Origin: Gammaproteobacteria bacterium
GTDB lineage: Bacteria; Pseudomonadota; Gammaproteobacteria; Pseudomonadales; Azotimanducaceae
DNA length: 64,000 nt
Direction: 5' to 3'
NCBI GenBank assembly: GCA_012960535.1
Contig: DUBB01000042.1
Location: forward strand, 14,735 to 78,734
Every line of letters begins with the position of its first letter. Position 1 is the first letter of the stretch. The translations under genes and the position numbers were made by a program. Shown piece by piece: positions 1 to 64,000 of the stretch. The notes under the pieces were generated by a model, which was not told where the DNA came from, searched no databases, and saw only the letters and a list, made by a program, of their open reading frames with translations.

Positions 1-374
1 TCCTGCATCAGGCCCTGCCCTTCATGGCTGGCAGCAAGCGAATACCCCAGTTGGCATGACTGCATGGTACCCCTTGCTATCTGGGTAAAGTTAAGGACAC
101 CCAATACCTCATTTTCCCCGTGATTAAGTATGACCAGGCAACAGCTTTCGCCGGATTGAAAGCGTTTTATGTTTGCAGCAAGCTGGGCCTTCCAGAAAAC
201 GGGTGTGTAAAAATAAGTAGTGCGACTGGGTTCCCATCTAGCCAGATGGTGTTTGTTTTCTATCCTGAAGCGTACCATTAACTCAGCGTATTTAGGCTTC
301 AGCAGGCAAAGCACCGTTCTATCGGTGCTGATCCTGGGAAGAGCGTTACCCACCAGCCTTTCCTGATTGGTCAT
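1..374 (-). CDS. rimJ: Ribosomal-protein alanine N-acetyltransferase RimJ (3' end cut by window edge)
   Basis: An open frame starts at an ATG (374-372) and runs off the left edge after about 124 codons, so the C-terminal third is missing. The translation reads like RimJ: an N-terminal LPRISTDRTVLCLLKP strand, a HLARWEP block followed by a WKAQLA helix, VLGVLNFTQIARG, LGYSLAASHEGQGLM. The last is the acetyl-CoA binding turn of GNAT enzymes. RimJ acetylates the N-terminal alanine of ribosomal protein S5 in the cytoplasm. Assignment to the RimJ/RimL group is secure; RimJ itself is likely. It may share transcription with the GNAT gene upstream of it (442-930). Confidence 0.8.
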   Translation of the reverse strand, partial: MTNQERLVGNALPRISTDRTVLCLLKPKYAELMVRFRIENKHHLARWEPSRTTYFYTPVFWKAQLAANIKRFQSGESCCLVILNHGENEVLGVLNFTQIARGTMQSCQLGYSLAASHEGQGLMQ

Positions 375-441
375 AGGCCTTTCCTTATGCACGCAGACTA
401 TATAAAGCTGCTATTCGTCCCAGGGTGCTGACTGGAATCAT

Positions 442-930
442 TCAAGGTGTTGACTGTTTGCTCTTAGTCAGAATCAAATAGTCTACATCAGACGGATCGG
501 TAAATTCGAACACAATTTCAAAACCGAGACGACGATAAAGGCTAATGGCCCGCTCGTTGAATACAGCTACCGTTAATCTGAAACTCTCAAATTCGAAGAT
601 ATCACGGGCATAACCCATAATGTCAATCAGGAAGTCAGAACCGTAACCCTTACCGGTAAGGTTCGGACGCAACCCCAGGCCAATATCCAGCGCACTGGCC
701 GTATAATCTCCACCCGTTACCTGGCCATCTTCACCAAAAGAACAATAACCACACAGATCATTGTGTAGATCCAACACGGCATGAAAACGCCAGAAAGGGT
801 CCAGCAACTGGGTTCGTAAATGGTAAAGGTGCTCGGTGGGAGGATTGTAAAAGTCGAAAGGCGCCTCGTATCGCCAATCCAGCATGAGATTGATATCCGC
901 AAGGCGAATCGGAATAAGTTTAAACTGCAT
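442..930 (-). CDS. GNAT family N-acetyltransferase
   Basis: A 162-residue single GNAT domain. Visible marks are the DIGLGLRPNLTGKGYGSDF block (residues 82-100), which carries the acetyl-CoA pyrophosphate-binding Q/RxxGxG/A-type turn, and VFNERAISLYRRLGF (123-137), the typical alpha4 region of RimI/RimL-like enzymes. The substrate cannot be read from sequence. It lies 67 bp upstream of the rimJ fragment on the same strand, so a two-gene acetyltransferase operon is possible. The next gene upstream is divergent. Confidence 0.75.
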   Translation of the reverse strand: MQFKLIPIRLADINLMLDWRYEAPFDFYNPPTEHLYHLRTQLLDPFWRFHAVLDLHNDLCGYCSFGEDGQVTGGDYTASALDIGLGLRPNLTGKGYGSDFLIDIMGYARDIFEFESFRLTVAVFNERAISLYRRLGFEIVFEFTDPSDVDYLILTKSKQSTP

Positions 931-1154
931 GAATTAATACCTGTTGAAACTGACCCGCGTTGGGGACAAAGCGCTGATCTGCAGCTCGAACCACTATCTC
1001 GGCATACTCACAATCCAACCGACCCATTACTGACCCACCAGACCTTGTTGCTACCGCTGCTTTGTTATCAATCCGTTGCCCGCGTTGCATTTATGACTGT
1101 TTTTCCTTTCATGTTAAGGTTTCATTATACAGGGTAATCAGAAGAGCCTCACTT

Positions 1155-1874
1155 ATGACTGAATTATATTTTTACAAGGACTGTTATTTAACAGAACTTA
1201 CCGCCCAGGTCATAGAAACAGGTGAAACCTGGGTGAAGCTCAATCGCACCTTATGCTATCCGCTGGGTGGTGGCCAGCCGGGTGATACTGGCAGTTTAAT
1301 TCATTCACGAGGGACCACTGATATCGTCAATACCACCAAACAGGTCGAATCTGCTGATGTGCTGCATCATACCGACCCCAGTCTGAACCAGGTTCAACCC
1401 ACTGAGGGCGAAACTATCACTGTGCAGATTAACTGGCAAAGACGACACCAGCACATGCGTATGCATACAGCAATGCATTTACTGGGATCTTTGATTAAAT
1501 TTCCAGTAACAGGAGGACAGGTCGGCGCCGTGAAAAGCCGGCTGGACTTCAATCTAGAAGGTGTTCAGCTGGATAAGGTCCTGCTAACGGAACAACTCAA
1601 TCACCTCATTGAAAGCAATGTGAGCCTTATTTTCGAAACCATCACCGATGCTGAGCTTGATGCCAACCCGGACCTTGTGCGCACCATGTCGGTTCAGCCT
1701 CCCCGAGGCGCAGGTGTTATTCGCATGGTGAGAATTCCAGAAATTGATTATCAACCCTGTGCCGGGACTCACGTTGCCAATGTAGGGGAAATAGGAGAGG
1801 TACGCGTCTCTAAAATCGAAAACAAGGGCAAACAAAATCGCAGGGTTCACCTGGTTTTTGCCAACGCATCCTAG
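1155..1874 (+). CDS. Alanyl-tRNA editing protein (AlaX-type Ala-tRNA deacylase)
   Basis: A 239-residue protein homologous to the editing domain of alanyl-tRNA synthetase, acting in trans to hydrolyse mischarged Ser- or Gly-tRNA(Ala). The N-terminal part has the GGGQPGDTG turn (38-46). The zinc site is visible as H100-x3-H104 and, near the C terminus, CAGTH (C202, H206). An upstream in-frame extension of 31 codons exists, but its residues do not look like the family, and MTELYFYKDC is a typical AlaX start; I therefore start at 1155. Stand-alone gene, divergent from the GNAT gene on its left. Confidence 0.88.
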   Translation: MTELYFYKDCYLTELTAQVIETGETWVKLNRTLCYPLGGGQPGDTGSLIHSRGTTDIVNTTKQVESADVLHHTDPSLNQVQPTEGETITVQINWQRRHQHMRMHTAMHLLGSLIKFPVTGGQVGAVKSRLDFNLEGVQLDKVLLTEQLNHLIESNVSLIFETITDAELDANPDLVRTMSVQPPRGAGVIRMVRIPEIDYQPCAGTHVANVGEIGEVRVSKIENKGKQNRRVHLVFANAS

Positions 1875-2058
1875 CCAGGGACTTTCTGACTGCTGCGAGC
1901 TCGTTTCCGCCGTCCACTAGAATCAATGCCAAACAACTAAACCAGGGCCGAATTCGCAATAGCAATAGCAATCAAAGCAGTAGAGGCCGCACATTCAGCA
2001 TTAAGGCTGAATCCCGAGACAATGGCCACTCGGCGCTATTGGCCAGTTCAATCAACCT

Positions 2059-2526
2059 TCAATAAATGCCCGCCTCCAGGCCTGCTGCGATCACCATGCC
2101 GAATTCTCTGCAGTCAGCTCTTGCGCTCGCCGTCAAATCACCCACTATAATTATCGGCGCCTGTATCTCCTTGAATTTATAACCGGTACAGATTCGCCTG
2201 ATACTCATTAAAGCACCCTGCCCATCTGTTCCAGCGCCGACAAAGAGCCCGAACGGCTTACCGTCTACCTGCCCTTCAACCTCGTAATAGGTACGATCAA
2301 AGAAGTCTTTAAGTGCACCTGACATATAACCGAAATTTTCGGGGGTGCCAAAAATTAATCCGTCTGCCCACAGTAGATCGGCAGCAGTGGCCTTGCCTGC
2401 TCTTATGAACCGAACATCAACAGCCTCTATAAGCGGGTCACAGCAACCCTCGTAAACGGCTTCCGCCATCTTTAGATTCTTACCGCTCTGACTGTGATAG
2501 ACAATTAACAGATTCTTCATACGCAT
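2059..2526 (-). CDS. Flavodoxin / NAD(P)H-dependent oxidoreductase family protein
   Basis: About 155 residues with a flavodoxin-like fold. The phosphate-binding loop for FMN is HSQSGKNLKMA near the N terminus (after the LLIVY strand), and the isoalloxazine loop region GLIFGTPENFGYMSGALKDFFDR follows the third strand. It resembles short WrbA/flavodoxin-like reductases. The physiological partner is unknown. Start may be either of two close ATGs (2526 or 2520). It is followed, 530 bp away, by no related gene; the neighbour upstream on the same strand is a Rieske protein, which could be coincidental. Confidence 0.72.
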   Translation of the reverse strand: MRMKNLLIVYHSQSGKNLKMAEAVYEGCCDPLIEAVDVRFIRAGKATAADLLWADGLIFGTPENFGYMSGALKDFFDRTYYEVEGQVDGKPFGLFVGAGTDGQGALMSIRRICTGYKFKEIQAPIIIVGDLTASARADCREFGMVIAAGLEAGIY

Positions 2527-2590
2527 AATCTCTCAACAATTCCCGAAGCATTTAAGCTTGAGCATTTATTGGCGTGGGCTTCTTTATCCA

Positions 2591-3160
2591 TCAGGAAGAA
2601 TGGCTCTGTAACCGAATACGGTTCTTTGACATCTGTCGGTAAAACGGGATTTCGAGATTATAAGAGGCAACAGCATCCTGCAACACACGTCCGGCATCGT
2701 CAAATCGACTCTGGTGACAGGGACAAATAATTTCGGTCTGAGCAAGTTCGCTTGACACGGCAACTTCGCAGCCAAGATGGGTGCAGTTACTGTAGAAAAC
2801 AAAGATATCTGGGCGTCGTGACCGATAACTGTTCTGCGCATAACTGGGTTGAACAGACAAACTTGAGTCTGGGTCCTTCAACGCGACCAAATGATGCGTA
2901 GCGCTAACGGACTTACTTGCTAGGGCTTTGCCTTTGGGATAGCGTCTCAGCACCATGACCGACCTGCCAAGCCAAAGCACTTTGGTGTATTCACCGGGCT
3001 GCAGGTCTGCTAAGTCTACCTCCAGATAGCCCGCCTCGGGTGCGCCTGGAAACAATGCCCTGATAAATGGGTAAGCCAGCAGAGACAAGCCGATAACAGA
3101 AAAACCCTGAACAATACGCAGTAGCCAGGCCCTTCGTGTTAAGTTGATTTTTCTGTTCAT
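2591..3160 (-). CDS. Rieske [2Fe-2S] protein with Tat-like N terminus
   Basis: 189 residues. The C-terminal Rieske domain holds C126-T-H128-L-G-C131 and C146-P-C148-H149, so all four cluster ligands (C126, H128, C146, H149) and the cysteine pair that forms the disulphide of high-potential Rieske proteins are present. The N terminus has TRRAWLL followed by a hydrophobic stretch (about 14-37), which looks like a Tat signal-anchor as in PetA. No cytochrome b or c1 gene is adjacent, so this is either a stand-alone Rieske protein or a displaced subunit; true PetA is less likely. Located at the inner membrane, domain in the periplasm (inferred). Confidence 0.78.
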   Translation of the reverse strand: MNRKINLTRRAWLLRIVQGFSVIGLSLLAYPFIRALFPGAPEAGYLEVDLADLQPGEYTKVLWLGRSVMVLRRYPKGKALASKSVSATHHLVALKDPDSSLSVQPSYAQNSYRSRRPDIFVFYSNCTHLGCEVAVSSELAQTEIICPCHQSRFDDAGRVLQDAVASYNLEIPFYRQMSKNRIRLQSHSS

Positions 3161-3301
3161 GCCCTGATTAACTTCTCCTTCATGACATTGATTCTCCAGT
3201 AGACTTTATGATGCTCTCAAACCATGGATACGCCGTCCATTCTGGTCCTACCCTGCTGCTGATGCACTCGTTCGCTGGCTTAGGTACTCCGTTAGCCATG
3301 C

Positions 3302-3307
3302 TATAAT
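3302..3307 (+). promoter_or_regulatory. Candidate -10 box upstream of HAD phosphatase gene
   Basis: A perfect TATAAT lies 30 bp before the ATG at 3337. A matching -35 element is weak (TTAGGT at 3280-3285, spacer 16), so only the -10 is convincing. Confidence 0.35.
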
Positions 3308-3336
3308 AACGCTTTTCCTGAGCCGATGACCAAACC

Positions 3337-4137
3337 ATGGCCTACACTGCCCTTGCTATTGACCTGGATGGAACCTTATTGGTCGGCAACACCCTACCGG
3401 ATGCTGAACGTGAAGTCATATTCAGAGCAAAAGCACTCGGCTTGAAAATCATTATTGCTACTGCGCGTTGGCTCGATCTGGCGGTCCAGGTTACCGGGCC
3501 ATTAAATCTTACATCGCCAATCATCGCCTGCAGCGGTGCTCAGGTATTTGACCCCACAACCGGTGAAGACCTGGTTGACCATCGGTTACCCTCTGAAATC
3601 GTCAGATCAATCTACCAGATCGTCGATAATGAGGATTGCATTGCCACCGCCACATTCGACAGCGAAACCCACCTGGCCGGCTTACCTGAGCCCAAGGTGA
3701 TAAACCATATCCCCCAGATCAGATGGATTTCCAGCTTCTCTGAGAGCTGCGCAGGGCGACCCAGGATGATCACTGTACAGGGTGAGCAGGCTGTTACCAG
3801 TATGAAAACAGCCTTAGCCGATAGAATCGATCAGCTGTTGCTACTTGATTCGGTCGGGCCATCAGGAAACTTGGTACTTACCATTACCGCAGCCAACGCC
3901 AATAAAGGCAGTGCATTAATCGCCGCCTGTACTCATCTAGGCATCGACCCAGGGCAGGTCATCGCCTTTGGAGACACCGATGGTGACCTTGACATGTTTG
4001 CGGTAGCAGGTAGGTCCGTGGCCATGGGGCAAGCCAGCAGGAAGGTCCAAAATGCCGCCACCGATACTACCGCGGCCAACACTGAAAGCGGTGTCGCCCA
4101 GTTCCTGAACGCCCTTTTTGATAGCCAGGCAAGTTGA
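3337..4137 (+). CDS. HAD-superfamily Cof-type phosphatase
   Basis: 266 residues. Motif I is DLDGTLL (D9, D11), motif II lies in IIIATARW, and motif IV is GDTDGDLDMF near residue 212, followed by the AMGQA element seen in Cof/YbjI-type sugar-phosphate or flavin phosphatases (type IIB cap). Substrate unknown. The stop codon overlaps the start of the downstream alpha/beta hydrolase (TGATG), indicating translational coupling. Confidence 0.8.
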   Translation: MAYTALAIDLDGTLLVGNTLPDAEREVIFRAKALGLKIIIATARWLDLAVQVTGPLNLTSPIIACSGAQVFDPTTGEDLVDHRLPSEIVRSIYQIVDNEDCIATATFDSETHLAGLPEPKVINHIPQIRWISSFSESCAGRPRMITVQGEQAVTSMKTALADRIDQLLLLDSVGPSGNLVLTITAANANKGSALIAACTHLGIDPGQVIAFGDTDGDLDMFAVAGRSVAMGQASRKVQNAATDTTAANTESGVAQFLNALFDSQAS

Positions 4138-5069
4138 TGGAGTCCTTCAGTTTCCAGGCCAGCGACAACACCCAGGTGCACACCTACCGGCTCGAGCCTG
4201 ACAGACCAAAAGGCATTATCCATATCGCCCATGGTATGGGAGAGCATGCCGGTCGATATGTCCACCTGATGCAGGCTTTAAAACAGCAAGGCTATGCTGT
4301 CACCGCCAATGATCATCGCGGCCATGGCAAGACAGCCGCTCAACTCGGAGATTTTGGCACCGATGGCTGGGCCCAGGTACTCTCGGATACACGCCAGATC
4401 CTGCAGCAGCAACAGCACCGCCACCCAAATATACCCCTCGTCCTGTTAGGCCACAGCATGGGCGCCATGCTCGCTCAACAGTATCTGCATCGATGGGGAA
4501 ACAACCTGTCTGCGCTGGTACTATCTGGGTCTCCTGGCATCAATAATCTGTTCCTGCAGTGGCTTATCAGCCGTATTGTCCGCTTCGAAGTCTGGCGACT
4601 GGGGCCACTCAGGCACAGTAAGCTACTTCAACTGCTGGTTTTTGGCCAGTCAAACAAAGCTTTTTCTAAAACAGCCAATGCAACAGGATTCGAGTGGTTA
4701 AGCCGAGACCCGGTAGTAGTCGCCGAATATATGCAGGATCCAGACTGTGGCGGCGTACCTTTCCCGGAAAGTCTTGGGCAACTTTTCGCAGATGAAGCAG
4801 CCTGCTGGGAAAACCCCTATATCAAGCTGCAGACAGTTTCCCTGCCGATTTATTGTATTTCCGGGAGTGACGATCCTGTTCATAACGGGCTCGCTAACCT
4901 GCAACGGCTATTTAACGTTTATCAGCGTGCAGGGTTAACCGTTGATCTGAACATTTATCCCGGTGGCAGGCACGAGATGTTCAATGAAATCAATCGCGAA
5001 CAGGTGATATCCGACCTGCTTATCTGGCTGGATCAGAAATTAGGCTCTCGGGTAGGTTCTGGTCAATAA
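4137..5069 (+). CDS. Alpha/beta hydrolase, monoacylglycerol lipase / lysophospholipase-like
   Basis: 310 residues. The nucleophile elbow is GHSMG (S107); the acid is probably in ISGSDDPV and the histidine in GGRHEMFNE near the C terminus. HGMGEHAGRY (32-41) and NDHRGHG (59-65) are typical of the serine aminopeptidase S33/monoacylglycerol lipase group (PldB-like). A TTG three bases earlier is also possible, but the ATG at 4137 gives the usual TGATG overlap with the HAD gene. Probably cleaves lipid esters; substrate not determined. Confidence 0.8.
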   Translation: MESFSFQASDNTQVHTYRLEPDRPKGIIHIAHGMGEHAGRYVHLMQALKQQGYAVTANDHRGHGKTAAQLGDFGTDGWAQVLSDTRQILQQQQHRHPNIPLVLLGHSMGAMLAQQYLHRWGNNLSALVLSGSPGINNLFLQWLISRIVRFEVWRLGPLRHSKLLQLLVFGQSNKAFSKTANATGFEWLSRDPVVVAEYMQDPDCGGVPFPESLGQLFADEAACWENPYIKLQTVSLPIYCISGSDDPVHNGLANLQRLFNVYQRAGLTVDLNIYPGGRHEMFNEINREQVISDLLIWLDQKLGSRVGSGQ

Positions 5070-5078
5070 TACTGAGAA

Positions 5079-5501
5079 CTACCAGTTGCCGGTGTTTTCC
5101 ATGGACTGCCACGGCGCCTGGGGTGGCAACGCTTCCCCAGCCTGCAATAACTCAATGGATATATTGTCAGGTGAACGAACAAATGCCATGCGTCCATCTC
5201 TAGGTGGTCGATTGATGGTCACGCCGCTATCCATGAGTCGCTGGCAGGTCTCATATATATCATCAACTTCATAGGCAAGATGGCCAAAATTGCGACTACC
5301 TGCACCTAGTTCATCGCCATCCCAGTTATAAGTAAGCTCTATTTGAGCATCCGGGTTTGCCGGTGCACCCAGAAAAATCAATGAGAACCGACCGCTTTCA
5401 ATATCGTGTCGACGTAACACTTGCAGTCCCAGGTAATCACAATAAAATCTGAGCGATGCATCAACATCATTCACTCTTACCATAGTGTGCAGATATTTCA
5501 T
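5079..5501 (-). CDS. gloA: Lactoylglutathione lyase (glyoxalase I)
   Basis: 140 residues, a single-chain vicinal-oxygen-chelate protein of two beta-alpha-beta3 repeats. The metal ligands expected from E. coli GloA fall in place: H5 (LHTM), E55 (IELTYNW), H74 (GHLAYEV), E117 (SIELLQ). Converts the methylglyoxal-glutathione hemithioacetal to S-lactoylglutathione in the cytoplasm. Convergent with the hydrolase gene on the plus strand. Confidence 0.9.
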   Translation of the reverse strand: MKYLHTMVRVNDVDASLRFYCDYLGLQVLRRHDIESGRFSLIFLGAPANPDAQIELTYNWDGDELGAGSRNFGHLAYEVDDIYETCQRLMDSGVTINRPPRDGRMAFVRSPDNISIELLQAGEALPPQAPWQSMENTGNW

Positions 5502-5535
5502 CGATATTCTCCGTTATAAGGCTGTTTAAATCTAT

Positions 5536-5563
5536 TAATGTAAAACCCGTAATATAAAACCCG
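5536..5563. repeat. 14-bp tandem duplication
   Basis: TAATGTAAAACCCG is followed directly by TAATATAAAACCCG (one mismatch), in the gap between gloA and the large secreted-protein gene. No function is evident. Confidence 0.7.
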
Positions 5564-5672
5564 CTGACCCGCTCAGGGTTGTTAACCGATCTCATGGTCG
5601 AGAACTCACTGTAATCAAACAGGTATTAATTGATCAACCCATAACCCCTGGCCAACTGCCCTGTCTTCATAC

Positions 5673-8240
5673 TCAAGACCCGGTGAGTATTTCGTCAAAC
5701 CCACCGACAAAGATGGGGGACGTCCATATAAAGTCACCATTTGCCAACCGAATACGCGCGTAATAATAGTCTCCAGGTAGCAGGTCCAACGTGTCCGTAT
5801 ACTCAAAAGAGTATGATTGCGCTTCCAGTTCAGGTTCAATGCTGACGGTTACTTTATCCCGATAACCATTGGCAATCAGGTCTCGCCTGAAAGGCTCAGC
5901 TCGAATCATACCCAAAGCAATGATTTCATTCAGCCCAGGCGTTGCAGAAGGCTCTCGCTCAGCGGGCAAAAACAAAACGTCTTCAAACCCATCGCGAATA
6001 TGCATTTCAATGGATAGCAAATCAGGTTGCTTTTTTTCTACTTGCAGCCTCGCCTCATCAAGCTCCACAGTTCCCGTCGCAGCCGGGGTTATCTCCGGTT
6101 GACCTTGCTGCCTGCCGAGGTCACTGATGGTTAATTGGGTATCCACGGGAACTTCAACTCTAACCCGGAACGAAATGCTACTGCCATGGGTCCAGCCCAG
6201 AAAATCGATTCTGTTCGGATCATTTGGGTTAATGGCGATGGCCGTATCGCTCACGCTATCAAAACCAGGTGCTGAAAAATTAAGGAGCTCTAGCCCAGTT
6301 AGCTTTATATAACCAAGCCATTCACGTCCGTTACGCGGCAGACTGAGCCCCGGCTTGGCCGGCTTGGACGATGAAGACAGGCTGATGTTTAACCACAGTC
6401 TTCTGGGTTCTGCCGTTGGACCGACAACATTCTCAGGAGATTCCTGTTTATCCGATATTGGTTGGCTCAATGCTGATACCAGCGGTTGACTGTTTTTTAG
6501 CCAATCCAGTTGAACCACTGGAACATCGGAGTAAATGACAGCGCTCAACTGCCGCCGACTGGAGTTCTCAACCCTGGAACCCGGGTCTGACCCGTTTAAC
6601 TCCCATAAAACAATGGCCTTTGAACCATTACTGACGTAGGTTCGACCCTTGTTCAAAGCCTGAAACCAGGTTTCTTCTGACCTGAGCAGAATTGCCGTAG
6701 CCGGTCCTGGCGTTCTCCTTCTGGACTGCAGCGCCATCCTAGTCGCTGCCAGGCCAAAAGTAGAACCCCGCTGAGCATAGTGCGCCAGCAACCATTCATG
6801 GCCACTGGGGCCTGCCAGCAGTTGAATTAACCCGGTCGAGGATCGTCTTCTGTCGCCAGTGAGTTCTGCAAGCAGCATAGCAGTTCTGACCGATGCATTA
6901 TTCAGTTCAAGCCAGGAGCCACCTGTTGTGATTCCCTTATAGGAGAGATGTCTGACGACATCGGCATTCATGCCAATCTCAACAGGAATATCCGCTGGCA
7001 AAGAAACTGGGTTTACACCCATCAGCGGGGCGGGTGAGCGATTAGGGGCAGATTCGGATAATCTTGCCAGGCTCTGGATGCTGAAATCAGTCCATTGAAG
7101 TTTAAATGGGGGGGCGTCCGATGCCAACATCAATGGCGAAAGACCGCGTAATCCTCCACCAGTGGAACGCACTGAAACGGTGTGCAGCCCCGGCGTTCGG
7201 ATGACTTGTTCCGGGATCCGAACAATAGCGGTGCTGCTATCACTCGAATCTGCTCGTGTGATGAAACTACCATCCAGCAATATATCGAAAGACGGCAATG
7301 TCCCGCTTGCCGGATTACCATACTGGTCGAGCAGTTCAATAAAAGATTGGAAAGGCGCACCTGTTTTAACGAGTTGAGGTGCAATGACTTTTACTATGAC
7401 AGCTTCACCAGACCTGATCTTGCGGTTCTCACCATATAACCGCTGCCATCGCGGTTCAGCTTCTACTTTGTCTGTATATCCAGTGCGGTCAACAAACAAC
7501 TCCGGTTCTGGTAATGCTAGCGCCTGAGGGTTTATTCTCATTAACACTGGCAACTCGAAAGATAGCTCACTGATCCGGGGCAATTGCAGGTTGTGATATT
7601 CAATCTCGATCTGATCGCCCTTATACAAAGTCCCGTCTCGCAAACGGAAAAACGGCACAGGCTGTTGATCACTTGCCAGAAGCTCGCTTCGCAATGTCAT
7701 ATCTGATCTGAATGCGCTACCTGGGCCTGCACTTTTCACGGTGACGTAATTCGCAAGTTGCGGATCCCGGTTCTGCAGACGGATACCCATTTGGATTTCA
7801 GCTAAAGGAAACAGATCCAGAGAACCTGAAAAATCTTCCTCTAAAACTAGCATTTGAGTCACATCCACCTGGCTGCCTGCATCCAGTGGTAGCAGAGAGG
7901 CAAATACCAATGATGCCTGAATGAATGTCTTCGGAAAATCATCCCCCCTGGTCAGACCCTGTTCACTTTCGTTAACGTCGGCAATGATCCCGTCGTTTAC
8001 CACCGTGACCGGCTGTAGGGTTTCTGCTGCAAGGATTGATGCAGCGCCAGGCTCAACCTGATGGGAAGAGCCAATGTATGATGACTTTGATTCAAGACTG
8101 GTTGGCCCGGATTCGGCTAAGGCCGACTGGAAAAACAACACGATGCAGCAGCACGCACCCACCAGAGCCAGCTTCCAGCTGACTGATGAGAAGCGCACTG
8201 CCCATTGAAACGGATTAACGGATAATTGCATAGTCTCCAT
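5673..8240 (-). CDS. Large secreted protein of unknown function, PHP/DUF3604-like C-terminal part
   Basis: 855 residues. The N terminus has a membrane-spanning hydrophobic run (about 24-40) ending SALAES, a plausible signal peptide with cleavage near residue 42, so export is likely. The middle is beta-rich with short immunoglobulin-like segments. Residues around 515-545 (AILLRSEETWFQALNKGRTY and YVSNGSKAIVLWELNG) and the end (YYYARIRLANGDFIWTSPIFV) resemble the tail of PHP-type DUF3604 proteins, where an allele-like RTY-T/S-G motif precedes a final beta sandwich. The histidine-rich metal motifs of an intact PHP active site were not seen, so it may be degenerate. Function unknown. Confidence 0.55.
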   Translation of the reverse strand: METMQLSVNPFQWAVRFSSVSWKLALVGACCCIVLFFQSALAESGPTSLESKSSYIGSSHQVEPGAASILAAETLQPVTVVNDGIIADVNESEQGLTRGDDFPKTFIQASLVFASLLPLDAGSQVDVTQMLVLEEDFSGSLDLFPLAEIQMGIRLQNRDPQLANYVTVKSAGPGSAFRSDMTLRSELLASDQQPVPFFRLRDGTLYKGDQIEIEYHNLQLPRISELSFELPVLMRINPQALALPEPELFVDRTGYTDKVEAEPRWQRLYGENRKIRSGEAVIVKVIAPQLVKTGAPFQSFIELLDQYGNPASGTLPSFDILLDGSFITRADSSDSSTAIVRIPEQVIRTPGLHTVSVRSTGGGLRGLSPLMLASDAPPFKLQWTDFSIQSLARLSESAPNRSPAPLMGVNPVSLPADIPVEIGMNADVVRHLSYKGITTGGSWLELNNASVRTAMLLAELTGDRRRSSTGLIQLLAGPSGHEWLLAHYAQRGSTFGLAATRMALQSRRRTPGPATAILLRSEETWFQALNKGRTYVSNGSKAIVLWELNGSDPGSRVENSSRRQLSAVIYSDVPVVQLDWLKNSQPLVSALSQPISDKQESPENVVGPTAEPRRLWLNISLSSSSKPAKPGLSLPRNGREWLGYIKLTGLELLNFSAPGFDSVSDTAIAINPNDPNRIDFLGWTHGSSISFRVRVEVPVDTQLTISDLGRQQGQPEITPAATGTVELDEARLQVEKKQPDLLSIEMHIRDGFEDVLFLPAEREPSATPGLNEIIALGMIRAEPFRRDLIANGYRDKVTVSIEPELEAQSYSFEYTDTLDLLPGDYYYARIRLANGDFIWTSPIFVGGFDEILTGS

Positions 8241-8326
8241 AATCAGGAGTATACCCTGTCAACAGGGTTTTCAGCGCCTGACTAGGGATCAGTCTATATT
8301 CGAGCTTTACTGCCCGACTTGACAAG

Positions 8327-9544
8327 CTATTGATACTGTTTGAGTTCTTCCCTGGCAATAACACGTCGATGAACTTCATCGGGCCCATCTGCCAAGCGCA
8401 GCGTTCTCTGACCCGTCCACATAGCCGCCAGCGGTGTATCTTGAGATACGCCTAAGGCGCCATGCATCTGAATCGCTTGATCAATCACTTTCAGGGTCAT
8501 GTTAGGCACCGCTACCTTAATAGCTGAGATGTATTTACGAGCTTCTTTATTGCCAATGGTATCCATCATATAGGCTGCTTTGAGCACCGCCAGTCGACAC
8601 ATATCGATCTGAATTCGTGCATCAGCAATAATGTCATAATTGCCACCCAGTTCAGCCAGCGGTTTACCGAATGCGGTCCGACTGAGCGATCTGCGGCAGA
8701 GCAGTTCCAGCGCTCTTTCAGCCACACCGATCGAACGCATGCAGTGGTGTATCCGCCCAGGTCCAAGGCGCCCTTGAGAGATTTCAAAACCCCTGCCTTC
8801 ACCCAGGAGAATATTCTCCTTGGGAACACGGACATCAGTAAACTTAATGTGCATATGGCCATGCGGCGCATCATCTTTACCAAAAACAAACATCGGTCGG
8901 AGCACGTCAACCCCAGCTGTATCAATGGGTACCAGAATCTGTGATTGCCGCAAGTGTTTCGGTGCATCCGGATTAGTGATAACCATGGTGATCATCACTT
9001 TACAACGAGCATCTCCAGCGCCGGAGATGTAATGCTTTTCTCCATTGATTACCCACTCATCACCTTCGAGTACGGCTGAAGTACATATATTGGTTGCATC
9101 CGAAGACGCAACCTGGGGCTCGGTCATGGCAAATGCTGAGCGGATTTTACCGTCAAGCAACGGTTCGAGCCATTCTTTCTTCTGCGCTTCAGATCCATAT
9201 CGTTCCAGCACTTCCATGTTACCTGTGTCGGGTGCTGCGCAGTTGAACACCTCAGACGCAATCGGATTCCTCGCCATGACCTCCGCCAGGTGAGCATATT
9301 CAAGATTGCTGACACCGGCGCCACCCTGGCTGGCTGGCAAAAAGAAATTCCATAGCCCAGCCTCCCGAGCTTCATCCTTCAGGCCATCCATAATCTCATC
9401 CTGACGGTCAGTAAATGACCAGCGGTCGCCCACATTGATTTCGTCATAATATTCCTGCGTCAGCGGATCTACTTTCTCTCGTACAAACTTATCGATTTTA
9501 CCTCTGATAGGAATCAATCGTTCTGGTATGTCTAAATCCATCAT
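8327..9544 (-). CDS. Acyl-CoA dehydrogenase (ACAD10/11-like)
   Basis: 405 residues covering the full ACAD fold: N-terminal helical domain, FAD/substrate segment AMTEPQVASSDATNI, middle beta domain, and C-terminal helices with QMHGALGVSQDTPLA and RLADGPDEVH. The glutamate in GPDEVH sits where the ACAD10/11 group has its conserved tail. It oxidises an acyl-CoA to the 2-enoyl-CoA with FAD, passing electrons to ETF. Chain-length preference cannot be read. Single-gene unit; a 260-bp gap with small duplications precedes it. Confidence 0.88.
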   Translation of the reverse strand: MMDLDIPERLIPIRGKIDKFVREKVDPLTQEYYDEINVGDRWSFTDRQDEIMDGLKDEAREAGLWNFFLPASQGGAGVSNLEYAHLAEVMARNPIASEVFNCAAPDTGNMEVLERYGSEAQKKEWLEPLLDGKIRSAFAMTEPQVASSDATNICTSAVLEGDEWVINGEKHYISGAGDARCKVMITMVITNPDAPKHLRQSQILVPIDTAGVDVLRPMFVFGKDDAPHGHMHIKFTDVRVPKENILLGEGRGFEISQGRLGPGRIHHCMRSIGVAERALELLCRRSLSRTAFGKPLAELGGNYDIIADARIQIDMCRLAVLKAAYMMDTIGNKEARKYISAIKVAVPNMTLKVIDQAIQMHGALGVSQDTPLAAMWTGQRTLRLADGPDEVHRRVIAREELKQYQ

Positions 9545-9564
9545 TTGTGGCCACCTCCGGCTAT

Positions 9565-9590
9565 AACGTAAAGCTTGAACGTAAAGCTTG
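9565..9590. repeat. 13-bp perfect tandem duplication
   Basis: AACGTAAAGCTTG occurs twice in direct succession (9565-9577, 9578-9590) just upstream of the acyl-CoA dehydrogenase start. Possibly replication slippage. Confidence 0.75.
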
Positions 9591-9691
9591 GCTTCACATT
9601 CTTGATTCGTACTGAGTGTGCTATGTGTATTGATCTAACAATATTTTCAGCAACACCTGTTTAATGCATCTTTCTGTTGGCACTGTCTATT

Positions 9692-9721
9692 CATGAATCT
9701 TTCCATGAGTCTTTCCATGAG
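9692..9721. repeat. 12-bp tandem duplication with partial third copy
   Basis: CATGAATCTTTC is followed by CATGAGTCTTTC and a partial CATGAG, in the same intergenic gap (9545-9804) as the 13-bp duplication. Otherwise no gene or clear promoter is visible in this gap. Confidence 0.65.
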
Positions 9722-9804
9722 CAGGTAAAGTTTAACGTTGCCTCTAGGCTAACAACTACCGTTATGACCGCGGCTTATGGTTCTATATCGGAGCCACTGA
9801 TTCG

Positions 9805-10767
9805 CTAACCACCGATAAATTTCATTACTGTTGTTTCCCCTTGAAAAGACAGCTGTTTGTCGCCCAATGCACTCAATAGCAGCCCTTGTAGTTTAGGCAG
9901 AACCAGATAACGTGGCATTTCAAGCAGTTCGCCCAGAGGTTGCCTGCGGGCACTGGACAGGCAGCCATACAAGTATCCATCAGAGGATATCCGCAATCTT
10001 GTACAGGCAGTGCAGAAGGGCTCACTTTCATTGGCAATAACCCCAAAATAACCCTTACCTGGAATGTGGAAACGTACAGCTGTTGAATCAAAAGGCGCAT
10101 CAGCACGTTGAAAACTGTGGACCTTGGCAATTTCATCCAGGATTGCCTGCATCGACAGGAATTCCTGCTGGAAAGACGGACCATGCAGCAAGTGGCCCAT
10201 GCGCATTAACTCAATGAACCTGAGTTCGATACCCCGCTGTAGCGAATATTCGAGCAAGCGTTGCACGTCCGATAAATTCTGATTCCTCATGGGAACCATA
10301 TTGATTTTGATCTTAATACCCAGTTCAAGCATTTTGTCGATGCCGGCAAGCACAATATCAAGATCACCGCCACGTGCAATCTGCTTGAATTTAAGCGGAT
10401 TCAAGGTGTCCAGACTGATATTAATTCGCTTTATGCCAGATTCTTTAAGGACAGCTGCTTTCTGCAGCAGCAATTGCCCATTGGTCGTCAGGCTGATATC
10501 TCTAAGCGGAAACTTAGAAACACCCAGTAAAAATTCATCAAATTTAGGCGTCACCAGCGGGTCTCCACCGGTAATTCTAAGTTTTTCTATACCGGCAGCT
10601 TCCTGAATATAACCAACCAGTTTCAGCAGTTCACGAGCAGATAGCTCATTTCGAGCGGGCATCAGCCGTTTACCATCCGGTACACAATAAGTGCACGCAT
10701 AATTACACGCTGCCGTTAAGCTGACACGGAGATTCTTAAAACTCCGCCCTAAATTATCTACAATCAT
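9805..10767 (-). CDS. moaA: GTP 3',8-cyclase (molybdenum cofactor biosynthesis)
   Basis: 320 residues. Radical-SAM cluster C21-x3-C25-x2-C28 (CNYACTYC), the GGDPLVTP SAM-binding turn, and a second [4Fe-4S] site near the C terminus (FCTACTRLRISSDGYLYGC) are all present. The chain ends in the conserved Gly-Gly tail needed for MoaA activity. It converts GTP to 3',8-cyclo-GTP, first step of Moco synthesis. No other moa/moe gene is adjacent; the Moco-dependent enzyme at 27.4-31 kb in this window is a possible client. Confidence 0.92.
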   Translation of the reverse strand: MIVDNLGRSFKNLRVSLTAACNYACTYCVPDGKRLMPARNELSARELLKLVGYIQEAAGIEKLRITGGDPLVTPKFDEFLLGVSKFPLRDISLTTNGQLLLQKAAVLKESGIKRINISLDTLNPLKFKQIARGGDLDIVLAGIDKMLELGIKIKINMVPMRNQNLSDVQRLLEYSLQRGIELRFIELMRMGHLLHGPSFQQEFLSMQAILDEIAKVHSFQRADAPFDSTAVRFHIPGKGYFGVIANESEPFCTACTRLRISSDGYLYGCLSSARRQPLGELLEMPRYLVLPKLQGLLLSALGDKQLSFQGETTVMKFIGG

Positions 10768-10888
10768 TAAATTCCCTCGGTAAAATTATGGCACGTTAAT
10801 TAAGCAGAGAGAAGATGGCTCAGAACCGTTATTATACTAACGACCTTAAATATCCTATTAATTGCCAGAAAAGGTTGGTGTCTGCGAT

Positions 10889-11716
10889 ATGAAATGGCTA
10901 TATAACTCCATAGTTGCTTTCCTGAACGTGGAACCTGCTGGTAGAAACACCCCGTTAAGTGATCTGAATCAAATAGCACAGACACTCAGACCGGGTGATA
11001 TCATCCTGGTTGAGGGGCTCTCAAGAGTCAGCAATGTGATCCGTTGGATTACCCATTCGCCATGGACTCATGCTGCCCTCTATATCGGTACGCCCAATGA
11101 TATCCTCGATGCGCATCTTCGACTTACCGTTTCCCATTACTTCAAAGGAGATGGCAGCGAACCTCTATTGGTTGAAAGCCGACTGGGTCAGGGCACCGTG
11201 GTCCAGCCGCTCAGCTTCTACCAGGGCGCTCATCTGAGAATAGCCAGACCCATGGGACTGAGCGAGGGCGATGCCCACACCATCGTCGCCTACAGCATAA
11301 GCCGACTGGGTGTGCCTTATGATGTCAGGCAGATCCTGGATCTATTTCGTTTCCTCCTGCCGTGGTTTGTGTTACCCAGGCGTTGGCGGTCCTCCCTGTT
11401 TAAGTTCAAGTCCGGTCAATCGACTCGGACGGTATGTTCAACGATGGTGGCAGAGGCTTTTGCTGAGGTCAATTTCCCCATCCTGCCACTGGTAAAAGAA
11501 ATAGCGGATGGCTCCATTCGCTTTTATCGGCGCAATCCAAGACTCTGCACACCCAGTGATTTTGACTATTCTCCCTATTTCAGAATCATTAAATACCCGC
11601 TACTAGGCGATACCAGCAAGGGAAAGTACAAATTACTGCCCTGGCACAATGCTGACGAACTCAGCCAAAAGCAAAGAGGTATCTATATTGACAGCAACCT
11701 CCGGACGATAAAATAA
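10889..11716 (+). CDS. Permuted papain-like hydrolase, YiiX/YaeF-like
   Basis: 275 residues from the ATG at 10889 (an in-frame TTG nine codons earlier is a poorer start). The permuted NlpC/P60 order is visible: first a histidine block, THAALYIG (H61), after RPGDIILVEG; then the catalytic cysteine far downstream in TRTVCSTMVAEAF (C183). LGVPYDVRQIL lies between, as in YiiX/YebB-type enzymes. No signal peptide is evident. These enzymes are predicted amidases or thioesterases acting on lipid- or peptide-linked substrates; the real substrate is unknown. Divergent from moaA. Confidence 0.72.
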   Translation: MKWLYNSIVAFLNVEPAGRNTPLSDLNQIAQTLRPGDIILVEGLSRVSNVIRWITHSPWTHAALYIGTPNDILDAHLRLTVSHYFKGDGSEPLLVESRLGQGTVVQPLSFYQGAHLRIARPMGLSEGDAHTIVAYSISRLGVPYDVRQILDLFRFLLPWFVLPRRWRSSLFKFKSGQSTRTVCSTMVAEAFAEVNFPILPLVKEIADGSIRFYRRNPRLCTPSDFDYSPYFRIIKYPLLGDTSKGKYKLLPWHNADELSQKQRGIYIDSNLRTIK

Positions 11717-11750
11717 TGGCTACCGGATTCGCGCCGGCGATGCCTGTTTC

Positions 11751-13121
11751 TCATGCCAGAACTGCTTTGAGTCTGCTGACAAAACCACTGCTCCAGAATA
11801 CCGCGTTAGACCCTTTCACTAATACCGTATCACCCGGTCGCAGCCAATTTGCCAGCCGTTCAATATCAATGGCCTGGGCTTGCTGATAGTGGTCCTGACC
11901 GATATCAGTCTGGCAATCCCTGAACTGATTGCCAACAGTAATCACCCTGTCAAAACCCTGGCATGCATTAAGCGTGGTTTGATGCGAGAGTACCGATTGC
12001 TCCCCTAACTCAAGCATCTCGCCCAGAATTGCAATTCGTCGGCCACCGTTTTGAGATTCAAGGCCGGAAATTGCCTGCAATATACTGGTTAGATTGGCAT
12101 TATAACTATCATCGATAACATTCACTCCAGCGATTATTTCGCTGTTACCTCGCCCCTGGGGAACGCTTATTTGGGACAGGGTTTCGGCCGCCTGATCAAG
12201 ATCTCCACCTGCCTGGCTTACCGCAGCAAGGCACGCTGATGCTGTTAAAGCCCAGTGGCGACCAGTGACGGGCAGATCCACTGCAACTCGCCTGCCCAAC
12301 ACCTGTATGATCAAGTGGCAGCGCTGATCTGGCAGATGCTCAATCGAATTTATCTTAACCTGCGCCCTGTCGCCAAAACCGAAGCCGATTGACTCAACAC
12401 CAGCAGGGGCAGCAAGATCCTCATGCAGAATCAGTAAACCGTCAGCCTGAAGGCCATCTGCGATAGATAACTTCTCTTCGCTGAGCTGCTGCAAGGACTG
12501 AAAGTGACCAATATGTACGGGCAATACATTAACAACAACAGCAATATCAGGTTTAACCAGCTTCACCAGCGGACCGATCTCGCCGGGATGATTAGAGCCA
12601 ATCTCGAACACGCCGCGCTGGCTATCAGCCGGCATTCGAGCCAGAGATAACGGCACGCCTAGATGGTTGTTGTAACTGTCAACCGATGCATGTGTCTGAA
12701 ACTGGTCCGATAACACAGCCTCGAGCCAGGCACGCAACGTGGTTTTACCACTGCTGCCGGTAATAGCCACCACCAAACTGTCCTTCGAAATTCGATTTCT
12801 GGCATACCCAGCCAGTTGCCACAAGGCCTGAAAAGTATCTTGCACCATTATCATTGGCAGATTAGCAGCAATCCTCTTGGAAACTAGCGCAGCACCACCA
12901 CCCTGCTCGATAACATCTGCTAGAAAATCATGGCCGTCACGACCGCCACCAGATCCACTATAAGGGGGTGGTAGTTGGTTACTGATAGGAACAAAAAGAT
13001 CGCCCTGCTGCAGGGTTCTCGAATCAATACTGATACCGGTCAGGTTCGGGCCATGCGTGGATTCATCGCCGCCAACGGCCTTTAATACTTCCTGCCAGTG
13101 CCACAAATTCGAATCAGTCAT
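11751..13121 (-). CDS. murF: UDP-N-acetylmuramoyl-tripeptide--D-alanyl-D-alanine ligase
   Basis: 456 residues. The Mur ligase ATP loop is ITGSSGKTTLRAWL, followed by GVPLSLARMP and EIGSNHPGEI, all typical of MurF, then a C-terminal domain with the NVIDDSYNANLTSILQAI block and GEMLELGEQS. Adds D-Ala-D-Ala to UDP-MurNAc-tripeptide in the cytoplasm, last step of the soluble peptidoglycan precursor. The gene stands alone, outside the usual dcw cluster. Confidence 0.93.
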   Translation of the reverse strand: MTDSNLWHWQEVLKAVGGDESTHGPNLTGISIDSRTLQQGDLFVPISNQLPPPYSGSGGGRDGHDFLADVIEQGGGAALVSKRIAANLPMIMVQDTFQALWQLAGYARNRISKDSLVVAITGSSGKTTLRAWLEAVLSDQFQTHASVDSYNNHLGVPLSLARMPADSQRGVFEIGSNHPGEIGPLVKLVKPDIAVVVNVLPVHIGHFQSLQQLSEEKLSIADGLQADGLLILHEDLAAPAGVESIGFGFGDRAQVKINSIEHLPDQRCHLIIQVLGRRVAVDLPVTGRHWALTASACLAAVSQAGGDLDQAAETLSQISVPQGRGNSEIIAGVNVIDDSYNANLTSILQAISGLESQNGGRRIAILGEMLELGEQSVLSHQTTLNACQGFDRVITVGNQFRDCQTDIGQDHYQQAQAIDIERLANWLRPGDTVLVKGSNAVFWSSGFVSRLKAVLA

Positions 13122-13243
13122 GTATCATGTTCTTCAACGCTAACTATATAGTTTGATCTTACCATCCCTGACCTATGATCAATAAAAGCTGAATAGGTTT
13201 TGCCCACTTCCCCTACTCTGTTCAGGCAGGACAATAGACACAG

Positions 13244-13876
13244 ATGATTAATTCCGCAGTGGTTAAACTAATTATATTCGACTGCGATGGCGTCTTAGTG
13301 AATACGGAAACACTGGCCAACCACATACTTTATGAAAAGCTCGCAGGTAAGGGGATGCCAGTTTCTGAAAAGGAAATGACCCAGCTTTTTCTGGGCTTGA
13401 GTTTCACAGATATACAACATCTGGTGACGCTACATTTCAATATAACGCCAGGAGCGGACTTCTGGATGGCAGTCCAGCAGGATACCTATACGGCGTTCAG
13501 ATCACATCTTAAACCCGATCCAGAAACCTTCGCCCTGCTCAACGCGTTAAGCCTGCCCTATTGCGTTGCATCCAGCGGCAGCCATGAAAAGATGATGCTC
13601 TCGCTCGGTCTGACCGGCCTGCTACCGCTCTTCGAAAGCAACCTATTCAGCGCAACACAAGTAGCCAATGGCAAACCTGCGCCGGATCTGTTCCTTCTGG
13701 CTGCCGATCATTCCGCGGTAAAGCCCGAACACTGCCTGGTCATTGAGGATTCGCTGACCGGATGTAAAGCCGCACAGGCTGCAGGTATGCAGTTACTGGC
13801 ATTCAACAGGGCAGCATCAGCAACCTTCCCCAACGTCATCTGCGATCTTCAGTCATTACTCGGTATTCTGAATTGA
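13244..13876 (+). CDS. HAD-IA phosphatase (phosphoglucomutase/YieH-like)
   Basis: 210 residues. Motif I FDCDGVLVNTE (D13, D15), an alpha-helical C1 cap, motif II in VASSGSHEKM, motif III lysine in GKPAPDLF, and motif IV VIEDSLTGCKAAQAAG. The sequence is closest in style to beta-phosphoglucomutase-like phosphatases and E. coli YieH (6-phosphogluconate phosphatase). It is convergent with the LLM oxidoreductase, 3 bp apart. Substrate not determined. Confidence 0.8.
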   Translation: MINSAVVKLIIFDCDGVLVNTETLANHILYEKLAGKGMPVSEKEMTQLFLGLSFTDIQHLVTLHFNITPGADFWMAVQQDTYTAFRSHLKPDPETFALLNALSLPYCVASSGSHEKMMLSLGLTGLLPLFESNLFSATQVANGKPAPDLFLLAADHSAVKPEHCLVIEDSLTGCKAAQAAGMQLLAFNRAASATFPNVICDLQSLLGILN

Positions 13877-13879
13877 CGA

Positions 13880-14740
13880 TCAGCTGACCGACTCCATATA
13901 AGACTCAATTCTCTCGAGATGCCCATCAACCCCAGTCTCTGCTGCATTATGGGTTGCTATGGCCATATGAGTGGCACCAATGGCCTGCCAGCGCTGATAA
14001 TGAGTCAACCATTTCTCTGGTGTGGCGCCGGCAAACTGAGCCTGTGCCTGGATACCAAAATCGCCCCAGTCTTTACCCTCCTTGGTCCACAATTCTTGTA
14101 GATAACTGACCGCATCCTGGGCAGCCTGGTTAGGGCCCATCAATGGCATCCAGCCATCGCCCATCCTGGCACAGCGCTCCAATACCCTGGGAGCCCCGCC
14201 GCCAAACCAGATCGGGATCGACCTGCCGGGTCTGGGGTTAATGCTGGCCATGGTGACCTGATGAAATTCCCCTGAGAAGCTCAAAGAATCACTGCTCCAG
14301 AGTTTTCGCAACAGTTCGACCTGCTCTTCCTGCCTTCTTCCCCTGGCCTTAAACGGGACGTTGAGGGCTTCATACTCAACCGCATTCCAGCCAGTACCCA
14401 CACCCAGGCGTAACCGATGATCAGACAATAATGCGATCTGAGCGGCTTGCTTTGCCACTAACGCAGTCTGCCTCTGTGGCAGTATCAGAACAGTGGTGAC
14501 CAGTTCAATTTTTTCTGTAATCCCGGCAATATAACTGAGCGTTGTCATCGGCTCATGAAATTCAGTATCTTTATCGTACACGCCTCGCCAGCCACCGGGT
14601 CGACCTGGATCAGCGCCCAGCACATGATCGTAAATCAACAGGTGATCTGCACCCAGGGCCTCAACGCCCTGGGCGTAGGCTTTCATGGCTCCGGCATCGG
14701 AGCCGATCTCGTTGTGGGGCAGTACGACACCGATTTTCAT
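13880..14740 (-). CDS. LLM-class flavin/F420-type oxidoreductase
   Basis: 286 residues, a luciferase-like (beta/alpha)8 monooxygenase. Typical segments: MKIGVVLPHNEIG, HLLIYDHVLG, ATLSYIAGIT-type strand (TTLSYIAGITEKIEL), LRLGVGTGWNAVEYEAL, and PIWFGGGAPRVLERCARMGDGWMP. Members of this actinobacterial-style group use F420H2, while proteobacterial ones mostly use FMNH2; cofactor and substrate are not readable here. Single gene unit. Confidence 0.8.
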   Translation of the reverse strand: MKIGVVLPHNEIGSDAGAMKAYAQGVEALGADHLLIYDHVLGADPGRPGGWRGVYDKDTEFHEPMTTLSYIAGITEKIELVTTVLILPQRQTALVAKQAAQIALLSDHRLRLGVGTGWNAVEYEALNVPFKARGRRQEEQVELLRKLWSSDSLSFSGEFHQVTMASINPRPGRSIPIWFGGGAPRVLERCARMGDGWMPLMGPNQAAQDAVSYLQELWTKEGKDWGDFGIQAQAQFAGATPEKWLTHYQRWQAIGATHMAIATHNAAETGVDGHLERIESYMESVS

Positions 14741-14797
14741 TGGCTTTCCTCAGTCTTATTAACTATTTCAATTCAGGTTGCACGAATAGCCTGCTGT

Positions 14798-17197
14798 TCA
14801 ACCCTGCATTTCGCTGGATGGCACGGCCATACTGCCATCCCGTTCTACTTTAGACCAGAACCTTGACATTGATGACCGCAAAGCAGACGGCGTGCTGACG
14901 ACATCAACTGGCCAGTGCTCAGGCATAAGCTGCCGATACCTGGGTTCGGTAAATCGCGGATCTACCAGGCAAATCAAACCTTTATCGCGTTCACCTCGAA
15001 TAACTCTACCCGCCGTCTGCAAAATACGATTCATACCCGGAAGCTGGTAAGCCATTTCAAAGCCAGCGCCTCCTTCCTGGTAGTAATCTTTGATAAAATC
15101 CCTCTCAGAATTTATCTGAGGAAGTCCAGTACCAATAATAATCGCGCCAATTAGCCGATTCCCTACCAGATCTATACCTTCGGAGAAACGGCCACCGATA
15201 ACTGCAAACCCGGTTACCTGCCCTGTTTCACTGAATCGAGCAAGGAATTGCTGGCTATCATGATCGTCCATCAGGTTATGCTGAACAACCCTGTTTTCTT
15301 CCGGAAATTGTCTAGCGTAAGCCTCAGACACTTGCCCGAGAAACTGCAGCGAGGGGAAGTAAACCAGATAGTTACCCCTGTGGGCATGGATCACCTGATG
15401 GATTAATTGCACAAGCGGTAGCAAAGCATGTCGACGTGCCCTGAAAGTCACGGGTATATAGCTCGCTATCAGTACACCCAGATTTTCCACGGGAAATGGC
15501 GACGGCACCTGTTGCCAACTGGCTTCTTGAGTTAATCCCAGCAGCCCGGAAAAATACCTTTTTGGCGTCATGGTAGCCGAGAAACAGACCGCGCTGTTCA
15601 AGCGTTTAAAACCCTCTTGCAGGCGAGTGCCTGGATCGATACAGAATAACTTCAATGTCTTGGCTGTTTTAGTCCAATTCAATATGGCCACGTATCGTTG
15701 ATCAGCCTGTTCGTAAATCCTCAGGAATCGATGAAAATCAAAATACAGGTCCAGCGCCCCATTTTGATTCAGCACGAAATCATCCAGATGATCTTCCATG
15801 GCCTGGCAGAACAAAGTCATTTTAGCCTTAAGCGATTTGAGCTTGTCTAACGGGAAACCAACCGGCTTCTCAGTCAACTGGGGATGGCTACGCTTCAATC
15901 CCAGTAAACTGCGATTAACTGCCTGCAATCGTTTAGCCAGAACAAGGTGATCTGATTTAAGTCTATTCAGGATTTTGAGAAGCTGGTTTTTTTCAATTGA
16001 TGCAGAAAACATCTCTCGACCCCGCTCCACCAGATTGTGCGCCTCGTCGATTAAAGCTGCATAATCACCTTTCTGATCCTCAAAGAATCGTTTCAGACGG
16101 ACCGCCGGTTCAAACAGGTAATTGTAGTCGGCAATGACAACATCTGCATCTCTGGCACTATCAAGGGCCAGCTCAAAAGGGCAAACAGTATATTGCCTTG
16201 CGGTTGCTTCAACCAGCCGTTTGCTCTGATGCTCTGTTGACTTCCTCAATTCAGCCAGGGCCGGAGAAAGCCGCTGATAGTACCCGCTCGCATAGCGGCA
16301 ATACTGGGGATCACACGGCAGATCAGGGTTAAAACAGGTTCTGCTTTTACTGCTGATGGTCACACCGCGAATTTTAGCGCCATTGTTCTGCATTGCAGAT
16401 ACGGCCTGCTCAGCGCTATGTTGTCCCGCTGTCTTGGCCGTCAGGAAAAATACTTTTTCCAACGGCGTGGTTGCCATACTTTTGATAGCAGGAAACAAGG
16501 TTGCCAAGGTCTTACCAAGGCCTGTTGGCGCCTGGAGCACCAACTGTCGCTGCTGATTGATGGTTCGATAGACAGACGTTGCCAGTTCACGTTGACCCCT
16601 CCTGAATGCAGGAAAAGGAAAATCATTAACAGCGATCGACTGATTCCGGTCCTTTATCCAGCTTATCCGGGTTTGCAGCCAGTGAAGGTAAGGTGAGAGG
16701 ATGTCATCAAACAGGGTCTGTAGCACTTCAAGGCTATAAACCTGACAACTGCAGTTCTGCGATAAGTCATCCAGGTTAAAATAAGTCAGTTGCAGTTCAA
16801 TTTGTTCACAACTATTTTCCAGGCACAGTAAATACCCATATAACGCCAGTTGCCTGTTATGCTGGGCCTTGAGCAGATCGGGAATTTCCTGCACCGCCAA
16901 TCGGGTAGTCTTAATTTCTTCCACTCGCGGCAGCAGCGACTGTTGGCCGTGATCCATGGGTTGATAACCATCTGCACGGCCCCTGATCCGCAATTCATAT
17001 TGGTCCTGTTTCAGACAAAGATTGACTGATCGCTCTCTCTGGTATCCGGCTGGTCGGTTAGCCTGAACCGCCTGGTGTCCTCGAATACCTTCCATCGCCG
17101 AACTCTGACTGCTGAGACGAGCATTAATATCACCCTGCCGCTCAAAACAGGCAAGCGCAGTGACCGATACCTCAAATTGCAGTATCTGTTCAGGCAT
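14798..17197 (-). CDS. DinG/XPD-family DEAH helicase with N-terminal PD-(D/E)XK-like domain
   Basis: About 799 residues. The N-terminal 200 residues carry ELRIRGRADGY and VEEIKTTR, spaced like the acid and E-x-K of a Cas4/RecB-type nuclease. The helicase part has Walker A APTGLGKTLATLFP, the DEAH box in LIDEAHNL, and four cysteines between them (in RTCFNPDLPCDPQYC and TVCPFEL) that would hold the [4Fe-4S] cluster of XPD/DinG helicases. Motif VI is in GMNRILQTAGRVIRGERDKG. The longer frame starts at 17275; I prefer the ATG at 17197 because it gives the normal 8-bp overlap (ATGCCTGA) with the FAN1-like gene upstream. Likely partner of that nuclease in repair. Confidence 0.85.
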   Translation of the reverse strand: MPEQILQFEVSVTALACFERQGDINARLSSQSSAMEGIRGHQAVQANRPAGYQRERSVNLCLKQDQYELRIRGRADGYQPMDHGQQSLLPRVEEIKTTRLAVQEIPDLLKAQHNRQLALYGYLLCLENSCEQIELQLTYFNLDDLSQNCSCQVYSLEVLQTLFDDILSPYLHWLQTRISWIKDRNQSIAVNDFPFPAFRRGQRELATSVYRTINQQRQLVLQAPTGLGKTLATLFPAIKSMATTPLEKVFFLTAKTAGQHSAEQAVSAMQNNGAKIRGVTISSKSRTCFNPDLPCDPQYCRYASGYYQRLSPALAELRKSTEHQSKRLVEATARQYTVCPFELALDSARDADVVIADYNYLFEPAVRLKRFFEDQKGDYAALIDEAHNLVERGREMFSASIEKNQLLKILNRLKSDHLVLAKRLQAVNRSLLGLKRSHPQLTEKPVGFPLDKLKSLKAKMTLFCQAMEDHLDDFVLNQNGALDLYFDFHRFLRIYEQADQRYVAILNWTKTAKTLKLFCIDPGTRLQEGFKRLNSAVCFSATMTPKRYFSGLLGLTQEASWQQVPSPFPVENLGVLIASYIPVTFRARRHALLPLVQLIHQVIHAHRGNYLVYFPSLQFLGQVSEAYARQFPEENRVVQHNLMDDHDSQQFLARFSETGQVTGFAVIGGRFSEGIDLVGNRLIGAIIIGTGLPQINSERDFIKDYYQEGGAGFEMAYQLPGMNRILQTAGRVIRGERDKGLICLVDPRFTEPRYRQLMPEHWPVDVVSTPSALRSSMSRFWSKVERDGSMAVPSSEMQG

Positions 17198-18974
17198 GCC
17201 TGAAGCTCGCTGCGGCCCCGGATTCATCACTATCGTTTTGGTCAACAACATGCAGCACCTTGGCCGGCAGACCAATTTCCAGAAAGAACTGCTGCCATCG
17301 GCGCTGATGATCCTGAAGTCTATCTCCCGGGCCTTTTACCTCTACCAGTTCAAACTGGTTTCCATGCCAGACCAGGAGATCGGGGAAACCGGAGCAGTGA
17401 TGCCTTGGATCGTCGAGGATCCTGCCAAAAACCTGTATCAGAAGCAAAGGATCTATCGCCTCAGCAAAACGACAGTAATCGGATAATGCGATCCGGCGCC
17501 AGTTCACAAATGGATTAATTCGGCCAACTTTCTCGTCAAAGCACTGGCTGATCTGGATTTCAAGTTGGCCTTGACGAAGCAACTCCGTGAACCGCTTTTC
17601 AAAGGCAAGGCGTCTGGCTTGCCTGAACTGACCACTATAAAGATCCGCCGGGCCGCGTTGAAATGGATGAAAAAAGGCGCCCGGTACAGGGGAGAATATA
17701 ATATCCCAGCAAGCCAGGCCGAATAAGCCAGTGAACAGATGATTTTCGACAAACTGGGCTTGTTTGTTCTGGGTTCCGTACCAGTCAATCACCTGGGATT
17801 CAATACTATCTTCTTCTCGAACGGCGAAAGCGATGGTTTCAATATTAACGGCCGGTTTGACGGCAGATTTACTAGCCGGCGCTGCTGGTCGACCGGCAGG
17901 CACGCGGAAGTGATTATCAGCGGTCGCCGATGCCAGTTTAATCAATTTTTTTTCTGCAAATACAGCCTCCGCTTCCGTTTTCGGATCAGCTAGCATGGCA
18001 ACACAAAGCTGTTGCAGCGCATCCAGATCATTGATCTTCTGGTACAGTCGACCGAGTTTTTCCCTGGCCGGGGGCAATTGAGTCAAACCATAAAGACGGC
18101 GTGCCGTTGCCAGATTTTCCAGCCGTTCACAATAGCCTGCCAGTTTCAACACCAGAGAATCAAACTGGTTTGACAGGAAACCTGCAGCGGGCCTGGCTGG
18201 AAGGATATCAATAAGCGCGTCCAACTGCAGTGAATAGGTTGCCCGCTGCACGGGGCTAGCGATCGCTTCTGGCGCAGGCAATTTCCTCGGTTTTCGGGTG
18301 GCTTCCATAATTTCAGCGCCTAGTTTTCTGGCCAACCCTTTAATCATATTCAGGCACAGGGCGTCATCAATGTCACTGCGCTGGCGAAACAGCTTGGCAC
18401 TATCGATCGCATACGCCTCATAAGGCATTACCCCTATCTCATGCAATACAAATTCATTCAGGTTCTGGTTTGAATTACCAAAAAACAGGAAATTGAAACG
18501 ATCCAGGATATCCAGAAAACCCAACCGAACAAGTTTCAATCGGGGAACCTCTACATCACCTGCAACGATCAGTGACACGACCTGACTTCGATTCAATTGA
18601 CCCGGCTTGCACTGGTTTCTCGGCAACAGTTCGAGTAATTCAGTCTTATTGCGCATGGCGACCTGTACATGGGTCTGATTCAAGCCGCTTGAAATAGCGA
18701 AATCCTGCTGACAAAGGCTTTCCAGGCTTGCTTCTATTGCAGGTATTTCTGCGTAACGAATTTTATCGACTCTGAAATAAGGCCCTTTTCTTTGTAGAAG
18801 GCGTACATACAGCGCCTGCGCTGACAGGGGTAGATCAGAAAACTGGGTCAGGAATAATTTTTCCCGAGCATTGAGTAAATTATGATATCGAGCGGCCACA
18901 AAGGTGATGAGATAACGAAAATTATCCAGGTAGTAAAGCGGCGTTGTATCCGGGTCAATTGATGGCATTACCAT
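17190..18974 (-). CDS. FAN1-like VRR-NUC nuclease
   Basis: 594 residues. The C-terminal VRR-NUC domain shows HHCSGFPDLLVWHG, then FELVEVKGPGDRLQDHQRRW, giving the D...E-V-K catalytic set of PD-(D/E)XK enzymes exactly as in bacterial FAN1 (Fanconi-associated nuclease 1 homologues, known from Pseudomonas). The N-terminal and middle helical regions correspond to the SAP-like and TPR parts. These enzymes are 5' flap/structure-specific nucleases that unhook interstrand crosslinks. The helicase gene overlaps its end by 8 bp. A LexA-type box lies 13 bp upstream of the start, so SOS control is likely. Confidence 0.88.
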   Translation of the reverse strand: MVMPSIDPDTTPLYYLDNFRYLITFVAARYHNLLNAREKLFLTQFSDLPLSAQALYVRLLQRKGPYFRVDKIRYAEIPAIEASLESLCQQDFAISSGLNQTHVQVAMRNKTELLELLPRNQCKPGQLNRSQVVSLIVAGDVEVPRLKLVRLGFLDILDRFNFLFFGNSNQNLNEFVLHEIGVMPYEAYAIDSAKLFRQRSDIDDALCLNMIKGLARKLGAEIMEATRKPRKLPAPEAIASPVQRATYSLQLDALIDILPARPAAGFLSNQFDSLVLKLAGYCERLENLATARRLYGLTQLPPAREKLGRLYQKINDLDALQQLCVAMLADPKTEAEAVFAEKKLIKLASATADNHFRVPAGRPAAPASKSAVKPAVNIETIAFAVREEDSIESQVIDWYGTQNKQAQFVENHLFTGLFGLACWDIIFSPVPGAFFHPFQRGPADLYSGQFRQARRLAFEKRFTELLRQGQLEIQISQCFDEKVGRINPFVNWRRIALSDYCRFAEAIDPLLLIQVFGRILDDPRHHCSGFPDLLVWHGNQFELVEVKGPGDRLQDHQRRWQQFFLEIGLPAKVLHVVDQNDSDESGAAASFRHA

Positions 18975-18986
18975 GCTGCAATCTTA

Positions 18987-19006
18987 GCCTGTATTTTTAT
19001 ACAGTA
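18987..19006 (-). promoter_or_regulatory. LexA (SOS) box upstream of the FAN1-like gene
   Basis: GCCTGTATTTTTATACAGTA contains CTG-N10-CAG with an AT-only core, close to the E. coli LexA consensus TACTGTATATATATACAGTA. It sits 13-32 bp before the ATG of the FAN1-like gene, where bound LexA would block transcription of the nuclease-helicase pair. Confidence 0.8.
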
Positions 19007-19059
19007 AAAGTGGCTTATAAGCACCGCAACTACCCATTGAATTTCGCTCAGGTTATCAG

Positions 19060-20442
19060 CTAGTGGTAGCGCTTCATCTTATTCTTCCAGCGACCTGAAC
19101 GAAATCGATGGGTCAGCATCAATGCTTTTACAATGTAATCCCCGATCAGTGCGCCGAATATCCAATCGACGGAAAAGCCAAGGTAGGTAAATAAAGCGGC
19201 CAGGCCCACACGAACTCCAACCAGGCCGACCATGGTCGTTAGCAGAGGATAACGGGTGTCACCGGCCCCCCGCAGGCAGCCACTGAGCGTAAATTCTATG
19301 CCCATCAGCGGTTGCGCAATGCCCAGAATATAGATGAAGATAACGGCATAGTGGACTACCTGTTCATCATCAATCAGATAGCTGGCAATATCGCCTGCAA
19401 AACCCATAACGACAAAGCTCATGGCCATCATACTGGCAATAGCAAGCCAGGTCGCCCGCCAACCCTGACGTTCTGCCATATCCGGTTGCTGAGCGCCCAG
19501 GTATTGCCCTACCAGGGTGGCGCCCGCTACTGAGAATCCGAAGCCGACAACCATGGACAGGCTCAGGATCTGCACACCGATGCCATAAGCCGCATACGGC
19601 GCCGTACCATAACTCGCGATAATCAGCAGGAAACCGATAAAACCACACTGGAAAACCAGTTGCTCCAGTCCGGCTGGATAACCAATCTGAAATAGTTGCT
19701 TTAAACGGACTCGGGTTAAAGAACCCTTGCCGCCAACTGATACCCGGATTTTTTTTCCGTACCAGAGCGCCAGTAGAATAATAGCACTACAGGTAAAAGA
19801 CAGGCCGTTCGCCAGCGCTGCTCCTGCCACACCCATTTCAGGAAAACCATAAAGACCAAACACCAGTAAATACACCAGTATAACGTTGATAATATTGGTT
19901 ATTGCGCCAATCCATAACGGCGTTTTAGTATCTCCCGAAGCTCGCAGGGCCGCCCCCAACACCATATTTACGGCAAACGCGATATTGAATATCGAGAGCA
20001 TCCTGATAAATTCGGCTGCACTAGCGGTGGTGTCCGCATTGAGACCAAATACGCCCGCAATAGCTTCGGCAAAAAACAGACAGGGCAGCGTCAGGGCAAC
20101 TGCAACCAGATTACCCAGCCATAAAGAAGCGCTGGTGACCTTACCTGCTTCAACAAAATTTTCCGCACCCCAGGCACGCGCCACCATCGCCGTAGTGCCG
20201 GCAGAAAGCGCCATCAGCACTGTTTGAACGCCAAAGAAGATACGATGACCAGTGGTCACCGCAGCGATGGCTTCAGATCCCAGCGAACCAATGATTTTAA
20301 TGCTGATGATGCCGATTACGGCAAACAGAAGATTGCTGACAATGGCCGGCCAGGCCAGATCCCAGATCCTTAAATGTACAGTCGGAACATCCTGGGGTGC
20401 GGTGACCTGACTGTCCACCCGGTCGAGCTGCTGCTGTTTCAT
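19060..20442 (-). CDS. MATE family efflux transporter
   Basis: 460 residues with about twelve hydrophobic segments in two similar halves, as in NorM/DinF-type multidrug and toxin extrusion pumps. Family marks include PAIVSNLLFAVIGIISIKIIG at the first helix, AGTTAMVARAWGA, and in the second half GFSVAGATLVGQYLGA and LSGCLRGAGDTRYPLL. Na+ or H+ driven export of cationic or amphipathic compounds across the inner membrane; substrate unknown. Single gene. Confidence 0.87.
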   Translation of the reverse strand: MKQQQLDRVDSQVTAPQDVPTVHLRIWDLAWPAIVSNLLFAVIGIISIKIIGSLGSEAIAAVTTGHRIFFGVQTVLMALSAGTTAMVARAWGAENFVEAGKVTSASLWLGNLVAVALTLPCLFFAEAIAGVFGLNADTTASAAEFIRMLSIFNIAFAVNMVLGAALRASGDTKTPLWIGAITNIINVILVYLLVFGLYGFPEMGVAGAALANGLSFTCSAIILLALWYGKKIRVSVGGKGSLTRVRLKQLFQIGYPAGLEQLVFQCGFIGFLLIIASYGTAPYAAYGIGVQILSLSMVVGFGFSVAGATLVGQYLGAQQPDMAERQGWRATWLAIASMMAMSFVVMGFAGDIASYLIDDEQVVHYAVIFIYILGIAQPLMGIEFTLSGCLRGAGDTRYPLLTTMVGLVGVRVGLAALFTYLGFSVDWIFGALIGDYIVKALMLTHRFRSGRWKNKMKRYH

Positions 20443-20774
20443 ATTAATGACTCAATTATAAGCAATCTCGGGATTAGCATGCTAAGCGGCGCAAGGATAC
20501 ACGAGCGATCCCTTTCCATAAAGATTAGGGCATCAGCCTATACTTGAGGCCATGCGTCAGTTTATTTTGTTGCTTTGAGCCAGATGCTCCCTTGACAGGT
20601 GCTCTGCTCTGTCGCACCTGACTGACCGATCATGGCGGGATTATGTCAATGATCCGTGATGATCCAATCTAAATATGCAAATGACGGTAAAATGATGGGA
20701 CTAAGCCCAGCAAACCATGTGCAGGCATCGCTGGCAGCTGGGGTTTAGTGCGCTCAGTTGAACCTTTACTGCAT
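20443..20774. other. 332-bp intergenic gap upstream of the MATE gene
   Basis: No gene is seen. It contains an inverted repeat CAGGTGC (20596-20602) / GCACCTG (20614-20620) with an 11-nt loop and no U-tract, next to a plus-strand TTGACA (20592-20597). It lies downstream of the response regulator and upstream of the MATE gene, so it should hold the MATE promoter, which I could not place. Confidence 0.4.
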
Positions 20775-21482
20775 TTATTGGCTCAGAAAACGATATCCAA
20801 CACCCCTGATCATTTGAATCAGATCTCCCTCGGGTGCCAGTTTCTTGCGTAATGCCCGTATGTGAACATCAATATTCCTAGCAACTATGACGACGCTCTC
20901 CCCCACGACCTGGTGCAGTAATTGTTCTCTGGAGAATGCTCTACCTGGTTGTGATGCTAACTGGAACAGGATCTTGAATTCCGTGACCGTCAGCGCAACC
21001 AACTGTCCGGAAAGCCTGACTTCGTGCAGCAATACATCGATTAATAGATTATGTATCTTGATTCGCTTTTCTGGCGGCGGCTCTCTATAACTTGTTCGGC
21101 GCAATACTGCTTTCACTCTGGCTAGCAACTCACGAGGAGAAAACGGTTTAGCAATATAGTCATCCGCACCGACGCCAAGACCAATAACCACGTCAGCCTC
21201 TTCCTCCTTGGCGGACACAATGATTATGGGAATAGTTTTCGTGACTGAACTTGAACGAATCTGCTGACATACGCTCAGCCCATCAATACCAGGCAGCATT
21301 AAATCAAGGATAACCAGGTCAGGAGCTTGATCGCTGATGAGTGCTAAGCCATCTTCACCGTTACCTGCTGCCCGAACAACGTATCCGCCGCGTTGCAGGT
21401 TATAAACGATGACATCCTGGATATCTTCTGCATCTTCAATGACAACGATATCGGAACTGCTCATACTTAACTTATCCTCCAT
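20775..21482 (-). CDS. OmpR/PhoB-family response regulator (orphan)
   Basis: 235 residues. Receiver domain: acidic pair in VVIEDAEDIQ, phospho-acceptor aspartate in VILDLMLPG, conserved lysine in IAKPFSPRE. A C-terminal winged helix follows, ending in IRGVGYRFL as in PhoB. No sensor kinase is adjacent. The start lies 24 bp after the fabB stop on the same strand, so it is probably transcribed with fabA-fabB. A second in-frame ATG at 21464 is possible. Target genes unknown. Confidence 0.88.
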   Translation of the reverse strand: MEDKLSMSSSDIVVIEDAEDIQDVIVYNLQRGGYVVRAAGNGEDGLALISDQAPDLVILDLMLPGIDGLSVCQQIRSSSVTKTIPIIIVSAKEEEADVVIGLGVGADDYIAKPFSPRELLARVKAVLRRTSYREPPPEKRIKIHNLLIDVLLHEVRLSGQLVALTVTEFKILFQLASQPGRAFSREQLLHQVVGESVVIVARNIDVHIRALRKKLAPEGDLIQMIRGVGYRFLSQ

Positions 21483-21506
21483 AAGTCCTATACTTCTCCT
21501 CTGCCA

Positions 21507-22718
21507 TCAATTCTTTTGAAACACCAGTACAGCATTAGTACCGCCAAAACCAAAACTATTAGACATAACGGTTTTAATGTTAGCCTCATCGATCCTAGCC
21601 CGTACAATGGGTGCGTACTCAATATCAGGATCAAGCTCATCAATATTGGCTGACGCACAGATAAAGTCATGTTCCAGCATCAGCAGAGAATAGATAGCTT
21701 CATGAGCACCGGCAGCGCCCAGGGAGTGTCCACTTAAGGATTTAGTCGAACTTATTTTAGGTAGTGCTTCACCAAACACTCTTCTGACTGCAGCAATTTC
21801 CGGTGGGTCTCCGGCAGGCGTGCTGGTTCCATGCGCATTAATGTAATCAATGGGCCCGGTAACCTCTGCCTTGGCTATGCGCATGGCTCGTTCTCCTCCC
21901 TCTCCGGACGGGGCAACCATATCAAAACCATCGGAAGTTGCTGCATAACCAACAATCTCTGCATAAATATTGGCCCCTCTGGACAAGGCATGTTCCAATT
22001 CCTCAATCACCAGAAACCCCGCCCCACCGGCAATAACAAAACCATCCCGATCCTTATCATAAGCCCTGGAGGCCGACTCAGGATGATCGTTACGTTTTGT
22101 AGACAGGGCACCCATGGCGTCAAAAAGCGCAGTCATCGACCAGTGTTCTTCTTCACCGCCACCTGCAAAAACCACATCCTGCTTGCCCAATTGGATCAGT
22201 TCCACTGCATTACCAATGCAGTGGGCACTGGTCGAACAGGCCGAGGTAATGGAGTAATTAACGCCTTTTATCGAAAAAGCAGTAGACAGGCAGGCTGAAA
22301 CGGTCGAGCTCATGGTTCGGGTTACCCTGTAAGGACCTACTCGCCTGAGCCCCTTTTCCCTGAGTATATCGGCAGCCTCGGTCAAATTTGATGAACTGGC
22401 ACCACCCGAACCAGCAATAATTCCAGTTCGCGTGTTAGATACCTGATCAGGTGCTAACCCTGAATCCGCTATCGCTTCAGCCATTGCTACGTATGAATAT
22501 GACGCCGCATCGCCCATAAAACGCTTGAGTTTTCGGTCTATCAGTTCATTGGTATCAATATCAATACTACCGGCGACGTGTGAGCGAAGGCCCATTTCAA
22601 CATAGGACTCCTGATATTTAATGCCTGACCGCGTATCCCTTAAGGAACTTAACGTCTCAGCAATGTTGTTGCCCAGGGGAGACACAATACCCATACCTGT
22701 AACCACTGCTCTTTTCAT
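21507..22718 (-). CDS. fabB: 3-oxoacyl-ACP synthase I
   Basis: 403 residues from the ATG at 22718, chosen because GGAGGT lies five bases before it; a slightly longer frame lacks such a site. The Cys-His-His triad is visible in [22 protein letters not shown] and [11 protein letters not shown]. Elongates acyl-ACP, including the cis-3-decenoyl-ACP made by FabA, for unsaturated fatty acids. It directly follows fabA (39 bp), the standard fabAB operon of gammaproteobacteria. Confidence 0.93.
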
Positions 22719-22757
22719 TAACGACCTCCGCAAGTTGTAACTAAATTTGAAGGAAGA

Positions 22758-23294
22758 CTAAAAGTCATCCAGCGATGTAAATAAGCCCACTTTAATATTC
22801 TCGGCTGTATAAATGGCTTTTCCATCCACCAGGACCTTGGAATCAGCAATACCCATTATATTTTTCCCTTCTCTGACGCGAATCATGTCTATTTCATACT
22901 GAACCAGTTTATTAACCGGTAAGACCTGGCCTCTGAAAGTCACCTTGCCACAGCCCAGTGCCCTGCCCACTCCGCGATTTCCCTTCCAAGCCAGAAAGAA
23001 ACCGACCAGCTGCCAGAGCGCATCTAAACCCAGACAGCCCGGCATAACAGGATCATCAACAAAGTGGCATTTGAAGAACCAGAGATCTGGATCAATATCC
23101 AGTTCTGCCAGGATACGTCCTTTACCCGCTTTACCACCACCCAATTCAATAGAGGTAATACGATCAACCATGAGCATTTCACCCACCGGTAAGTGCGCGC
23201 CGCCTGGGCCAAACATTTTGCCATGGCCGCAATCGAGTAACTCATCACGACTAAAGGAAGTTTGCTCTAGCGGCAAATTAATTGAATTGGTCAT
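22758..23294 (-). CDS. fabA: 3-hydroxydecanoyl-ACP dehydratase/isomerase
   Basis: 178 residues, a hot-dog fold protein of usual length. The catalytic His and the following helix are clear in [26 protein letters not shown], and the N-terminal [12 protein letters not shown] and MLMVDRIT are FabA signatures. It dehydrates 3-hydroxydecanoyl-ACP and isomerises trans-2 to cis-3-decenoyl-ACP, the branch point to unsaturated fatty acids. First gene of fabA-fabB-response regulator. Confidence 0.95.
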
Positions 23295-23357
23295 GTTATT
23301 TCCTTAGAGTGACTAGACGCTGCCCTGCACAAATCATTTGTCGGAGCCTCAAGAACG

Positions 23358-23374
23358 CGCAGTATAACACTGCG
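23358..23374. promoter_or_regulatory. Inverted repeat between fabA and lpxA (candidate operator)
   Basis: CGCAGT-ATAAC-ACTGCG is a perfect 6-5-6 inverted repeat 63 bp upstream of fabA and about 100 bp upstream of the divergent lpxA. Its position fits a repressor site for fabAB (FabR- or DesT-type regulators act there in relatives), but its bases do not match a consensus I can state. Confidence 0.35.
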
Positions 23375-23474
23375 AAACAGGAATTAAACTTTGAGTTTTT
23401 CCCAATAAACTGGAAACTATGCGCGGTATTGGTTACCAGCACGGCGTGATCAAAGCGTTGTCCGGAGAAAAAAC

Positions 23475-24284
23475 ATGGTCATTATCGACAAACTAGCGGT
23501 TGTACATGAAAAAGCCCAGATTGGTGCGAACTGCCAAATAGGGCCATTCTGCACCGTAGGCGCCAATGTACAGATCGGTGACAATACCAACCTAAAAAGT
23601 CATGTGGTTGTTGACGGCCATACAACGATAGGTTCTGACTGTGAAATCTTTCCTTTTGTCACCTTGGGTATAGACTCTCAGGATTTGAAGCATGAACCAA
23701 ATTCCATCTCCTACGCCACGATCGGTGACCGGAATATTATCAGGGAGTTTGTCAGCATTCATAACGGTACCGAGGAAGGTAGTACAACATCGATTGGCGA
23801 TGATTGCGCACTGTTAGCCCATGCCCATGTCGGCCACAACTGCATCGTCGGTAATCATGTTATTTTCAGTCATAATGCCTTGGCTGCAGGGCATGTGATC
23901 ATCGGTGATCACGCAAATATCGGAGCACTGGCTGCAATCCATCAATTCTGCCATATCGGTACAGCTGCGATGGTGGCCGCCATGTCACGGGTTATACAGG
24001 ATGTTTTGCCGTTTACCATCGCCGAAGGTTTTCCAGCGCACATGCGAGTCATCAACAAAATCGGCATGCAACGAGCAGGCTACTCCGACGAGGAAATTGC
24101 AATAGTCAGGAAAACATTCCGAACACTTTTCATGCGGGAACTCAGACTCGATGAGGCAGTCGCTGAAGCCCTCTCGAGTTTTCCAAATGATAACAACGTA
24201 ACCCTCATGCTCGAAGCCATTGAGGCTTCCCAGAGAGGTCTGGCAAGACCTGAAAATGCAACCTACGAAATCAACGTAGGTTAA
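23475..24284 (+). CDS. lpxA: Acyl-ACP--UDP-N-acetylglucosamine O-acyltransferase
   Basis: 269 residues built of hexapeptide repeats (left-handed beta helix), with the LpxA pattern: LLAHAHVGHNCIVGN containing the catalytic His region, HNALAAGHVIIGDHANIG, and AIHQFCHIGTAAMVAAMS. The C-terminal helical part follows. First step of lipid A synthesis in the cytoplasm. Unusually it stands alone, not in lpxD-fabZ-lpxA-lpxB, and is divergent from fabA. It may be the only copy or a second, divergent one. Confidence 0.85.
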   Translation: MVIIDKLAVVHEKAQIGANCQIGPFCTVGANVQIGDNTNLKSHVVVDGHTTIGSDCEIFPFVTLGIDSQDLKHEPNSISYATIGDRNIIREFVSIHNGTEEGSTTSIGDDCALLAHAHVGHNCIVGNHVIFSHNALAAGHVIIGDHANIGALAAIHQFCHIGTAAMVAAMSRVIQDVLPFTIAEGFPAHMRVINKIGMQRAGYSDEEIAIVRKTFRTLFMRELRLDEAVAEALSSFPNDNNVTLMLEAIEASQRGLARPENATYEINVG

Positions 24285-24332
24285 AGGGATCGACCCGCAT
24301 ACCATAACTAGAAACATACAAAGGTGCGCAAA

Positions 24333-24983
24333 ATGATAAAAGCGGTTCTCTGGGACTTTGGCGGGGTATTGACCACAAGTCCATTTGAAGCCTTTGCTGG
24401 TTACGAGAAGAAAAACCATTTACCCAAAGATTTTATACGCTCCATCAATGCAACAAATCCGGACAGCAATGCCTGGGCGTTGTTTGAAAGCAGTCAGGTA
24501 TCGATCGATGAATTTGATGCGCTATTTCAAAAAGAGTCGACGCTATGTGGCCACAAGGTACCCGGCAAAGACGTACTTGCCTTACTTTCCGGAGAAGTAA
24601 GGCCGGCAATGGTGCAGGCACTGCGAATGATCAAAAAGCACTATCAGGTCGGCTGCATCACGAACAATGTCAAAACTGGCCAGGGTCCAGGCATGTCTAA
24701 ATCAGAGAACAAAGCCCAGCAGGTGGCAGCGGTTATGGCTTTGTTTGATACTGTGATTGAATCCAGCGTCCTTGGTATCCGCAAGCCTAATCCAGAAATT
24801 TACCAAATCGCCTGTACACAGATGGCAGTAGATCCTGCTCAGGCATTATTTATTGACGATCTGGGGATTAACCTTAAACCGGCCCGGGCAATGGGCATGG
24901 CCACCATTAAAGTACTCAACCAGGAACAGGCCATTAACGACTTGGAGCAACACCTGCAGCTGGACCTAAGATCATCAGGCTAA
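24333..24983 (+). CDS. HAD-IA phosphatase, EPHX2 N-domain/ACAD10-like
   Basis: 216 residues. Motif I is LWDFGGVLTTSPF, motif II in GCITNN, motif III lysine in GIRKPNPEIYQIA, motif IV FIDDLGINLKPARAMGM. This wording is that of the phosphatase domain seen in soluble epoxide hydrolase and ACAD10. The ATG at 24333 is preferred to a GTG at 24324 because AAAGG lies at the right distance. It follows lpxA by 48 bp and may share its transcript. Substrate unknown. Confidence 0.8.
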   Translation: MIKAVLWDFGGVLTTSPFEAFAGYEKKNHLPKDFIRSINATNPDSNAWALFESSQVSIDEFDALFQKESTLCGHKVPGKDVLALLSGEVRPAMVQALRMIKKHYQVGCITNNVKTGQGPGMSKSENKAQQVAAVMALFDTVIESSVLGIRKPNPEIYQIACTQMAVDPAQALFIDDLGINLKPARAMGMATIKVLNQEQAINDLEQHLQLDLRSSG

Positions 24984-25028
24984 CCAAAGTTCCAGCTACA
25001 GGGAGCGCACAGCGGCCCTGTTAACCGC

Positions 25029-26201
25029 CTATAGTGCCTCAATCCGGGCTGGACCTGCTGTATCCGTGGTATACAGACTAGCCGTATGGCCGGTCTCGTT
25101 AAAGTAGTCCTCGGATACGCACCGATTGTGCTCAGTCACCTGGTCACGACGACACAAACTAATTGCACAGCCCCCGAAACCGGCACCCGTCATCCTTGAA
25201 CCCGCTGTTGCGGCGTGCCGGCGACTGAGGGTCGTTATAGCATCGAGTTCTTTTGAACTTACCTGGTAATCCGATTGCAGAGAATAATGGCTTTCATTCA
25301 TCAAAGTACCCAGATCACTCATGTTACCCACCGCCAGGCAGTCGGCAGCCTGGATAACCCGTTGCTGCTCGGTGACCAGATGCTCTAGACGCGCCTTGAG
25401 AATGAGGTCAGGTAGCTTTCCCTTTGCTTTGGATAACAGCTGAGGGTCAAGGTTTGCCAAGCCGTTGCCGAGCAGTTCGCGACCCAGCAGTGCTTCGATT
25501 GCCCTGACTTCCTGCACCCGCTTTGCATAGCCAGAGCCCGCCAGGGTGCGTGGTGTGCCCGTGTCCAGAATAATAATGCAATACGCTTTCGGTAATGGCG
25601 TCAAGCGAGTATATTTCAGCGTATTACAATCCAGTTTTATTAACCCACCCAACAATATTGCCGCTGGATCCATAATACCGGAGGGAATACCGACAAAGCT
25701 GTTTTCGGCTCGCTGGCAATTGAGCGCCAGCTGTAACCTGAGGCCCCTGTCAACCGGGTCGATCATCTCGCCCGACAGAGCAAAGTGATTGGCCAGGGCT
25801 AGCATCGCTAGAAAAGAAGAAGAGCTGGATAATCCGCCGCTACCCAGAGTAGATCTTACTAAAAGATCAAAGCCTTTAGCTACACTTCGATGAGCACTCT
25901 CCCTGAGCAATCCCTGCGCGTAGTCACTCCAGATTCCTGTTTTTTTAGTTAACACATCGTGCGGGATGACGGTTGCCATGTCATCAAAACGATCGCTATA
26001 TATTCTCACCACTGATTTATCATTGAGCCGGAACAACCCGGTGGTGTGCTGATCTATGGCCATGGGCATCACCTGGCCACCACAATAGTCAATGTGTTCA
26101 CCGATTAAGTTAATCCTTCCCGGCGCTACAATTCGATGGCTGGCAACGCTACCAAATATCCGCGTAAAACCTTCAACCGCATCGGTTGCTGACGCTTCCA
26201 C
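25029..26201 (-). CDS. galK: Galactokinase
   Basis: 390 residues of the GHMP kinase family. Signatures: PGRINLIGEHIDYCGG (galactokinase motif 1), GSGGLSSSSSFLAML (ATP loop), and GSRMTGAGFGGCAISL (motif 3). Phosphorylates alpha-D-galactose to galactose 1-phosphate. The start is a GTG that shares one base with the galM stop codon, so translation is coupled. galT and galE are not nearby; see the finding on the surrounding operon. Confidence 0.9.
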   Translation of the reverse strand: MEASATDAVEGFTRIFGSVASHRIVAPGRINLIGEHIDYCGGQVMPMAIDQHTTGLFRLNDKSVVRIYSDRFDDMATVIPHDVLTKKTGIWSDYAQGLLRESAHRSVAKGFDLLVRSTLGSGGLSSSSSFLAMLALANHFALSGEMIDPVDRGLRLQLALNCQRAENSFVGIPSGIMDPAAILLGGLIKLDCNTLKYTRLTPLPKAYCIIILDTGTPRTLAGSGYAKRVQEVRAIEALLGRELLGNGLANLDPQLLSKAKGKLPDLILKARLEHLVTEQQRVIQAADCLAVGNMSDLGTLMNESHYSLQSDYQVSSKELDAITTLSRRHAATAGSRMTGAGFGGCAISLCRRDQVTEHNRCVSEDYFNETGHTASLYTTDTAGPARIEAL

Positions 26202-27178
26202 TAAACAGCCTCCAGAAAACGATAACGGGTCTCATTCAAGCCTGTGTGTCCAGGCTCAAGAAACACGGAAGGAAAGTGCGAATGATTCGGCGAGTCCGGG
26301 AAATGCTGTGCTTCTATACAGATACCCTGGTGGGCAGGGCTGAGCGCATTGCCAGTATAAACCTGGAGACCGGGTTGGTTGGTAAATACCTGCATGCGAT
26401 AAGCATGGGTACACAATTCAGCGACTGCCTGCTGATTTGTATTGCTGTCATTGTGATGATTGAGGACATAATAATGATCAAGACCATTAAAGCTTTCAAT
26501 CTGGGGATGCTTCTGAGTCTGTATTACGGTAAGAGACTTTCGTTTTCGAAAATCAAAATCTGACCCCTCAACCGCAATAGTTCGGCCCGTGGGTAACCGT
26601 TGACGGTCAAGTTCGAGGATTGTATCGGCCTCGATTGAAAGTTTGTGTGCATAAATAGTTGGCACTGCGCCCAGGTTATAATAGTTATGCTGGGTCGGGT
26701 TAAATGGCGTCAATTTATCGCATCTGGCAGTAGTCCGATAAATCAGGTCTCGACCGCGGAGGGTGATGGTACTGGTCACTTCCAGATTCCCAGGATAACC
26801 GTTATCGCCATCTTTGCTGACATGGCTAAATTCAATTGCATCCGATCTGCGACTAACCCGCCAAAGTACCTGTGCAAAACCTGAATGGCCACCATGCAAA
26901 TGGTGATTACCGGCATTTTTAGGTAATTTAATCCACTTCCTGCCGTCGTGATACTGGCCGTTTCGGACCCGACCCGCCAGCCTGCCAACCAATGCACCCA
27001 TATATTGTCGGTCGTTTAAATAAGATGTAACCTCGGGCAGACTCTGGATCATGGGTAGCCAACCCCTGGACCCGGCATTCATCAAGACCTGAGTGGTTCT
27101 GGCGCCGAAATTGATAGCACTGACCCGAAGAAATTCATTGCTGATACTGTATTGATCAATCTGGTCAACGGATACCAC
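26201..27178 (-). CDS. galM: Aldose 1-epimerase (mutarotase)
   Basis: 325 residues with the GalM fold. GALVGRLAGRVRNG near the N terminus, the histidine in FNPTQHNYYNLG, and the catalytic glutamate in GICIEAQHFPDSPNH are the expected motifs. Interconverts alpha and beta anomers of galactose or glucose. GTG start two bases after the stop of the MoaD/ThiS-like gene, stop overlapping galK by one base. Confidence 0.9.
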   Translation of the reverse strand: MVSVDQIDQYSISNEFLRVSAINFGARTTQVLMNAGSRGWLPMIQSLPEVTSYLNDRQYMGALVGRLAGRVRNGQYHDGRKWIKLPKNAGNHHLHGGHSGFAQVLWRVSRRSDAIEFSHVSKDGDNGYPGNLEVTSTITLRGRDLIYRTTARCDKLTPFNPTQHNYYNLGAVPTIYAHKLSIEADTILELDRQRLPTGRTIAVEGSDFDFRKRKSLTVIQTQKHPQIESFNGLDHYYVLNHHNDSNTNQQAVAELCTHAYRMQVFTNQPGLQVYTGNALSPAHQGICIEAQHFPDSPNHSHFPSVFLEPGHTGLNETRYRFLEAV

Positions 27179-27180
27179 GG

Positions 27181-27426
27181 CTAACCACCCGATATTTTGA
27201 ATACAAAATGCAGTTCACTATTATCAGGAATGGCAACCAGAAGCGGTTCATGGATAATTTCACCGTCAATGGCCAGTGCCATCTCCATCAACCCGGATCC
27301 TTGAAGATCAGGAAATATGTTTAAAATTTCTTCTATGAAATCTCTATAAGTATTTGATTTTATAGATATTTGTCTACATTCAGTGATTTTTTCTAATTCA
27401 CTGTTAAAAAACAGCGTAGCCATCAA
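27181..27426 (-). CDS. MoaD/ThiS-like ubiquitin-fold protein ending in Gly-Gly
   Basis: 81 residues with the look of a beta-grasp sulphur carrier: an N-terminal MATLFFNSEL strand, a central helix, IPDNSELHFVFKISGG at the end. The C-terminal diglycine is the site that MoaB/MoaD- or ThiF-type E1 enzymes thiocarboxylate. Its place directly behind a molybdenum hydroxylase gene (18 bp) favours a MoaD-like role, but overall similarity is low. The gene is clearly more AT-rich than its neighbours, suggesting separate origin. Family call by size, tail and context. Confidence 0.6.
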   Translation of the reverse strand: MMATLFFNSELEKITECRQISIKSNTYRDFIEEILNIFPDLQGSGLMEMALAIDGEIIHEPLLVAIPDNSELHFVFKISGG

Positions 27427-27444
27427 ATTAAAATAAGGTAAGCA

Positions 27445-29700
27445 TTACTTAGCCGCTTCCTGAAGCAGCTTTAATACCCGTGGTGGCGAACACGGCAGCG
27501 TCTCTATCGGTAAACCGATTGCATCAGACACGGCTGTACCCACCGCAGCCAGCGGCGGGATAATACCCGTTTCTCCCACGCCCCTGACACCAAACGGATG
27601 AAATGCATTTGGAACTTCAACAATAATGGTATCAATGGACGGTAAGTCAGACGCCAGCGGAACACGATAATCCAGGAATCCGGCATTTTCCATAATACCG
27701 TTATCATCATAAATGTATTCTTCATTTAGAGCCCAGCCAATGCCCTGTGCAGCACCGCCTTGAAACTGGCCTTCAACGTAACCCGGGTGAATCGCCTTGC
27801 CAGCATCCTGGATGGCGGTATATCGGACCACATCCGTTTTACCGGTATCACGGTCAACCCAGACATCGCACAGATGCACGGCAAAACTAGGTCCCGCGCC
27901 ACGCGCATTGATATTACCGCGACCTGATATCTGCCCGCCTGTTTTTTCAGCGGCTGCGCATATCTCGGCCAGCGTCATGACATCCTCTCCGGCAAGATTA
28001 ATAGCGCTTCCATCCTGCCAGTCCACCTGCTCGGAAGTAACGTTCCACATTGATGCGGCCCTGGACTTGAGCTGTGCTACCACATCCTGGCAGGCTTCAA
28101 CAACGGCCATCCCAGTAGCAAAAGTAGTCCGACTGCCTCCGGTAGTTGCATTATAGGCTACATGTTCAGTATCAGTCACAATAGGATTAAGGCGGTCCAG
28201 AGGAATACCCAGTTCTTCAGCGGCCATCATCTGCATGGAAGCCCTCGATCCGCCAATATCGGGAGAACCCTCCAGTATCGTCCCCGTACCATCTGAATTC
28301 ATGTTGATAATTACCGAAGATTGCCCGCCGATATTAAACCAGAAACCCGCTGCAACGCCGCGGCCTTCACCAGACGCCAGTACGGTCTGATACTGTTCAG
28401 ACGTTTTTGCAGCTTGTAGACACTGCACCAGGCCCACTTCTTTCAACTTCGGCCCATATAGCGTCTGCGTCCCTGCTTTGGCCGCATTCAGCAGCCGAAG
28501 ATCGATGGGGTCCATAGCCAGTTTTTCAGCCAGTTCATTCATGACCATTTCTGCAGCAAATTCGGCCTGAGGTGCACCAGGTGCCCTGTAAGCGGCGGCT
28601 TTTGCTTTATTGACAACAACATCAAAGCCTTCAACCCACATATTTTCCACATCGTAAGGGGTAAATACGGTCATACAGCCCGGCGCCATAGGGGAACCCT
28701 TGAACGCGCCAGCTTCGTAATACAGACTCGCTTCCACCGCGGTCAGCGTGCCATCACTTTTAGCACCTATCTTAATGCGACTCTTGCTTGCAGAGGCCGG
28801 GCCGGATGCTCTGAACACCTCGTCCCTGCTCATCACCATTTTTACGGGCCGGCCTGCTTTTCGCGAAAGTACCAGAGCCACAGGTTCAAGATAAACCGTG
28901 GTCTTACCGCCAAAGCCACCGCCAATTTCACTGGCAACTACCTTGATCTGGCCTAATTCCATATTCAGCAATCTGGCCGTACTGGCTCTTACATCAAAAT
29001 GGCCCTGTGTTGGACACCAGACCATTGACGGTCCATTGTCGTCAAAGCGGACTGTCGTGGCATGGGGTTCGATATAGCCCTGATGAACCGTCGGTGTGCT
29101 GAACTCCCGTTCTACTATGATATCGGCCTGTGCAAAACCCGCAGCCACGTCACCCTTCTTTAATTCCATCCTCGAAGCAATATTTGACGGTGCACTGGGT
29201 GTATCGGCCAGACCCTGGGTAAACATATCCTCGTGGAGGACAGCGGCATCCTCTTTAATGGCCTGTTCTATACTCATCACCGGCGGAAGAACTTCATATT
29301 CCACGTCAATCAACTGCAAGGCCTGAGCAGCGGCCTCCTCCGTTCGGGCTGCCACAGCGACAATAGCGTGGCCGTGATACAGCACTTTTTTATCTGCGAG
29401 AATATTTCTGGCCAGGTCAAGCATGCCTGAATCCCCGTTTCCTGCGGCAAATGCCTCAGCATTAACACTTGGGAAATCTTCGAAGCCAGCCACCGCCAGA
29501 ACATCCGGATGCGCTTCTGCTCGGCTGGTATCTAATTTAGTGATCAAAGCGTGCGCGTAGGGGCTTCTTAAAACCTTGCCCCATAGCATGCCTGGCAAGG
29601 ACAAGTCCGCACCATAATTGGCTCGGCCGGTCACCTTGTCAAAACCATCCGGCCGAATGGTTCTCTGGCCAATGTATTTGTATTGTTTCGCTTCGCTCAT
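27445..29700 (-). CDS. Xanthine dehydrogenase-family molybdopterin-binding (large) subunit
   Basis: 751 residues, usual length for the MoCo subunit of a three-subunit molybdenum hydroxylase. Motifs: GGGFGGK at 260-266, VKMVMSRDEVF, AAYRAPGAPQAEFAAE, and GVGETGIIPPLAAVG with the catalytic glutamate near the C terminus. It lacks the AYxCSFR active loop of aerobic CO dehydrogenase and is not a CoxL form I. The reaction is hydroxylation or oxidation of an aldehyde, purine or aromatic compound with water as oxygen source; substrate cannot be read. Followed by the MoaD-like, galM and galK genes. Confidence 0.88.
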   Translation of the reverse strand: MSEAKQYKYIGQRTIRPDGFDKVTGRANYGADLSLPGMLWGKVLRSPYAHALITKLDTSRAEAHPDVLAVAGFEDFPSVNAEAFAAGNGDSGMLDLARNILADKKVLYHGHAIVAVAARTEEAAAQALQLIDVEYEVLPPVMSIEQAIKEDAAVLHEDMFTQGLADTPSAPSNIASRMELKKGDVAAGFAQADIIVEREFSTPTVHQGYIEPHATTVRFDDNGPSMVWCPTQGHFDVRASTARLLNMELGQIKVVASEIGGGFGGKTTVYLEPVALVLSRKAGRPVKMVMSRDEVFRASGPASASKSRIKIGAKSDGTLTAVEASLYYEAGAFKGSPMAPGCMTVFTPYDVENMWVEGFDVVVNKAKAAAYRAPGAPQAEFAAEMVMNELAEKLAMDPIDLRLLNAAKAGTQTLYGPKLKEVGLVQCLQAAKTSEQYQTVLASGEGRGVAAGFWFNIGGQSSVIINMNSDGTGTILEGSPDIGGSRASMQMMAAEELGIPLDRLNPIVTDTEHVAYNATTGGSRTTFATGMAVVEACQDVVAQLKSRAASMWNVTSEQVDWQDGSAINLAGEDVMTLAEICAAAEKTGGQISGRGNINARGAGPSFAVHLCDVWVDRDTGKTDVVRYTAIQDAGKAIHPGYVEGQFQGGAAQGIGWALNEEYIYDDNGIMENAGFLDYRVPLASDLPSIDTIIVEVPNAFHPFGVRGVGETGIIPPLAAVGTAVSDAIGLPIETLPCSPPRVLKLLQEAAK

Positions 29701-29701
29701 A

Positions 29702-30178
29702 TCATGCTCCCTGTCTTAGGCATTGTGCTGCATCCATCACCGCTCTAATGATTTTGTCATATCCGGTACAGCGGCAGAGATTGCCAGCCAGGAAATACCG
29801 GGCTTCTTGTTCAGTCGGGTTCGGGTTTTCCTCTAGCAGCGCCTGGGTCGACACAATCAGTCCCGGTGTGCAGATACCGCATTGCAAGGCCGCATGCTCC
29901 AGATACTTCTCCTGGATAATATGAAGGCTATCACGATTGGCTACACCCTCGATCGTGCCGATCTTTGCACCATCAGCCTCAACAGCAAGAACGAGGCAGG
30001 CACAGACTAATCGGCCATTGACTGTCACTGAACAGGCGCCGCAATCACCGGAGCCACAACCTTCCTTGGTTCCAGTCAGGCCCAGCTCATTCCTGAGAAC
30101 ATGCAACAGGGTATGCTGTGGTTCACACAGAAATTCAACGGCCTCATCATTAATGTCAGTAGTAACGTGTGTTTTCAT
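29702..30178 (-). CDS. Molybdenum hydroxylase [2Fe-2S] subunit
   Basis: 158 residues. N-terminal plant-type ferredoxin cluster: GCGSGDCGACSVTVNGRLVC; C-terminal helical cluster: CGICTPGLI and GNLCRCTGYDKI. Both four-cysteine sets are complete. Transfers electrons from the Mo site to FAD. It ends one base before the large-subunit gene begins and starts 3 bp after the FAD subunit stops. Confidence 0.92.
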   Translation of the reverse strand: MKTHVTTDINDEAVEFLCEPQHTLLHVLRNELGLTGTKEGCGSGDCGACSVTVNGRLVCACLVLAVEADGAKIGTIEGVANRDSLHIIQEKYLEHAALQCGICTPGLIVSTQALLEENPNPTEQEARYFLAGNLCRCTGYDKIIRAVMDAAQCLRQGA

Positions 30179-30181
30179 AGT

Positions 30182-31048
30182 TTAATTTCCCCTTGCACGC
30201 GCGGCAGCGATACCTGCTGCTCTTTTAGTCAGCACACCCACAATATGCTTTCTGAACTCCACCGTACCTCGTCGGTCGGTAATGGGTTTAGCCGCCAACG
30301 TCGATGCCGCAGCTGCAGCATCCAGCGCATCTTCTCCCAGGTCGGATCCTACCAGGGCAGCAGCGGCAGCAGGCACCAACAGCGCCGTGGTCGCCACAGC
30401 ACCTATGGCTACACGGGCAGAGGTGCACACGCCATCGTTGACGGTCACACTGACTGCAGCTCCAGCAACGGCAATATCCATCTCCGATCTCGGTATGAAG
30501 CGCAGGTAGGCATCAGCCGTATTCGGTTCAGGCCTGGCAATCTGAATACAACGCAGTAATTCGTTGTCAGCCATGCAATTGCTGCTAACACCGGTCACAA
30601 AATCTTCTGCGTTGACGCTCCGTTCGCCGCTAGGTCCAACGATATGACAGACAGCACCCAGGGCGATGAGTGCTGGAATGGTGTCCGCAGCCGGCGAAGC
30701 ATTACACAGGTTTCCACCTACACTGGCTCTACCTTGAACCTGACTCGAACCAATCAGATAGGCTGACTCTATCAGACCTGGAAACCATTGCTTAATATCT
30801 GCCCTGGAAGTCAATTCCGCACAACACATTGCAGGTCCCAGTAACAGGGCATCATCGGTTAATGTCGCCTGCATCATCTCAGAGATATGCTTGACATTGA
30901 TAATAAGGCGCTGATCACCAATCGAACCCTGCATCTGAATAATCAGATCGGTTCCCCCTGCTAATATGTCGACCGTGCCAGAAGACGCTGCCAACAGATC
31001 TACAGCTTCTTCAATGGATTCGGGCGACCGATAACTCGTTCCAGTCAT
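30182..31048 (-). CDS. Molybdenum hydroxylase FAD-binding (medium) subunit
   Basis: 288 residues of the CoxM/XdhB type. ILAGGTDLIIQMQGS is the FAD pyrophosphate-binding block, and RASVGGNLCNASPAADTIPALIALGA is the second FAD motif found in CO dehydrogenase, xanthine dehydrogenase and relatives. First gene of the six-gene unit; a 281-bp gap separates it from the MAPEG gene. Confidence 0.92.
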   Translation of the reverse strand: MTGTSYRSPESIEEAVDLLAASSGTVDILAGGTDLIIQMQGSIGDQRLIINVKHISEMMQATLTDDALLLGPAMCCAELTSRADIKQWFPGLIESAYLIGSSQVQGRASVGGNLCNASPAADTIPALIALGAVCHIVGPSGERSVNAEDFVTGVSSNCMADNELLRCIQIARPEPNTADAYLRFIPRSEMDIAVAGAAVSVTVNDGVCTSARVAIGAVATTALLVPAAAAALVGSDLGEDALDAAAAASTLAAKPITDRRGTVEFRKHIVGVLTKRAAGIAAARARGN

Positions 31049-31294
31049 AATCTTGTCTCCTGCCTGTGTACCAATCTAATTCATCGCGCTATATATACCA
31101 TCCCATCGCATTGAGTAAAACTAAAGAATCATCAATTGCCATTATTTGTCTGTTGCAGAGGCTGATCGGCCACTAAATTAGCGCCGGGATCACTGAACTG
31201 CCTGCAGCCAGATTACAATCTTCAGTGGGGAAAGCGCGCTCCTTTCGAAAACACTATCGAGACCATAGATGCCTATCGCTTTTGTGACAATTAA

Positions 31295-31317
31295 CCAGCC
31301 TGCACCGATCAGGCTGG
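31295..31317 (-). terminator. Hairpin downstream of the MAPEG gene
   Basis: CCAGCCTG-CACCGAT-CAGGCTGG is a perfect 8-bp stem with a 7-nt loop, 13 bp after the MAPEG stop. On the minus strand TTAATT follows, a weak U-rich tail, so a rho-independent terminator is possible. Confidence 0.45.
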
Positions 31318-31329
31318 CATTAAACAGTT

Positions 31330-31716
31330 CTAATTCAACAATTGTATCGCGATACCTGAGATACCACCCACTACCAGTACCAGCAGAGCTAATTCAGTCA
31401 GCAGCGATCCAAGACCACGGGATTGTGGATCTCTGATATAGCTGATGGCGTACCAGGTCCTGCCAAGCAGGTAAACAACCCCGACTGCCGCCGCCCAGTA
31501 CTGGCCAATGTAATAACCGAATATCCAAAGTGCGGGCACAAACACAACCAGTTTCTCAAGCGTATTATAATGTACCCGAAAGGTCCGCTCGAATATTTCA
31601 TTGCCAGTCGTTGCCGGCGCTGAAATGCCGTATTTGCCTCGAGCTCGCCCTACCATAATCCCAAAAGCAGTAAATTGCAGTAGCGCTAACAGTAAAATCA
31701 AAGATACCCATTCCAT
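31330..31716 (-). CDS. MAPEG family membrane protein
   Basis: 128 residues with four hydrophobic helices. NEIFERTFRVHYNTLEKLVVFVP and GVVYLLGRTWYAISYIRDPQSRGLG match the MAPEG pattern (membrane-associated proteins in eicosanoid and glutathione metabolism). Bacterial members are mostly glutathione S-transferase-like; activity is not known here. The 257-bp stretch to its right (31717-31973) has no convincing gene. Confidence 0.82.
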   Translation of the reverse strand: MEWVSLILLLALLQFTAFGIMVGRARGKYGISAPATTGNEIFERTFRVHYNTLEKLVVFVPALWIFGYYIGQYWAAAVGVVYLLGRTWYAISYIRDPQSRGLGSLLTELALLVLVVGGISGIAIQLLN

Positions 31717-31973
31717 ATCGCGTTCTCATACAGTTAAAATACCATTGTGTATTGATCCCAAAGATCTCGCAATCGTTTATCCGAATAATGCCAACTGGAT
31801 AGGCCAATTGTGCAAATGTTTCTATCGTTAAGCATTGCAAGGCAATGGCCTGGCAATCAACCCATGCAAAAAACGATGGTTTCACTATGGGGCCGACGTT
31901 TGCTTCTGGACTGAGCATCGGCCGGCCAGCTATTTAATCACATCGATGCGCCATTTAACCTTTGGAGGGAAGT

Positions 31974-32438
31974 TTGAAAATTAGGCCAGCCGTATTATCC
32001 GACGACCAAAGTATCGCCAGTTTTAACCAGGCCATGGCACTGGAAACTGAAGCCAAGCACCTGCCAGACAAGGTTATACTTGCCGGGGTGCGTCGACAGT
32101 TGGCCGATGCTTCACTGGGGTTCTATCTCATCGCCGAAGACGCGGGTAATGCCCTGGGATGCCTGGGCATTACTTTCGAATGGAGTGACTGGCGCTGCGG
32201 CCTATTCTGGTGGATTCAGAGTGTGTACGTCGATCCAGAACAGCGCAGCCGAGGTGTTTTTTCTAATCTCTATGCTGAGGTAAAAGCACTGGCCAGTCAG
32301 CACGACGATGTGATTGGTATACGCTTATATGCGGAAAAAGAAAACACCAGAGCGATTAGAACTTACCTGAGATTAGGCATGACTGAAACGCCCTATCGCC
32401 TACTCGAAGACGAGTTCGCTGAGCTGAACAAACTTTAG
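31974..32438 (+). CDS. GNAT family N-acetyltransferase
   Basis: 154 residues. The core is WWIQSVYVDPEQRSRGVFSNLY (beta4 and the acetyl-CoA loop RSRGVFS) and RLYAEKENTRAIRTYLRLGM. The start is set at a TTG (31974) because GGAGGGA lies seven bases before it; an upstream TTG (31962) would place that site inside the gene. It precedes the ATP-grasp gene by 13 bp and is probably in one operon with the Anbu-associated genes, which may be of functional interest. Confidence 0.78.
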   Translation: MKIRPAVLSDDQSIASFNQAMALETEAKHLPDKVILAGVRRQLADASLGFYLIAEDAGNALGCLGITFEWSDWRCGLFWWIQSVYVDPEQRSRGVFSNLYAEVKALASQHDDVIGIRLYAEKENTRAIRTYLRLGMTETPYRLLEDEFAELNKL

Positions 32439-32451
32439 TGAGCAGCGAGCT

Positions 32452-33921
32452 ATGCAAGTAGACCAGTATAAGTCCTCAAAACAGATATATGATGAATTGT
32501 TCAGCCACACTGGCCGAGCTCGGCCGGGACTGGGCCATATCTCCCGATTCCTGAAGAAGAACACAGCAGAGCAATTGCGCCAGAAAAGTGAGCTGGCTGA
32601 GCTGACTATTCGTACCCTCGGCATCACCTTTACCGTATATGACGAAGGCCAGAATATCGATCGCGAATGGCCATTTGATATTATTCCCAGGACTATTTTT
32701 CAAACCGAGTGGCAGGGCATTGAGATTGGTCTCAAGCAACGTTTGAAAGCACTTAACCATTTTATTAATGATATCTACAACGACCAGCACATCATCAAAG
32801 ATAAGGTTTTTCCAGAAGCCCTTTTGAAGTCATGTAAAGACTTTCGCCCGGAATGCGTTGGCATGCAGCCAAAATACGGTGTCTGGGCCCATATCTGTGG
32901 CACAGACCTTATCCGGGATGCCGATGGCACCCTTTACGTACTCGAAGATAATCTACGAGTGCCCTCCGGTGTTTCCTATATGCTGGAAAACCGCAATATC
33001 AGCAAACGGATTTTACCGGAATTATTGAACCGTTATGAAGTTCGGCCAATGGATGACTATCCGTCACAACTCCTTGATATTCTCAGCTCCATATCACCGC
33101 GGCCGAATAAATTCCCGGAAATTGTCGTGCTCACTCCAGGCATATACAACTCGGCCTACTTTGAGCATGCCTTCCTCGCTCAGCGCATGGGTGCTGAACT
33201 CGTTGAAGGGCCGGATCTTATGGTCGCTGACGATGATTGTGTCTATATGAAGACGGTAGAAGGTCTTTCTAAAGTCGACGTCATCTATCGCCGAATTGAT
33301 GACCTGTTCCTCGATCCTGAAACCTTCCGCAGTGATTCTACTCTGGGTGTAAAAGGCCTGATGCGAGCCTGGAAAAAGGGCAACGTAGCAATCGCTAATG
33401 CACCGGGTGTCGGCGTTGCCGATGACAAAGTTGTCTATACCTATGTCCCGGAGATGATTAAATATTACCTCAATGAGGATCCAATTCTGCCAAATGTACC
33501 GAGTTATCTGTGCTCTGATGCTGACCAGCGCCAATATGTTCTCGATAACATGGAAAGCCTGGTGGTCAAACCAGCCAACGAATCGGGCGGCTATGGCATG
33601 TATTTAGGGCCAAGGGAGTCGAGACGACGCACTGTTCAGTTTAAAAAATTAATTAAGGCCAACCCAAGAAACTACATGGCGCAACCCATCATTAACTTAT
33701 CGACGGTGCCCACCTTGTGCAACCAGGCACTGGAGCCCAGGCATGTGGATCTAAGGCCGTTCATCCTTCAGGGCGACAGAAGCTTCGTCACAGCTGGCGG
33801 CCTGACCCGGGTCGCTCTAGTGCGAGGGTCTCTGGTTGTAAATTCATCGCAGGGTGGGGGCAGCAAGGATACCTGGATCCTTGATGACACAAAGACCCGG
33901 GGGCGCAAAAATGCTATCTAG
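32452..33921 (+). CDS. Circularly permuted ATP-grasp protein (DUF404/407 type)
   Basis: 489 residues. YVLEDNLRVPSGVSYMLENR, GTDLIRDADG, VVKPANESGGYGM, and DLRPFILQGD are hallmarks of the permuted ATP-grasp enzymes found with alpha-E proteins and the Anbu protease. They are predicted to ligate amino acids or peptides. An 11-bp overlap joins it to the alpha-E gene. Real product unknown. Confidence 0.87.
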   Translation: MQVDQYKSSKQIYDELFSHTGRARPGLGHISRFLKKNTAEQLRQKSELAELTIRTLGITFTVYDEGQNIDREWPFDIIPRTIFQTEWQGIEIGLKQRLKALNHFINDIYNDQHIIKDKVFPEALLKSCKDFRPECVGMQPKYGVWAHICGTDLIRDADGTLYVLEDNLRVPSGVSYMLENRNISKRILPELLNRYEVRPMDDYPSQLLDILSSISPRPNKFPEIVVLTPGIYNSAYFEHAFLAQRMGAELVEGPDLMVADDDCVYMKTVEGLSKVDVIYRRIDDLFLDPETFRSDSTLGVKGLMRAWKKGNVAIANAPGVGVADDKVVYTYVPEMIKYYLNEDPILPNVPSYLCSDADQRQYVLDNMESLVVKPANESGGYGMYLGPRESRRRTVQFKKLIKANPRNYMAQPIINLSTVPTLCNQALEPRHVDLRPFILQGDRSFVTAGGLTRVALVRGSLVVNSSQGGGSKDTWILDDTKTRGRKNAI

Positions 33922-34828
33922 GGTCGCAGAACGCCTGTATTGGTTTGGACGCTATCTGGAACGTACCGAGAATATAGCAAGACTGCTTTCTGTGTACACC
34001 AATCTGGTTCTCGACCTGCCTAAAGAGGGGTTTGTATGGGAAAGCCTTGTCAGTATCACCGGCTTTGAGCATGCCTTCAAAAAACGTTTCGCCAATGCCA
34101 GTGAAAGAAACGTCGTAAAATTTCTATTAGAAGACCCATCCTGCTCATTGCGGCACTGCGTCCGCATGGCCCGGGAAAATGCCCGTACCAGCCGCGACTT
34201 GATGCCTAATGAGGCCTGGCAGAAAATAAACGAGTTACATCTGTACCTGTCCGAAGATATGCAGCAACGTCTGAAGAGAGATGGCCGCTTTGAGTTTCTT
34301 TCCAGAGTCATTGATGTATCGCTCGAGCTAACGGGTTATCTGAACGGCAGCATGAGCGAGCATACACCTTATCACTTTATAAAAATGGGTTGCTATCTCG
34401 AGCGGGCCGACATGACCACACGAATAATTGATGTTGCCTGCCTTAATTTCCTGAAGCCAGACCGAAGGGGCACTACAGAATATGACAATATTCTCTGGAT
34501 GGGGGTCCTGAAATCCCTGAATGCCTACCAGATGTACCGGCAACACGTGCAGGAAAGAGTTAACGGTGAAGATGTTGCCGATTATCTGCTAAAAGATCGC
34601 TATTTCCCCAGATCAGTAGCTCACTGCCTCAAACAGGTTGCGGGCAGTTTTAGTCAGCTGCAACATAAGGGCAAGCCCCACCGGCGGGTCAGCCAGACCC
34701 AGCGTCGGATCAGCAAGGCGGATCTGGAATTCCTGCTAAAGGAAAATGAACTTCATGACTTTATTGACTTGGTTCAACTAGATCTTGCCAGGATACATGC
34801 TGACCTGAGTTCAACCTGGCTTAGGTAA
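33911..34828 (+). CDS. Alpha-E domain-containing protein
   Basis: 305 residues, all-helical, starting MLSRVAERLYWFGRYLERTEN, which is the family's typical N terminus and decides the start at 33911 over an earlier in-frame codon. YHFIKMGCYLERADMTTRI is the second conserved segment. Always found beside permuted ATP-grasp proteins; biochemical role unknown. Stop codon lies 3 bp from the convergent Anbu stop. Confidence 0.87.
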   Translation: MLSRVAERLYWFGRYLERTENIARLLSVYTNLVLDLPKEGFVWESLVSITGFEHAFKKRFANASERNVVKFLLEDPSCSLRHCVRMARENARTSRDLMPNEAWQKINELHLYLSEDMQQRLKRDGRFEFLSRVIDVSLELTGYLNGSMSEHTPYHFIKMGCYLERADMTTRIIDVACLNFLKPDRRGTTEYDNILWMGVLKSLNAYQMYRQHVQERVNGEDVADYLLKDRYFPRSVAHCLKQVAGSFSQLQHKGKPHRRVSQTQRRISKADLEFLLKENELHDFIDLVQLDLARIHADLSSTWLR

Positions 34829-34831
34829 CGC

Positions 34832-35584
34832 TCAATTTTCTGAAGCGCTATCGACCTGATCCCATGCCTGACTCCAGGCAATGGGCGGCATTTTACCGAA
34901 AGCTTCGCGTAGACTTTTATCCCAGGCGGCATTCAGCTTTCGCAAATACTCACTGGAGTCTTCAAAACGATATCGGCGTTCTACCAGGAGACTATTGGTG
35001 TAATACATCAGAACCTCTATCGGCGGGCCAACGGATAAATTACTTCTCATGGTTGAGTCCATCGAAACCAGGCCGCTGAGGGCTGCTGTTTCCAGGGGTA
35101 TATCCTGACTGATCATTCTATCCAGTATAGGCTTTCCGTATTTACTCTCACCGATCTGCAGAAAAGAGGTATCACGGGAGGTGGTAATATGATTTCCCTG
35201 GGGATAAATCAAAAAGGCCGCATGTTTACCGCCCTGTATCTGCCCGCCAATGATAAAGCTCGCCTCAAAGGACTTTCCACCACCGGTATGTTTGGCCTGT
35301 TGCTGCAACGACACGGCACCGACATAGTCGGCTGCCTCCTCAAGGGACCGCACGCGGGAAAAACCCTCTACTGATCCCTGCTTTACATCCTTTTTAATCT
35401 GACCTATTACGCCCTGGGTTGTCGCCAGGTTGCCAGAAGACAAGACCACTAACTGCCGTTCCCCTGGCACCCCATAGGCATACATTTTTGAATAAGTAGA
35501 GACATTATCAAGTCCAGCATTGGTTCTTGAATCACTGACGAAACAGAGCCCGGCATCCATCCTGATGGCAACGCAATAGGTCAT
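34832..35584 (-). CDS. Anbu (bacterial proteasome homologue) peptidase
   Basis: 250 residues from MTYCVAIRMDAG; removal of Met exposes Thr2 as N-terminal nucleophile, the reason for preferring ATG 35584 over a start five codons earlier. SDSRTNAGLDN and the downstream GESKYGKPILDR and LSGLVSMDSTMRSNLSVGPP blocks are characteristic of Anbu, an Ntn hydrolase related to HslV and 20S beta subunits. The usual partners (ATP-grasp, alpha-E) are immediate neighbours, but on the opposite strand; the transglutaminase-like gene often seen with them is not present in the window. Confidence 0.9.
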   Translation of the reverse strand: MTYCVAIRMDAGLCFVSDSRTNAGLDNVSTYSKMYAYGVPGERQLVVLSSGNLATTQGVIGQIKKDVKQGSVEGFSRVRSLEEAADYVGAVSLQQQAKHTGGGKSFEASFIIGGQIQGGKHAAFLIYPQGNHITTSRDTSFLQIGESKYGKPILDRMISQDIPLETAALSGLVSMDSTMRSNLSVGPPIEVLMYYTNSLLVERRYRFEDSSEYLRKLNAAWDKSLREAFGKMPPIAWSQAWDQVDSASEN

Positions 35585-35724
35585 ATTAAAGTTCGCCACA
35601 GTAATGAAAGTAAGGGTGCCCTGAACAGATCACGCAAACCTTCTACCTCCAGAAAACGAGGCTGTGCCTGGTAATACCAGAAGGCATCTTGGGTTGATAA
35701 AAATGTTAACAATTGCATTTCCAA

Positions 35725-36081
35725 CTACATCGTTGCGGTCACTGTCTGGGATTTTTTCGAACCCGCCAGGTATTTCTCAATCTTGTCCTTGGCTTCATTA
35801 TCAGTGTCGATAAAGTTAACGCCTGAGCCCACTTTGTGAGGATTTTTTACGCCGTTTCTGGCAATCCAGACAATCTTTCCTGCCACCGGAATCCGCTCTG
35901 CTTCATCCATCAACTCAAGCAGAATAAATACCTCGTCGCCAAGCTCGTATTCCGTTAAACCTGCCAGGAACAGACCGCCATTTTTTAAAAAAGGCATATA
36001 ATACTGATACAACTGTGCGACATCCTTAATCGTAAGATTAACAAGATTTTTCTTAGCCGTATTTCGATTTAACTTAGGCAC
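35725..36081 (-). CDS. pilZ: PilZ-domain protein
   Basis: 118 residues. Matches the PilZ type of the tmk-holB-pilZ neighbourhood: LPFLKNGGLFLAG-type N-terminal strand (YYMPFLKNGGLFLAG), VFILLELMDEAERIPVAGKIVWI, GVGVNF-type end (KVGSGVNF). Canonical type IV pilus PilZ lacks the RxxxR c-di-GMP motif, and none is visible here. In Pseudomonas it is needed for pilus assembly. 47 bp downstream of holB; tatD, which often follows, is absent. Confidence 0.85.
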   Translation of the reverse strand: MPKLNRNTAKKNLVNLTIKDVAQLYQYYMPFLKNGGLFLAGLTEYELGDEVFILLELMDEAERIPVAGKIVWIARNGVKNPHKVGSGVNFIDTDNEAKDKIEKYLAGSKKSQTVTATM

Positions 36082-36128
36082 AAACCATACCAGGTAGAAT
36101 TAACATGAAAAGTGTGCATCATCACTGC

Positions 36129-37163
36129 TCATTCTACAAGTGCCTTATTGATAGGCCTCTGCGATGCTTCGAAGATCTGTATCAGAAGCGACTCGAGCAA
36201 CTGTTCCTGATTCGGGTTGCCTGTGCCTATCAACAATCTCCTGGCCAAAACAACCTGCTCGATAATCAATAACAACTGTTCCGCTGAGAAAATAGCTGAA
36301 AAAACAACTATGGTCTCTTCCAGAACGGGTGAAAGTCCGCCCCCGGACAATTCATATATATAGCGCCTCAGGCATTCCGACAACAACCAGTAAAGCAGAT
36401 CATAGATGTCCTGAGGATGCTTTTTATCCAGAGCTTGCTTCGCAGCCAGCACTGGATTGATTTTATTGTTAACAAGTTGCGTCATCAGCGCCAGTAATTC
36501 AGTCTGTCCTTGGCTACGTCCATCCCTTAGCAATTCAAATGCACTCAGAGGACTACCCGCAGCCAAATGCAGAGCGGTCTGAAGCTCAGTCACACCTGAA
36601 ACAGGTAATACCTGCTTCAACCAGGCCAGTGCCTGATCCCGCCCGGGCCGCAATACCGATACCTGCTGGCAACGGCTGCGTATGGTGGCCAACAGCCCAG
36701 CCGGAATAGCACTCACCAGGATAAAAAAGGTGTCTGCAGCAGGCTCTTCCAGTATTTTCAGCAAGGCATTAGCCGCATTCAGGTTCATTCGTTCTGCCGG
36801 CTCAATAACTGCGACCTTTATACCGCCCTGTCGCGCTGTCTGGTTTGCCCAACCCACCAGCTGCCTGATCTGATCAATTTTTATCTGTAACGAGTCTTCC
36901 GGTTGTATCCATCTCAAGTCTGAGTGGGAGCCCGCCATAACAAGCCTGCAACTACTACATTGACCGCAGGCTACAGCACCTTCCTGCCTGCAAAGCAGGG
37001 CAAACGCTAATGATTTAGCCAGATGCGCCTTACCGATTCCAGCGGGCCCTCCCATCAACAGGCTGTGCGCTAAGCCAGTGTCGGTCTTCAACCGGACCAA
37101 CTTTTCCTGGATTAATTGCTGCCAGGGTAGCGGCGTTGCCTGGTTAAGCAGAACATCACTCAC
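36129..37163 (-). CDS. holB: DNA polymerase III delta' subunit
   Basis: 344 residues. AAA+ fold with GGPAGIGKAHLAKSLAFALLC, the zinc-binding CGQCSSC loop, and NAANALLKILEEPAADTFFIL (sensor/SRC-like region) as in clamp-loader subunits. Part of the gamma complex that loads the beta clamp. Overlaps tmk by 8 bp, consistent with coupling. Confidence 0.9.
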   Translation of the reverse strand: MSDVLLNQATPLPWQQLIQEKLVRLKTDTGLAHSLLMGGPAGIGKAHLAKSLAFALLCRQEGAVACGQCSSCRLVMAGSHSDLRWIQPEDSLQIKIDQIRQLVGWANQTARQGGIKVAVIEPAERMNLNAANALLKILEEPAADTFFILVSAIPAGLLATIRSRCQQVSVLRPGRDQALAWLKQVLPVSGVTELQTALHLAAGSPLSAFELLRDGRSQGQTELLALMTQLVNNKINPVLAAKQALDKKHPQDIYDLLYWLLSECLRRYIYELSGGGLSPVLEETIVVFSAIFSAEQLLLIIEQVVLARRLLIGTGNPNQEQLLESLLIQIFEASQRPINKALVE

Positions 37164-37788
37164 CGCCGCCCACCCCTATGTCAGCCAGCCAAACAGCGAT
37201 TTCTGCCTGGACTTCCGATATAGAAGGTTTGGCGCTGACAATTGTGGTCCGCTTAGACAGGCCGGCTCGCGCCAGGAAGGTAGATCTAACTCTCTCAAAA
37301 AAGGCCACGTTTTCAGACTCAAACCGATCTTTTTCCCCTACCCTTGCAGCTCGCTTCAACCCCTCTACTACATCCAGATCAAGCAGTAGGGTATGGTCGG
37401 GGCTGAATCCCTCTAAGGTCAGCGCTTCCGCAGCAGAAATGAGGTCCATGGATAATTGCCTGCCACCCCCTTGATAGGCATAAGTTGAATCGGTAAAACG
37501 ATCACAGACCACCCAGACACCTGCCTTCAGGGCAGGCTTGATAACTTCATGAACATGTTGTGCTCTGGCTGCAAACAACAGACTCAATTCGGTTATGGGT
37601 GATAAATCAGTTAACCTTTTATCGAGCAGGATGTCGCGGATGAGTTCCCCACAAACCGTACCGCCAGGTTCCCTGGTAGTAACGGTGGCAATCTGATGGT
37701 GCTCAAGAAATTCACAGATAAAACTCATGCTTGACGACTTGCCAACACCTTCTACCCCTTCAACCGTCAAGAATTTACCCGTTAGCAC
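37156..37788 (-). CDS. tmk: Thymidylate kinase
   Basis: 210 residues. P-loop EGVEGVGKSSSM, the DR(F/Y) motif in VVCDRFTDSTYAYQGGGRQ, and a LID-region. Phosphorylates dTMP to dTDP. Between mltG and holB, its conserved place. Confidence 0.93.
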   Translation of the reverse strand: MLTGKFLTVEGVEGVGKSSSMSFICEFLEHHQIATVTTREPGGTVCGELIRDILLDKRLTDLSPITELSLLFAARAQHVHEVIKPALKAGVWVVCDRFTDSTYAYQGGGRQLSMDLISAAEALTLEGFSPDHTLLLDLDVVEGLKRAARVGEKDRFESENVAFFERVRSTFLARAGLSKRTTIVSAKPSISEVQAEIAVWLADIGVGGGE

Positions 37789-37803
37789 AACCTCTCCTCG
37801 TGT

Positions 37804-38811
37804 TTAGTTACCCATCTGATACAACCGTACAGCTCGATTGTGGGCTTGTAGTGTTCTGGAAAACTCGCTCGAACCATCACCCCGGGCAACAAAGTAAAGA
37901 TAATCCGTCAGCGCAGGATGCATCACCGAATTGATCGATTCCTGACCGGGCATGCTGATGGGCGTAGGCGGTAACCCTTTGTGAACATACGTATTATGCG
38001 CAGTATCACCTAAAAGGTCTGCTCTCACCAGATTGCCGTCATATTCTTTACCCAAGCCATAAATAACGGTGGGGTCTGACTGCAAGCGCATACCGCGTTT
38101 TAATCGGTTCAGGAACACTGCTGCGATATTGGTGCGATCAGTCAAACGACCCGTTTCCTTCTCGATCATTGAGGCGAGAATTAAGCTCTCATAGCGCGAC
38201 AACTGCGTTTGCTGCTGATCACGCTTTAGCCAGGCCACTTCAAGCTGGCCGAGCATCGCTTTGTGCGCGCGTTGCAGCAAGTCAAGATCAGAATCTCCTG
38301 CCGAATAAAAATAAGTGTCTGGAAAGAACCAGCCTTCTGGATTGGAGCCCGTCAGGGATTCATCGAGTCGAACTCGCTGCATAATTTCGGTATCGGTCAG
38401 ACCAGCAGAATCTGCCCGAATCTGCGCCTGTTTACGCAGATGGATGCGCCATTGAGCAAACGTCCAGCCCTCCAGGAAGGTCACGTTTCTCTGCACTGTG
38501 TCCCCCTTTCTCAGGACTGCCAGCAATTGAATCGCATTAAAATCATCTTCGACCGCATATTCACCCGCCAGGATGGGTCCCTGGAAAGCCGTAAGGCGGG
38601 CGATTAGCAGGAACATCCAGTCCGGAATCTGAAGATGGTGTTCGCTGAGATTACTGGTAAGCCTATAAAGACTGGTTCCAGGCGTTATCTGCAGGGTTTG
38701 TATTCCACTGAAATTCAACGGCTGGTAAGCCGCTCTTACGAACCCCATAACAGCCAGGGAAACCACCACCAGGCCTATAAGCAGTAGTCGATATTTATGA
38801 TATTTATTCAT
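37804..38811 (-). CDS. mltG: Endolytic murein transglycosylase
   Basis: 335 residues. One N-terminal membrane helix (about 8-26), a LysM-like domain, and the YceG core with the catalytic Glu in LILASMIEKETG, then DPTVIYGLG, LPPTPISMPGQESI and YLYFVARGDGSSEFS. Cleaves nascent glycan strands and ends their polymerisation at the outer face of the inner membrane. The pabC gene usually between fabF and mltG is absent. Confidence 0.93.
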   Translation of the reverse strand: MNKYHKYRLLLIGLVVVSLAVMGFVRAAYQPLNFSGIQTLQITPGTSLYRLTSNLSEHHLQIPDWMFLLIARLTAFQGPILAGEYAVEDDFNAIQLLAVLRKGDTVQRNVTFLEGWTFAQWRIHLRKQAQIRADSAGLTDTEIMQRVRLDESLTGSNPEGWFFPDTYFYSAGDSDLDLLQRAHKAMLGQLEVAWLKRDQQQTQLSRYESLILASMIEKETGRLTDRTNIAAVFLNRLKRGMRLQSDPTVIYGLGKEYDGNLVRADLLGDTAHNTYVHKGLPPTPISMPGQESINSVMHPALTDYLYFVARGDGSSEFSRTLQAHNRAVRLYQMGN

Positions 38812-38885
38812 CGCAGGTCGACAAAGCTGAGTACAGATTCACATCATACTGCAAGCCAGAGGCAGATAAACGGTTAAGGAAAAGT

Positions 38886-40127
38886 TTAACTCAGCTTTCT
38901 AAAGATAAGCGAACCATTGGTCCCGCCAAAACCGAAGGAGTTACTCAGAGCACAGTCAATATCAACTTCCTGAGCATGATGTGGCACGTAATCAAGATCA
39001 CAGCCTTCACCTGGATTATCGAGGTTGATCGTTGGTGGAGCAATACTGTTGACCATCGCAAGGATTGATATGACCGCTTCAATAGAGCCGGCCGCGCCAA
39101 GCGCGTGGCCGGTCATGGACTTTGTTGAACTGATCTTGGTCGCACCTGCGTGCTGCTCAAACACCGCCTTAATGGCCACTGTTTCCGCGATATCACCTAG
39201 TGGCGTTGATGTACCATGCGCGTTTATGTAGTCAATATCTGAAGGATTTAAACTGGCATCCTGCAACGCATTTCGCATGGAGCGTGCTGCCCCAGCGCCG
39301 TTTTCTGCCGGAGAGGTCATATGACTGGCATCAGCACTCATGCCAAAACCGACAATTTCACAATAAATGTTCGCGCCCCTAGCGCGGGCATGCTCGTATT
39401 CTTCCAGCACCAACACCGCTGCGCCATCACTCAGCACGAAACCATCACGATCTTTATCCCAGGGTCGGCTAGCTGACTCGGGATCATCATTCCTTGTGGA
39501 CAGGGCTTTCATCGAGGCGAAGCCAGCTAGGGTTGTTGGAGCAGTCGATTTCTCTGCACCACCTGCCAGCATCACGTCAGCATCGTCATAGGCAATCATT
39601 CTTGCCGCCAGGCCAATGTTGTGTGCACCCGTCGTACAAGCTGTGGTGACGGCTATATTAGGTCCTTGCAGGCCGTATTTAATCGATAGATGTCCGGCAA
39701 TCATATTAATTATGCTGGATGGAACGAAGAACGGCGAGACTTTGCCTGGTCCGCGTTTCAACAGAACCTCGTGGCAGGTTTCAATCGTGGTAATTCCGCC
39801 TATCCCGGAGCCCACCGCCACGCCGGCCCTGTGCCTGTTCGCATCGCTTATTTCTATGCCAGAGTCAGCCATAGCCTGTATTCCGGCCACCATCCCGTAT
39901 TGAATAAAGCCATCCATGCGGCGTGCCTCCTTGCGAGGCAAATACGCATCTAAATCAAAATCCGGGACTGCGCCACCAAACCTGACTGAAAAATCTTCAG
40001 TATCAAACAATGAAATAGGGGCAATGCCGCTCTTTGAAGCTAGCAAACCTGACCAGGTTGACTGAACCGTTGCTCCCAGGCAAGTCAACATGCCAAGCCC
40101 GGTTACGACTACTCTGCGCTTAGCCAC
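38886..40127 (-). CDS. fabF: 3-oxoacyl-ACP synthase II
   Basis: 413 residues. [13 protein letters not shown] start, Cys-His-His triad in [23 protein letters not shown] and [13 protein letters not shown], and [11 protein letters not shown] end. Elongates acyl-ACPs, notably palmitoleoyl-ACP. Separated from acpP by a terminator. Confidence 0.95.
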
Positions 40128-40180
40128 AACTCAATCCCTCAGAGAAATTCAAAAATATTCTACCGCTTGCTTGTCAACGC

Positions 40181-40218
40181 AAAACAAAACGGCCGCGGTT
40201 GGAAGAACCAATGCGGCC
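40181..40218 (-). terminator. Rho-independent terminator between acpP and fabF
   Basis: On the minus strand GGCCGC-A-TTGG-TTCTT-CCAA-CC-GCGGCC forms a GC-rich stem with a small bulge, followed by GTTTTGTTTT. It starts 24 bp after the acpP stop and probably makes acpP mRNA more abundant than fabF mRNA by partial termination. Confidence 0.85.
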
Positions 40219-40241
40219 TGTTTTCCTGCGGAGAATCTGGT

Positions 40242-40475
40242 TTAGGTATGTGCTTCGATGTAATCTACTGCTTCTTTTACGGTGGTGATTTTCTCGGCTT
40301 CCTCATCAGGAATTTCAGTTTCAAATTCCTCTTCCAGGGCCATGACTAACTCCACTGTGTCAAGAGAATCAGCACCCAAATCTTCAACGAAGGACGCTTC
40401 GGGAGAGACTTCATCCTCTTTTACCCCTAGTTGTTCACATACTAGCTTAGTTACTCTTTCAACGATTGTGCTCAT
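40242..40475 (-). CDS. acpP: Acyl carrier protein
   Basis: 77 residues, very acidic. The phosphopantetheine serine is S37 in [21 protein letters not shown], the standard ACP motif. Carries acyl chains for fatty acid and lipid A synthesis. Between fabG and fabF as usual. Confidence 0.97.
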
Positions 40476-40598
40476 ATTCAGGTACTCTCCTACAGATTAT
40501 TTGTCACGCTTGGTCAGTTTAATGAATTGCCTGCCTGCTTCCAAGTTTAATTATTACTTTCAACTTGATCCAGGAAGGCGCCTTCGGGCAGACAATTG

Positions 40599-41318
40599 TC
40601 AGCCCATATATAAGCCGCCATTAATGTGTATCGTCTCACCATTAATGTATGCCGCTTGCTCACTCACTAGATAGTCCACGAGGCCAGCTACTTCTTCGGG
40701 GCTACCGAGGCGCCCAGCAGGCACCCGTTCTAATAATTTTGCTTGTTGCGATTCATTTAAGGACCTGGTCATATCGGTATCAATGAATCCGGGTGCAACC
40801 GCATTTACGGTAATGTTCCGGCTGGCAATTTCAGCAGCTAATGCTCTGCAGAAACCTTCCATCCCTGCTTTGGCAGCCGCATAATTTATCTGGCCTGGAT
40901 TACCCATGCTGCCGACAACAGAGCTTATGTTAACGATCCGCCCCCATCGGGCTTTGGTCATGCCTCTTAGTAATCCCCTGGAAAGGTGAAATACGCTGGA
41001 TAAATTGGTATCAATCACGCTCTGCCATTCCTCGGGCTTCATACGCAGCGCGATATTGTCTTTGGTAATACCCGCATTGTTTACCAGTATCTGTGGCACC
41101 CGTTGCTCGCGTTTAAGCTCATCCAGAAATTCACTGATAGCTTGCTGTGTACTAATGTTGAGCACAAAACCTTGACCGCCAGCACCCAGTAGACGGCTGA
41201 TTGATTCGGCGCCAGTTTGAGTGGTTGCCGTGCCTATAACCTCATGGCCGCTTTCTATAAGCCGTAGCGCGATCGCTTTGCCAATTCCTCGAGAGGCGCC
41301 AGTTACAACGGCTAACAT
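40599..41318 (-). CDS. fabG: 3-oxoacyl-ACP reductase
   Basis: 239 residues from the ATG at 41318, whose bases overlap the fabD stop (TGATG), preferred over an in-frame start five codons earlier. SDR fold: TGASRGIGKA cofactor loop, NNAG, catalytic S in NISSVVG and Y-x3-K in YAAAKAG. NADPH-dependent reduction of 3-oxoacyl-ACP. Confidence 0.95.
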   Translation of the reverse strand: MLAVVTGASRGIGKAIALRLIESGHEVIGTATTQTGAESISRLLGAGGQGFVLNISTQQAISEFLDELKREQRVPQILVNNAGITKDNIALRMKPEEWQSVIDTNLSSVFHLSRGLLRGMTKARWGRIVNISSVVGSMGNPGQINYAAAKAGMEGFCRALAAEIASRNITVNAVAPGFIDTDMTRSLNESQQAKLLERVPAGRLGSPEEVAGLVDYLVSEQAAYINGETIHINGGLYMG

Positions 41319-42235
41319 CAGAGAGCGCCCCAAAGCGCTGCAACATCAGCAACTGAAGCCAGGTTATGCGTATCCATATCCCTTGAAATTCTCCGATTCA
41401 GGCCCGTTAATACTTTACCCGGTCCGCACTCAATCATTGCAGTCACTCCCAGCTGGCCCATATGCTCCACACATTCGGTCCAACGCACAGCACAAGACAT
41501 CTGCTTCACAAGGTTTCGTTTTATTAAACCCGGATCAGCGCAGACCTGCGCTGTCACATTCTGGATGACCGGGATTTCAGGCGACGAAAATGTCACCTCA
41601 CTCAGTGCCTGCTCGAGTTTTTCAGCAGCTGGAGCCATAAGAGAACAATGAAAAGGGGCACTCACAGGCAATGCAATAACGCGCTTGGCGCCAGCTTTCT
41701 GGCAGGCCTCGGCTGCAGCTGCCACTGCCTCATTGCTACCTGAGATAACGACCTGGCCAGGTGCATTAAAATTAGCTGCTTCAACTGTACCTTCGGAGGT
41801 CTGCTCACAGATCGCCCTGATTTGACTATCCTTTAAACCCATGATGACCGTCATCCCGCCCTCACCCACAGGAACTGCAGACTGCATTAACTGACCTCGC
41901 AGACGGACCAGTTGTACAGCATCTTGCAAACTCAATACAGAACTTGCCACCAGGGCAGCATATTCGCCGAGACTATGACCGGCCAGATAATCTGCCGAAC
42001 CACCCCTGTTCTGCCATAGCTGCCACAGAGCGACCGAGGCCGTCAACAAAGCCGGCTGCGTATATTCAGTCTGATTCAGCTGACTCTCGGGGTCTTCCTG
42101 TATCAAACGCCACAGATCATAACCAAGCACTTCTGAGGCAAGCTTGAACGTGCCAGCAACTGCCTGCTTCGAGTCGAGCAGCATGCCGACCTTTTGCGAG
42201 CCCTGTCCTGGAAACACAAATGCTTTCATTTTCAT
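41318..42235 (-). CDS. fabD: Malonyl-CoA:ACP transacylase
   Basis: 305 residues. VFPGQGSQKVGM at the N terminus, nucleophile GHSLGEYAALV, catalytic histidine in SAPFHCSLM. Charges ACP with malonate. Start may be either of two ATGs (42235, 42229). Directly preceded by rpmF rather than plsX/fabH. Confidence 0.95.
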   Translation of the reverse strand: MKMKAFVFPGQGSQKVGMLLDSKQAVAGTFKLASEVLGYDLWRLIQEDPESQLNQTEYTQPALLTASVALWQLWQNRGGSADYLAGHSLGEYAALVASSVLSLQDAVQLVRLRGQLMQSAVPVGEGGMTVIMGLKDSQIRAICEQTSEGTVEAANFNAPGQVVISGSNEAVAAAAEACQKAGAKRVIALPVSAPFHCSLMAPAAEKLEQALSEVTFSSPEIPVIQNVTAQVCADPGLIKRNLVKQMSCAVRWTECVEHMGQLGVTAMIECGPGKVLTGLNRRISRDMDTHNLASVADVAALWGAL

Positions 42236-42302
42236 GAGATGGTAATAAGTCCTTCAGATATCAGCAGCATAAACACGCTGCCGCTGAACCAAAATCAATA
42301 AC

Positions 42303-42488
42303 CTATTCTTCAGTATCTTTATCATGAACCACCTTGGTTCCTCGATAGAAACCATCAGCAGATACATGATGACGCCTATGCGTTTCACCCGTTGTAGGAT
42401 CTTCTGAAAGCGTGGGTCCTTTGAGTGAATCATGTGACCTACGCATACCTCGACGTGCACGTGTTACCTTGCTTTTTTGAACGGCCAT
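42303..42488 (-). CDS. rpmF: 50S ribosomal protein L32
   Basis: 61 residues: [20 protein letters not shown] followed by [20 protein letters not shown] and a YRGTKVV tail, the full L32 pattern of gammaproteobacteria. A shorter frame in another phase over the same bases is a shadow. Sits between yceD and fabD as in relatives, minus plsX. Confidence 0.96.
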
Positions 42489-42491
42489 GGG

Positions 42492-43127
42492 CTACTCCTT
42501 ATGCAATCCTGTTAATTTTTTCAATTCTGCGAAAGGACGGTGTGTATCCTGCTTAACACCACTGTCCCTGCTAATTTTCTGGTTTATTTCTTGTTCAGAA
42601 GAGCTATCGGTTGAGTCTGTGCCTCTGCCTTCCACCAAATTCTGCTCGTCTGCTACTGCATTGGGTATTACCTCACTACAACGGCTGTGCTTAGGTGACA
42701 TCGGCAGTTCTAAAATCAGACTGTCCTCGAGCAGTTCAACCACATCCAGCAGATCATCACTTGATACGCTCTGCCCATCCTCATTTTCATCCAGGCCAGC
42801 CATCTCCTTGTCTGTCCGAACGATAGTGGTCATTATAGATGAAACCAGCTCTATTCGAACTACATTCAAACAGCGTTGACAGGGCAACTCCAGGCTCCAT
42901 CTGGCCCAGCCCTTCACCTTGGGTCTGGCATCTTCTCCTCGATAAAACTCAAGCTGAGCTTCTATACAATCTTGCGCGTTTACCTGTATGGCTCCATCAT
43001 GCCGTTGTTCCTGCACAATTGCACTGAGTCGCAAAAATGAACCCAACTGCATACTACCCGTCAGGATAACTTGTTTCGCCACTAAATTAGCGAAGCGTAC
43101 ACGCTTTGGCAGCGGCTCTGATAACAT
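42492..43127 (-). CDS. yceD: YceD/DUF177 family 23S rRNA accumulation protein
   Basis: 211 residues. The conserved core GWARWSLELPCQRCLNVV with its CxxC pair lies about residues 77-94, then an acidic stretch and an unusually long polar C terminus. Required for proper 23S rRNA levels in E. coli and plant plastids. 3 bp upstream of rpmF, the conserved pair. Confidence 0.85.
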   Translation of the reverse strand: MLSEPLPKRVRFANLVAKQVILTGSMQLGSFLRLSAIVQEQRHDGAIQVNAQDCIEAQLEFYRGEDARPKVKGWARWSLELPCQRCLNVVRIELVSSIMTTIVRTDKEMAGLDENEDGQSVSSDDLLDVVELLEDSLILELPMSPKHSRCSEVIPNAVADEQNLVEGRGTDSTDSSSEQEINQKISRDSGVKQDTHRPFAELKKLTGLHKE

Positions 43128-43212
43128 AACGGGCGCATCTTAGGCAGGTTGATCGCCACTGTCAAAGTAAAAATGCGTAAATCTAAACCTGATGGAACTC
43201 CAAAAATAGACT

Positions 43213-43815
43213 ATGGCACCGCAATTAATACTGGCATCGACCTCTCGATATCGCGCTAAACTGCTCGACACAATTCAAATCCCCTATCGAGCGATTTCTC
43301 CTGACTATGATGAACCACCCTTAGCCGGAGAATCCCCACAGGCAAGATCCAGTCGCCATGCCGAGGCTAAAGCAAAAAGCGTAGCCACATCGGCGAATGA
43401 CCTGATAACACCCGAATCCATCGTCATTGGCTCAGATCAGGTTGCTTTTTTAGGCTCAACCATGCTCGGTAAACCGCTAACCAGGCAAGCGGCTGTTGAT
43501 CAGTTGACTGCAACCTCGGGTAAATGGCTCGCTTACGTCACTGCTGTGTGCCTGTACCGAGACCGAAAGAAGATCTGGCAAGGTCGTGAACGGTTTGATA
43601 TTAAATTCAGATCACTCACAGCCAAAAAAATAAACTGGTATGTCGATCTAGATCAGCCCCTGGATTGCGCCGGCAGTATCAAAGCAGAAGGCCTGGGCCT
43701 CTGTCTGATCAAGCAGATGCGAGGTAGAGACATCAATACGCTCTATGGACTGCCTATCATCATGCTGATGGATGCCCTGGAGGACCTGGGCATAGCCTTC
43801 GAATCCCTGCTCTGA
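43213..43815 (+). CDS. Maf-family nucleotide pyrophosphatase (YceF-like)
   Basis: 200 residues. LASTSRYRAKLLD (Maf motif 1), SPDYDEPPL, VIGSDQVAFL, and LGKPLTRQAAVDQL. The SPDYDE context fits the YceF subfamily (hydrolysis of m7GTP) rather than the dTTP/UTP type. Normally near yceD, as here, but divergent. Confidence 0.87.
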   Translation: MAPQLILASTSRYRAKLLDTIQIPYRAISPDYDEPPLAGESPQARSSRHAEAKAKSVATSANDLITPESIVIGSDQVAFLGSTMLGKPLTRQAAVDQLTATSGKWLAYVTAVCLYRDRKKIWQGRERFDIKFRSLTAKKINWYVDLDQPLDCAGSIKAEGLGLCLIKQMRGRDINTLYGLPIIMLMDALEDLGIAFESLL

Positions 43816-43875
43816 ACAGGCCTCTGCAAGCACCCTCAATGGAAAGCTCTATGAGATCGGCAGCATGGCCCGGTT

Positions 43876-44835
43876 TCAGCTGAAAAAACGCTTTGCGAAG
43901 CGATCCATCTGAGCATCCAACTTCGATTCAACCCAGAATCCTTCCAGATCATCTGCCTTTGGCTTGGCAATTGTAGCCAGGCCGAGGCTGCAGGCATGCA
44001 GCATCATTCTGGGTGCCTGTAAAGCTTTATCCCTGAGCTCATCACCGTACTTGCTGTCTCCTATCACCGGATATCCCTTATGTGCACAGTGAACGCGTAT
44101 CTGATGTGTTCTGCCTGTAACCGGTTGCGCTCGCAACCAACTGATACCGTCTCCCTGCGATAGCACAGAGAACTTTGTTTTGCAGCCTTTACCATCTGCG
44201 GCGACCCGACTAATGCGCTCACCGCTCTTTAACGTGTTCTTCTTTAACGGCGCAGTCACTTCTTTTATATTCGCTGACCAATTGCCGTGAACAAAGACAT
44301 CATAATATTTGTGCAACCGTGACTTATCATGTAATTCGAGTTGGATTTTCTTTAGAAAGCTTCTTTTCTTAGCTACCATTAAGCATCCAGACGTGGGCCG
44401 ATCTAGGCGATGAACCAGTTCAAGGAATGGCAGCTTTGGTCTGGCTGCGCGCAACGCTTCTATCACCCCAAAAGACAGACCGCTGCCGCCATGCACAGCC
44501 ATGCCGGCTGGCTTGTCAACAATGAGCATCAGTTCATTTTCAAAAATAATGGATTTTTCAATTTCCAGAAATTCAAAATTACCAATCGCATCGGAAGCCG
44601 CCATACGCACTGGCGGAATTCGAATATTATCACCGTCAGCTATCCTGCTATCAGGCTTGGCCCTGCCACCATTGATTCTGACTTCGCCTTTTCTGATCAT
44701 CCGGTAAATACGGGTTTTCGGAACACCTTTCAGATTAGTAATGAGGAAATTATCAATCCTCTGACCTGAATAACCCTCTGGAATCGTCACTATTTGCGCC
44801 TTGGGCGGGTCTACCTGCTTTATCAACTGAATCAT
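43876..44835 (-). CDS. rluC: 23S rRNA pseudouridine(955/2504/2580) synthase
   Basis: About 319 residues from the ATG at 44835; an in-frame GTG seven codons earlier is possible. N-terminal S4-like RNA-binding domain (GQRIDNFLI...GEVRINGGRAKPDSRI), then the catalytic loop VHRLDRPTSGCLMVAKK with the aspartate, and GRTHQIRVH. Divergent from rne, the same arrangement as in E. coli. Confidence 0.93.
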   Translation of the reverse strand: MIQLIKQVDPPKAQIVTIPEGYSGQRIDNFLITNLKGVPKTRIYRMIRKGEVRINGGRAKPDSRIADGDNIRIPPVRMAASDAIGNFEFLEIEKSIIFENELMLIVDKPAGMAVHGGSGLSFGVIEALRAARPKLPFLELVHRLDRPTSGCLMVAKKRSFLKKIQLELHDKSRLHKYYDVFVHGNWSANIKEVTAPLKKNTLKSGERISRVAADGKGCKTKFSVLSQGDGISWLRAQPVTGRTHQIRVHCAHKGYPVIGDSKYGDELRDKALQAPRMMLHACSLGLATIAKPKADDLEGFWVESKLDAQMDRFAKRFFS

Positions 44836-44978
44836 AATTTTGTACCCTGGCACCAATACCTGCTATTATGCAGCAACAGACGAGGTCCAAATACACAATT
44901 TACCTTCGTCTTACAACAAATCAGGTCAATCCAAGTGTATTCGACCCGGCGATTAAATCGTAAAAATTATATTATATT

Positions 44979-45007
44979 TTGACACTAAGCAGGCGACAGG
45001 ATAAATA
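44979..45007 (+). promoter_or_regulatory. Candidate rne promoter
   Basis: TTGACA (44979-44984), 17-bp spacer, TAAATA (45002-45007). It would give a 5' untranslated region of about 310 nt before rne, similar in scale to the long autoregulatory leader of E. coli rne. The AT-rich stretch just before it holds TATAAT-like sequence on the minus strand, probably for rluC. Confidence 0.6.
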
Positions 45008-45156
45008 AAAAAGAGTCGCTAAAATTAACGCGCGAGAAGAGTCGTGACGTGTATCGTCAAATCGATTTTCGACACAACAGAATTATTGCCTGATCTGGTC
45101 TTCCAGATTCTGGTAAACAAAAAGTTGAGCATATCCCAATCGCTCCTTCAAAACCT

Positions 45157-45184
45157 TAAAAGGAATATGTTAAAAGGAATATGA
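45157..45184. repeat. 14-bp perfect tandem duplication in the rne leader
   Basis: TTAAAAGGAATATG is repeated exactly (45157-45170 and 45171-45184), inside the presumed rne 5' UTR. Each copy contains AAGGA followed by ATATG, resembling a ribosome site. Confidence 0.75.
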
Positions 45185-45323
45185 TCGACATTTTAAACTA
45201 CGCACTGTTGCAGAGGAAAAGCGAACAGGACAAACCTGTTCTGCTACAAATGACAGTAAGAGGCTGATCACTAGATTTGCCGATACCATGTCGTGCCATG
45301 AGCGCATATAAACTGGTATCGTA

Positions 45324-47855
45324 ATGAAAAGAATGTTAATAAACGCAACTCACACTGAAGAGTTGCGGGTTGCCCTGGTAGATGGGCAGCGGATGTATGA
45401 TTTAGATATAGAAAGTCTGGCAAGAGATCAAAAAAAATCTAATATCTATAAAGGTAAAATTACCCGGGTAGAACCCAGCCTGGAAGCTGCTTTTGTAGAC
45501 TTTGGTGGTAATCGTCATGGCTTTCTACCCTTAAAAGAAATTTCAAGAACCTATTTTTCCAAGGCACCTGCCAATTCCAAGGGCAGAGTCAATATTTCCG
45601 AAGTCGTCAAGGAAGGCCAGGAAATCATTGTCCAGGTAGATAAAGAAGAACGCGGAACCAAAGGCGCAGCCCTAACCACTTTCTATAGTCTGGCAGGCCG
45701 TTATCTAGTGCTGATGCCCAATAACCCTCGTGCTGGAGGCATATCACGACGAATAGAAGGCGACGAGCGCGATGACCTAAAAGATGTCCTGGCGACTCTG
45801 GATATTCCCAAGGATATGGGCGCTATCGTTCGTACAGCCGGCGTTGGTAGATCTGCAGAAGAATTGCAATGGGACCTCAAATACCTGCTGCAACTTGCAG
45901 AGGCCATCAAAATAGCCGTGGATGACCGTAAAGCTCCCTTTCTGATCTACCAAGAAGGCGATGTCATCACCCGTGCCGTCAGGGACTATATGAGAGATGA
46001 TATCGGCGAAGTACTCATCGATACAGACGAGGCATTCAAACAGGCAGCCTCTTTTGTTAATCAAGTTATGCCACACCTGGCGTCAAAGATTAAGCGCTAC
46101 TCCAGCGATGTCCCGCTCTTTAATCGATATCAAATAGAGGGCCAGATCGAATCCGCGTTTCAACGCGAAGTAAGATTGCCATCGGGAGGGTCCATAGTCA
46201 TCGATCCAACCGAAGCACTGGTGTCCATCGACATCAACTCTGCCAGGGCCACTCGGGGTTCTGACATTGAGGAAACAGCCCTAAACACAAATTTAGAGGC
46301 CGCCGATGAGATCAGCAGACAACTCAGGCTGAGAGATATTGGTGGCTTGATTGTTATCGATTTCATCGACATGACGCCTACCAAAAACCAACGAGCCGTA
46401 GAAAATTGCATGCGCGATTCACTGGAAGTCGACCGGGCAAGGATCCAATTGGGTCGAATCTCAAAATTTGGCCTGCTTGAAATGAGCCGACAAAGATTGC
46501 GTCCATCCCTGCGAGAAACCAGCCACATCATGTGCCCCCGCTGTGAGGGCCTTGGCACAATCCGAGATATAGAATCCAGTGCTCTGGCGGTGCTCAGGCT
46601 CATACAGGAAGAAGCACTGAAGCAGACCAGCACAGAAATAAGAGCATTCCTGCCCATTTCAGTAGCCTCGTTTGTTTTAAACGAAAAGCGCGAAATGATT
46701 GCCAATATCGAAAGCCAGAACAGTGTCAGGATTGTTATCATCGCAGAGGTTGAGATGCAGACACCTCACTACAGAGTAGAACGGCTGCGAGCTGCAGATG
46801 TTGAGGAAGAACAAGCAAGTTACGACATCCAATCCGTGGAAAAAGATGAGGAACCAGAAACTGCCATCGAACTAAGACCGGTTGTACGCGAATCTGCTGT
46901 GGTTTCAGTCATTAGAGATGACGCGCCCATCGCCAGCAAGAAAGCGGCTAACAGCCCGGAAAAAGTAAAGAACCCTGCTAAATCACAGAGCAGGAACAAG
47001 CCGACCAGGCAAGCCGACGCGAGCCTTTTCGATAAACTGTTCGGCTTCCTGAAGGCGCCAGAGCAAGTTCCTGCAGCCAAGAAAGCACCGACCCGGACAA
47101 GGAAGACGCCGGGCAGTGTAACTGCTGACTCAACTAGGAAAAGGAAACCCAGAAAAACCAATCGGTCCAACGACAAAAGAGCGCAGGACGACGCTTCCAA
47201 TCCAGCAAAGTCGAAAGAAGCTACCAGTACCAGAACAGAGGGCAATAGAAGTGCAAAGGAAAGCACGTCTCGAACTTCAAAAAGTACAGCAACTTCTAAA
47301 AAGGTCACTCGCGCGCCAAGAAAGACCAGAAAGGACGACGAAATCAGTACGACACCGGCGAAAACACCTGATTCTATAACAGCGCCAGAAGCCAAGGTGG
47401 ATACCACAGCCAGGGCAAATGAGGACCAGCCGAGTACAGACAAAAGAGCTAATGGTAATCGAGAGAAAACCCAGCGAAGACGCAGGAGTAATAAAACCGA
47501 TGAGCCGTCTTCAACGATTGCCCAGCAAGACAACAGCGCGCCCAGCGAAAGCGAGGTATCTGCGGACCACGACAAAACTGTGAAGCAATCCGTATCAACG
47601 GAGCAGAATGATTCTCCTGCAAAGACGCAAATTGAAAATAGTGGACCGGTCAACGTAAACAGCGCAGGCAAATGGGGCCAGGCCGGTAATGACCCACGAG
47701 TTGCGCCTCAGATACTAGCGCCAGGTTCTATTTTAGTTATTGCACCACAAAAACCGGTTACCGAGCATTTACCTGCCATAGAGAGAGATCTCGGTACTAA
47801 TCACTCAAGCAATTGGAATCGAGCGAATAACGACCCGAGGGCGAGCAGGTCTTGA
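45324..47855 (+). CDS. rne: Ribonuclease E
   Basis: 843 residues. The start MKRMLINAT matches E. coli exactly in style. S1 domain near the N terminus, catalytic DNase-I-like part with D303 ([10 protein letters not shown]) and the second Asp in IVIDFIDM, Zn-link cysteines C404-P-R-C407, and a disordered, Arg/Lys- and Ser-rich tail (after about 500) for the degradosome. The tail ends with two NDPR motifs (789-792, 836-839). Main endoribonuclease for mRNA decay and rRNA/tRNA processing; membrane-tethered by its tail (inferred). Long leader suggests autoregulation. Confidence 0.95.
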
Positions 47856-47935
47856 CATAGCCCCCTATGCTCAGCAGTTTTGGGCAAAGGGTGCAACTGA
47901 GCCCTGCGCAGGCACTCATAACATCTGCTTTATTG

Positions 47936-48961
47936 TCAGATCTGCCGGCTAGGGTTGAAAAATACAGGCTCGGGTTCCAGTGCAATACGGTAGTTTTCCT
48001 GAACTGCCGTCTGCACTTCCCTGGTCAGGGTCAGGATATCAGAAAAGCTGGCCCCGCCTACGTTTTCAATGACCAGGGCATGCTGATTAGAGACCTGTGC
48101 ACCACCCACTCGATGACCCTTAAAATCGAGCTGGTCTATTAGCCAGGCAGCTGATACTTTCCAGGTGTCGCCTTCGCTATGGCCGGGTATCGAACCTAGT
48201 TCTGCGACTAACGCATCATATTCGCTTACGCTGATAACGGGGTTCTTAAAAAAACTGCCCACATTAGGCCGGTGCCGGGGATCAGGTAGTTTCTGCTGAC
48301 GCAATTGCAATACTGCATCTCTGATAGCCCTGGGATAATCCTGAAGCTTCTGGGGGCCCACTTGCTGCTCTAATTCAACATAATCAAGACAGGGAACTGG
48401 CTGTGATCCCAGGGCTAATTCTACTTCTATAATGATAAACTGATCAGTCAAAGCCTTCTTGAAAATACTGCTTCGATAGCCAAATTGACAAGTATCTGTA
48501 TCAAACCGATGCTGTTCAAGTGTTCTCAAGTCTATCGCGGAGAGTGCTTTGAATCGGTCTGCAACCTCAATACCGTAGGCACCAATATTTTGGATAGGCG
48601 CGGCGCCTACAGTACCCGGTATTCCCGATAAATTCTCCAACCCAAATAAACCAGAAGTGTAAATTGATTCCCTGACCAGATGATCCCAGAGGACACCGGC
48701 AGCAACGCGCAACCTGTTTCCTTTTCTGACAATGCCCTGCATGCCCGGGTTAATAACCAGGCCTGATATTTTCTCGGGCAGCACAACATTACTACCAGAG
48801 GCAACAATACTAATAGCCAGACCTCGATGCTTTGCAAACAACAGAGCTTGCATCAGCGTTTCCTGGTCAATCGCCTTGCAGAAATACTGCGCCCTTGAAG
48901 GTAAAGCCAGGGTGTTGAATGAAGTCAGGTCAAAATCAGATTTAATCAATTCGGATTCCAT
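47936..48961 (-). CDS. murB: UDP-N-acetylenolpyruvoylglucosamine reductase
   Basis: 341 residues of the type I MurB. FNTLALPSRAQYF start, FAD loop ISIVASGSNVVLPE, GLENLSGIPGTVGAAPIQNIGAYG, and the proton-donor serine in NVGSFFKNP; SAAWLIDQLDFKGHRVGG at the end. Makes UDP-MurNAc with NADPH. Convergent with rne, 80 bp apart. Confidence 0.94.
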   Translation of the reverse strand: MESELIKSDFDLTSFNTLALPSRAQYFCKAIDQETLMQALLFAKHRGLAISIVASGSNVVLPEKISGLVINPGMQGIVRKGNRLRVAAGVLWDHLVRESIYTSGLFGLENLSGIPGTVGAAPIQNIGAYGIEVADRFKALSAIDLRTLEQHRFDTDTCQFGYRSSIFKKALTDQFIIIEVELALGSQPVPCLDYVELEQQVGPQKLQDYPRAIRDAVLQLRQQKLPDPRHRPNVGSFFKNPVISVSEYDALVAELGSIPGHSEGDTWKVSAAWLIDQLDFKGHRVGGAQVSNQHALVIENVGGASFSDILTLTREVQTAVQENYRIALEPEPVFFNPSRQI

Positions 48962-49055
48962 AACGTTGATTATAACGACAAACGGTGTCAGTAATGTCCA
49001 TCAAAGTAAGAGAAGCGTGTATAATTTTGATTTTGGATAAAAGGGTGAAGATAAG

Positions 49056-49826
49056 ATGCTGTTAAAAGACAAAGTGGCTTTCATTACCGGTGCAGCTTCC
49101 GGGCTAGGCCGTGCCACCGCAGAAAATTTTATCGCTGCAGGTGCTAACGTGATGATCTTTGATCTCAACGAGGAAAATGCTGAAAAAGCAGCAGCAGAGT
49201 TGGGCGACAGTGCAACCTTCGCCGCTGGGGATGTCGCCGATGCAGATGCTGTCAGTGCGGCGATTGATAAAACCCTGAGTCAATATGGCGCATTGCACAT
49301 CAATATTAACAGTGCTGGGATTGGCGCTGCCTCAAGGACGCTGGGCCGGGACGGCCCTATGGATCTCAAAATGTTTGAATTTGTCATCCGGGTGAACCTG
49401 GTAGGCACTTTCAACTGTTTGAGACTATGTGCTAATGCCATGCAGAGCAACGAACCGGTCACCGAGGACGGCGAACGTGGCGTTATTGTTAATGTTGCGT
49501 CGGTAGCAGCCTTCGATGGTCAGATTGGCCAGGCAGCGTATAGCGCCAGTAAGGCCGGTGTCGCCGGCATGACACTCCCCATAGCCCGGGATCTAAGTCG
49601 ATCCGGTATCAGAATTGCAACCATCGCCCCAGGAATTTTTGAAACGCCTATGATGAAATTTGCTCCACCTCAGGTGCGCCAGCCATTAGTCGACATGACT
49701 CAGTTCCCGAAACGATTAGGTAACCCTTCTGAATTTGCCCAGACTGCAGCGTATATCGTCGAGTGCGGCTATATCAATGGCGAGGTAATCCGGCTTGATA
49801 GCAGTATTCGCATGGCACCCAAATAA
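49056..49826 (+). CDS. SDR oxidoreductase, 3-hydroxyacyl-CoA dehydrogenase type 2-like
   Basis: 256 residues. ITGAASGLGRATAENF cofactor loop, D-binding pocket MIFDLN (NAD-type), catalytic S in NVASVAAFDGQIG and Y-x3-K in YSASKAG. TIAPGIFETPMM and FPKRLGNPSEFA follow, the wording of HSD17B10/ERAB-like enzymes that act on 3-hydroxy-2-methylacyl-CoA. An upstream TATAAT (49020-49025) and AAGGGTGAAG ribosome site support the start. Divergent from murB. Confidence 0.87.
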   Translation: MLLKDKVAFITGAASGLGRATAENFIAAGANVMIFDLNEENAEKAAAELGDSATFAAGDVADADAVSAAIDKTLSQYGALHININSAGIGAASRTLGRDGPMDLKMFEFVIRVNLVGTFNCLRLCANAMQSNEPVTEDGERGVIVNVASVAAFDGQIGQAAYSASKAGVAGMTLPIARDLSRSGIRIATIAPGIFETPMMKFAPPQVRQPLVDMTQFPKRLGNPSEFAQTAAYIVECGYINGEVIRLDSSIRMAPK

Positions 49827-49944
49827 TCCGTCAAGCTGCGTTGCATGTGGCTTATCAGCAAATTCAGATGAGGTGATGATACTATCTGGAGCAACCCGGT
49901 TTTCTGCTATACCGTCCTATCAGGCGCATGATTGGCCACCAGAA

Positions 49945-50313
49945 TCAATCACCAAACTGTCTGGCAAAATCGGCTATGTATGCCCTGGAAAACGGTTTAG
50001 ACAGGATTTTCAGATCTTTTAGGTTGCCTGTCAATTTTTCGATCAGGCCATCAGCCATACCAGATATCAGGCCACATTTAACATCAGGATAGTGTTCCCG
50101 GGTATAAACAATTAACTCAATACCGGTTAGGGATCCCGGCATAATCATGTCGGTTATCAGTACATTATCGGCTTGATCGGCCAACATTTGAACGGCCGCA
50201 TCACCATCGCCAGCAACCGCTACATCATAGCCCGCTTTCAATAGAAACAACCTGGCAATATTTCATACTGCCAGGTTGGCATCAACTAGTAGAACCTTAG
50301 TTTTCACACTCAT
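49945..50313 (-). pseudogene. Response-regulator receiver domain, interrupted by in-frame TGA
   Basis: Reading from the ATG at 50313 gives MSVKTKVLLVDANLAV, then a TGA (50265-50263), then NIARLFLLKAGYDVAVAGDG and the rest of a receiver domain with the phospho-acceptor Asp (LITDMIMPG) and lysine (LSKPF). In receivers the TGA position is usually Arg (CGA). The acidic pair is also damaged (VDAN instead of VDDE). A recent nonsense mutation in a single-domain receiver is the simplest reading. The piece after the stop could start at a TTG (50250) but would lack its first strand. Confidence 0.75.
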
Positions 50314-50449
50314 AAAAATGGCCTCAAAACCCAACAAACAAATGATAAAAGGGCGCTAATTCCAAGAACTAGTTCACAGCATTTGCTGGGGTGCGACAAA
50401 CCCATCTAAACACCGTTTCCTGCTCACCACCGCGGGTGCCACCGTCCAA

Positions 50450-50977
50450 TCAAATACCAGCCTCGACTGGTTGCTCTAGCAATGCCAGTATCTCCAGGAA
50501 TGCACCTTCCGCAATGGTTTTCATTTCTGCATCTGTCTTATTCTGTATTGGATGCGGCACAAAGGCCCTGAATGGACTGAATCCCAGGGACTGAGCCTGC
50601 TTATCCGCAGCTTCAACAAACTCTTCCGAGGCGATAAATGCGCCGGGAATACCCCTGCGATCAAGATCCAATATGTCATGCAGACTGCACGACGTACAGG
50701 ATCCTCAGTCAGCTAGGGCTTCAAGTACCAGGTCACACTCTGCGGCAATCTGTTGAGTCAACTCGACAGGTGCAACCCGAGTGAAGGTTGGTTTGCTGTA
50801 TCTAAGCGTCTTTGCGCCCTTTTGCTGAAGTAAATCCTCTATTCGATCGATGAAGATATTACCTCTTGGCTTTGCTATATCCAGTAAGCCAATGGTCTTA
50901 CCGAAAACAGAGTCCGGTCGCGCCTGGGGTATTCGTCCTTCTGGGTTCAGTTCAGAAGTTGGGTCCAGTAATCGCAT
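50450..50977 (-). CDS. UGSC-type selenoprotein, selenocysteine at codon 91 (in-frame TGA)
   Basis: Two adjacent frames join through a TGA (50707-50705) into one 175-residue chain: ...EALAD-U91-GSCTSCSLHDIL.... Both sides are continuous, protein-like and same-frame, and U-G-S-C-T-S-C gives a selenocysteine beside two cysteines, as I recall for the UGSC (seleno)protein family related to reductase selenoproteins. Right after the TGA a hairpin GTCGTGCA-GUC-TGCATGAC (50693-50675) has its loop G at the 20th base from TGA, fitting bacterial SECIS rules. Start at ATG 50977, with AAAGGAGGT just before it; an upstream GTG is rejected. Partner gene immediately upstream. Function unknown, likely redox. 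Confidence 0.8.
50675..50693 (-). promoter_or_regulatory. Candidate bacterial SECIS element
   Basis: Eight pairs (one G-U) around a 3-nt loop beginning with G: GTCGTGCA / TGCATGAC. The loop lies 19 bases past the TGA, within the 16-37 nt window known for bSECIS. An outer GATCC/GGATC pairing (50702-50698 and 50671-50667) could extend it. Confidence 0.7.
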
Positions 50978-51006
50978 AACACCTCCTTTATTATTGTCCA
51001 GTTCAG

Positions 51007-52422
51007 TCACACTATAATCCTTTTTGTCACCGGTATACTACCCATCGGGCCACTGGCAACCCAGCCAGCTATGATTGCTGAAAACATACCAGCTGATCCG
51101 CCGGCTCGAACAATGGATAGCCCGCCTTCCCTGAACTTTGGCATAACCTTTTCCGCAAAGGATTGCGGCAGCCCTTCGGTAATTCCTGCCGCACCGGCCA
51201 CCAATTCAGAGCCGGGAATCATCAGCAATTCCGTTAGGCGGTCTTTTAAGTCCTGTTTGCTCCAGCCAGCTTCCCTATAAACCCGTTCATGTTCAGGTGA
51301 AACCACCAGAAAAACATCCGAAGACATCACAAATTTCGGATGGGCAACAACCCTCAATGCGGCTGCAAAAGAGCGACATAGCGAATCCGGGTCCCTGGAT
51401 TTCTGATCGACAATACCCTGCACACCATCTGCAGCAAACAGTGTGACCGTGGAATCCTCAGCAGCGAACCCCTTTTCCACAGCAAGTGATTCCCAGCAGG
51501 AACCTAATTCATCTTCAGCAAAACAAAAAGTATACTTACCTGGATTGCCCAAAGCAGAACGGTCCACCTGCTGCGGCTTACCACCACCAATATTACGGAT
51601 AACAAGCTGTAGAGCCCTACCAATGGTGGCATTTGCCCTGTTTCCCTGTCCTAGCGCATTACCTTTAGCGTTCATGCCTATAGCTCGAGAAAGTGGTCCG
51701 TTAACAACGATCATGGGACCAGAAAAGTAGGTAGTTGCAAGTAAGCCGTGCATGCAGAATTCATCTTCCAGAACAGCTTCTACGCTAGCAATGACGACCG
51801 GCAGGTATTCGGGCCTGCAGCCTGCCAGAACCGCATTTAGGGCTATTTTTTCGATAGTACAACGACCGTAATCAGGCGGAACATCACCGATATACTCCTG
51901 TGGATCCCGATGCGTACCTGCCAGCATACGCATCACGCGGACCTGGGTTGGCGGGACTACCGGCAAACCATCAGACCAGTCCTGGTCGAAGCAAGCCTCG
52001 ATATCATCGTCCGCGTCAAATTCCAGACGTCTTGATTTGAGATTAGCTGCATCAAATCTTGCAGCTAATTTTTCAGGCATTCCGGGGTCCAAGGTTCTGG
52101 ATCCACAACCCGGTCGAAACAAAGGCAATTCCGCAGCAAATTGGAAGCCTGCTATTTTTTGCCATTGTTCTTTATCCCAACCGTAGATTCGATTTACTTC
52201 CCCCTGCGCATCTTTTTCAATCAGGGTCGGAACGATTTCAATTTCAGCCCTGTAACTAAGTTCCAGGCTTTCATCATAAATGACAGGGAATCCCGGGGGG
52301 AATTGCGGGTTATCCTGGCTCACCAGCTCAATATCCAATTGATCGAAAAGTTCCGCCAGTAGCGGCTCAATTAGCTTACAGGTCTCACAGGATTCCTTTA
52401 CATATAACTGAAATTTGCTCAT
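51007..52422 (-). CDS. Thioredoxin-like protein with large C-terminal domain, UGSC partner
   Basis: 471 residues. The N-terminal 85 residues form a thioredoxin/glutaredoxin-like unit with ESCETC (C12, C15) and RAEIEIVPTLIEKD (cis-Pro position). The remaining part is a domain I do not recognise, with LPVVPPTQVRVMRMLAGTH and repeated glycine motifs (NIGGGKPQQVD, GGSAGMFSAIIAGW). It overlaps kdsB by 4 bp and ends 30 bp before the selenoprotein, so they are surely co-transcribed and may form a redox pair. Function unknown. Confidence 0.7.
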   Translation of the reverse strand: MSKFQLYVKESCETCKLIEPLLAELFDQLDIELVSQDNPQFPPGFPVIYDESLELSYRAEIEIVPTLIEKDAQGEVNRIYGWDKEQWQKIAGFQFAAELPLFRPGCGSRTLDPGMPEKLAARFDAANLKSRRLEFDADDDIEACFDQDWSDGLPVVPPTQVRVMRMLAGTHRDPQEYIGDVPPDYGRCTIEKIALNAVLAGCRPEYLPVVIASVEAVLEDEFCMHGLLATTYFSGPMIVVNGPLSRAIGMNAKGNALGQGNRANATIGRALQLVIRNIGGGKPQQVDRSALGNPGKYTFCFAEDELGSCWESLAVEKGFAAEDSTVTLFAADGVQGIVDQKSRDPDSLCRSFAAALRVVAHPKFVMSSDVFLVVSPEHERVYREAGWSKQDLKDRLTELLMIPGSELVAGAAGITEGLPQSFAEKVMPKFREGGLSIVRAGGSAGMFSAIIAGWVASGPMGSIPVTKRIIV

Positions 52423-53183
52423 TTACCGTCCTTTTTCGCTAGGATTTGTCTGACCTTGCACAGATCATCGGCTGTATCAATACCAGGTGGGATAAGCACA
52501 TCGGCAACACAAGCCATGATCCGTGCGCCATGATACAAGGCTCTTAACTGCTCTAATTTTTCGGTTTGTTCCAGGTGGCAAGCGCCCCAGCTAACAAATT
52601 CTCTTAAAAACCCAGCTGAATACGCATAAATACCTACGTGTCGATAGCACTCTGCTAATGCAGCAACCTCACCGCGTCTGGCTGGGGCTGACCGTTCAAA
52701 AGGGATGCTCGCGCGACTGAAGTATAAGGCCTCTTGACGCTGGTTCCTGACTACCTTAACGACATTGGGCTCATGCCAGTGCGCCTGTTCCGTTAGCGGC
52801 TGGCACAGCGTTGCCATATCACATGAAGACTGCTGTAGATCTTTTGCAACTTGATCGATACAGACTGGCGGAATCAAGGGTTCGTCGCCCTGAACATTGA
52901 CGATAGTGGTATCTGCAGGAATCTGGAGAATATCACAGGCTTCAGCTAAGCGATCAGTACCCGATATATGATGACTGCCCGTCATGACCACTTCACCGCC
53001 AAAACCGATAACACTATCAAAAATGGCTTGATCATCGGTGGCGACCACCGTGCGACTGGCATTGCTCAGCCGCGTTTGTTCAAATACCCGCTGGATCATG
53101 GGTTTACCATGAATATCTGCAAGCGGTTTACCAGGAAGTCTCTGGCTACCCATTCTAGCCGGGATCAGCACAGTGTATGACAT
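52419..53183 (-). CDS. kdsB: CMP-KDO synthetase
   Basis: 254 residues. IPARMGSQRLPGKPLADIHGKPMIQ is the nucleotide-binding start; VVATDDQAI, NVQGDEPLIP and RHVGIYAYSAGFL follow. Activates KDO with CTP for LPS inner core. Adjacent to the trm112-like gene as in relatives. Confidence 0.95.
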   Translation of the reverse strand: MSYTVLIPARMGSQRLPGKPLADIHGKPMIQRVFEQTRLSNASRTVVATDDQAIFDSVIGFGGEVVMTGSHHISGTDRLAEACDILQIPADTTIVNVQGDEPLIPPVCIDQVAKDLQQSSCDMATLCQPLTEQAHWHEPNVVKVVRNQRQEALYFSRASIPFERSAPARRGEVAALAECYRHVGIYAYSAGFLREFVSWGACHLEQTEKLEQLRALYHGARIMACVADVLIPPGIDTADDLCKVRQILAKKDGK

Positions 53184-53195
53184 GGCGAGCTCCGG

Positions 53196-53372
53196 TTATT
53201 CAGAATCTAAGGACCTTGCTTCTGCCGGTAACATCACCGGGATATCATCCTGAACTGGATAAGCCAATCGATCGGTCCGGCAGATCAGCTCGTTATTGTT
53301 ACGATCATAGTCCAGGCTGCCCTTACAGACAGGACAGACTAAAATCATTAATAGCTTATTATCTATGGCCAT
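53196..53372 (-). CDS. ycaR: Trm112/YcaR (UPF0434) family small protein
   Basis: 58 residues, short enough to be missed by ordinary frame listing. It reads [20 protein letters not shown] and later [20 protein letters not shown], with the CPVCK zinc-like pair and the DDIPVML end of UPF0434. In eukaryotes Trm112 activates methyltransferases; the bacterial role is unclear. It lies between lpxK and kdsB, its conserved place, 12 bp from kdsB. Confidence 0.92.
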
Positions 53373-53401
53373 ACGCGCCCCTGGTTAACATCCATATCAG
53401 T

Positions 53402-56323
53402 CTATGTGTTCAATGATAGTTCAAGTTTATCGAGAATACTGGTCACCAGGGTACTGGGTATATGCACGCTGACAGACAATACCCATACATCAGCGGAAAT
53501 CAGCGAGATCTCCAAGGCGCGACATTTAATCGCATCTTTCTCAGTAATAATAACCGGCAGATCATCAGCAAACATTAAATCCTCTGGGGCAAACATATGA
53601 TGATCGGGAAAAGGATGCTCCATGACCTCCAGGCCTGACTGGCGTAGCGTTGAAAAAAACCGGGCGGGGTTACCGATTCCAGCCACGCCATGTACGCTCC
53701 CCTGGCCCAACTCCTCTATACCCTGCTGTTTACCTGAGCGAAGATGTGTCAATAGCTGAGGTTCCAGGTCCATCTTAAAGGCATTGCCTGGGGCAACGCC
53801 TCTGCTATCTTCTCCGTTGACTATCACCCAGTCCACTTCCGACATCCTCGATTTAGGTTCTCTCATTGGCCCCGCCGGCAGAGATCGCTCATTACCAAAG
53901 CCTCGTTGCCCATCAATGACCATCAACTCGGCATCACGATGCATCCGATAGTGCTGCAAACCATCATCGCTGATAATGACATCGCAATGCTCTGACCTGA
54001 GCAGGGACTGAATTGCCGCTACCCTGTCAGCACCGATTACCACCGGGCACCTTGAACTAGTTGCGATCAGTACTGCCTCATCACCGACCACCTCGGGGTC
54101 ACTATCGGCGGTAACCGCAAAGGGTCTGCGCTGACTGCCGCCATAACCTCTCGAGATAACACCCGGCTTCAGGCCCAAGGCAGTGAACTGTTTTGCCAGC
54201 TCGATCACAAGCGGCGTTTTCCCGGTGCCGCCGACAGTCAGATTACCAATAACGAGCACAGGTACAGGCGGTCTAAATTTAATGGTGTTTCGCTGGCGTC
54301 TGCGTCTGTAGGAAACAATGGTCTCAAACAACCAGCTCAATGGCGCTAACAGCGCCAGCCACGCGGCATTTTCATACCACGCATTGGGTAGCTTGATCAG
54401 ACTCTGGATCGCCATACGATTGCGAACACGGACTGTTGACAGTTTCTGCTCGCTTACCTGGTGCGCCAATTCAGTATCTGCAACAGCTTCTGGCTCCTCT
54501 ACATTTTCATAGAACTGCGCGTAGTAACCACCCAGGTCAAGCAATTCAAGGTGCGTTCCCTGTTCTACAATGTTGCCATTATCCAATACCAGGATCTTAT
54601 CGGCGCCTTCGATTGTGCTCAGCCTATGGGCAATGATAAAAGTCGTTCGGCCGGCGACGACTGCTTCCAAACCAGACTGAATAGCCCGTTCCGATTCAGT
54701 ATCAAGCGCTGATGTCGCTTCGTCCAATATGAGAACAGGCGCATCCTTGAGCAAGGCCCTGGCAATGGCCAGGCGCTGTCTCTGCCCGCCTGACAGAAGT
54801 AGGCCGTTGTCACCCACTACGGTTGACAGCCCCTCCGACAGTTTTTCAATAAAGGGCCATGCGTGGGCATCTTTGGCGGCTTTAATAACGGACTCTTTGT
54901 TAGCCACAGAGAGAGCCCCATAGGCAATATTACGCTCTACAGAGTCATTAAATAAGGTTACCTTCTGGCTGACCAGGGCCAGGTGCTTCCTCAGATTATC
55001 AAGCGAAAAGTCTTTAATGGGGTGTCCGTCGAGTAAAATCTGGCCCTCTGTGGGATTGTAAAAACGCGAAATCAGTGCCGCCAGCGTCGATTTACCACCA
55101 CCCGAACGTCCTACCAATGCAACTGTTTCTCCGGGCCTGGCGACGAAATTAATATTATTAAGAACATAGTCCTGATTTTTACTATAACGAAAACTCACAT
55201 TCTGGAATTCAATTGTGCCCTCAACAGAATCCATCTCGAGCGTACCGCTATCTACCTCCACCGGTTCATCTAATACTTCAAAGATATCGCCCGCGGCGGC
55301 TATCCCCTTCTGAACAATGGCAATAACCTCGGTTAACTGCCGAATGGGTTTCGCGAGCAGACCGCCTGTTGTGATGAAGGCCACCACATCACCTGTGCTC
55401 ATCCCTGCCCTTGCGCCTGGCTGAAGTATTAACCAGACCAGGCCGGCGAGTACAGATGCCACTATAAGCTGGATAACTGGGGTAGCAATGGAAGAAGTCA
55501 GTACCATTTTCATGGATTGCCTGCGATTAGTCTGACTAACCTGGTCAAACCGATCTCGTTCGTAGGTATGGCCGCCGTAAGTGCGAACCTCTCGATAACC
55601 CTGAATTGCTTCCGATGCAACGTGGGTTACATCGCCCATAGAATCCTGTATACGTTCGCTTATTTTCCTGAATCGTCTGCCGGCAACCCGGGCTAATAAA
55701 CCAATCAAGGGCGCAACAACTGCGAACATCAGGGTCAACCGCCAGTTCAGATAAAGCAGGAAACCAAGATAACCTGCAACCGTGAAACCCTCTCTAAAAA
55801 CAACTTTGACCGCATCCGTGGCGGCACCGGTTACCTGGGTCACATGAAAGGTCAATTTGGCAACCAACCTACCAAAAGCATTTCGATCATAAAACTGACT
55901 GGGTAATTTGAGCAGTTGATCAAATAAGTCACGGCGCAGATTATAAATCATCGTGGTGGCAGCAAAATTAATGAAATAGTTGCCAAAAAACGTACCCAAT
56001 CCACGTAAAAAGACAATAGCCACAATCGCTACAGGTACAAAAACCTGGTCCTGAAGCTGATCGATGCCAAACCAGTTCAGTATTGTTTCAAAAACCTCTG
56101 AAGGCCCAGTCGAGGAAGGCTGAAGTGAATCAACCAGATAGGAAACGAGTTGCACCACGCTCACATTGGCGACTGAATACAACATAAAACCGAGCAAACT
56201 CAATACGAAAGCAGCCCAGGGCGTATAGGACAGCAACCGGCGATAGATCGATAGGTCAGATACTGAACGGCTTTCAGTCACTGGCGGCTTCCTCATTCTG
56301 AGTACTGATGCTGATCTGTTCAA
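53402..56323 (-). CDS. Fused MsbA lipid A flippase / LpxK tetraacyldisaccharide 4'-kinase
   Basis: 973 residues in one open frame. Residues 1-600 are an ABC exporter: membrane domain with about six helices, Walker A GRSGGGKSTL, signature LSGGQRQRLAIARALLKDAP, Walker B LILDEATSALD, H-loop IAHRLST. After a short linker (about 600-636), residues from MAIQSLIKLPNAWYENAAW (637) on are LpxK with its membrane helix, P-loop GNLTVGGTGKTPLV, VISRGYGG and DDGLQHYRMHRD. MsbA flips core-lipid A, LpxK phosphorylates the 4' position; adjacent in operons of relatives but separate genes there. No stop or good ribosome site lies at the joint. Overlaps exbD by 50 bp (start may be a later ATG at 56296). Confidence 0.88.
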   Translation of the reverse strand: MNRSASVLRMRKPPVTESRSVSDLSIYRRLLSYTPWAAFVLSLLGFMLYSVANVSVVQLVSYLVDSLQPSSTGPSEVFETILNWFGIDQLQDQVFVPVAIVAIVFLRGLGTFFGNYFINFAATTMIYNLRRDLFDQLLKLPSQFYDRNAFGRLVAKLTFHVTQVTGAATDAVKVVFREGFTVAGYLGFLLYLNWRLTLMFAVVAPLIGLLARVAGRRFRKISERIQDSMGDVTHVASEAIQGYREVRTYGGHTYERDRFDQVSQTNRRQSMKMVLTSSIATPVIQLIVASVLAGLVWLILQPGARAGMSTGDVVAFITTGGLLAKPIRQLTEVIAIVQKGIAAAGDIFEVLDEPVEVDSGTLEMDSVEGTIEFQNVSFRYSKNQDYVLNNINFVARPGETVALVGRSGGGKSTLAALISRFYNPTEGQILLDGHPIKDFSLDNLRKHLALVSQKVTLFNDSVERNIAYGALSVANKESVIKAAKDAHAWPFIEKLSEGLSTVVGDNGLLLSGGQRQRLAIARALLKDAPVLILDEATSALDTESERAIQSGLEAVVAGRTTFIIAHRLSTIEGADKILVLDNGNIVEQGTHLELLDLGGYYAQFYENVEEPEAVADTELAHQVSEQKLSTVRVRNRMAIQSLIKLPNAWYENAAWLALLAPLSWLFETIVSYRRRRQRNTIKFRPPVPVLVIGNLTVGGTGKTPLVIELAKQFTALGLKPGVISRGYGGSQRRPFAVTADSDPEVVGDEAVLIATSSRCPVVIGADRVAAIQSLLRSEHCDVIISDDGLQHYRMHRDAELMVIDGQRGFGNERSLPAGPMREPKSRMSEVDWVIVNGEDSRGVAPGNAFKMDLEPQLLTHLRSGKQQGIEELGQGSVHGVAGIGNPARFFSTLRQSGLEVMEHPFPDHHMFAPEDLMFADDLPVIITEKDAIKCRALEISLISADVWVLSVSVHIPSTLVTSILDKLELSLNT

Positions 56324-56699
56324 ATCCTAGCTGACCAGCGACATCTAAAATGGTGACGACCGCCTGATGAGGTGCCTGCGCGTCCGCCATCAAAATCAGT
56401 GGCCGGTCGTGCCTGCCTTTGCTGACGGCTTCCAAAGTGCTACGCAGGACTTCACTGGATTGATTCAAGAGCACTCGCTCATTGACTGCATAATTACCTG
56501 TCCTGCCTACGGTCACGGTTACAGTATCTACTGGGTCACTGCTAACGACGCCTTCAGCCGAAGGTAGTTCGACCATTAACTGAGTTTCCAGCTTGAATGA
56601 AGTGGAAACCATGAAGAAAATGAGTAACAGGAATACCACATCGATCAAGGGTGTTAAATTGACCTCAGGCGGTTCTGTTTTACGGCGTGCAAATTTCAT
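56274..56699 (-). CDS. exbD: ExbD/TolR-type proton-channel subunit
   Basis: 141 residues, one N-terminal helix with the key aspartate in VNLTPLIDVVFLLLIFFMV, then a periplasmic domain. Couples proton flow through ExbB to energise outer membrane processes or, near msbA-lpxK, possibly lipid traffic. Two bases after exbB. Confidence 0.9.
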   Translation of the reverse strand: MKFARRKTEPPEVNLTPLIDVVFLLLIFFMVSTSFKLETQLMVELPSAEGVVSSDPVDTVTVTVGRTGNYAVNERVLLNQSSEVLRSTLEAVSKGRHDRPLILMADAQAPHQAVVTILDVAGQLGFEQISISTQNEEAASD

Positions 56700-56701
56700 T
56701 T

Positions 56702-57349
56702 TCAGCGGATTTCCGGAATGGGACTGGGTCCACTTTGAGCGTGCAAAGGCTCAATGCTCAGCACCTCCACTAGCTTGAGTGCATCTTGTTCCATATCCAT
56801 CACCAGTTCATCAACCCTTCGCTGAAAGAAACGGTAGAAAAACAGACTGGGGATGGCCACTGTTAACCCGGCTGCGGTGGTAATAAGTGCCTCGGATATC
56901 CCGCCAGCCAGCACGGCCGCATTGCCCACGCCTTCGAGTTGAATCGCACTGAACACCTTAATCATGCCTATCACAGTACCGAGCAGCCCGATTAAGGGAC
57001 TCACCGCTGCAACGGTGCCCAGAGTTGACAGATAACGCTCAAGTTCATGTACGACCTGTGCTGCAGTCTCCTCAATGCTTTGCTTCATCTGTTCCCGACC
57101 ACGATGGTGATTACTTATTCCGGTAGCCAGAATAGCACCCAATGGGGACTGGATTCGGATCTGCTTGATTCGTTCTGCCGTCATCTGGTTTTGTTGGATC
57201 CATTGCCATACCTCGGCCAGGAGCGCTTTTGGTACCACCTGGGAGCCTCTCAGGGTCCAGAAACGTTCAATGCAAATAGCAGCAGAGATAACCGAGCAAA
57301 TGAGGATCGGCAGCATTAACCAGCCACCGGCTTTTACTAGTTCAAACAA
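56702..57349 (-). CDS. exbB: ExbB/TolQ/MotA-type proton-channel subunit
   Basis: 215 residues, three hydrophobic helices: the first near the N terminus, two more in LSTLGTVAAVSPLIGLLGTVIGM and ISEALITTAAGLTVAIPSLFF, the MotA/TolQ pattern. Pairs with the ExbD above. This exbB-exbD-(msbA)lpxK order is known from Pseudomonas. Confidence 0.9.
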   Translation of the reverse strand: MFELVKAGGWLMLPILICSVISAAICIERFWTLRGSQVVPKALLAEVWQWIQQNQMTAERIKQIRIQSPLGAILATGISNHHRGREQMKQSIEETAAQVVHELERYLSTLGTVAAVSPLIGLLGTVIGMIKVFSAIQLEGVGNAAVLAGGISEALITTAAGLTVAIPSLFFYRFFQRRVDELVMDMEQDALKLVEVLSIEPLHAQSGPSPIPEIR

Positions 57350-57466
57350 GAGTTACTCCGCCAAGTTTTATAAGCACAAATCGTAACACAAGATAACGAC
57401 GTCGAAGCCAATTTTAGGATTTCAGGCTATTAATCCAGGATCACACCAGGAAAGCCAGCAGGCATT

Positions 57467-58675
57467 TCATGCAACAATATTGTGATCATGCAAGCTGCCA
57501 ATTTCCGCGCTACTAAAGCCGAGTTCTTCTGCGAGAATCTGATCTGTGTGTTCGCCAAGAATAGGCGCCTTCAACGCCGGCAAATTAGCTGATTCAGTAA
57601 ACCGAATGGGAGAAGACGGAACAAGATAATTACCTATTTCCGGTTGCTCCACCATTTGAAACAGAGGATTGTCCTCAGAGCAGTCCGGATCTTCTGCCAC
57701 CATCTCTCGAAAGCTGCGGTAAGGTCCATAACACACGCCGGTCTGATCAAATTTTTCTTTGATCAGGGCATATTCATGTCGCCCGAACCAGGGCTCAAGT
57801 ATTGCTGAAATGTCCTGACGGTTTTCAAATCGATCGCCTTCTGAATCAAATCTCAGACCCTTAAGATCCCTCAAAGACTCAAATTGCTGCCTTGTTTCAG
57901 TCGCCTCCTGGATGGCACTCCATTGTTTTGGGGTTAATCCGACAATCATGAGCCGCTTACCATCTTTGCTGACAAAATCCCGCCCAAAAGCTCCGTACAG
58001 GTAATTACCCACCCGTTCTCTATCATGTTTGTTGATCATGACCTCTGATATGTTGCCTAGGTGACCGGCCGTGGCCAAAGCCACATCTTTCAAGGCAATG
58101 CGAACCAGTTGCCCCTGGCCGCTACGATAGCGATATCGTTCTGCGGCCAAGAGCGCAGTCGCGGTCATTTGACCGGTAATATTGTCCCATGCCGGTAACA
58201 GATAATTGGTTGGGTGATCACTGTCTACCGGGCCAGTTGCGTTAGTAAAACCGACGGCGCAGTTGATGGTGTAATCAAGCGCTGAACCGCCCTGACGATC
58301 GCCTAGAACATTGACATAAATCAGGTCTCCTCGAAGCTTTCTAAGCTCATCATAGGCGAGCCAGCCTCTTTCCGGAAAATTGGTCAGAAACATCCCTGAT
58401 TCAGGACCAGGCCGAGACAGTAATGCCGTTATGATTTCCCTGCCCTCTGGTTTTCGAATATCTAACTGAATTGACTGCTTGCCCTTATTCATGCCGGCCC
58501 AGAAAAGGCTCGTGCCAGCTGCAGTGACTGGCCATCGATGATAATCTAATCCACCGCCGATAGGATCAAAACGGATAACACGTGCGCCCAATTGCGCAAG
58601 GGTCATACCGCCCAGCGGCGCGGCAATGAACGCGCTGCCTTCAATTACCGTCATTCCCGATAAAATTCCTTTCAT
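57467..58675 (-). CDS. Family III CoA-transferase, mesaconyl-CoA C1-C4 CoA transferase (Mct)-like
   Basis: 402 residues from MKGIL (58675). A CaiB/BaiF fold. The opening EGSAFIAAPLGGMTLAQLGA, FDPIGGGLDYHRWPVT and NYLYGAFGRDF closely match my memory of Mct (2-methylfumaryl-CoA isomerase) of the Chloroflexus 3-hydroxypropionate bicycle, including GEHTDQILAEELG at the end. Mct moves CoA within mesaconate from C1 to C4. Located 75 bp after the Mch-like gene. Confidence in CaiB family is near certain, in Mct specifically moderate-high. Confidence 0.78.
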   Translation of the reverse strand: MKGILSGMTVIEGSAFIAAPLGGMTLAQLGARVIRFDPIGGGLDYHRWPVTAAGTSLFWAGMNKGKQSIQLDIRKPEGREIITALLSRPGPESGMFLTNFPERGWLAYDELRKLRGDLIYVNVLGDRQGGSALDYTINCAVGFTNATGPVDSDHPTNYLLPAWDNITGQMTATALLAAERYRYRSGQGQLVRIALKDVALATAGHLGNISEVMINKHDRERVGNYLYGAFGRDFVSKDGKRLMIVGLTPKQWSAIQEATETRQQFESLRDLKGLRFDSEGDRFENRQDISAILEPWFGRHEYALIKEKFDQTGVCYGPYRSFREMVAEDPDCSEDNPLFQMVEQPEIGNYLVPSSPIRFTESANLPALKAPILGEHTDQILAEELGFSSAEIGSLHDHNIVA

Positions 58676-58749
58676 ATAAACCACTTAACCCGTTTAACTA
58701 ATACACGATTACTTATATTATTTAATTAATGCACGACTACACAGCATAA

Positions 58750-59760
58750 CTAGGCAGTCAGACAGGCTAGCCGCCAATCAAGCACTTTGGCTGTCTGCAT
58801 CTCTGCAGGTGCCTCGGACCCTCTTTTCGCCATTACCTCCACATGCAGTTTCAAAATACCGCCCGCCTTCAGGGGTAATTTTTCCTCAATGGTCACTCTA
58901 GAAGACAGTATATCCTGTTCGAAAACAGGCGCCGTATGGTCACACTGGTACCAGGCCAATATGGTAACGAGATTAGGGATTAGCCTGGTCATCTGGGCGC
59001 TTGCAACTGCGATGGTGTGGCCACCATAAACTAGCCGTTTACCATAAACACTTCGGCTGGCGTCGGTATGCGTCATTGCCATATTCAGGGTCATTCGAAC
59101 CAGTTCAGGCGCAGAAGTGACTGTGTCAGCAGCTTCGATCTCTACTACGCTACCGGCTTCGAAGTCTGTGAACATCGTGCCTCTGGTCGAATTGCTGAAT
59201 TTTTCAAGTGACCAGTCAGGCAGATGCTGCTGCAATTCAGCATCGCTGATATTCATTGGCATATTGTCAAAAGAATCCTTGAGCCCAGTCTCTGCCTTGG
59301 GATCACGACAGGGTAGCATGGGGCAGCGCCAGAAAAGCAGCACTGTCTGGTCATCCTGGTTGGTAACATGCACCTGCAGGGCAACCATACCTGTGGACGG
59401 CCTACCCGTTTTCTGCGCATTCTGCCTTAAAGCAACTACCCGTGTACGGGTGGTTAAGGTATCGCCCAGGAAAACGGCCTTTTTCAGGTGCAGCCCCCTG
59501 TAAAACAGATTGCCAAGTACCCTCTGTGATGGAATGGTGCTCTGGCCAATGGCAAGGTTGCAAACCAGAGCACTGCTTGCAAGAAGTGCTGGCCTGCCTG
59601 TCACCTTCTGACACAGCACCTGATCAAGTGAAAGCTTACTGCGATCGCCAAATAGGGCCTGATGAAGCGCAGCCAGACCCTCAGTAACAGTGATTGACGG
59701 CACATCAGACAAATCATCGCCTACACTAAAATCTTCAAAATAAGGCACATAAACGGTCAT
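58750..59760 (-). CDS. Double-hot-dog MaoC dehydratase, mesaconyl-CoA hydratase (Mch)-like
   Basis: 336 residues with two MaoC-like repeats. EDFSVGDDL and TVTEGLAALHQALFG, then FYRGLHLKKAVFLGDTLTTR in the first; GKRLVYGGHTIAVASA and HTAPVFEQDIL in the second. This layout and length fit Mch, which interconverts 2-methylmalyl-CoA and mesaconyl-C1-CoA. Translation overlaps the aldolase gene by 4 bp. A related fold, FAS1-like dehydratase, is the alternative. Confidence 0.72.
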   Translation of the reverse strand: MTVYVPYFEDFSVGDDLSDVPSITVTEGLAALHQALFGDRSKLSLDQVLCQKVTGRPALLASSALVCNLAIGQSTIPSQRVLGNLFYRGLHLKKAVFLGDTLTTRTRVVALRQNAQKTGRPSTGMVALQVHVTNQDDQTVLLFWRCPMLPCRDPKAETGLKDSFDNMPMNISDAELQQHLPDWSLEKFSNSTRGTMFTDFEAGSVVEIEAADTVTSAPELVRMTLNMAMTHTDASRSVYGKRLVYGGHTIAVASAQMTRLIPNLVTILAWYQCDHTAPVFEQDILSSRVTIEEKLPLKAGGILKLHVEVMAKRGSEAPAEMQTAKVLDWRLACLTA

Positions 59761-60941
59761 CGGGAAAGTCCTCGCGTTGAAATAGGCCAGAGCTCGTGAA
59801 CCTGGTCATCACGTACCACGAAATAAAAATCGTGGAGATTGACCGTCGGGTCACAATGCGGTGTCAGCAATTTTAGTTTGTCGCCCAGGTTGACCAGCTT
59901 TGAAGGGTTATTTAACTGCACAATCCCGTGCTCATCGCCTCCCCAGTGATAGCGCAGCCCTTCAATATCCTTAAATTCCGGAACCATCTTATCTGACGCA
60001 AGCGATTTAAACCCAGCATCGACTGTAATAAGGGTTGATTGGGGCTGGCTGATCGCCGTTACCAGCAGATGCAAGGCAATCTCAAAATCAACGAACAGGG
60101 GATTATCGACGCCGCCGATGTCTCGATACTCTATATCCATAAAGGCAAATGAGCCCGCCTGTAATTCTGTAATTAAACCAAGTGCTCTTTCTAGATCGTA
60201 AGTCCCGGTTCCCCCACCTGATACGGTAGCCACCTTGATCCCGGCCTCCTCAATCATCTGCCGGGTAACAGCGCCTTTTTCCATAACCTTGAAATATTTC
60301 TTACGACGCTCTCCATGACCCGGGATATGCATACAATTGCCTGCATACATCTGCAATCCAAGAAAATTCAAATTCGGGCAGTGCGCGACGACGTGAACCA
60401 CAAGATCGACGGCAGGCTGGCCCGCCTCGATACCGGTTCGTCCCATACCAGGATCGATATCAACGAGAACGTCAAGCTTCGCTGCATTATCCATTAACAT
60501 TCGTTGCAACTGATCTGCCGTCTGTTGACAATCAATTACGATCTGCAATTCATCATTATGCTGAGCCATACGAACGACTCTGCGCAGGCTGTCTTTACCG
60601 ACAACCGGCGAGGTAATCAATATGGGTTTTATGCCTGCTCGCTGCATTACTTCAGCTTCCGCCACTTTTGCGCAGCAGATACCACTTGCGCCCGCTGCCA
60701 GCTGTTTACGAGCCACCACCGGTGACTTATGCATCTTTGCATGGGCCCGCAAAGACAAGCCCGATGCGGTGATATGGCCAGCCATTCGTTCCAGATTGCG
60801 CTGGAATGCGACTTCGTCTATCAGCAAGGCAGGAGTTGGAATCTCTTCCAGAGGGACTGGCGGTTCTACCGAAATAGCTTCTATTGGGCGGCTTTCAATC
60901 TGCCCCTCAAATATCTCATCTAGTGTTGTTGGCATTATCAT
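59757..60941 (-). CDS. DSD1-family PLP enzyme, D-threonine / 3-hydroxyaspartate aldolase-like
   Basis: 394 residues, alanine racemase-like barrel. The HAKMHKS block (67-73) carries the PLP lysine, DIDPGMGRTG and SGGGTGTYDLE bind the cofactor phosphate, and PHCDPTVNLHD near the C terminus is the metal site. Such enzymes split D-threonine to glycine and acetaldehyde, or beta-hydroxyaspartate to glycine and glyoxylate, with a divalent metal. Four-bp overlaps with both neighbours. The adjacent Mch-like gene fits glyoxylate metabolism, hence the 3-hydroxyaspartate alternative. Confidence 0.75.
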   Translation of the reverse strand: MIMPTTLDEIFEGQIESRPIEAISVEPPVPLEEIPTPALLIDEVAFQRNLERMAGHITASGLSLRAHAKMHKSPVVARKQLAAGASGICCAKVAEAEVMQRAGIKPILITSPVVGKDSLRRVVRMAQHNDELQIVIDCQQTADQLQRMLMDNAAKLDVLVDIDPGMGRTGIEAGQPAVDLVVHVVAHCPNLNFLGLQMYAGNCMHIPGHGERRKKYFKVMEKGAVTRQMIEEAGIKVATVSGGGTGTYDLERALGLITELQAGSFAFMDIEYRDIGGVDNPLFVDFEIALHLLVTAISQPQSTLITVDAGFKSLASDKMVPEFKDIEGLRYHWGGDEHGIVQLNNPSKLVNLGDKLKLLTPHCDPTVNLHDFYFVVRDDQVHELWPISTRGLSR

Positions 60942-61867
60942 TCCTCGTCACAATCCTGGGTCTGGCAGTCAGGATCCTTTTCTACCTGCAAGGTCACATG
61001 ATGAATAGCGAAATTGTCTCTTAACATCGAGCCGACCAGCGAATATCCATCTTTCTGATCCCACAATGTCTGGTCAGGCATTACCAGATGGGCTGTTAAA
61101 CAGTTTTCCTGTGTGCTCATTGCCCAGATGTGGACGTCATGAACTTGAGCCACACCAGGTAATTCCGATAAATAGGCAACGATGCCGGTCCGGTCAATTC
61201 CCTGCGGTACCGCATCTAAGATTAAATTAACCGAATCACGTAGCAGCGCCCAGGTTCCATAAACGATCACGCCGGTAATCAACAATCCCATGAGAGGATC
61301 AACCCACAACCATCCGGTGAATAAAATCACTACTCCGCCTACAACCACACTTGCAGATATCAGGGCATCGTAGGCCAAATGCAGAAACGCCCCTTTGACA
61401 TTAAGGTCATTCTTACTGCTTTTCATGAATAGCAGTGCGGTACCGCCATTGACAAATATGCCGACAAGCGCCACCCCAATAATCAGTATCTCAGAGGCGG
61501 CAGTTGGGTTATACAGCTTCTCAACGGATTGCCAGGCAATATATCCTCCCGCGAACAACAGAATCATGGAGTTCAGTAATGCTGCCAGAATAGTGGTTCG
61601 CCTATAGCCGTAGCTATAGTCGCTTCCGCTGGCACGACCTACCAGGTAGATCGCACCCCAGGCAAGCAACAATCCCAGGACATCACTGAAGTTATGACCA
61701 GCATCCCCTAATAAACTGATGGAATTCGCCTCGAAAGCCAAAATAGTTTCAATGAGGGTAAATAATAGGTTTGCAATGACGGCGACGGCGAAACTTAAAT
61801 TCATCCGCAACGGTACCGATGGCGTATGATGATGAAGGTGATCGTGATGGTTTTGGTCCGGATTCAT
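60938..61867 (-). CDS. Cation diffusion facilitator (CzcD/ZitB-like)
   Basis: 309 residues. Histidine-rich start (DQNHHDHLHHHT), six hydrophobic helices with the metal-site motifs in LLGDAGHNFSDVLGL and LAYDALISASVVVGG, cytosolic C-terminal domain with VHDVHIWAMSTQ. Exports Zn2+ or similar ions. Overlaps the aldolase gene by 4 bp; the aldolase family needs a divalent metal, so a link is conceivable. Confidence 0.88.
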   Translation of the reverse strand: MNPDQNHHDHLHHHTPSVPLRMNLSFAVAVIANLLFTLIETILAFEANSISLLGDAGHNFSDVLGLLLAWGAIYLVGRASGSDYSYGYRRTTILAALLNSMILLFAGGYIAWQSVEKLYNPTAASEILIIGVALVGIFVNGGTALLFMKSSKNDLNVKGAFLHLAYDALISASVVVGGVVILFTGWLWVDPLMGLLITGVIVYGTWALLRDSVNLILDAVPQGIDRTGIVAYLSELPGVAQVHDVHIWAMSTQENCLTAHLVMPDQTLWDQKDGYSLVGSMLRDNFAIHHVTLQVEKDPDCQTQDCDEE

Positions 61868-61940
61868 TTCCTCATTCCTCAGCGGTCACTACCTTCAATC
61901 CAAATGACCACTTTGAAACAATACGCTCAATCTGCTTCCG

Positions 61941-63062
61941 CTAGTGCTCACTGGCAGCTAGTTCACTGGCAACGTGGTCCGCAATAGCCAGTGATGACGT
62001 CAATCCAGGAGACTCGATACCAAATAGATTGATATAATTAGCTAGACCGAAGTGTATCCCATTTTGAATGCAAAAATCTTTTTCTGTATCCTCAGGACCC
62101 TGTAATTTTGGTCTAATACCGCTGTAACCAGGTTGCAGGGCATCGTCTTTCAAGGCCGGATAATACCGCCTGACTGCTCGATAATAGTCTGCCAGTCGAT
62201 CTAGGGAAACGTCAAATCCGGGTGAATCGATATACTCAACATCAGGCCCAAACTTGACCTGACCGGCCAGATCAAGTGTGGCATGCACTCCCAGACCTGC
62301 GCTGTTTTTTTCCGGTACCGGATAAATCAGATGATTAAATGGGGCAGTGCCACTTAACGTGAAGTAGCTCCCCTTACATAGAAACAGAGCAGGAATATCC
62401 CTGCTTGCCAGGTCCTTCAATGTTGAAGCCACGCTCTGGGCAGCAAGGCCAGTGGAATTGACCACAATTCTCGACTGAAGACGGTAAGGCCCGCCAGCGA
62501 CGCCAACATCCAGCTGATAATCAGGATGAAGCGCCTTTATACCAATCACTGGACTATTTAGAGCAAGAATGCCGCCTGCATTTTCGAAATCAGCCAAAAA
62601 AGCCGTCATTAACTCATGAGCACTGACAATGCCGGTCGATGGTGAAAGTAAAGCGGCTACACCCTCTACTTCTGGTTCTATTGATCGCAGTTCCGCCTTT
62701 GACAGGTGAACCAGGTCTGTAACACCGTTAGCTCTGGCCCTGGCCTCTATACCGGCTAATATCGCTAATTCATCTACACAACAAGCCACGATAATTTTGC
62801 CACAGCGATCGTGGCCCACCTTGTGATCAGCACAATATTCGTATAGTTGGGTTTTTCCGGTAACGCACAACTTTGCTTTGGATGAATTTTCCGGGTAATA
62901 GATACCTGCATGTATGACTTCACTGTTACGGCTACTGATTCCTTGACCATAGTGATCTTCTGACTCAAGCAATAAGCACTCTTTACCCGCCATGGCAAGT
63001 CTTCGCGCAATAGCAAGCCCTACCACGCCTGCTCCGATGACAACACAATCTATTTTATCCAA
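61941..63062 (-). CDS. FAD-dependent oxidoreductase, L-2-hydroxyglutarate oxidase-like
   Basis: About 373 residues from the TTG at 63062, chosen because GAGGT lies seven bases before it and the Rossmann start IDCVVIGAGVVGLAIARRL follows at once; an upstream ATG (63170) adds 36 odd residues. SRNSEVIHAGIYYPENSSKAKLC and HLIYPVPEKN are L2HGDH/LhgO marks. Oxidises L-2-hydroxyglutarate or a related 2-hydroxy acid, electrons to quinone or O2. First gene of the operon with CDF, aldolase, Mch- and Mct-like genes. Confidence 0.82.
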   Translation of the reverse strand: MDKIDCVVIGAGVVGLAIARRLAMAGKECLLLESEDHYGQGISSRNSEVIHAGIYYPENSSKAKLCVTGKTQLYEYCADHKVGHDRCGKIIVACCVDELAILAGIEARARANGVTDLVHLSKAELRSIEPEVEGVAALLSPSTGIVSAHELMTAFLADFENAGGILALNSPVIGIKALHPDYQLDVGVAGGPYRLQSRIVVNSTGLAAQSVASTLKDLASRDIPALFLCKGSYFTLSGTAPFNHLIYPVPEKNSAGLGVHATLDLAGQVKFGPDVEYIDSPGFDVSLDRLADYYRAVRRYYPALKDDALQPGYSGIRPKLQGPEDTEKDFCIQNGIHFGLANYINLFGIESPGLTSSLAIADHVASELAASEH

Positions 63063-63203
63063 TGCGCTTACCTCTTCACAGCCCGCCTGTAGCCAACTCT
63101 GAACGATCAGGCAGCGAGATTCAAAAGCCGTACTGAACTGGATTATCCCATCCCTTGGGATCAGATCCAAATAAGATATCTGGATAAATCAGCTGCTGCT
63201 ACA

Positions 63204-63281
63204 ACAAACGTCTCTTACAAGCGTCTCTTACAAGCGTCTTTAACAAGCGTCTTTAACAAGCGTCTTTAACAAGCGTCTTAA
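63204..63281. repeat. Array of six 13-bp tandem repeats
   Basis: Unit ACAAGCGTCTTTA. Copies at 63204, 63217, 63230, 63243, 63256 and 63269; the first two read ACAAACGTCTCTT and ACAAGCGTCTCTT, the last ends TTAA. It lies between the LhgO-like gene and the stop of the small basic protein gene. Confidence 0.85.
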
Positions 63282-63835
63282 ATAGGAAGGAAATATTGCC
63301 CCACTCGTTCATTAACTGCCACGGCCCGACGCATGTACGCTGGTGGGTAGCGATAGGTAGCGCTGGGTTGTGCCTCGGGAGAACTCAACATCATGCGAAG
63401 ATGATGGCATACTAAATGGCTGGTTTTGCGCTTGTTTTTACTGCCTTTGATTCGTTTTGCCGCTCGCATGGCAAGATCGGAATGGCGTTTTTTATCCTTA
63501 ATTAAAGCGACTTCAGCTTTACCTGCGCCTACAGAACGGTTTTTCCCTACCCTCTTCGCAGTATCTTGTGCCTTAGCTTTTGGAATAAGAGCTTTTGGAA
63601 TAAGAGCTTCTCGATTATCAGCTTCTTGAAGAGCAGCTTTTGAACATACAGCTTGGCTACCTGCCCTCCCGCGCTTTAGAAATTTGGCGTTCTGCGGCTT
63701 TTTTTGGACTGTATTTCCAACGGCGCGATTGCTGCGAACCGTATTTTTAGCCTTTTTTGGTACCATCAAACCATCTTGCACCCCATCTTGGGCTTTCAGG
63801 CTCTGACCAGATACTTCAGAATTGGGACTTCTCAT
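63278..63835 (-). CDS. Small basic protein of unknown function, behind two LexA boxes
   Basis: 185 residues from the ATG at 63835, with GAGGAG six bases before it (an adjacent ATG and a longer frame from 63880 exist). Very rich in Lys, Arg, Ala and Asn, mostly low complexity, with an in-frame 15-bp duplication (LIPKALIPKAKA). The C terminus (SATYRYPPAYMRRAVAVNERVGQYFLPI region, about residues 158-185) looks more ordered. Probably binds nucleic acid. I do not recognise it. Two LexA-type boxes lie 61-107 bp upstream, so DNA damage may induce it. Confidence 0.6.
   Translation of the reverse strand: MRSPNSEVSGQSLKAQDGVQDGLMVPKKAKNTVRSNRAVGNTVQKKPQNAKFLKRGRAGSQAVCSKAALQEADNREALIPKALIPKAKAQDTAKRVGKNRSVGAGKAEVALIKDKKRHSDLAMRAAKRIKGSKNKRKTSHLVCHHLRMMLSSPEAQPSATYRYPPAYMRRAVAVNERVGQYFLPI
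63576..63605. repeat. 15-bp perfect tandem duplication inside the basic protein gene
   Basis: GCTTTTGGAATAAGA is repeated exactly and adds five codons in frame, giving ALIPK twice. Confidence 0.75.
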
Positions 63836-63895
63836 CATGTTCTCCTCGGCAAACGATTTGATGCTGCAGACCGTTAACAACTTAGACTCCGTGTA

Positions 63896-63915
63896 TACTG
63901 TCTATTTATACAGTA
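63896..63915. promoter_or_regulatory. LexA (SOS) box 1
   Basis: TACTGTCTATTTATACAGTA matches the E. coli LexA consensus at both half-sites (TACTGT / ACAGTA). It serves the basic-protein gene on the minus strand and/or a gene to the right of the window. Confidence 0.85.
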
Positions 63916-63922
63916 TACCTAT

Positions 63923-63942
63923 ATCTGTATGTATGTACAGTA
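63923..63942. promoter_or_regulatory. LexA (SOS) box 2
   Basis: ATCTGTATGTATGTACAGTA keeps CTG-N10-CAG and lies 27 bp from the first box, the tandem arrangement seen at strongly repressed SOS promoters such as lexA. Confidence 0.8.
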
Positions 63943-64000
63943 TAATTACCCATGCCCGCACAGTAGAGTCAGAGGTGCAGCTATCAGGTCTGATGTATGC

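Follow-up and report, generated by a model that had tools for sequence, protein, structure and literature searches.

The locus studied here raises the question of whether a TGA codon, lying in frame between two coding segments of the minus strand, is read as selenocysteine (Sec) and, if it is, what kind of protein results and with what other protein it acts. The locus lies in a stretch of 64,000 nucleotides (the window), which corresponds to positions 14735-78734 of contig C42 in a genome (G000) of 4.24 Mb and 53 contigs. A preliminary description had proposed two same-frame segments around the TGA, preceded by an ATG and a strong ribosome site, and we found this arrangement as described (Table 1). 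The gene starts at ATG 50977 and stops at a second TGA (50452-50450); if the first TGA is taken as coding, the protein is 175 residues long and has its Sec at position 91, within the motif U-G-S-C-T-S-C, of which U-G-S-C makes up residues 91-94. TGA-joined frames (at least 50 aa before the TGA, at least 40 after it, and less than half covered by kept ORFs of at least 120 aa) number three in the whole window, this gene among them, and the other two, at 35675-35998 (+) and 50373-50753 (+), look like products of chance.

Table 1. Positions of the features discussed (window numbering, unless a contig is named; C8 to C43 are contigs of genome G000).
Feature	Position	Strand	Basis or remark
UGSC-family gene, assigned as selenoprotein	50977-50450	-	PF24696, NF041046; relatives in 41 loci
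In-frame UGA, predicted Sec codon	50707-50705	-	homologue codons; sel genes in genome
AGGAGG ribosome binding site	50987-50982	-	sequence
Apical stem-loop, SECIS-like element	50693-50675	-	8 bp, loop GUC, loop G at 50685; fold, kept pairs
Full hairpin with lower stem	50705-50663	-	fold, pair counts
Partner gene, 471 aa	51007-52422	-	directly upstream of the UGSC gene
Partner thioredoxin-like domain, residues 1-95	52138-52422	-	CxxC, C12 and C15
Partner conserved domain, ~345 residues (127-471)	51010-52044	-	alignment, genome matches
selA	C42:94701-96038		569.7 bits, above curated cut-off
selB	C42:96077-97936		425.8 bits, above curated cut-off
selD	C42:133749-134645		255.3 bits, above curated cut-off; within a 742-aa ORF
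tRNA-Sec	C42:133371-133459		Rfam 49.8 bits (gathering 47); anticodon UCA from alignment
PrdB/GrdB-like genes	G000:C10:93443, C43:2637, C31:61855, C31:24784, C8:121552		L082, L085, L086, L119, L138

The assignment to the UGSC family, also put forward beforehand, is borne out by two profiles. The product scores 139.7 bits against PF24696 (E 1.4e-40; cut-off 25) and 145.9 bits against NF041046, 'UGSC family (seleno)protein' (cut-off 125). Each half on its own exceeds the cut-off of PF24696, with matches to profile positions 2-92 and then 94-171; against NF041046 the halves match positions 2-68 (53.7 bits) and 70-146 (71 bits), both below the cut-off. The two halves, whose alignment to the family had been suggested as a check, match consecutive profile positions. 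The gene is a further member of an already known family, from which it shows no basic difference: it passes the same cut-offs and has the U/C-G-S-C motif and the exchange of Sec for Cys. The nearer sequences have the longer motif UxxCxxC (C97), and distant UGSC copies are without C97.

A scan of genome contigs gave 41 UGSC relatives. At the position of the TGA, 13 of these loci (L022-L034) likewise have TGA and 28 (L035-L062) have TGC or TGT, with no other codon in any, so that every homologue carries Sec or Cys where the preliminary description had called for one of the two. The TGA loci, some of them near-copies, lie on 13 contigs from 13 genomes and span 57 to 99% identity. For the alignments, drawn from 60 loci, we chose 33 rows for UGSC and 37 for the partner gene described below; the invariant positions of UGSC are Sec/Cys91, Cys94, Gly109 and Phe120. 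Differences between the window gene and L024 at codon positions 1, 2 and 3 number 13/3/42 before the TGA and 8/1/32 after it, with a similar but weaker pattern for L025, L029 and L030, a distribution that indicates purifying selection both before and after the codon.

The preliminary description had also named selA, selB, selC and selD as genes to look for, and all are present, on the window's own contig. The 742-aa ORF that contains selD looks like an Ndh-SelD fusion, a name taken from the available text of PMC2398784. ARAGORN reports a tRNA-Lys(ctt) at L001 1499-1596 (-), where Rfam finds the tRNA-Sec. Among the relatives, all 13 genomes that carry TGA loci have a SelA above its cut-off, compared with 9 of the 28 that carry Cys loci (Fisher p 3e-5, uncorrected for relatedness); selB was searched for in 10 genomes. 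Among five further genomes, SelA was above the cut-off in G314, G091 and G332 and in neither G135 nor G337. G135 has a TGA-type UGSC gene on a 3.1 kb contig, yet no SelA or SelB above the cut-off, which a stray contig or an assembly gap might explain.

As the UGSC gene itself also ends at a TGA, a local signal must separate the two. A stem-loop with a G-first loop had been pointed out behind the first TGA, and we likewise find 19 nt between the UGA and the loop G; in bacteria this distance is usually about 16-37 nt. The gene thus shows what is expected of a bacterial selenoprotein gene, a hairpin just after the UGA with a G in its apical loop. The hairpin goes beyond what chance would give: starting at the TGA, 51 nt reach a folding energy of -22.2 kcal/mol, whereas shuffled sequences average -11.7 (z -3.9; 0 of 200 as stable), and wider folds behave similarly (63 nt, z -3.5, 0 of 200 shuffles; 99 nt, z -3.2, 1 of 200). 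When 48 nt were recoded synonymously 3000 times, no version folded as well.

The apical stem pairs columns 15-22 with columns 26-33, numbered from the T of the TGA. The TGA alignment comprised 12 sequences (10 distinct), namely the window, nine of the 13 TGA genome loci, L064 and L069; L022, L023, L027 and L028, which nearly duplicate the window or L025, were excluded, and 13 distant TGA loci (L065-L067, L070-L079) were omitted because their hairpins differ. On average 7.6 of the 8 apical pairs are kept in the 10 distinct rows, where synonymous recoding would give 4.84 (0 of 2000). Most pairs of the lower stem are lost in relatives. Third positions 15, 18, 21, 24, 27, 30 and 33 carry a single letter in 9-10 of the 10 rows, and third positions 6, 9 and 36-48 are variable. 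In the Cys alignment (25 of 28 loci, L060-L062 being left out; 24 distinct rows), variation is wide at columns 15, 18, 24 and 27 and small at 21, and two letters share columns 30 and 33; the amino acids at columns 24 and 27 also differ between the TGA and Cys rows, so that the comparison of third positions is impure at those two columns. Two apical pairs are compensated, one from G-C to A-U in L034 and one from C-G to G-C in L064. Covariation over the whole structure is weak, with one measure above every shuffle and the other four reached by 27-49 of 500. The Cys rows, too, have more pairs than synonymous recoding gives for them (5.33 versus 4.38; 0 of 2000), and two measures for the Cys set were exceeded by only 1 and 4 of 500 shuffles. 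In a comparison of hairpin shapes at 15 of 16 loci (the motif pattern did not catch L078), the shape was shared neither by the genome's own second UGSC gene (L070/L081) nor by the other distant TGA copies.

These observations bear on several other ways of accounting for the TGA. It is only one base away from TGC or TGT, as a sequencing error or a decaying gene would have it, but the same codon is TGA on 13 contigs from 13 genomes down to 57% identity, the hairpin is constrained and purifying selection persists after the TGA, so that we regard this explanation as scarcely credible. A reassigned code, in which TGA would simply stand for one of the ordinary amino acids, is equally hard to credit: the gene itself ends at TGA, the genome has SelA, SelB, SelD and tRNA-Sec, and the alternative residue is Cys in all 28 loci without TGA. 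Sequencing error, gene decay and reassignment were all rejected on this evidence. The TGA could also act as a selenium-dependent switch, with a functional 90-residue product at low selenium and an equally functional full protein at high selenium, and the N-terminal half does have its own start and ribosome site; however, the invariant Cys94, Gly109 and Phe120 all lie beyond Sec/Cys91, which is itself invariant, and plain Cys occupies the position in 28 of 41 loci, which makes a switch very unlikely. We therefore favour, with a probability of roughly 0.95 on the sequence evidence, the reading that the gene makes a UGSC selenoprotein, its UGA being decoded as Sec through SelA, SelB, SelD and tRNA-Sec and the hairpin presumably directing the insertion.

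Directly upstream of the UGSC gene lies a gene that accompanies it wherever we looked. A relative of this partner adjoins UGSC in 41 of 41 loci and in all 19 whole-genome loci (two duplicate pairs included), and in 60 of 60 loci tested it either adjoins UGSC or is fused to it. Among 369 genomes of the class, the partner profile and the UGSC model match an identical set of six at E 0.001, two of which pass the curated UGSC cut-off. Searched at E 0.001, the partner itself falls into none of the families of Pfam or NCBIfam, and its Glrx-like match is weak (E 0.08). Its residues 1-95 form a thioredoxin domain with a CxxC, while the rest is without a named family; the 22 invariant columns of the 37-row alignment all lie within residues 151-318, and the thioredoxin domain is missing from several UGSC-partner forms. 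Taken with the above, the gene very probably encodes a UGSC selenoprotein with a functional partner. A further gene at 52419-53183 (-), which we take to be KdsB-like, overlaps the partner start by 4 bases and is present in seven relatives of the window locus.

Other copies show the pair in different settings. The second UGSC gene of the same genome (G000:C35:58172-58639; L081 1522-1962, +) has the motif UGSCTTG and one TGA, and is followed by a partner without the thioredoxin domain (L081 1974-3044, +). G332 (3.5 Mb; L103-L111) holds at least 10 UGSC-partner fusions, each with one TGA and in frames of 549-649 aa; as the candidates scored per genome were capped in the UGSC and partner scans (10 and 4 in G332), this copy number is a lower bound. 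Four of them (L103, L104, L106 and L108) have N-termini that resemble signal peptides by eye. Some of the G332 fusions lie near PQQ dehydrogenases, rhodanese and TlpA-like genes, and in L110 (G332:C2:139000-157000) the fusion is flanked by selB and selA, and beyond selB lies a TrxB-like gene. TrxB-like oxidoreductases (labelled by eye in these four loci; Pfam Pyr_redox_2, pyridine nucleotide-disulphide oxidoreductases) occur within three genes of UGSC or its partner in L050 and L059, and near the G332 copies L109 and L110. Cys-type UGSC and its partner lie near a BKACE gene in L036, L040, L046, L051 and L054, and Pfam searches on representatives place a permease, an AraC regulator and a 3-hydroxyacyl-CoA dehydrogenase in these loci as well, a set reminiscent of carnitine breakdown.

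To describe the fold, we used a structure model built from the 33 UGSC rows (mean pLDDT 90.8), which has five alternating strands and helices. Sec91 is placed between the third strand (83-89) and the helix 92-107, with Cys94 three residues on. Many of the structural matches listed have flavodoxin-like folds (receiver, B12-binding, TIR); those from Foldseek itself are weak. UGSC shares its order of elements, in which the Sec follows a strand and precedes xxC, a helix and a strand of GIPTV type, with the PrdB/GrdB-like proteins, which are longer than UGSC and have the Sec motif U-P-x-x-H-Q or U-P-x-C-T.

Genome G000 also contains five PrdB/GrdB-like genes with a single in-frame TGA apiece, which together with the two UGSC genes make at least seven candidate selenoproteins. 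Three of them (L082, L085 and L086) match PF07355 above its cut-off and have the motif U-P-x-x-H-Q. In these three the PF07355 match ends before the Sec codon, and in P0002 profile position 346 of 347 falls at residue 178, with Sec at 180, as though PF07355 had been modelled on ORFs truncated at the UGA. The search for PrdB-like genes covered 40 genomes, comprising 36 of the 46 searched for SelA together with G000, G405, G638 and G641. A second PrdB-like group (L131-L137; U-P-x-C-T-x-A-V-S, one TGA) lies close to selA in G675, G656, G659 and G661, and five of its seven loci come from genomes whose UGSC has Cys.

UGSC gave no listed match to PF07355 (cut-off 22 bits) up to E 10, in searches whose HMMER filters drop most matches above about E 0.1. 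In a comparison of profiles, with 31 distinct rows from 33 PrdB-like loci, hhalign aligned UGSC over 93 columns with coinciding Sec columns (score 48.2, E 1.7e-6, 90%, the last referring to a single profile pair and not calibrated against a database). Controls on this set remained lower, with 100 column shuffles at no more than 19.9, the reversed profile at 14.8 and the thioredoxin domain of the partner at 2.3%. The first comparison, with 8 PrdB-like rows, had given 56% and a score of 36.7 (200 column shuffles at no more than 28.4), and 21% and 30.6 with the Cys columns masked. UGSC was also run against 16 ORF clusters from the neighbourhoods; with UGSC itself set apart, none of the other 15, some of them probably antisense ORFs, scored above 26.1 (probability 3.2).

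From the model and these alignments, we predict that UGSC is probably flavodoxin-like and distantly related to PrdB/GrdB. The profile comparisons make distant common descent of UGSC and the PrdB/GrdB-like proteins likely, and place UGSC as kin to the GRDB group (PF07355), not as a member. UGSC could instead be a thioredoxin-fold oxidoreductase, as the 'Trx-like' guess in the part of PMC2398784 available to us has it, and would then share with PrdB/GrdB only a UxxC motif after a strand. The UxxC motif is indeed of a redox type; we nevertheless consider a thioredoxin fold unlikely, and prefer the flavodoxin-like prediction.

How UGSC and its partner might work together can be outlined tentatively, as a thioredoxin-fed selenol reductase acting on some substrate, a proposal to which we would give somewhat less than even odds. 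Sec91 would attack the substrate or become oxidised, and Cys94 would resolve it as an Se-S bond, which the CxxC of the partner's thioredoxin domain would then reduce. Electrons would pass from a TrxB-type flavoprotein to the thioredoxin domain, on to UGSC and finally to the substrate, which the C-terminal domain of the partner would hold or prepare, the whole working like glycine or proline reductase. The pair may perhaps, with similar reserve, be a two-component aerobic counterpart of those reductases, in which a minimal Sec domain descended from PrdB/GrdB is always paired with a single conserved, still nameless domain for catalysis or substrate binding and is fed by a built-in thioredoxin.

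The UGSC family has been in print since at least 2008, when the ocean survey PMC2398784, in the portions accessible to us, counted it among the commonest selenoprotein families (255 sequences, its Table 2) and described a fusion of UGSC with a conserved domain of unknown function, 'UGSC/Unknown_1'. That form is a fusion, as are the UGSC-partner proteins of G332, whereas the partner in the window is separate and has an added thioredoxin domain; Unknown_1, as far as that account goes, may be the partner domain. The reviews PMC13188914 and PMC9312934, in their accessible parts, list UGSC without a function. Where both are shown in the excerpts of these three papers, UGSC and PrdB are separate entries, and the same excerpts state no UGSC partner beyond the fusion and no relation to PrdB. 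The interest of the locus lies in the partner gene and in the probable PrdB/GrdB ancestry. The constant partner, the revised fold prediction and the plausible ancestry offer a direct route to testing the function of UGSC. If the pair is indeed an aerobic counterpart of the glycine and proline reductases, UGSC and its partner would represent a widespread, so far unassigned class of selenium enzymes, active inside and outside the cytoplasm and multiplied in some bacteria.
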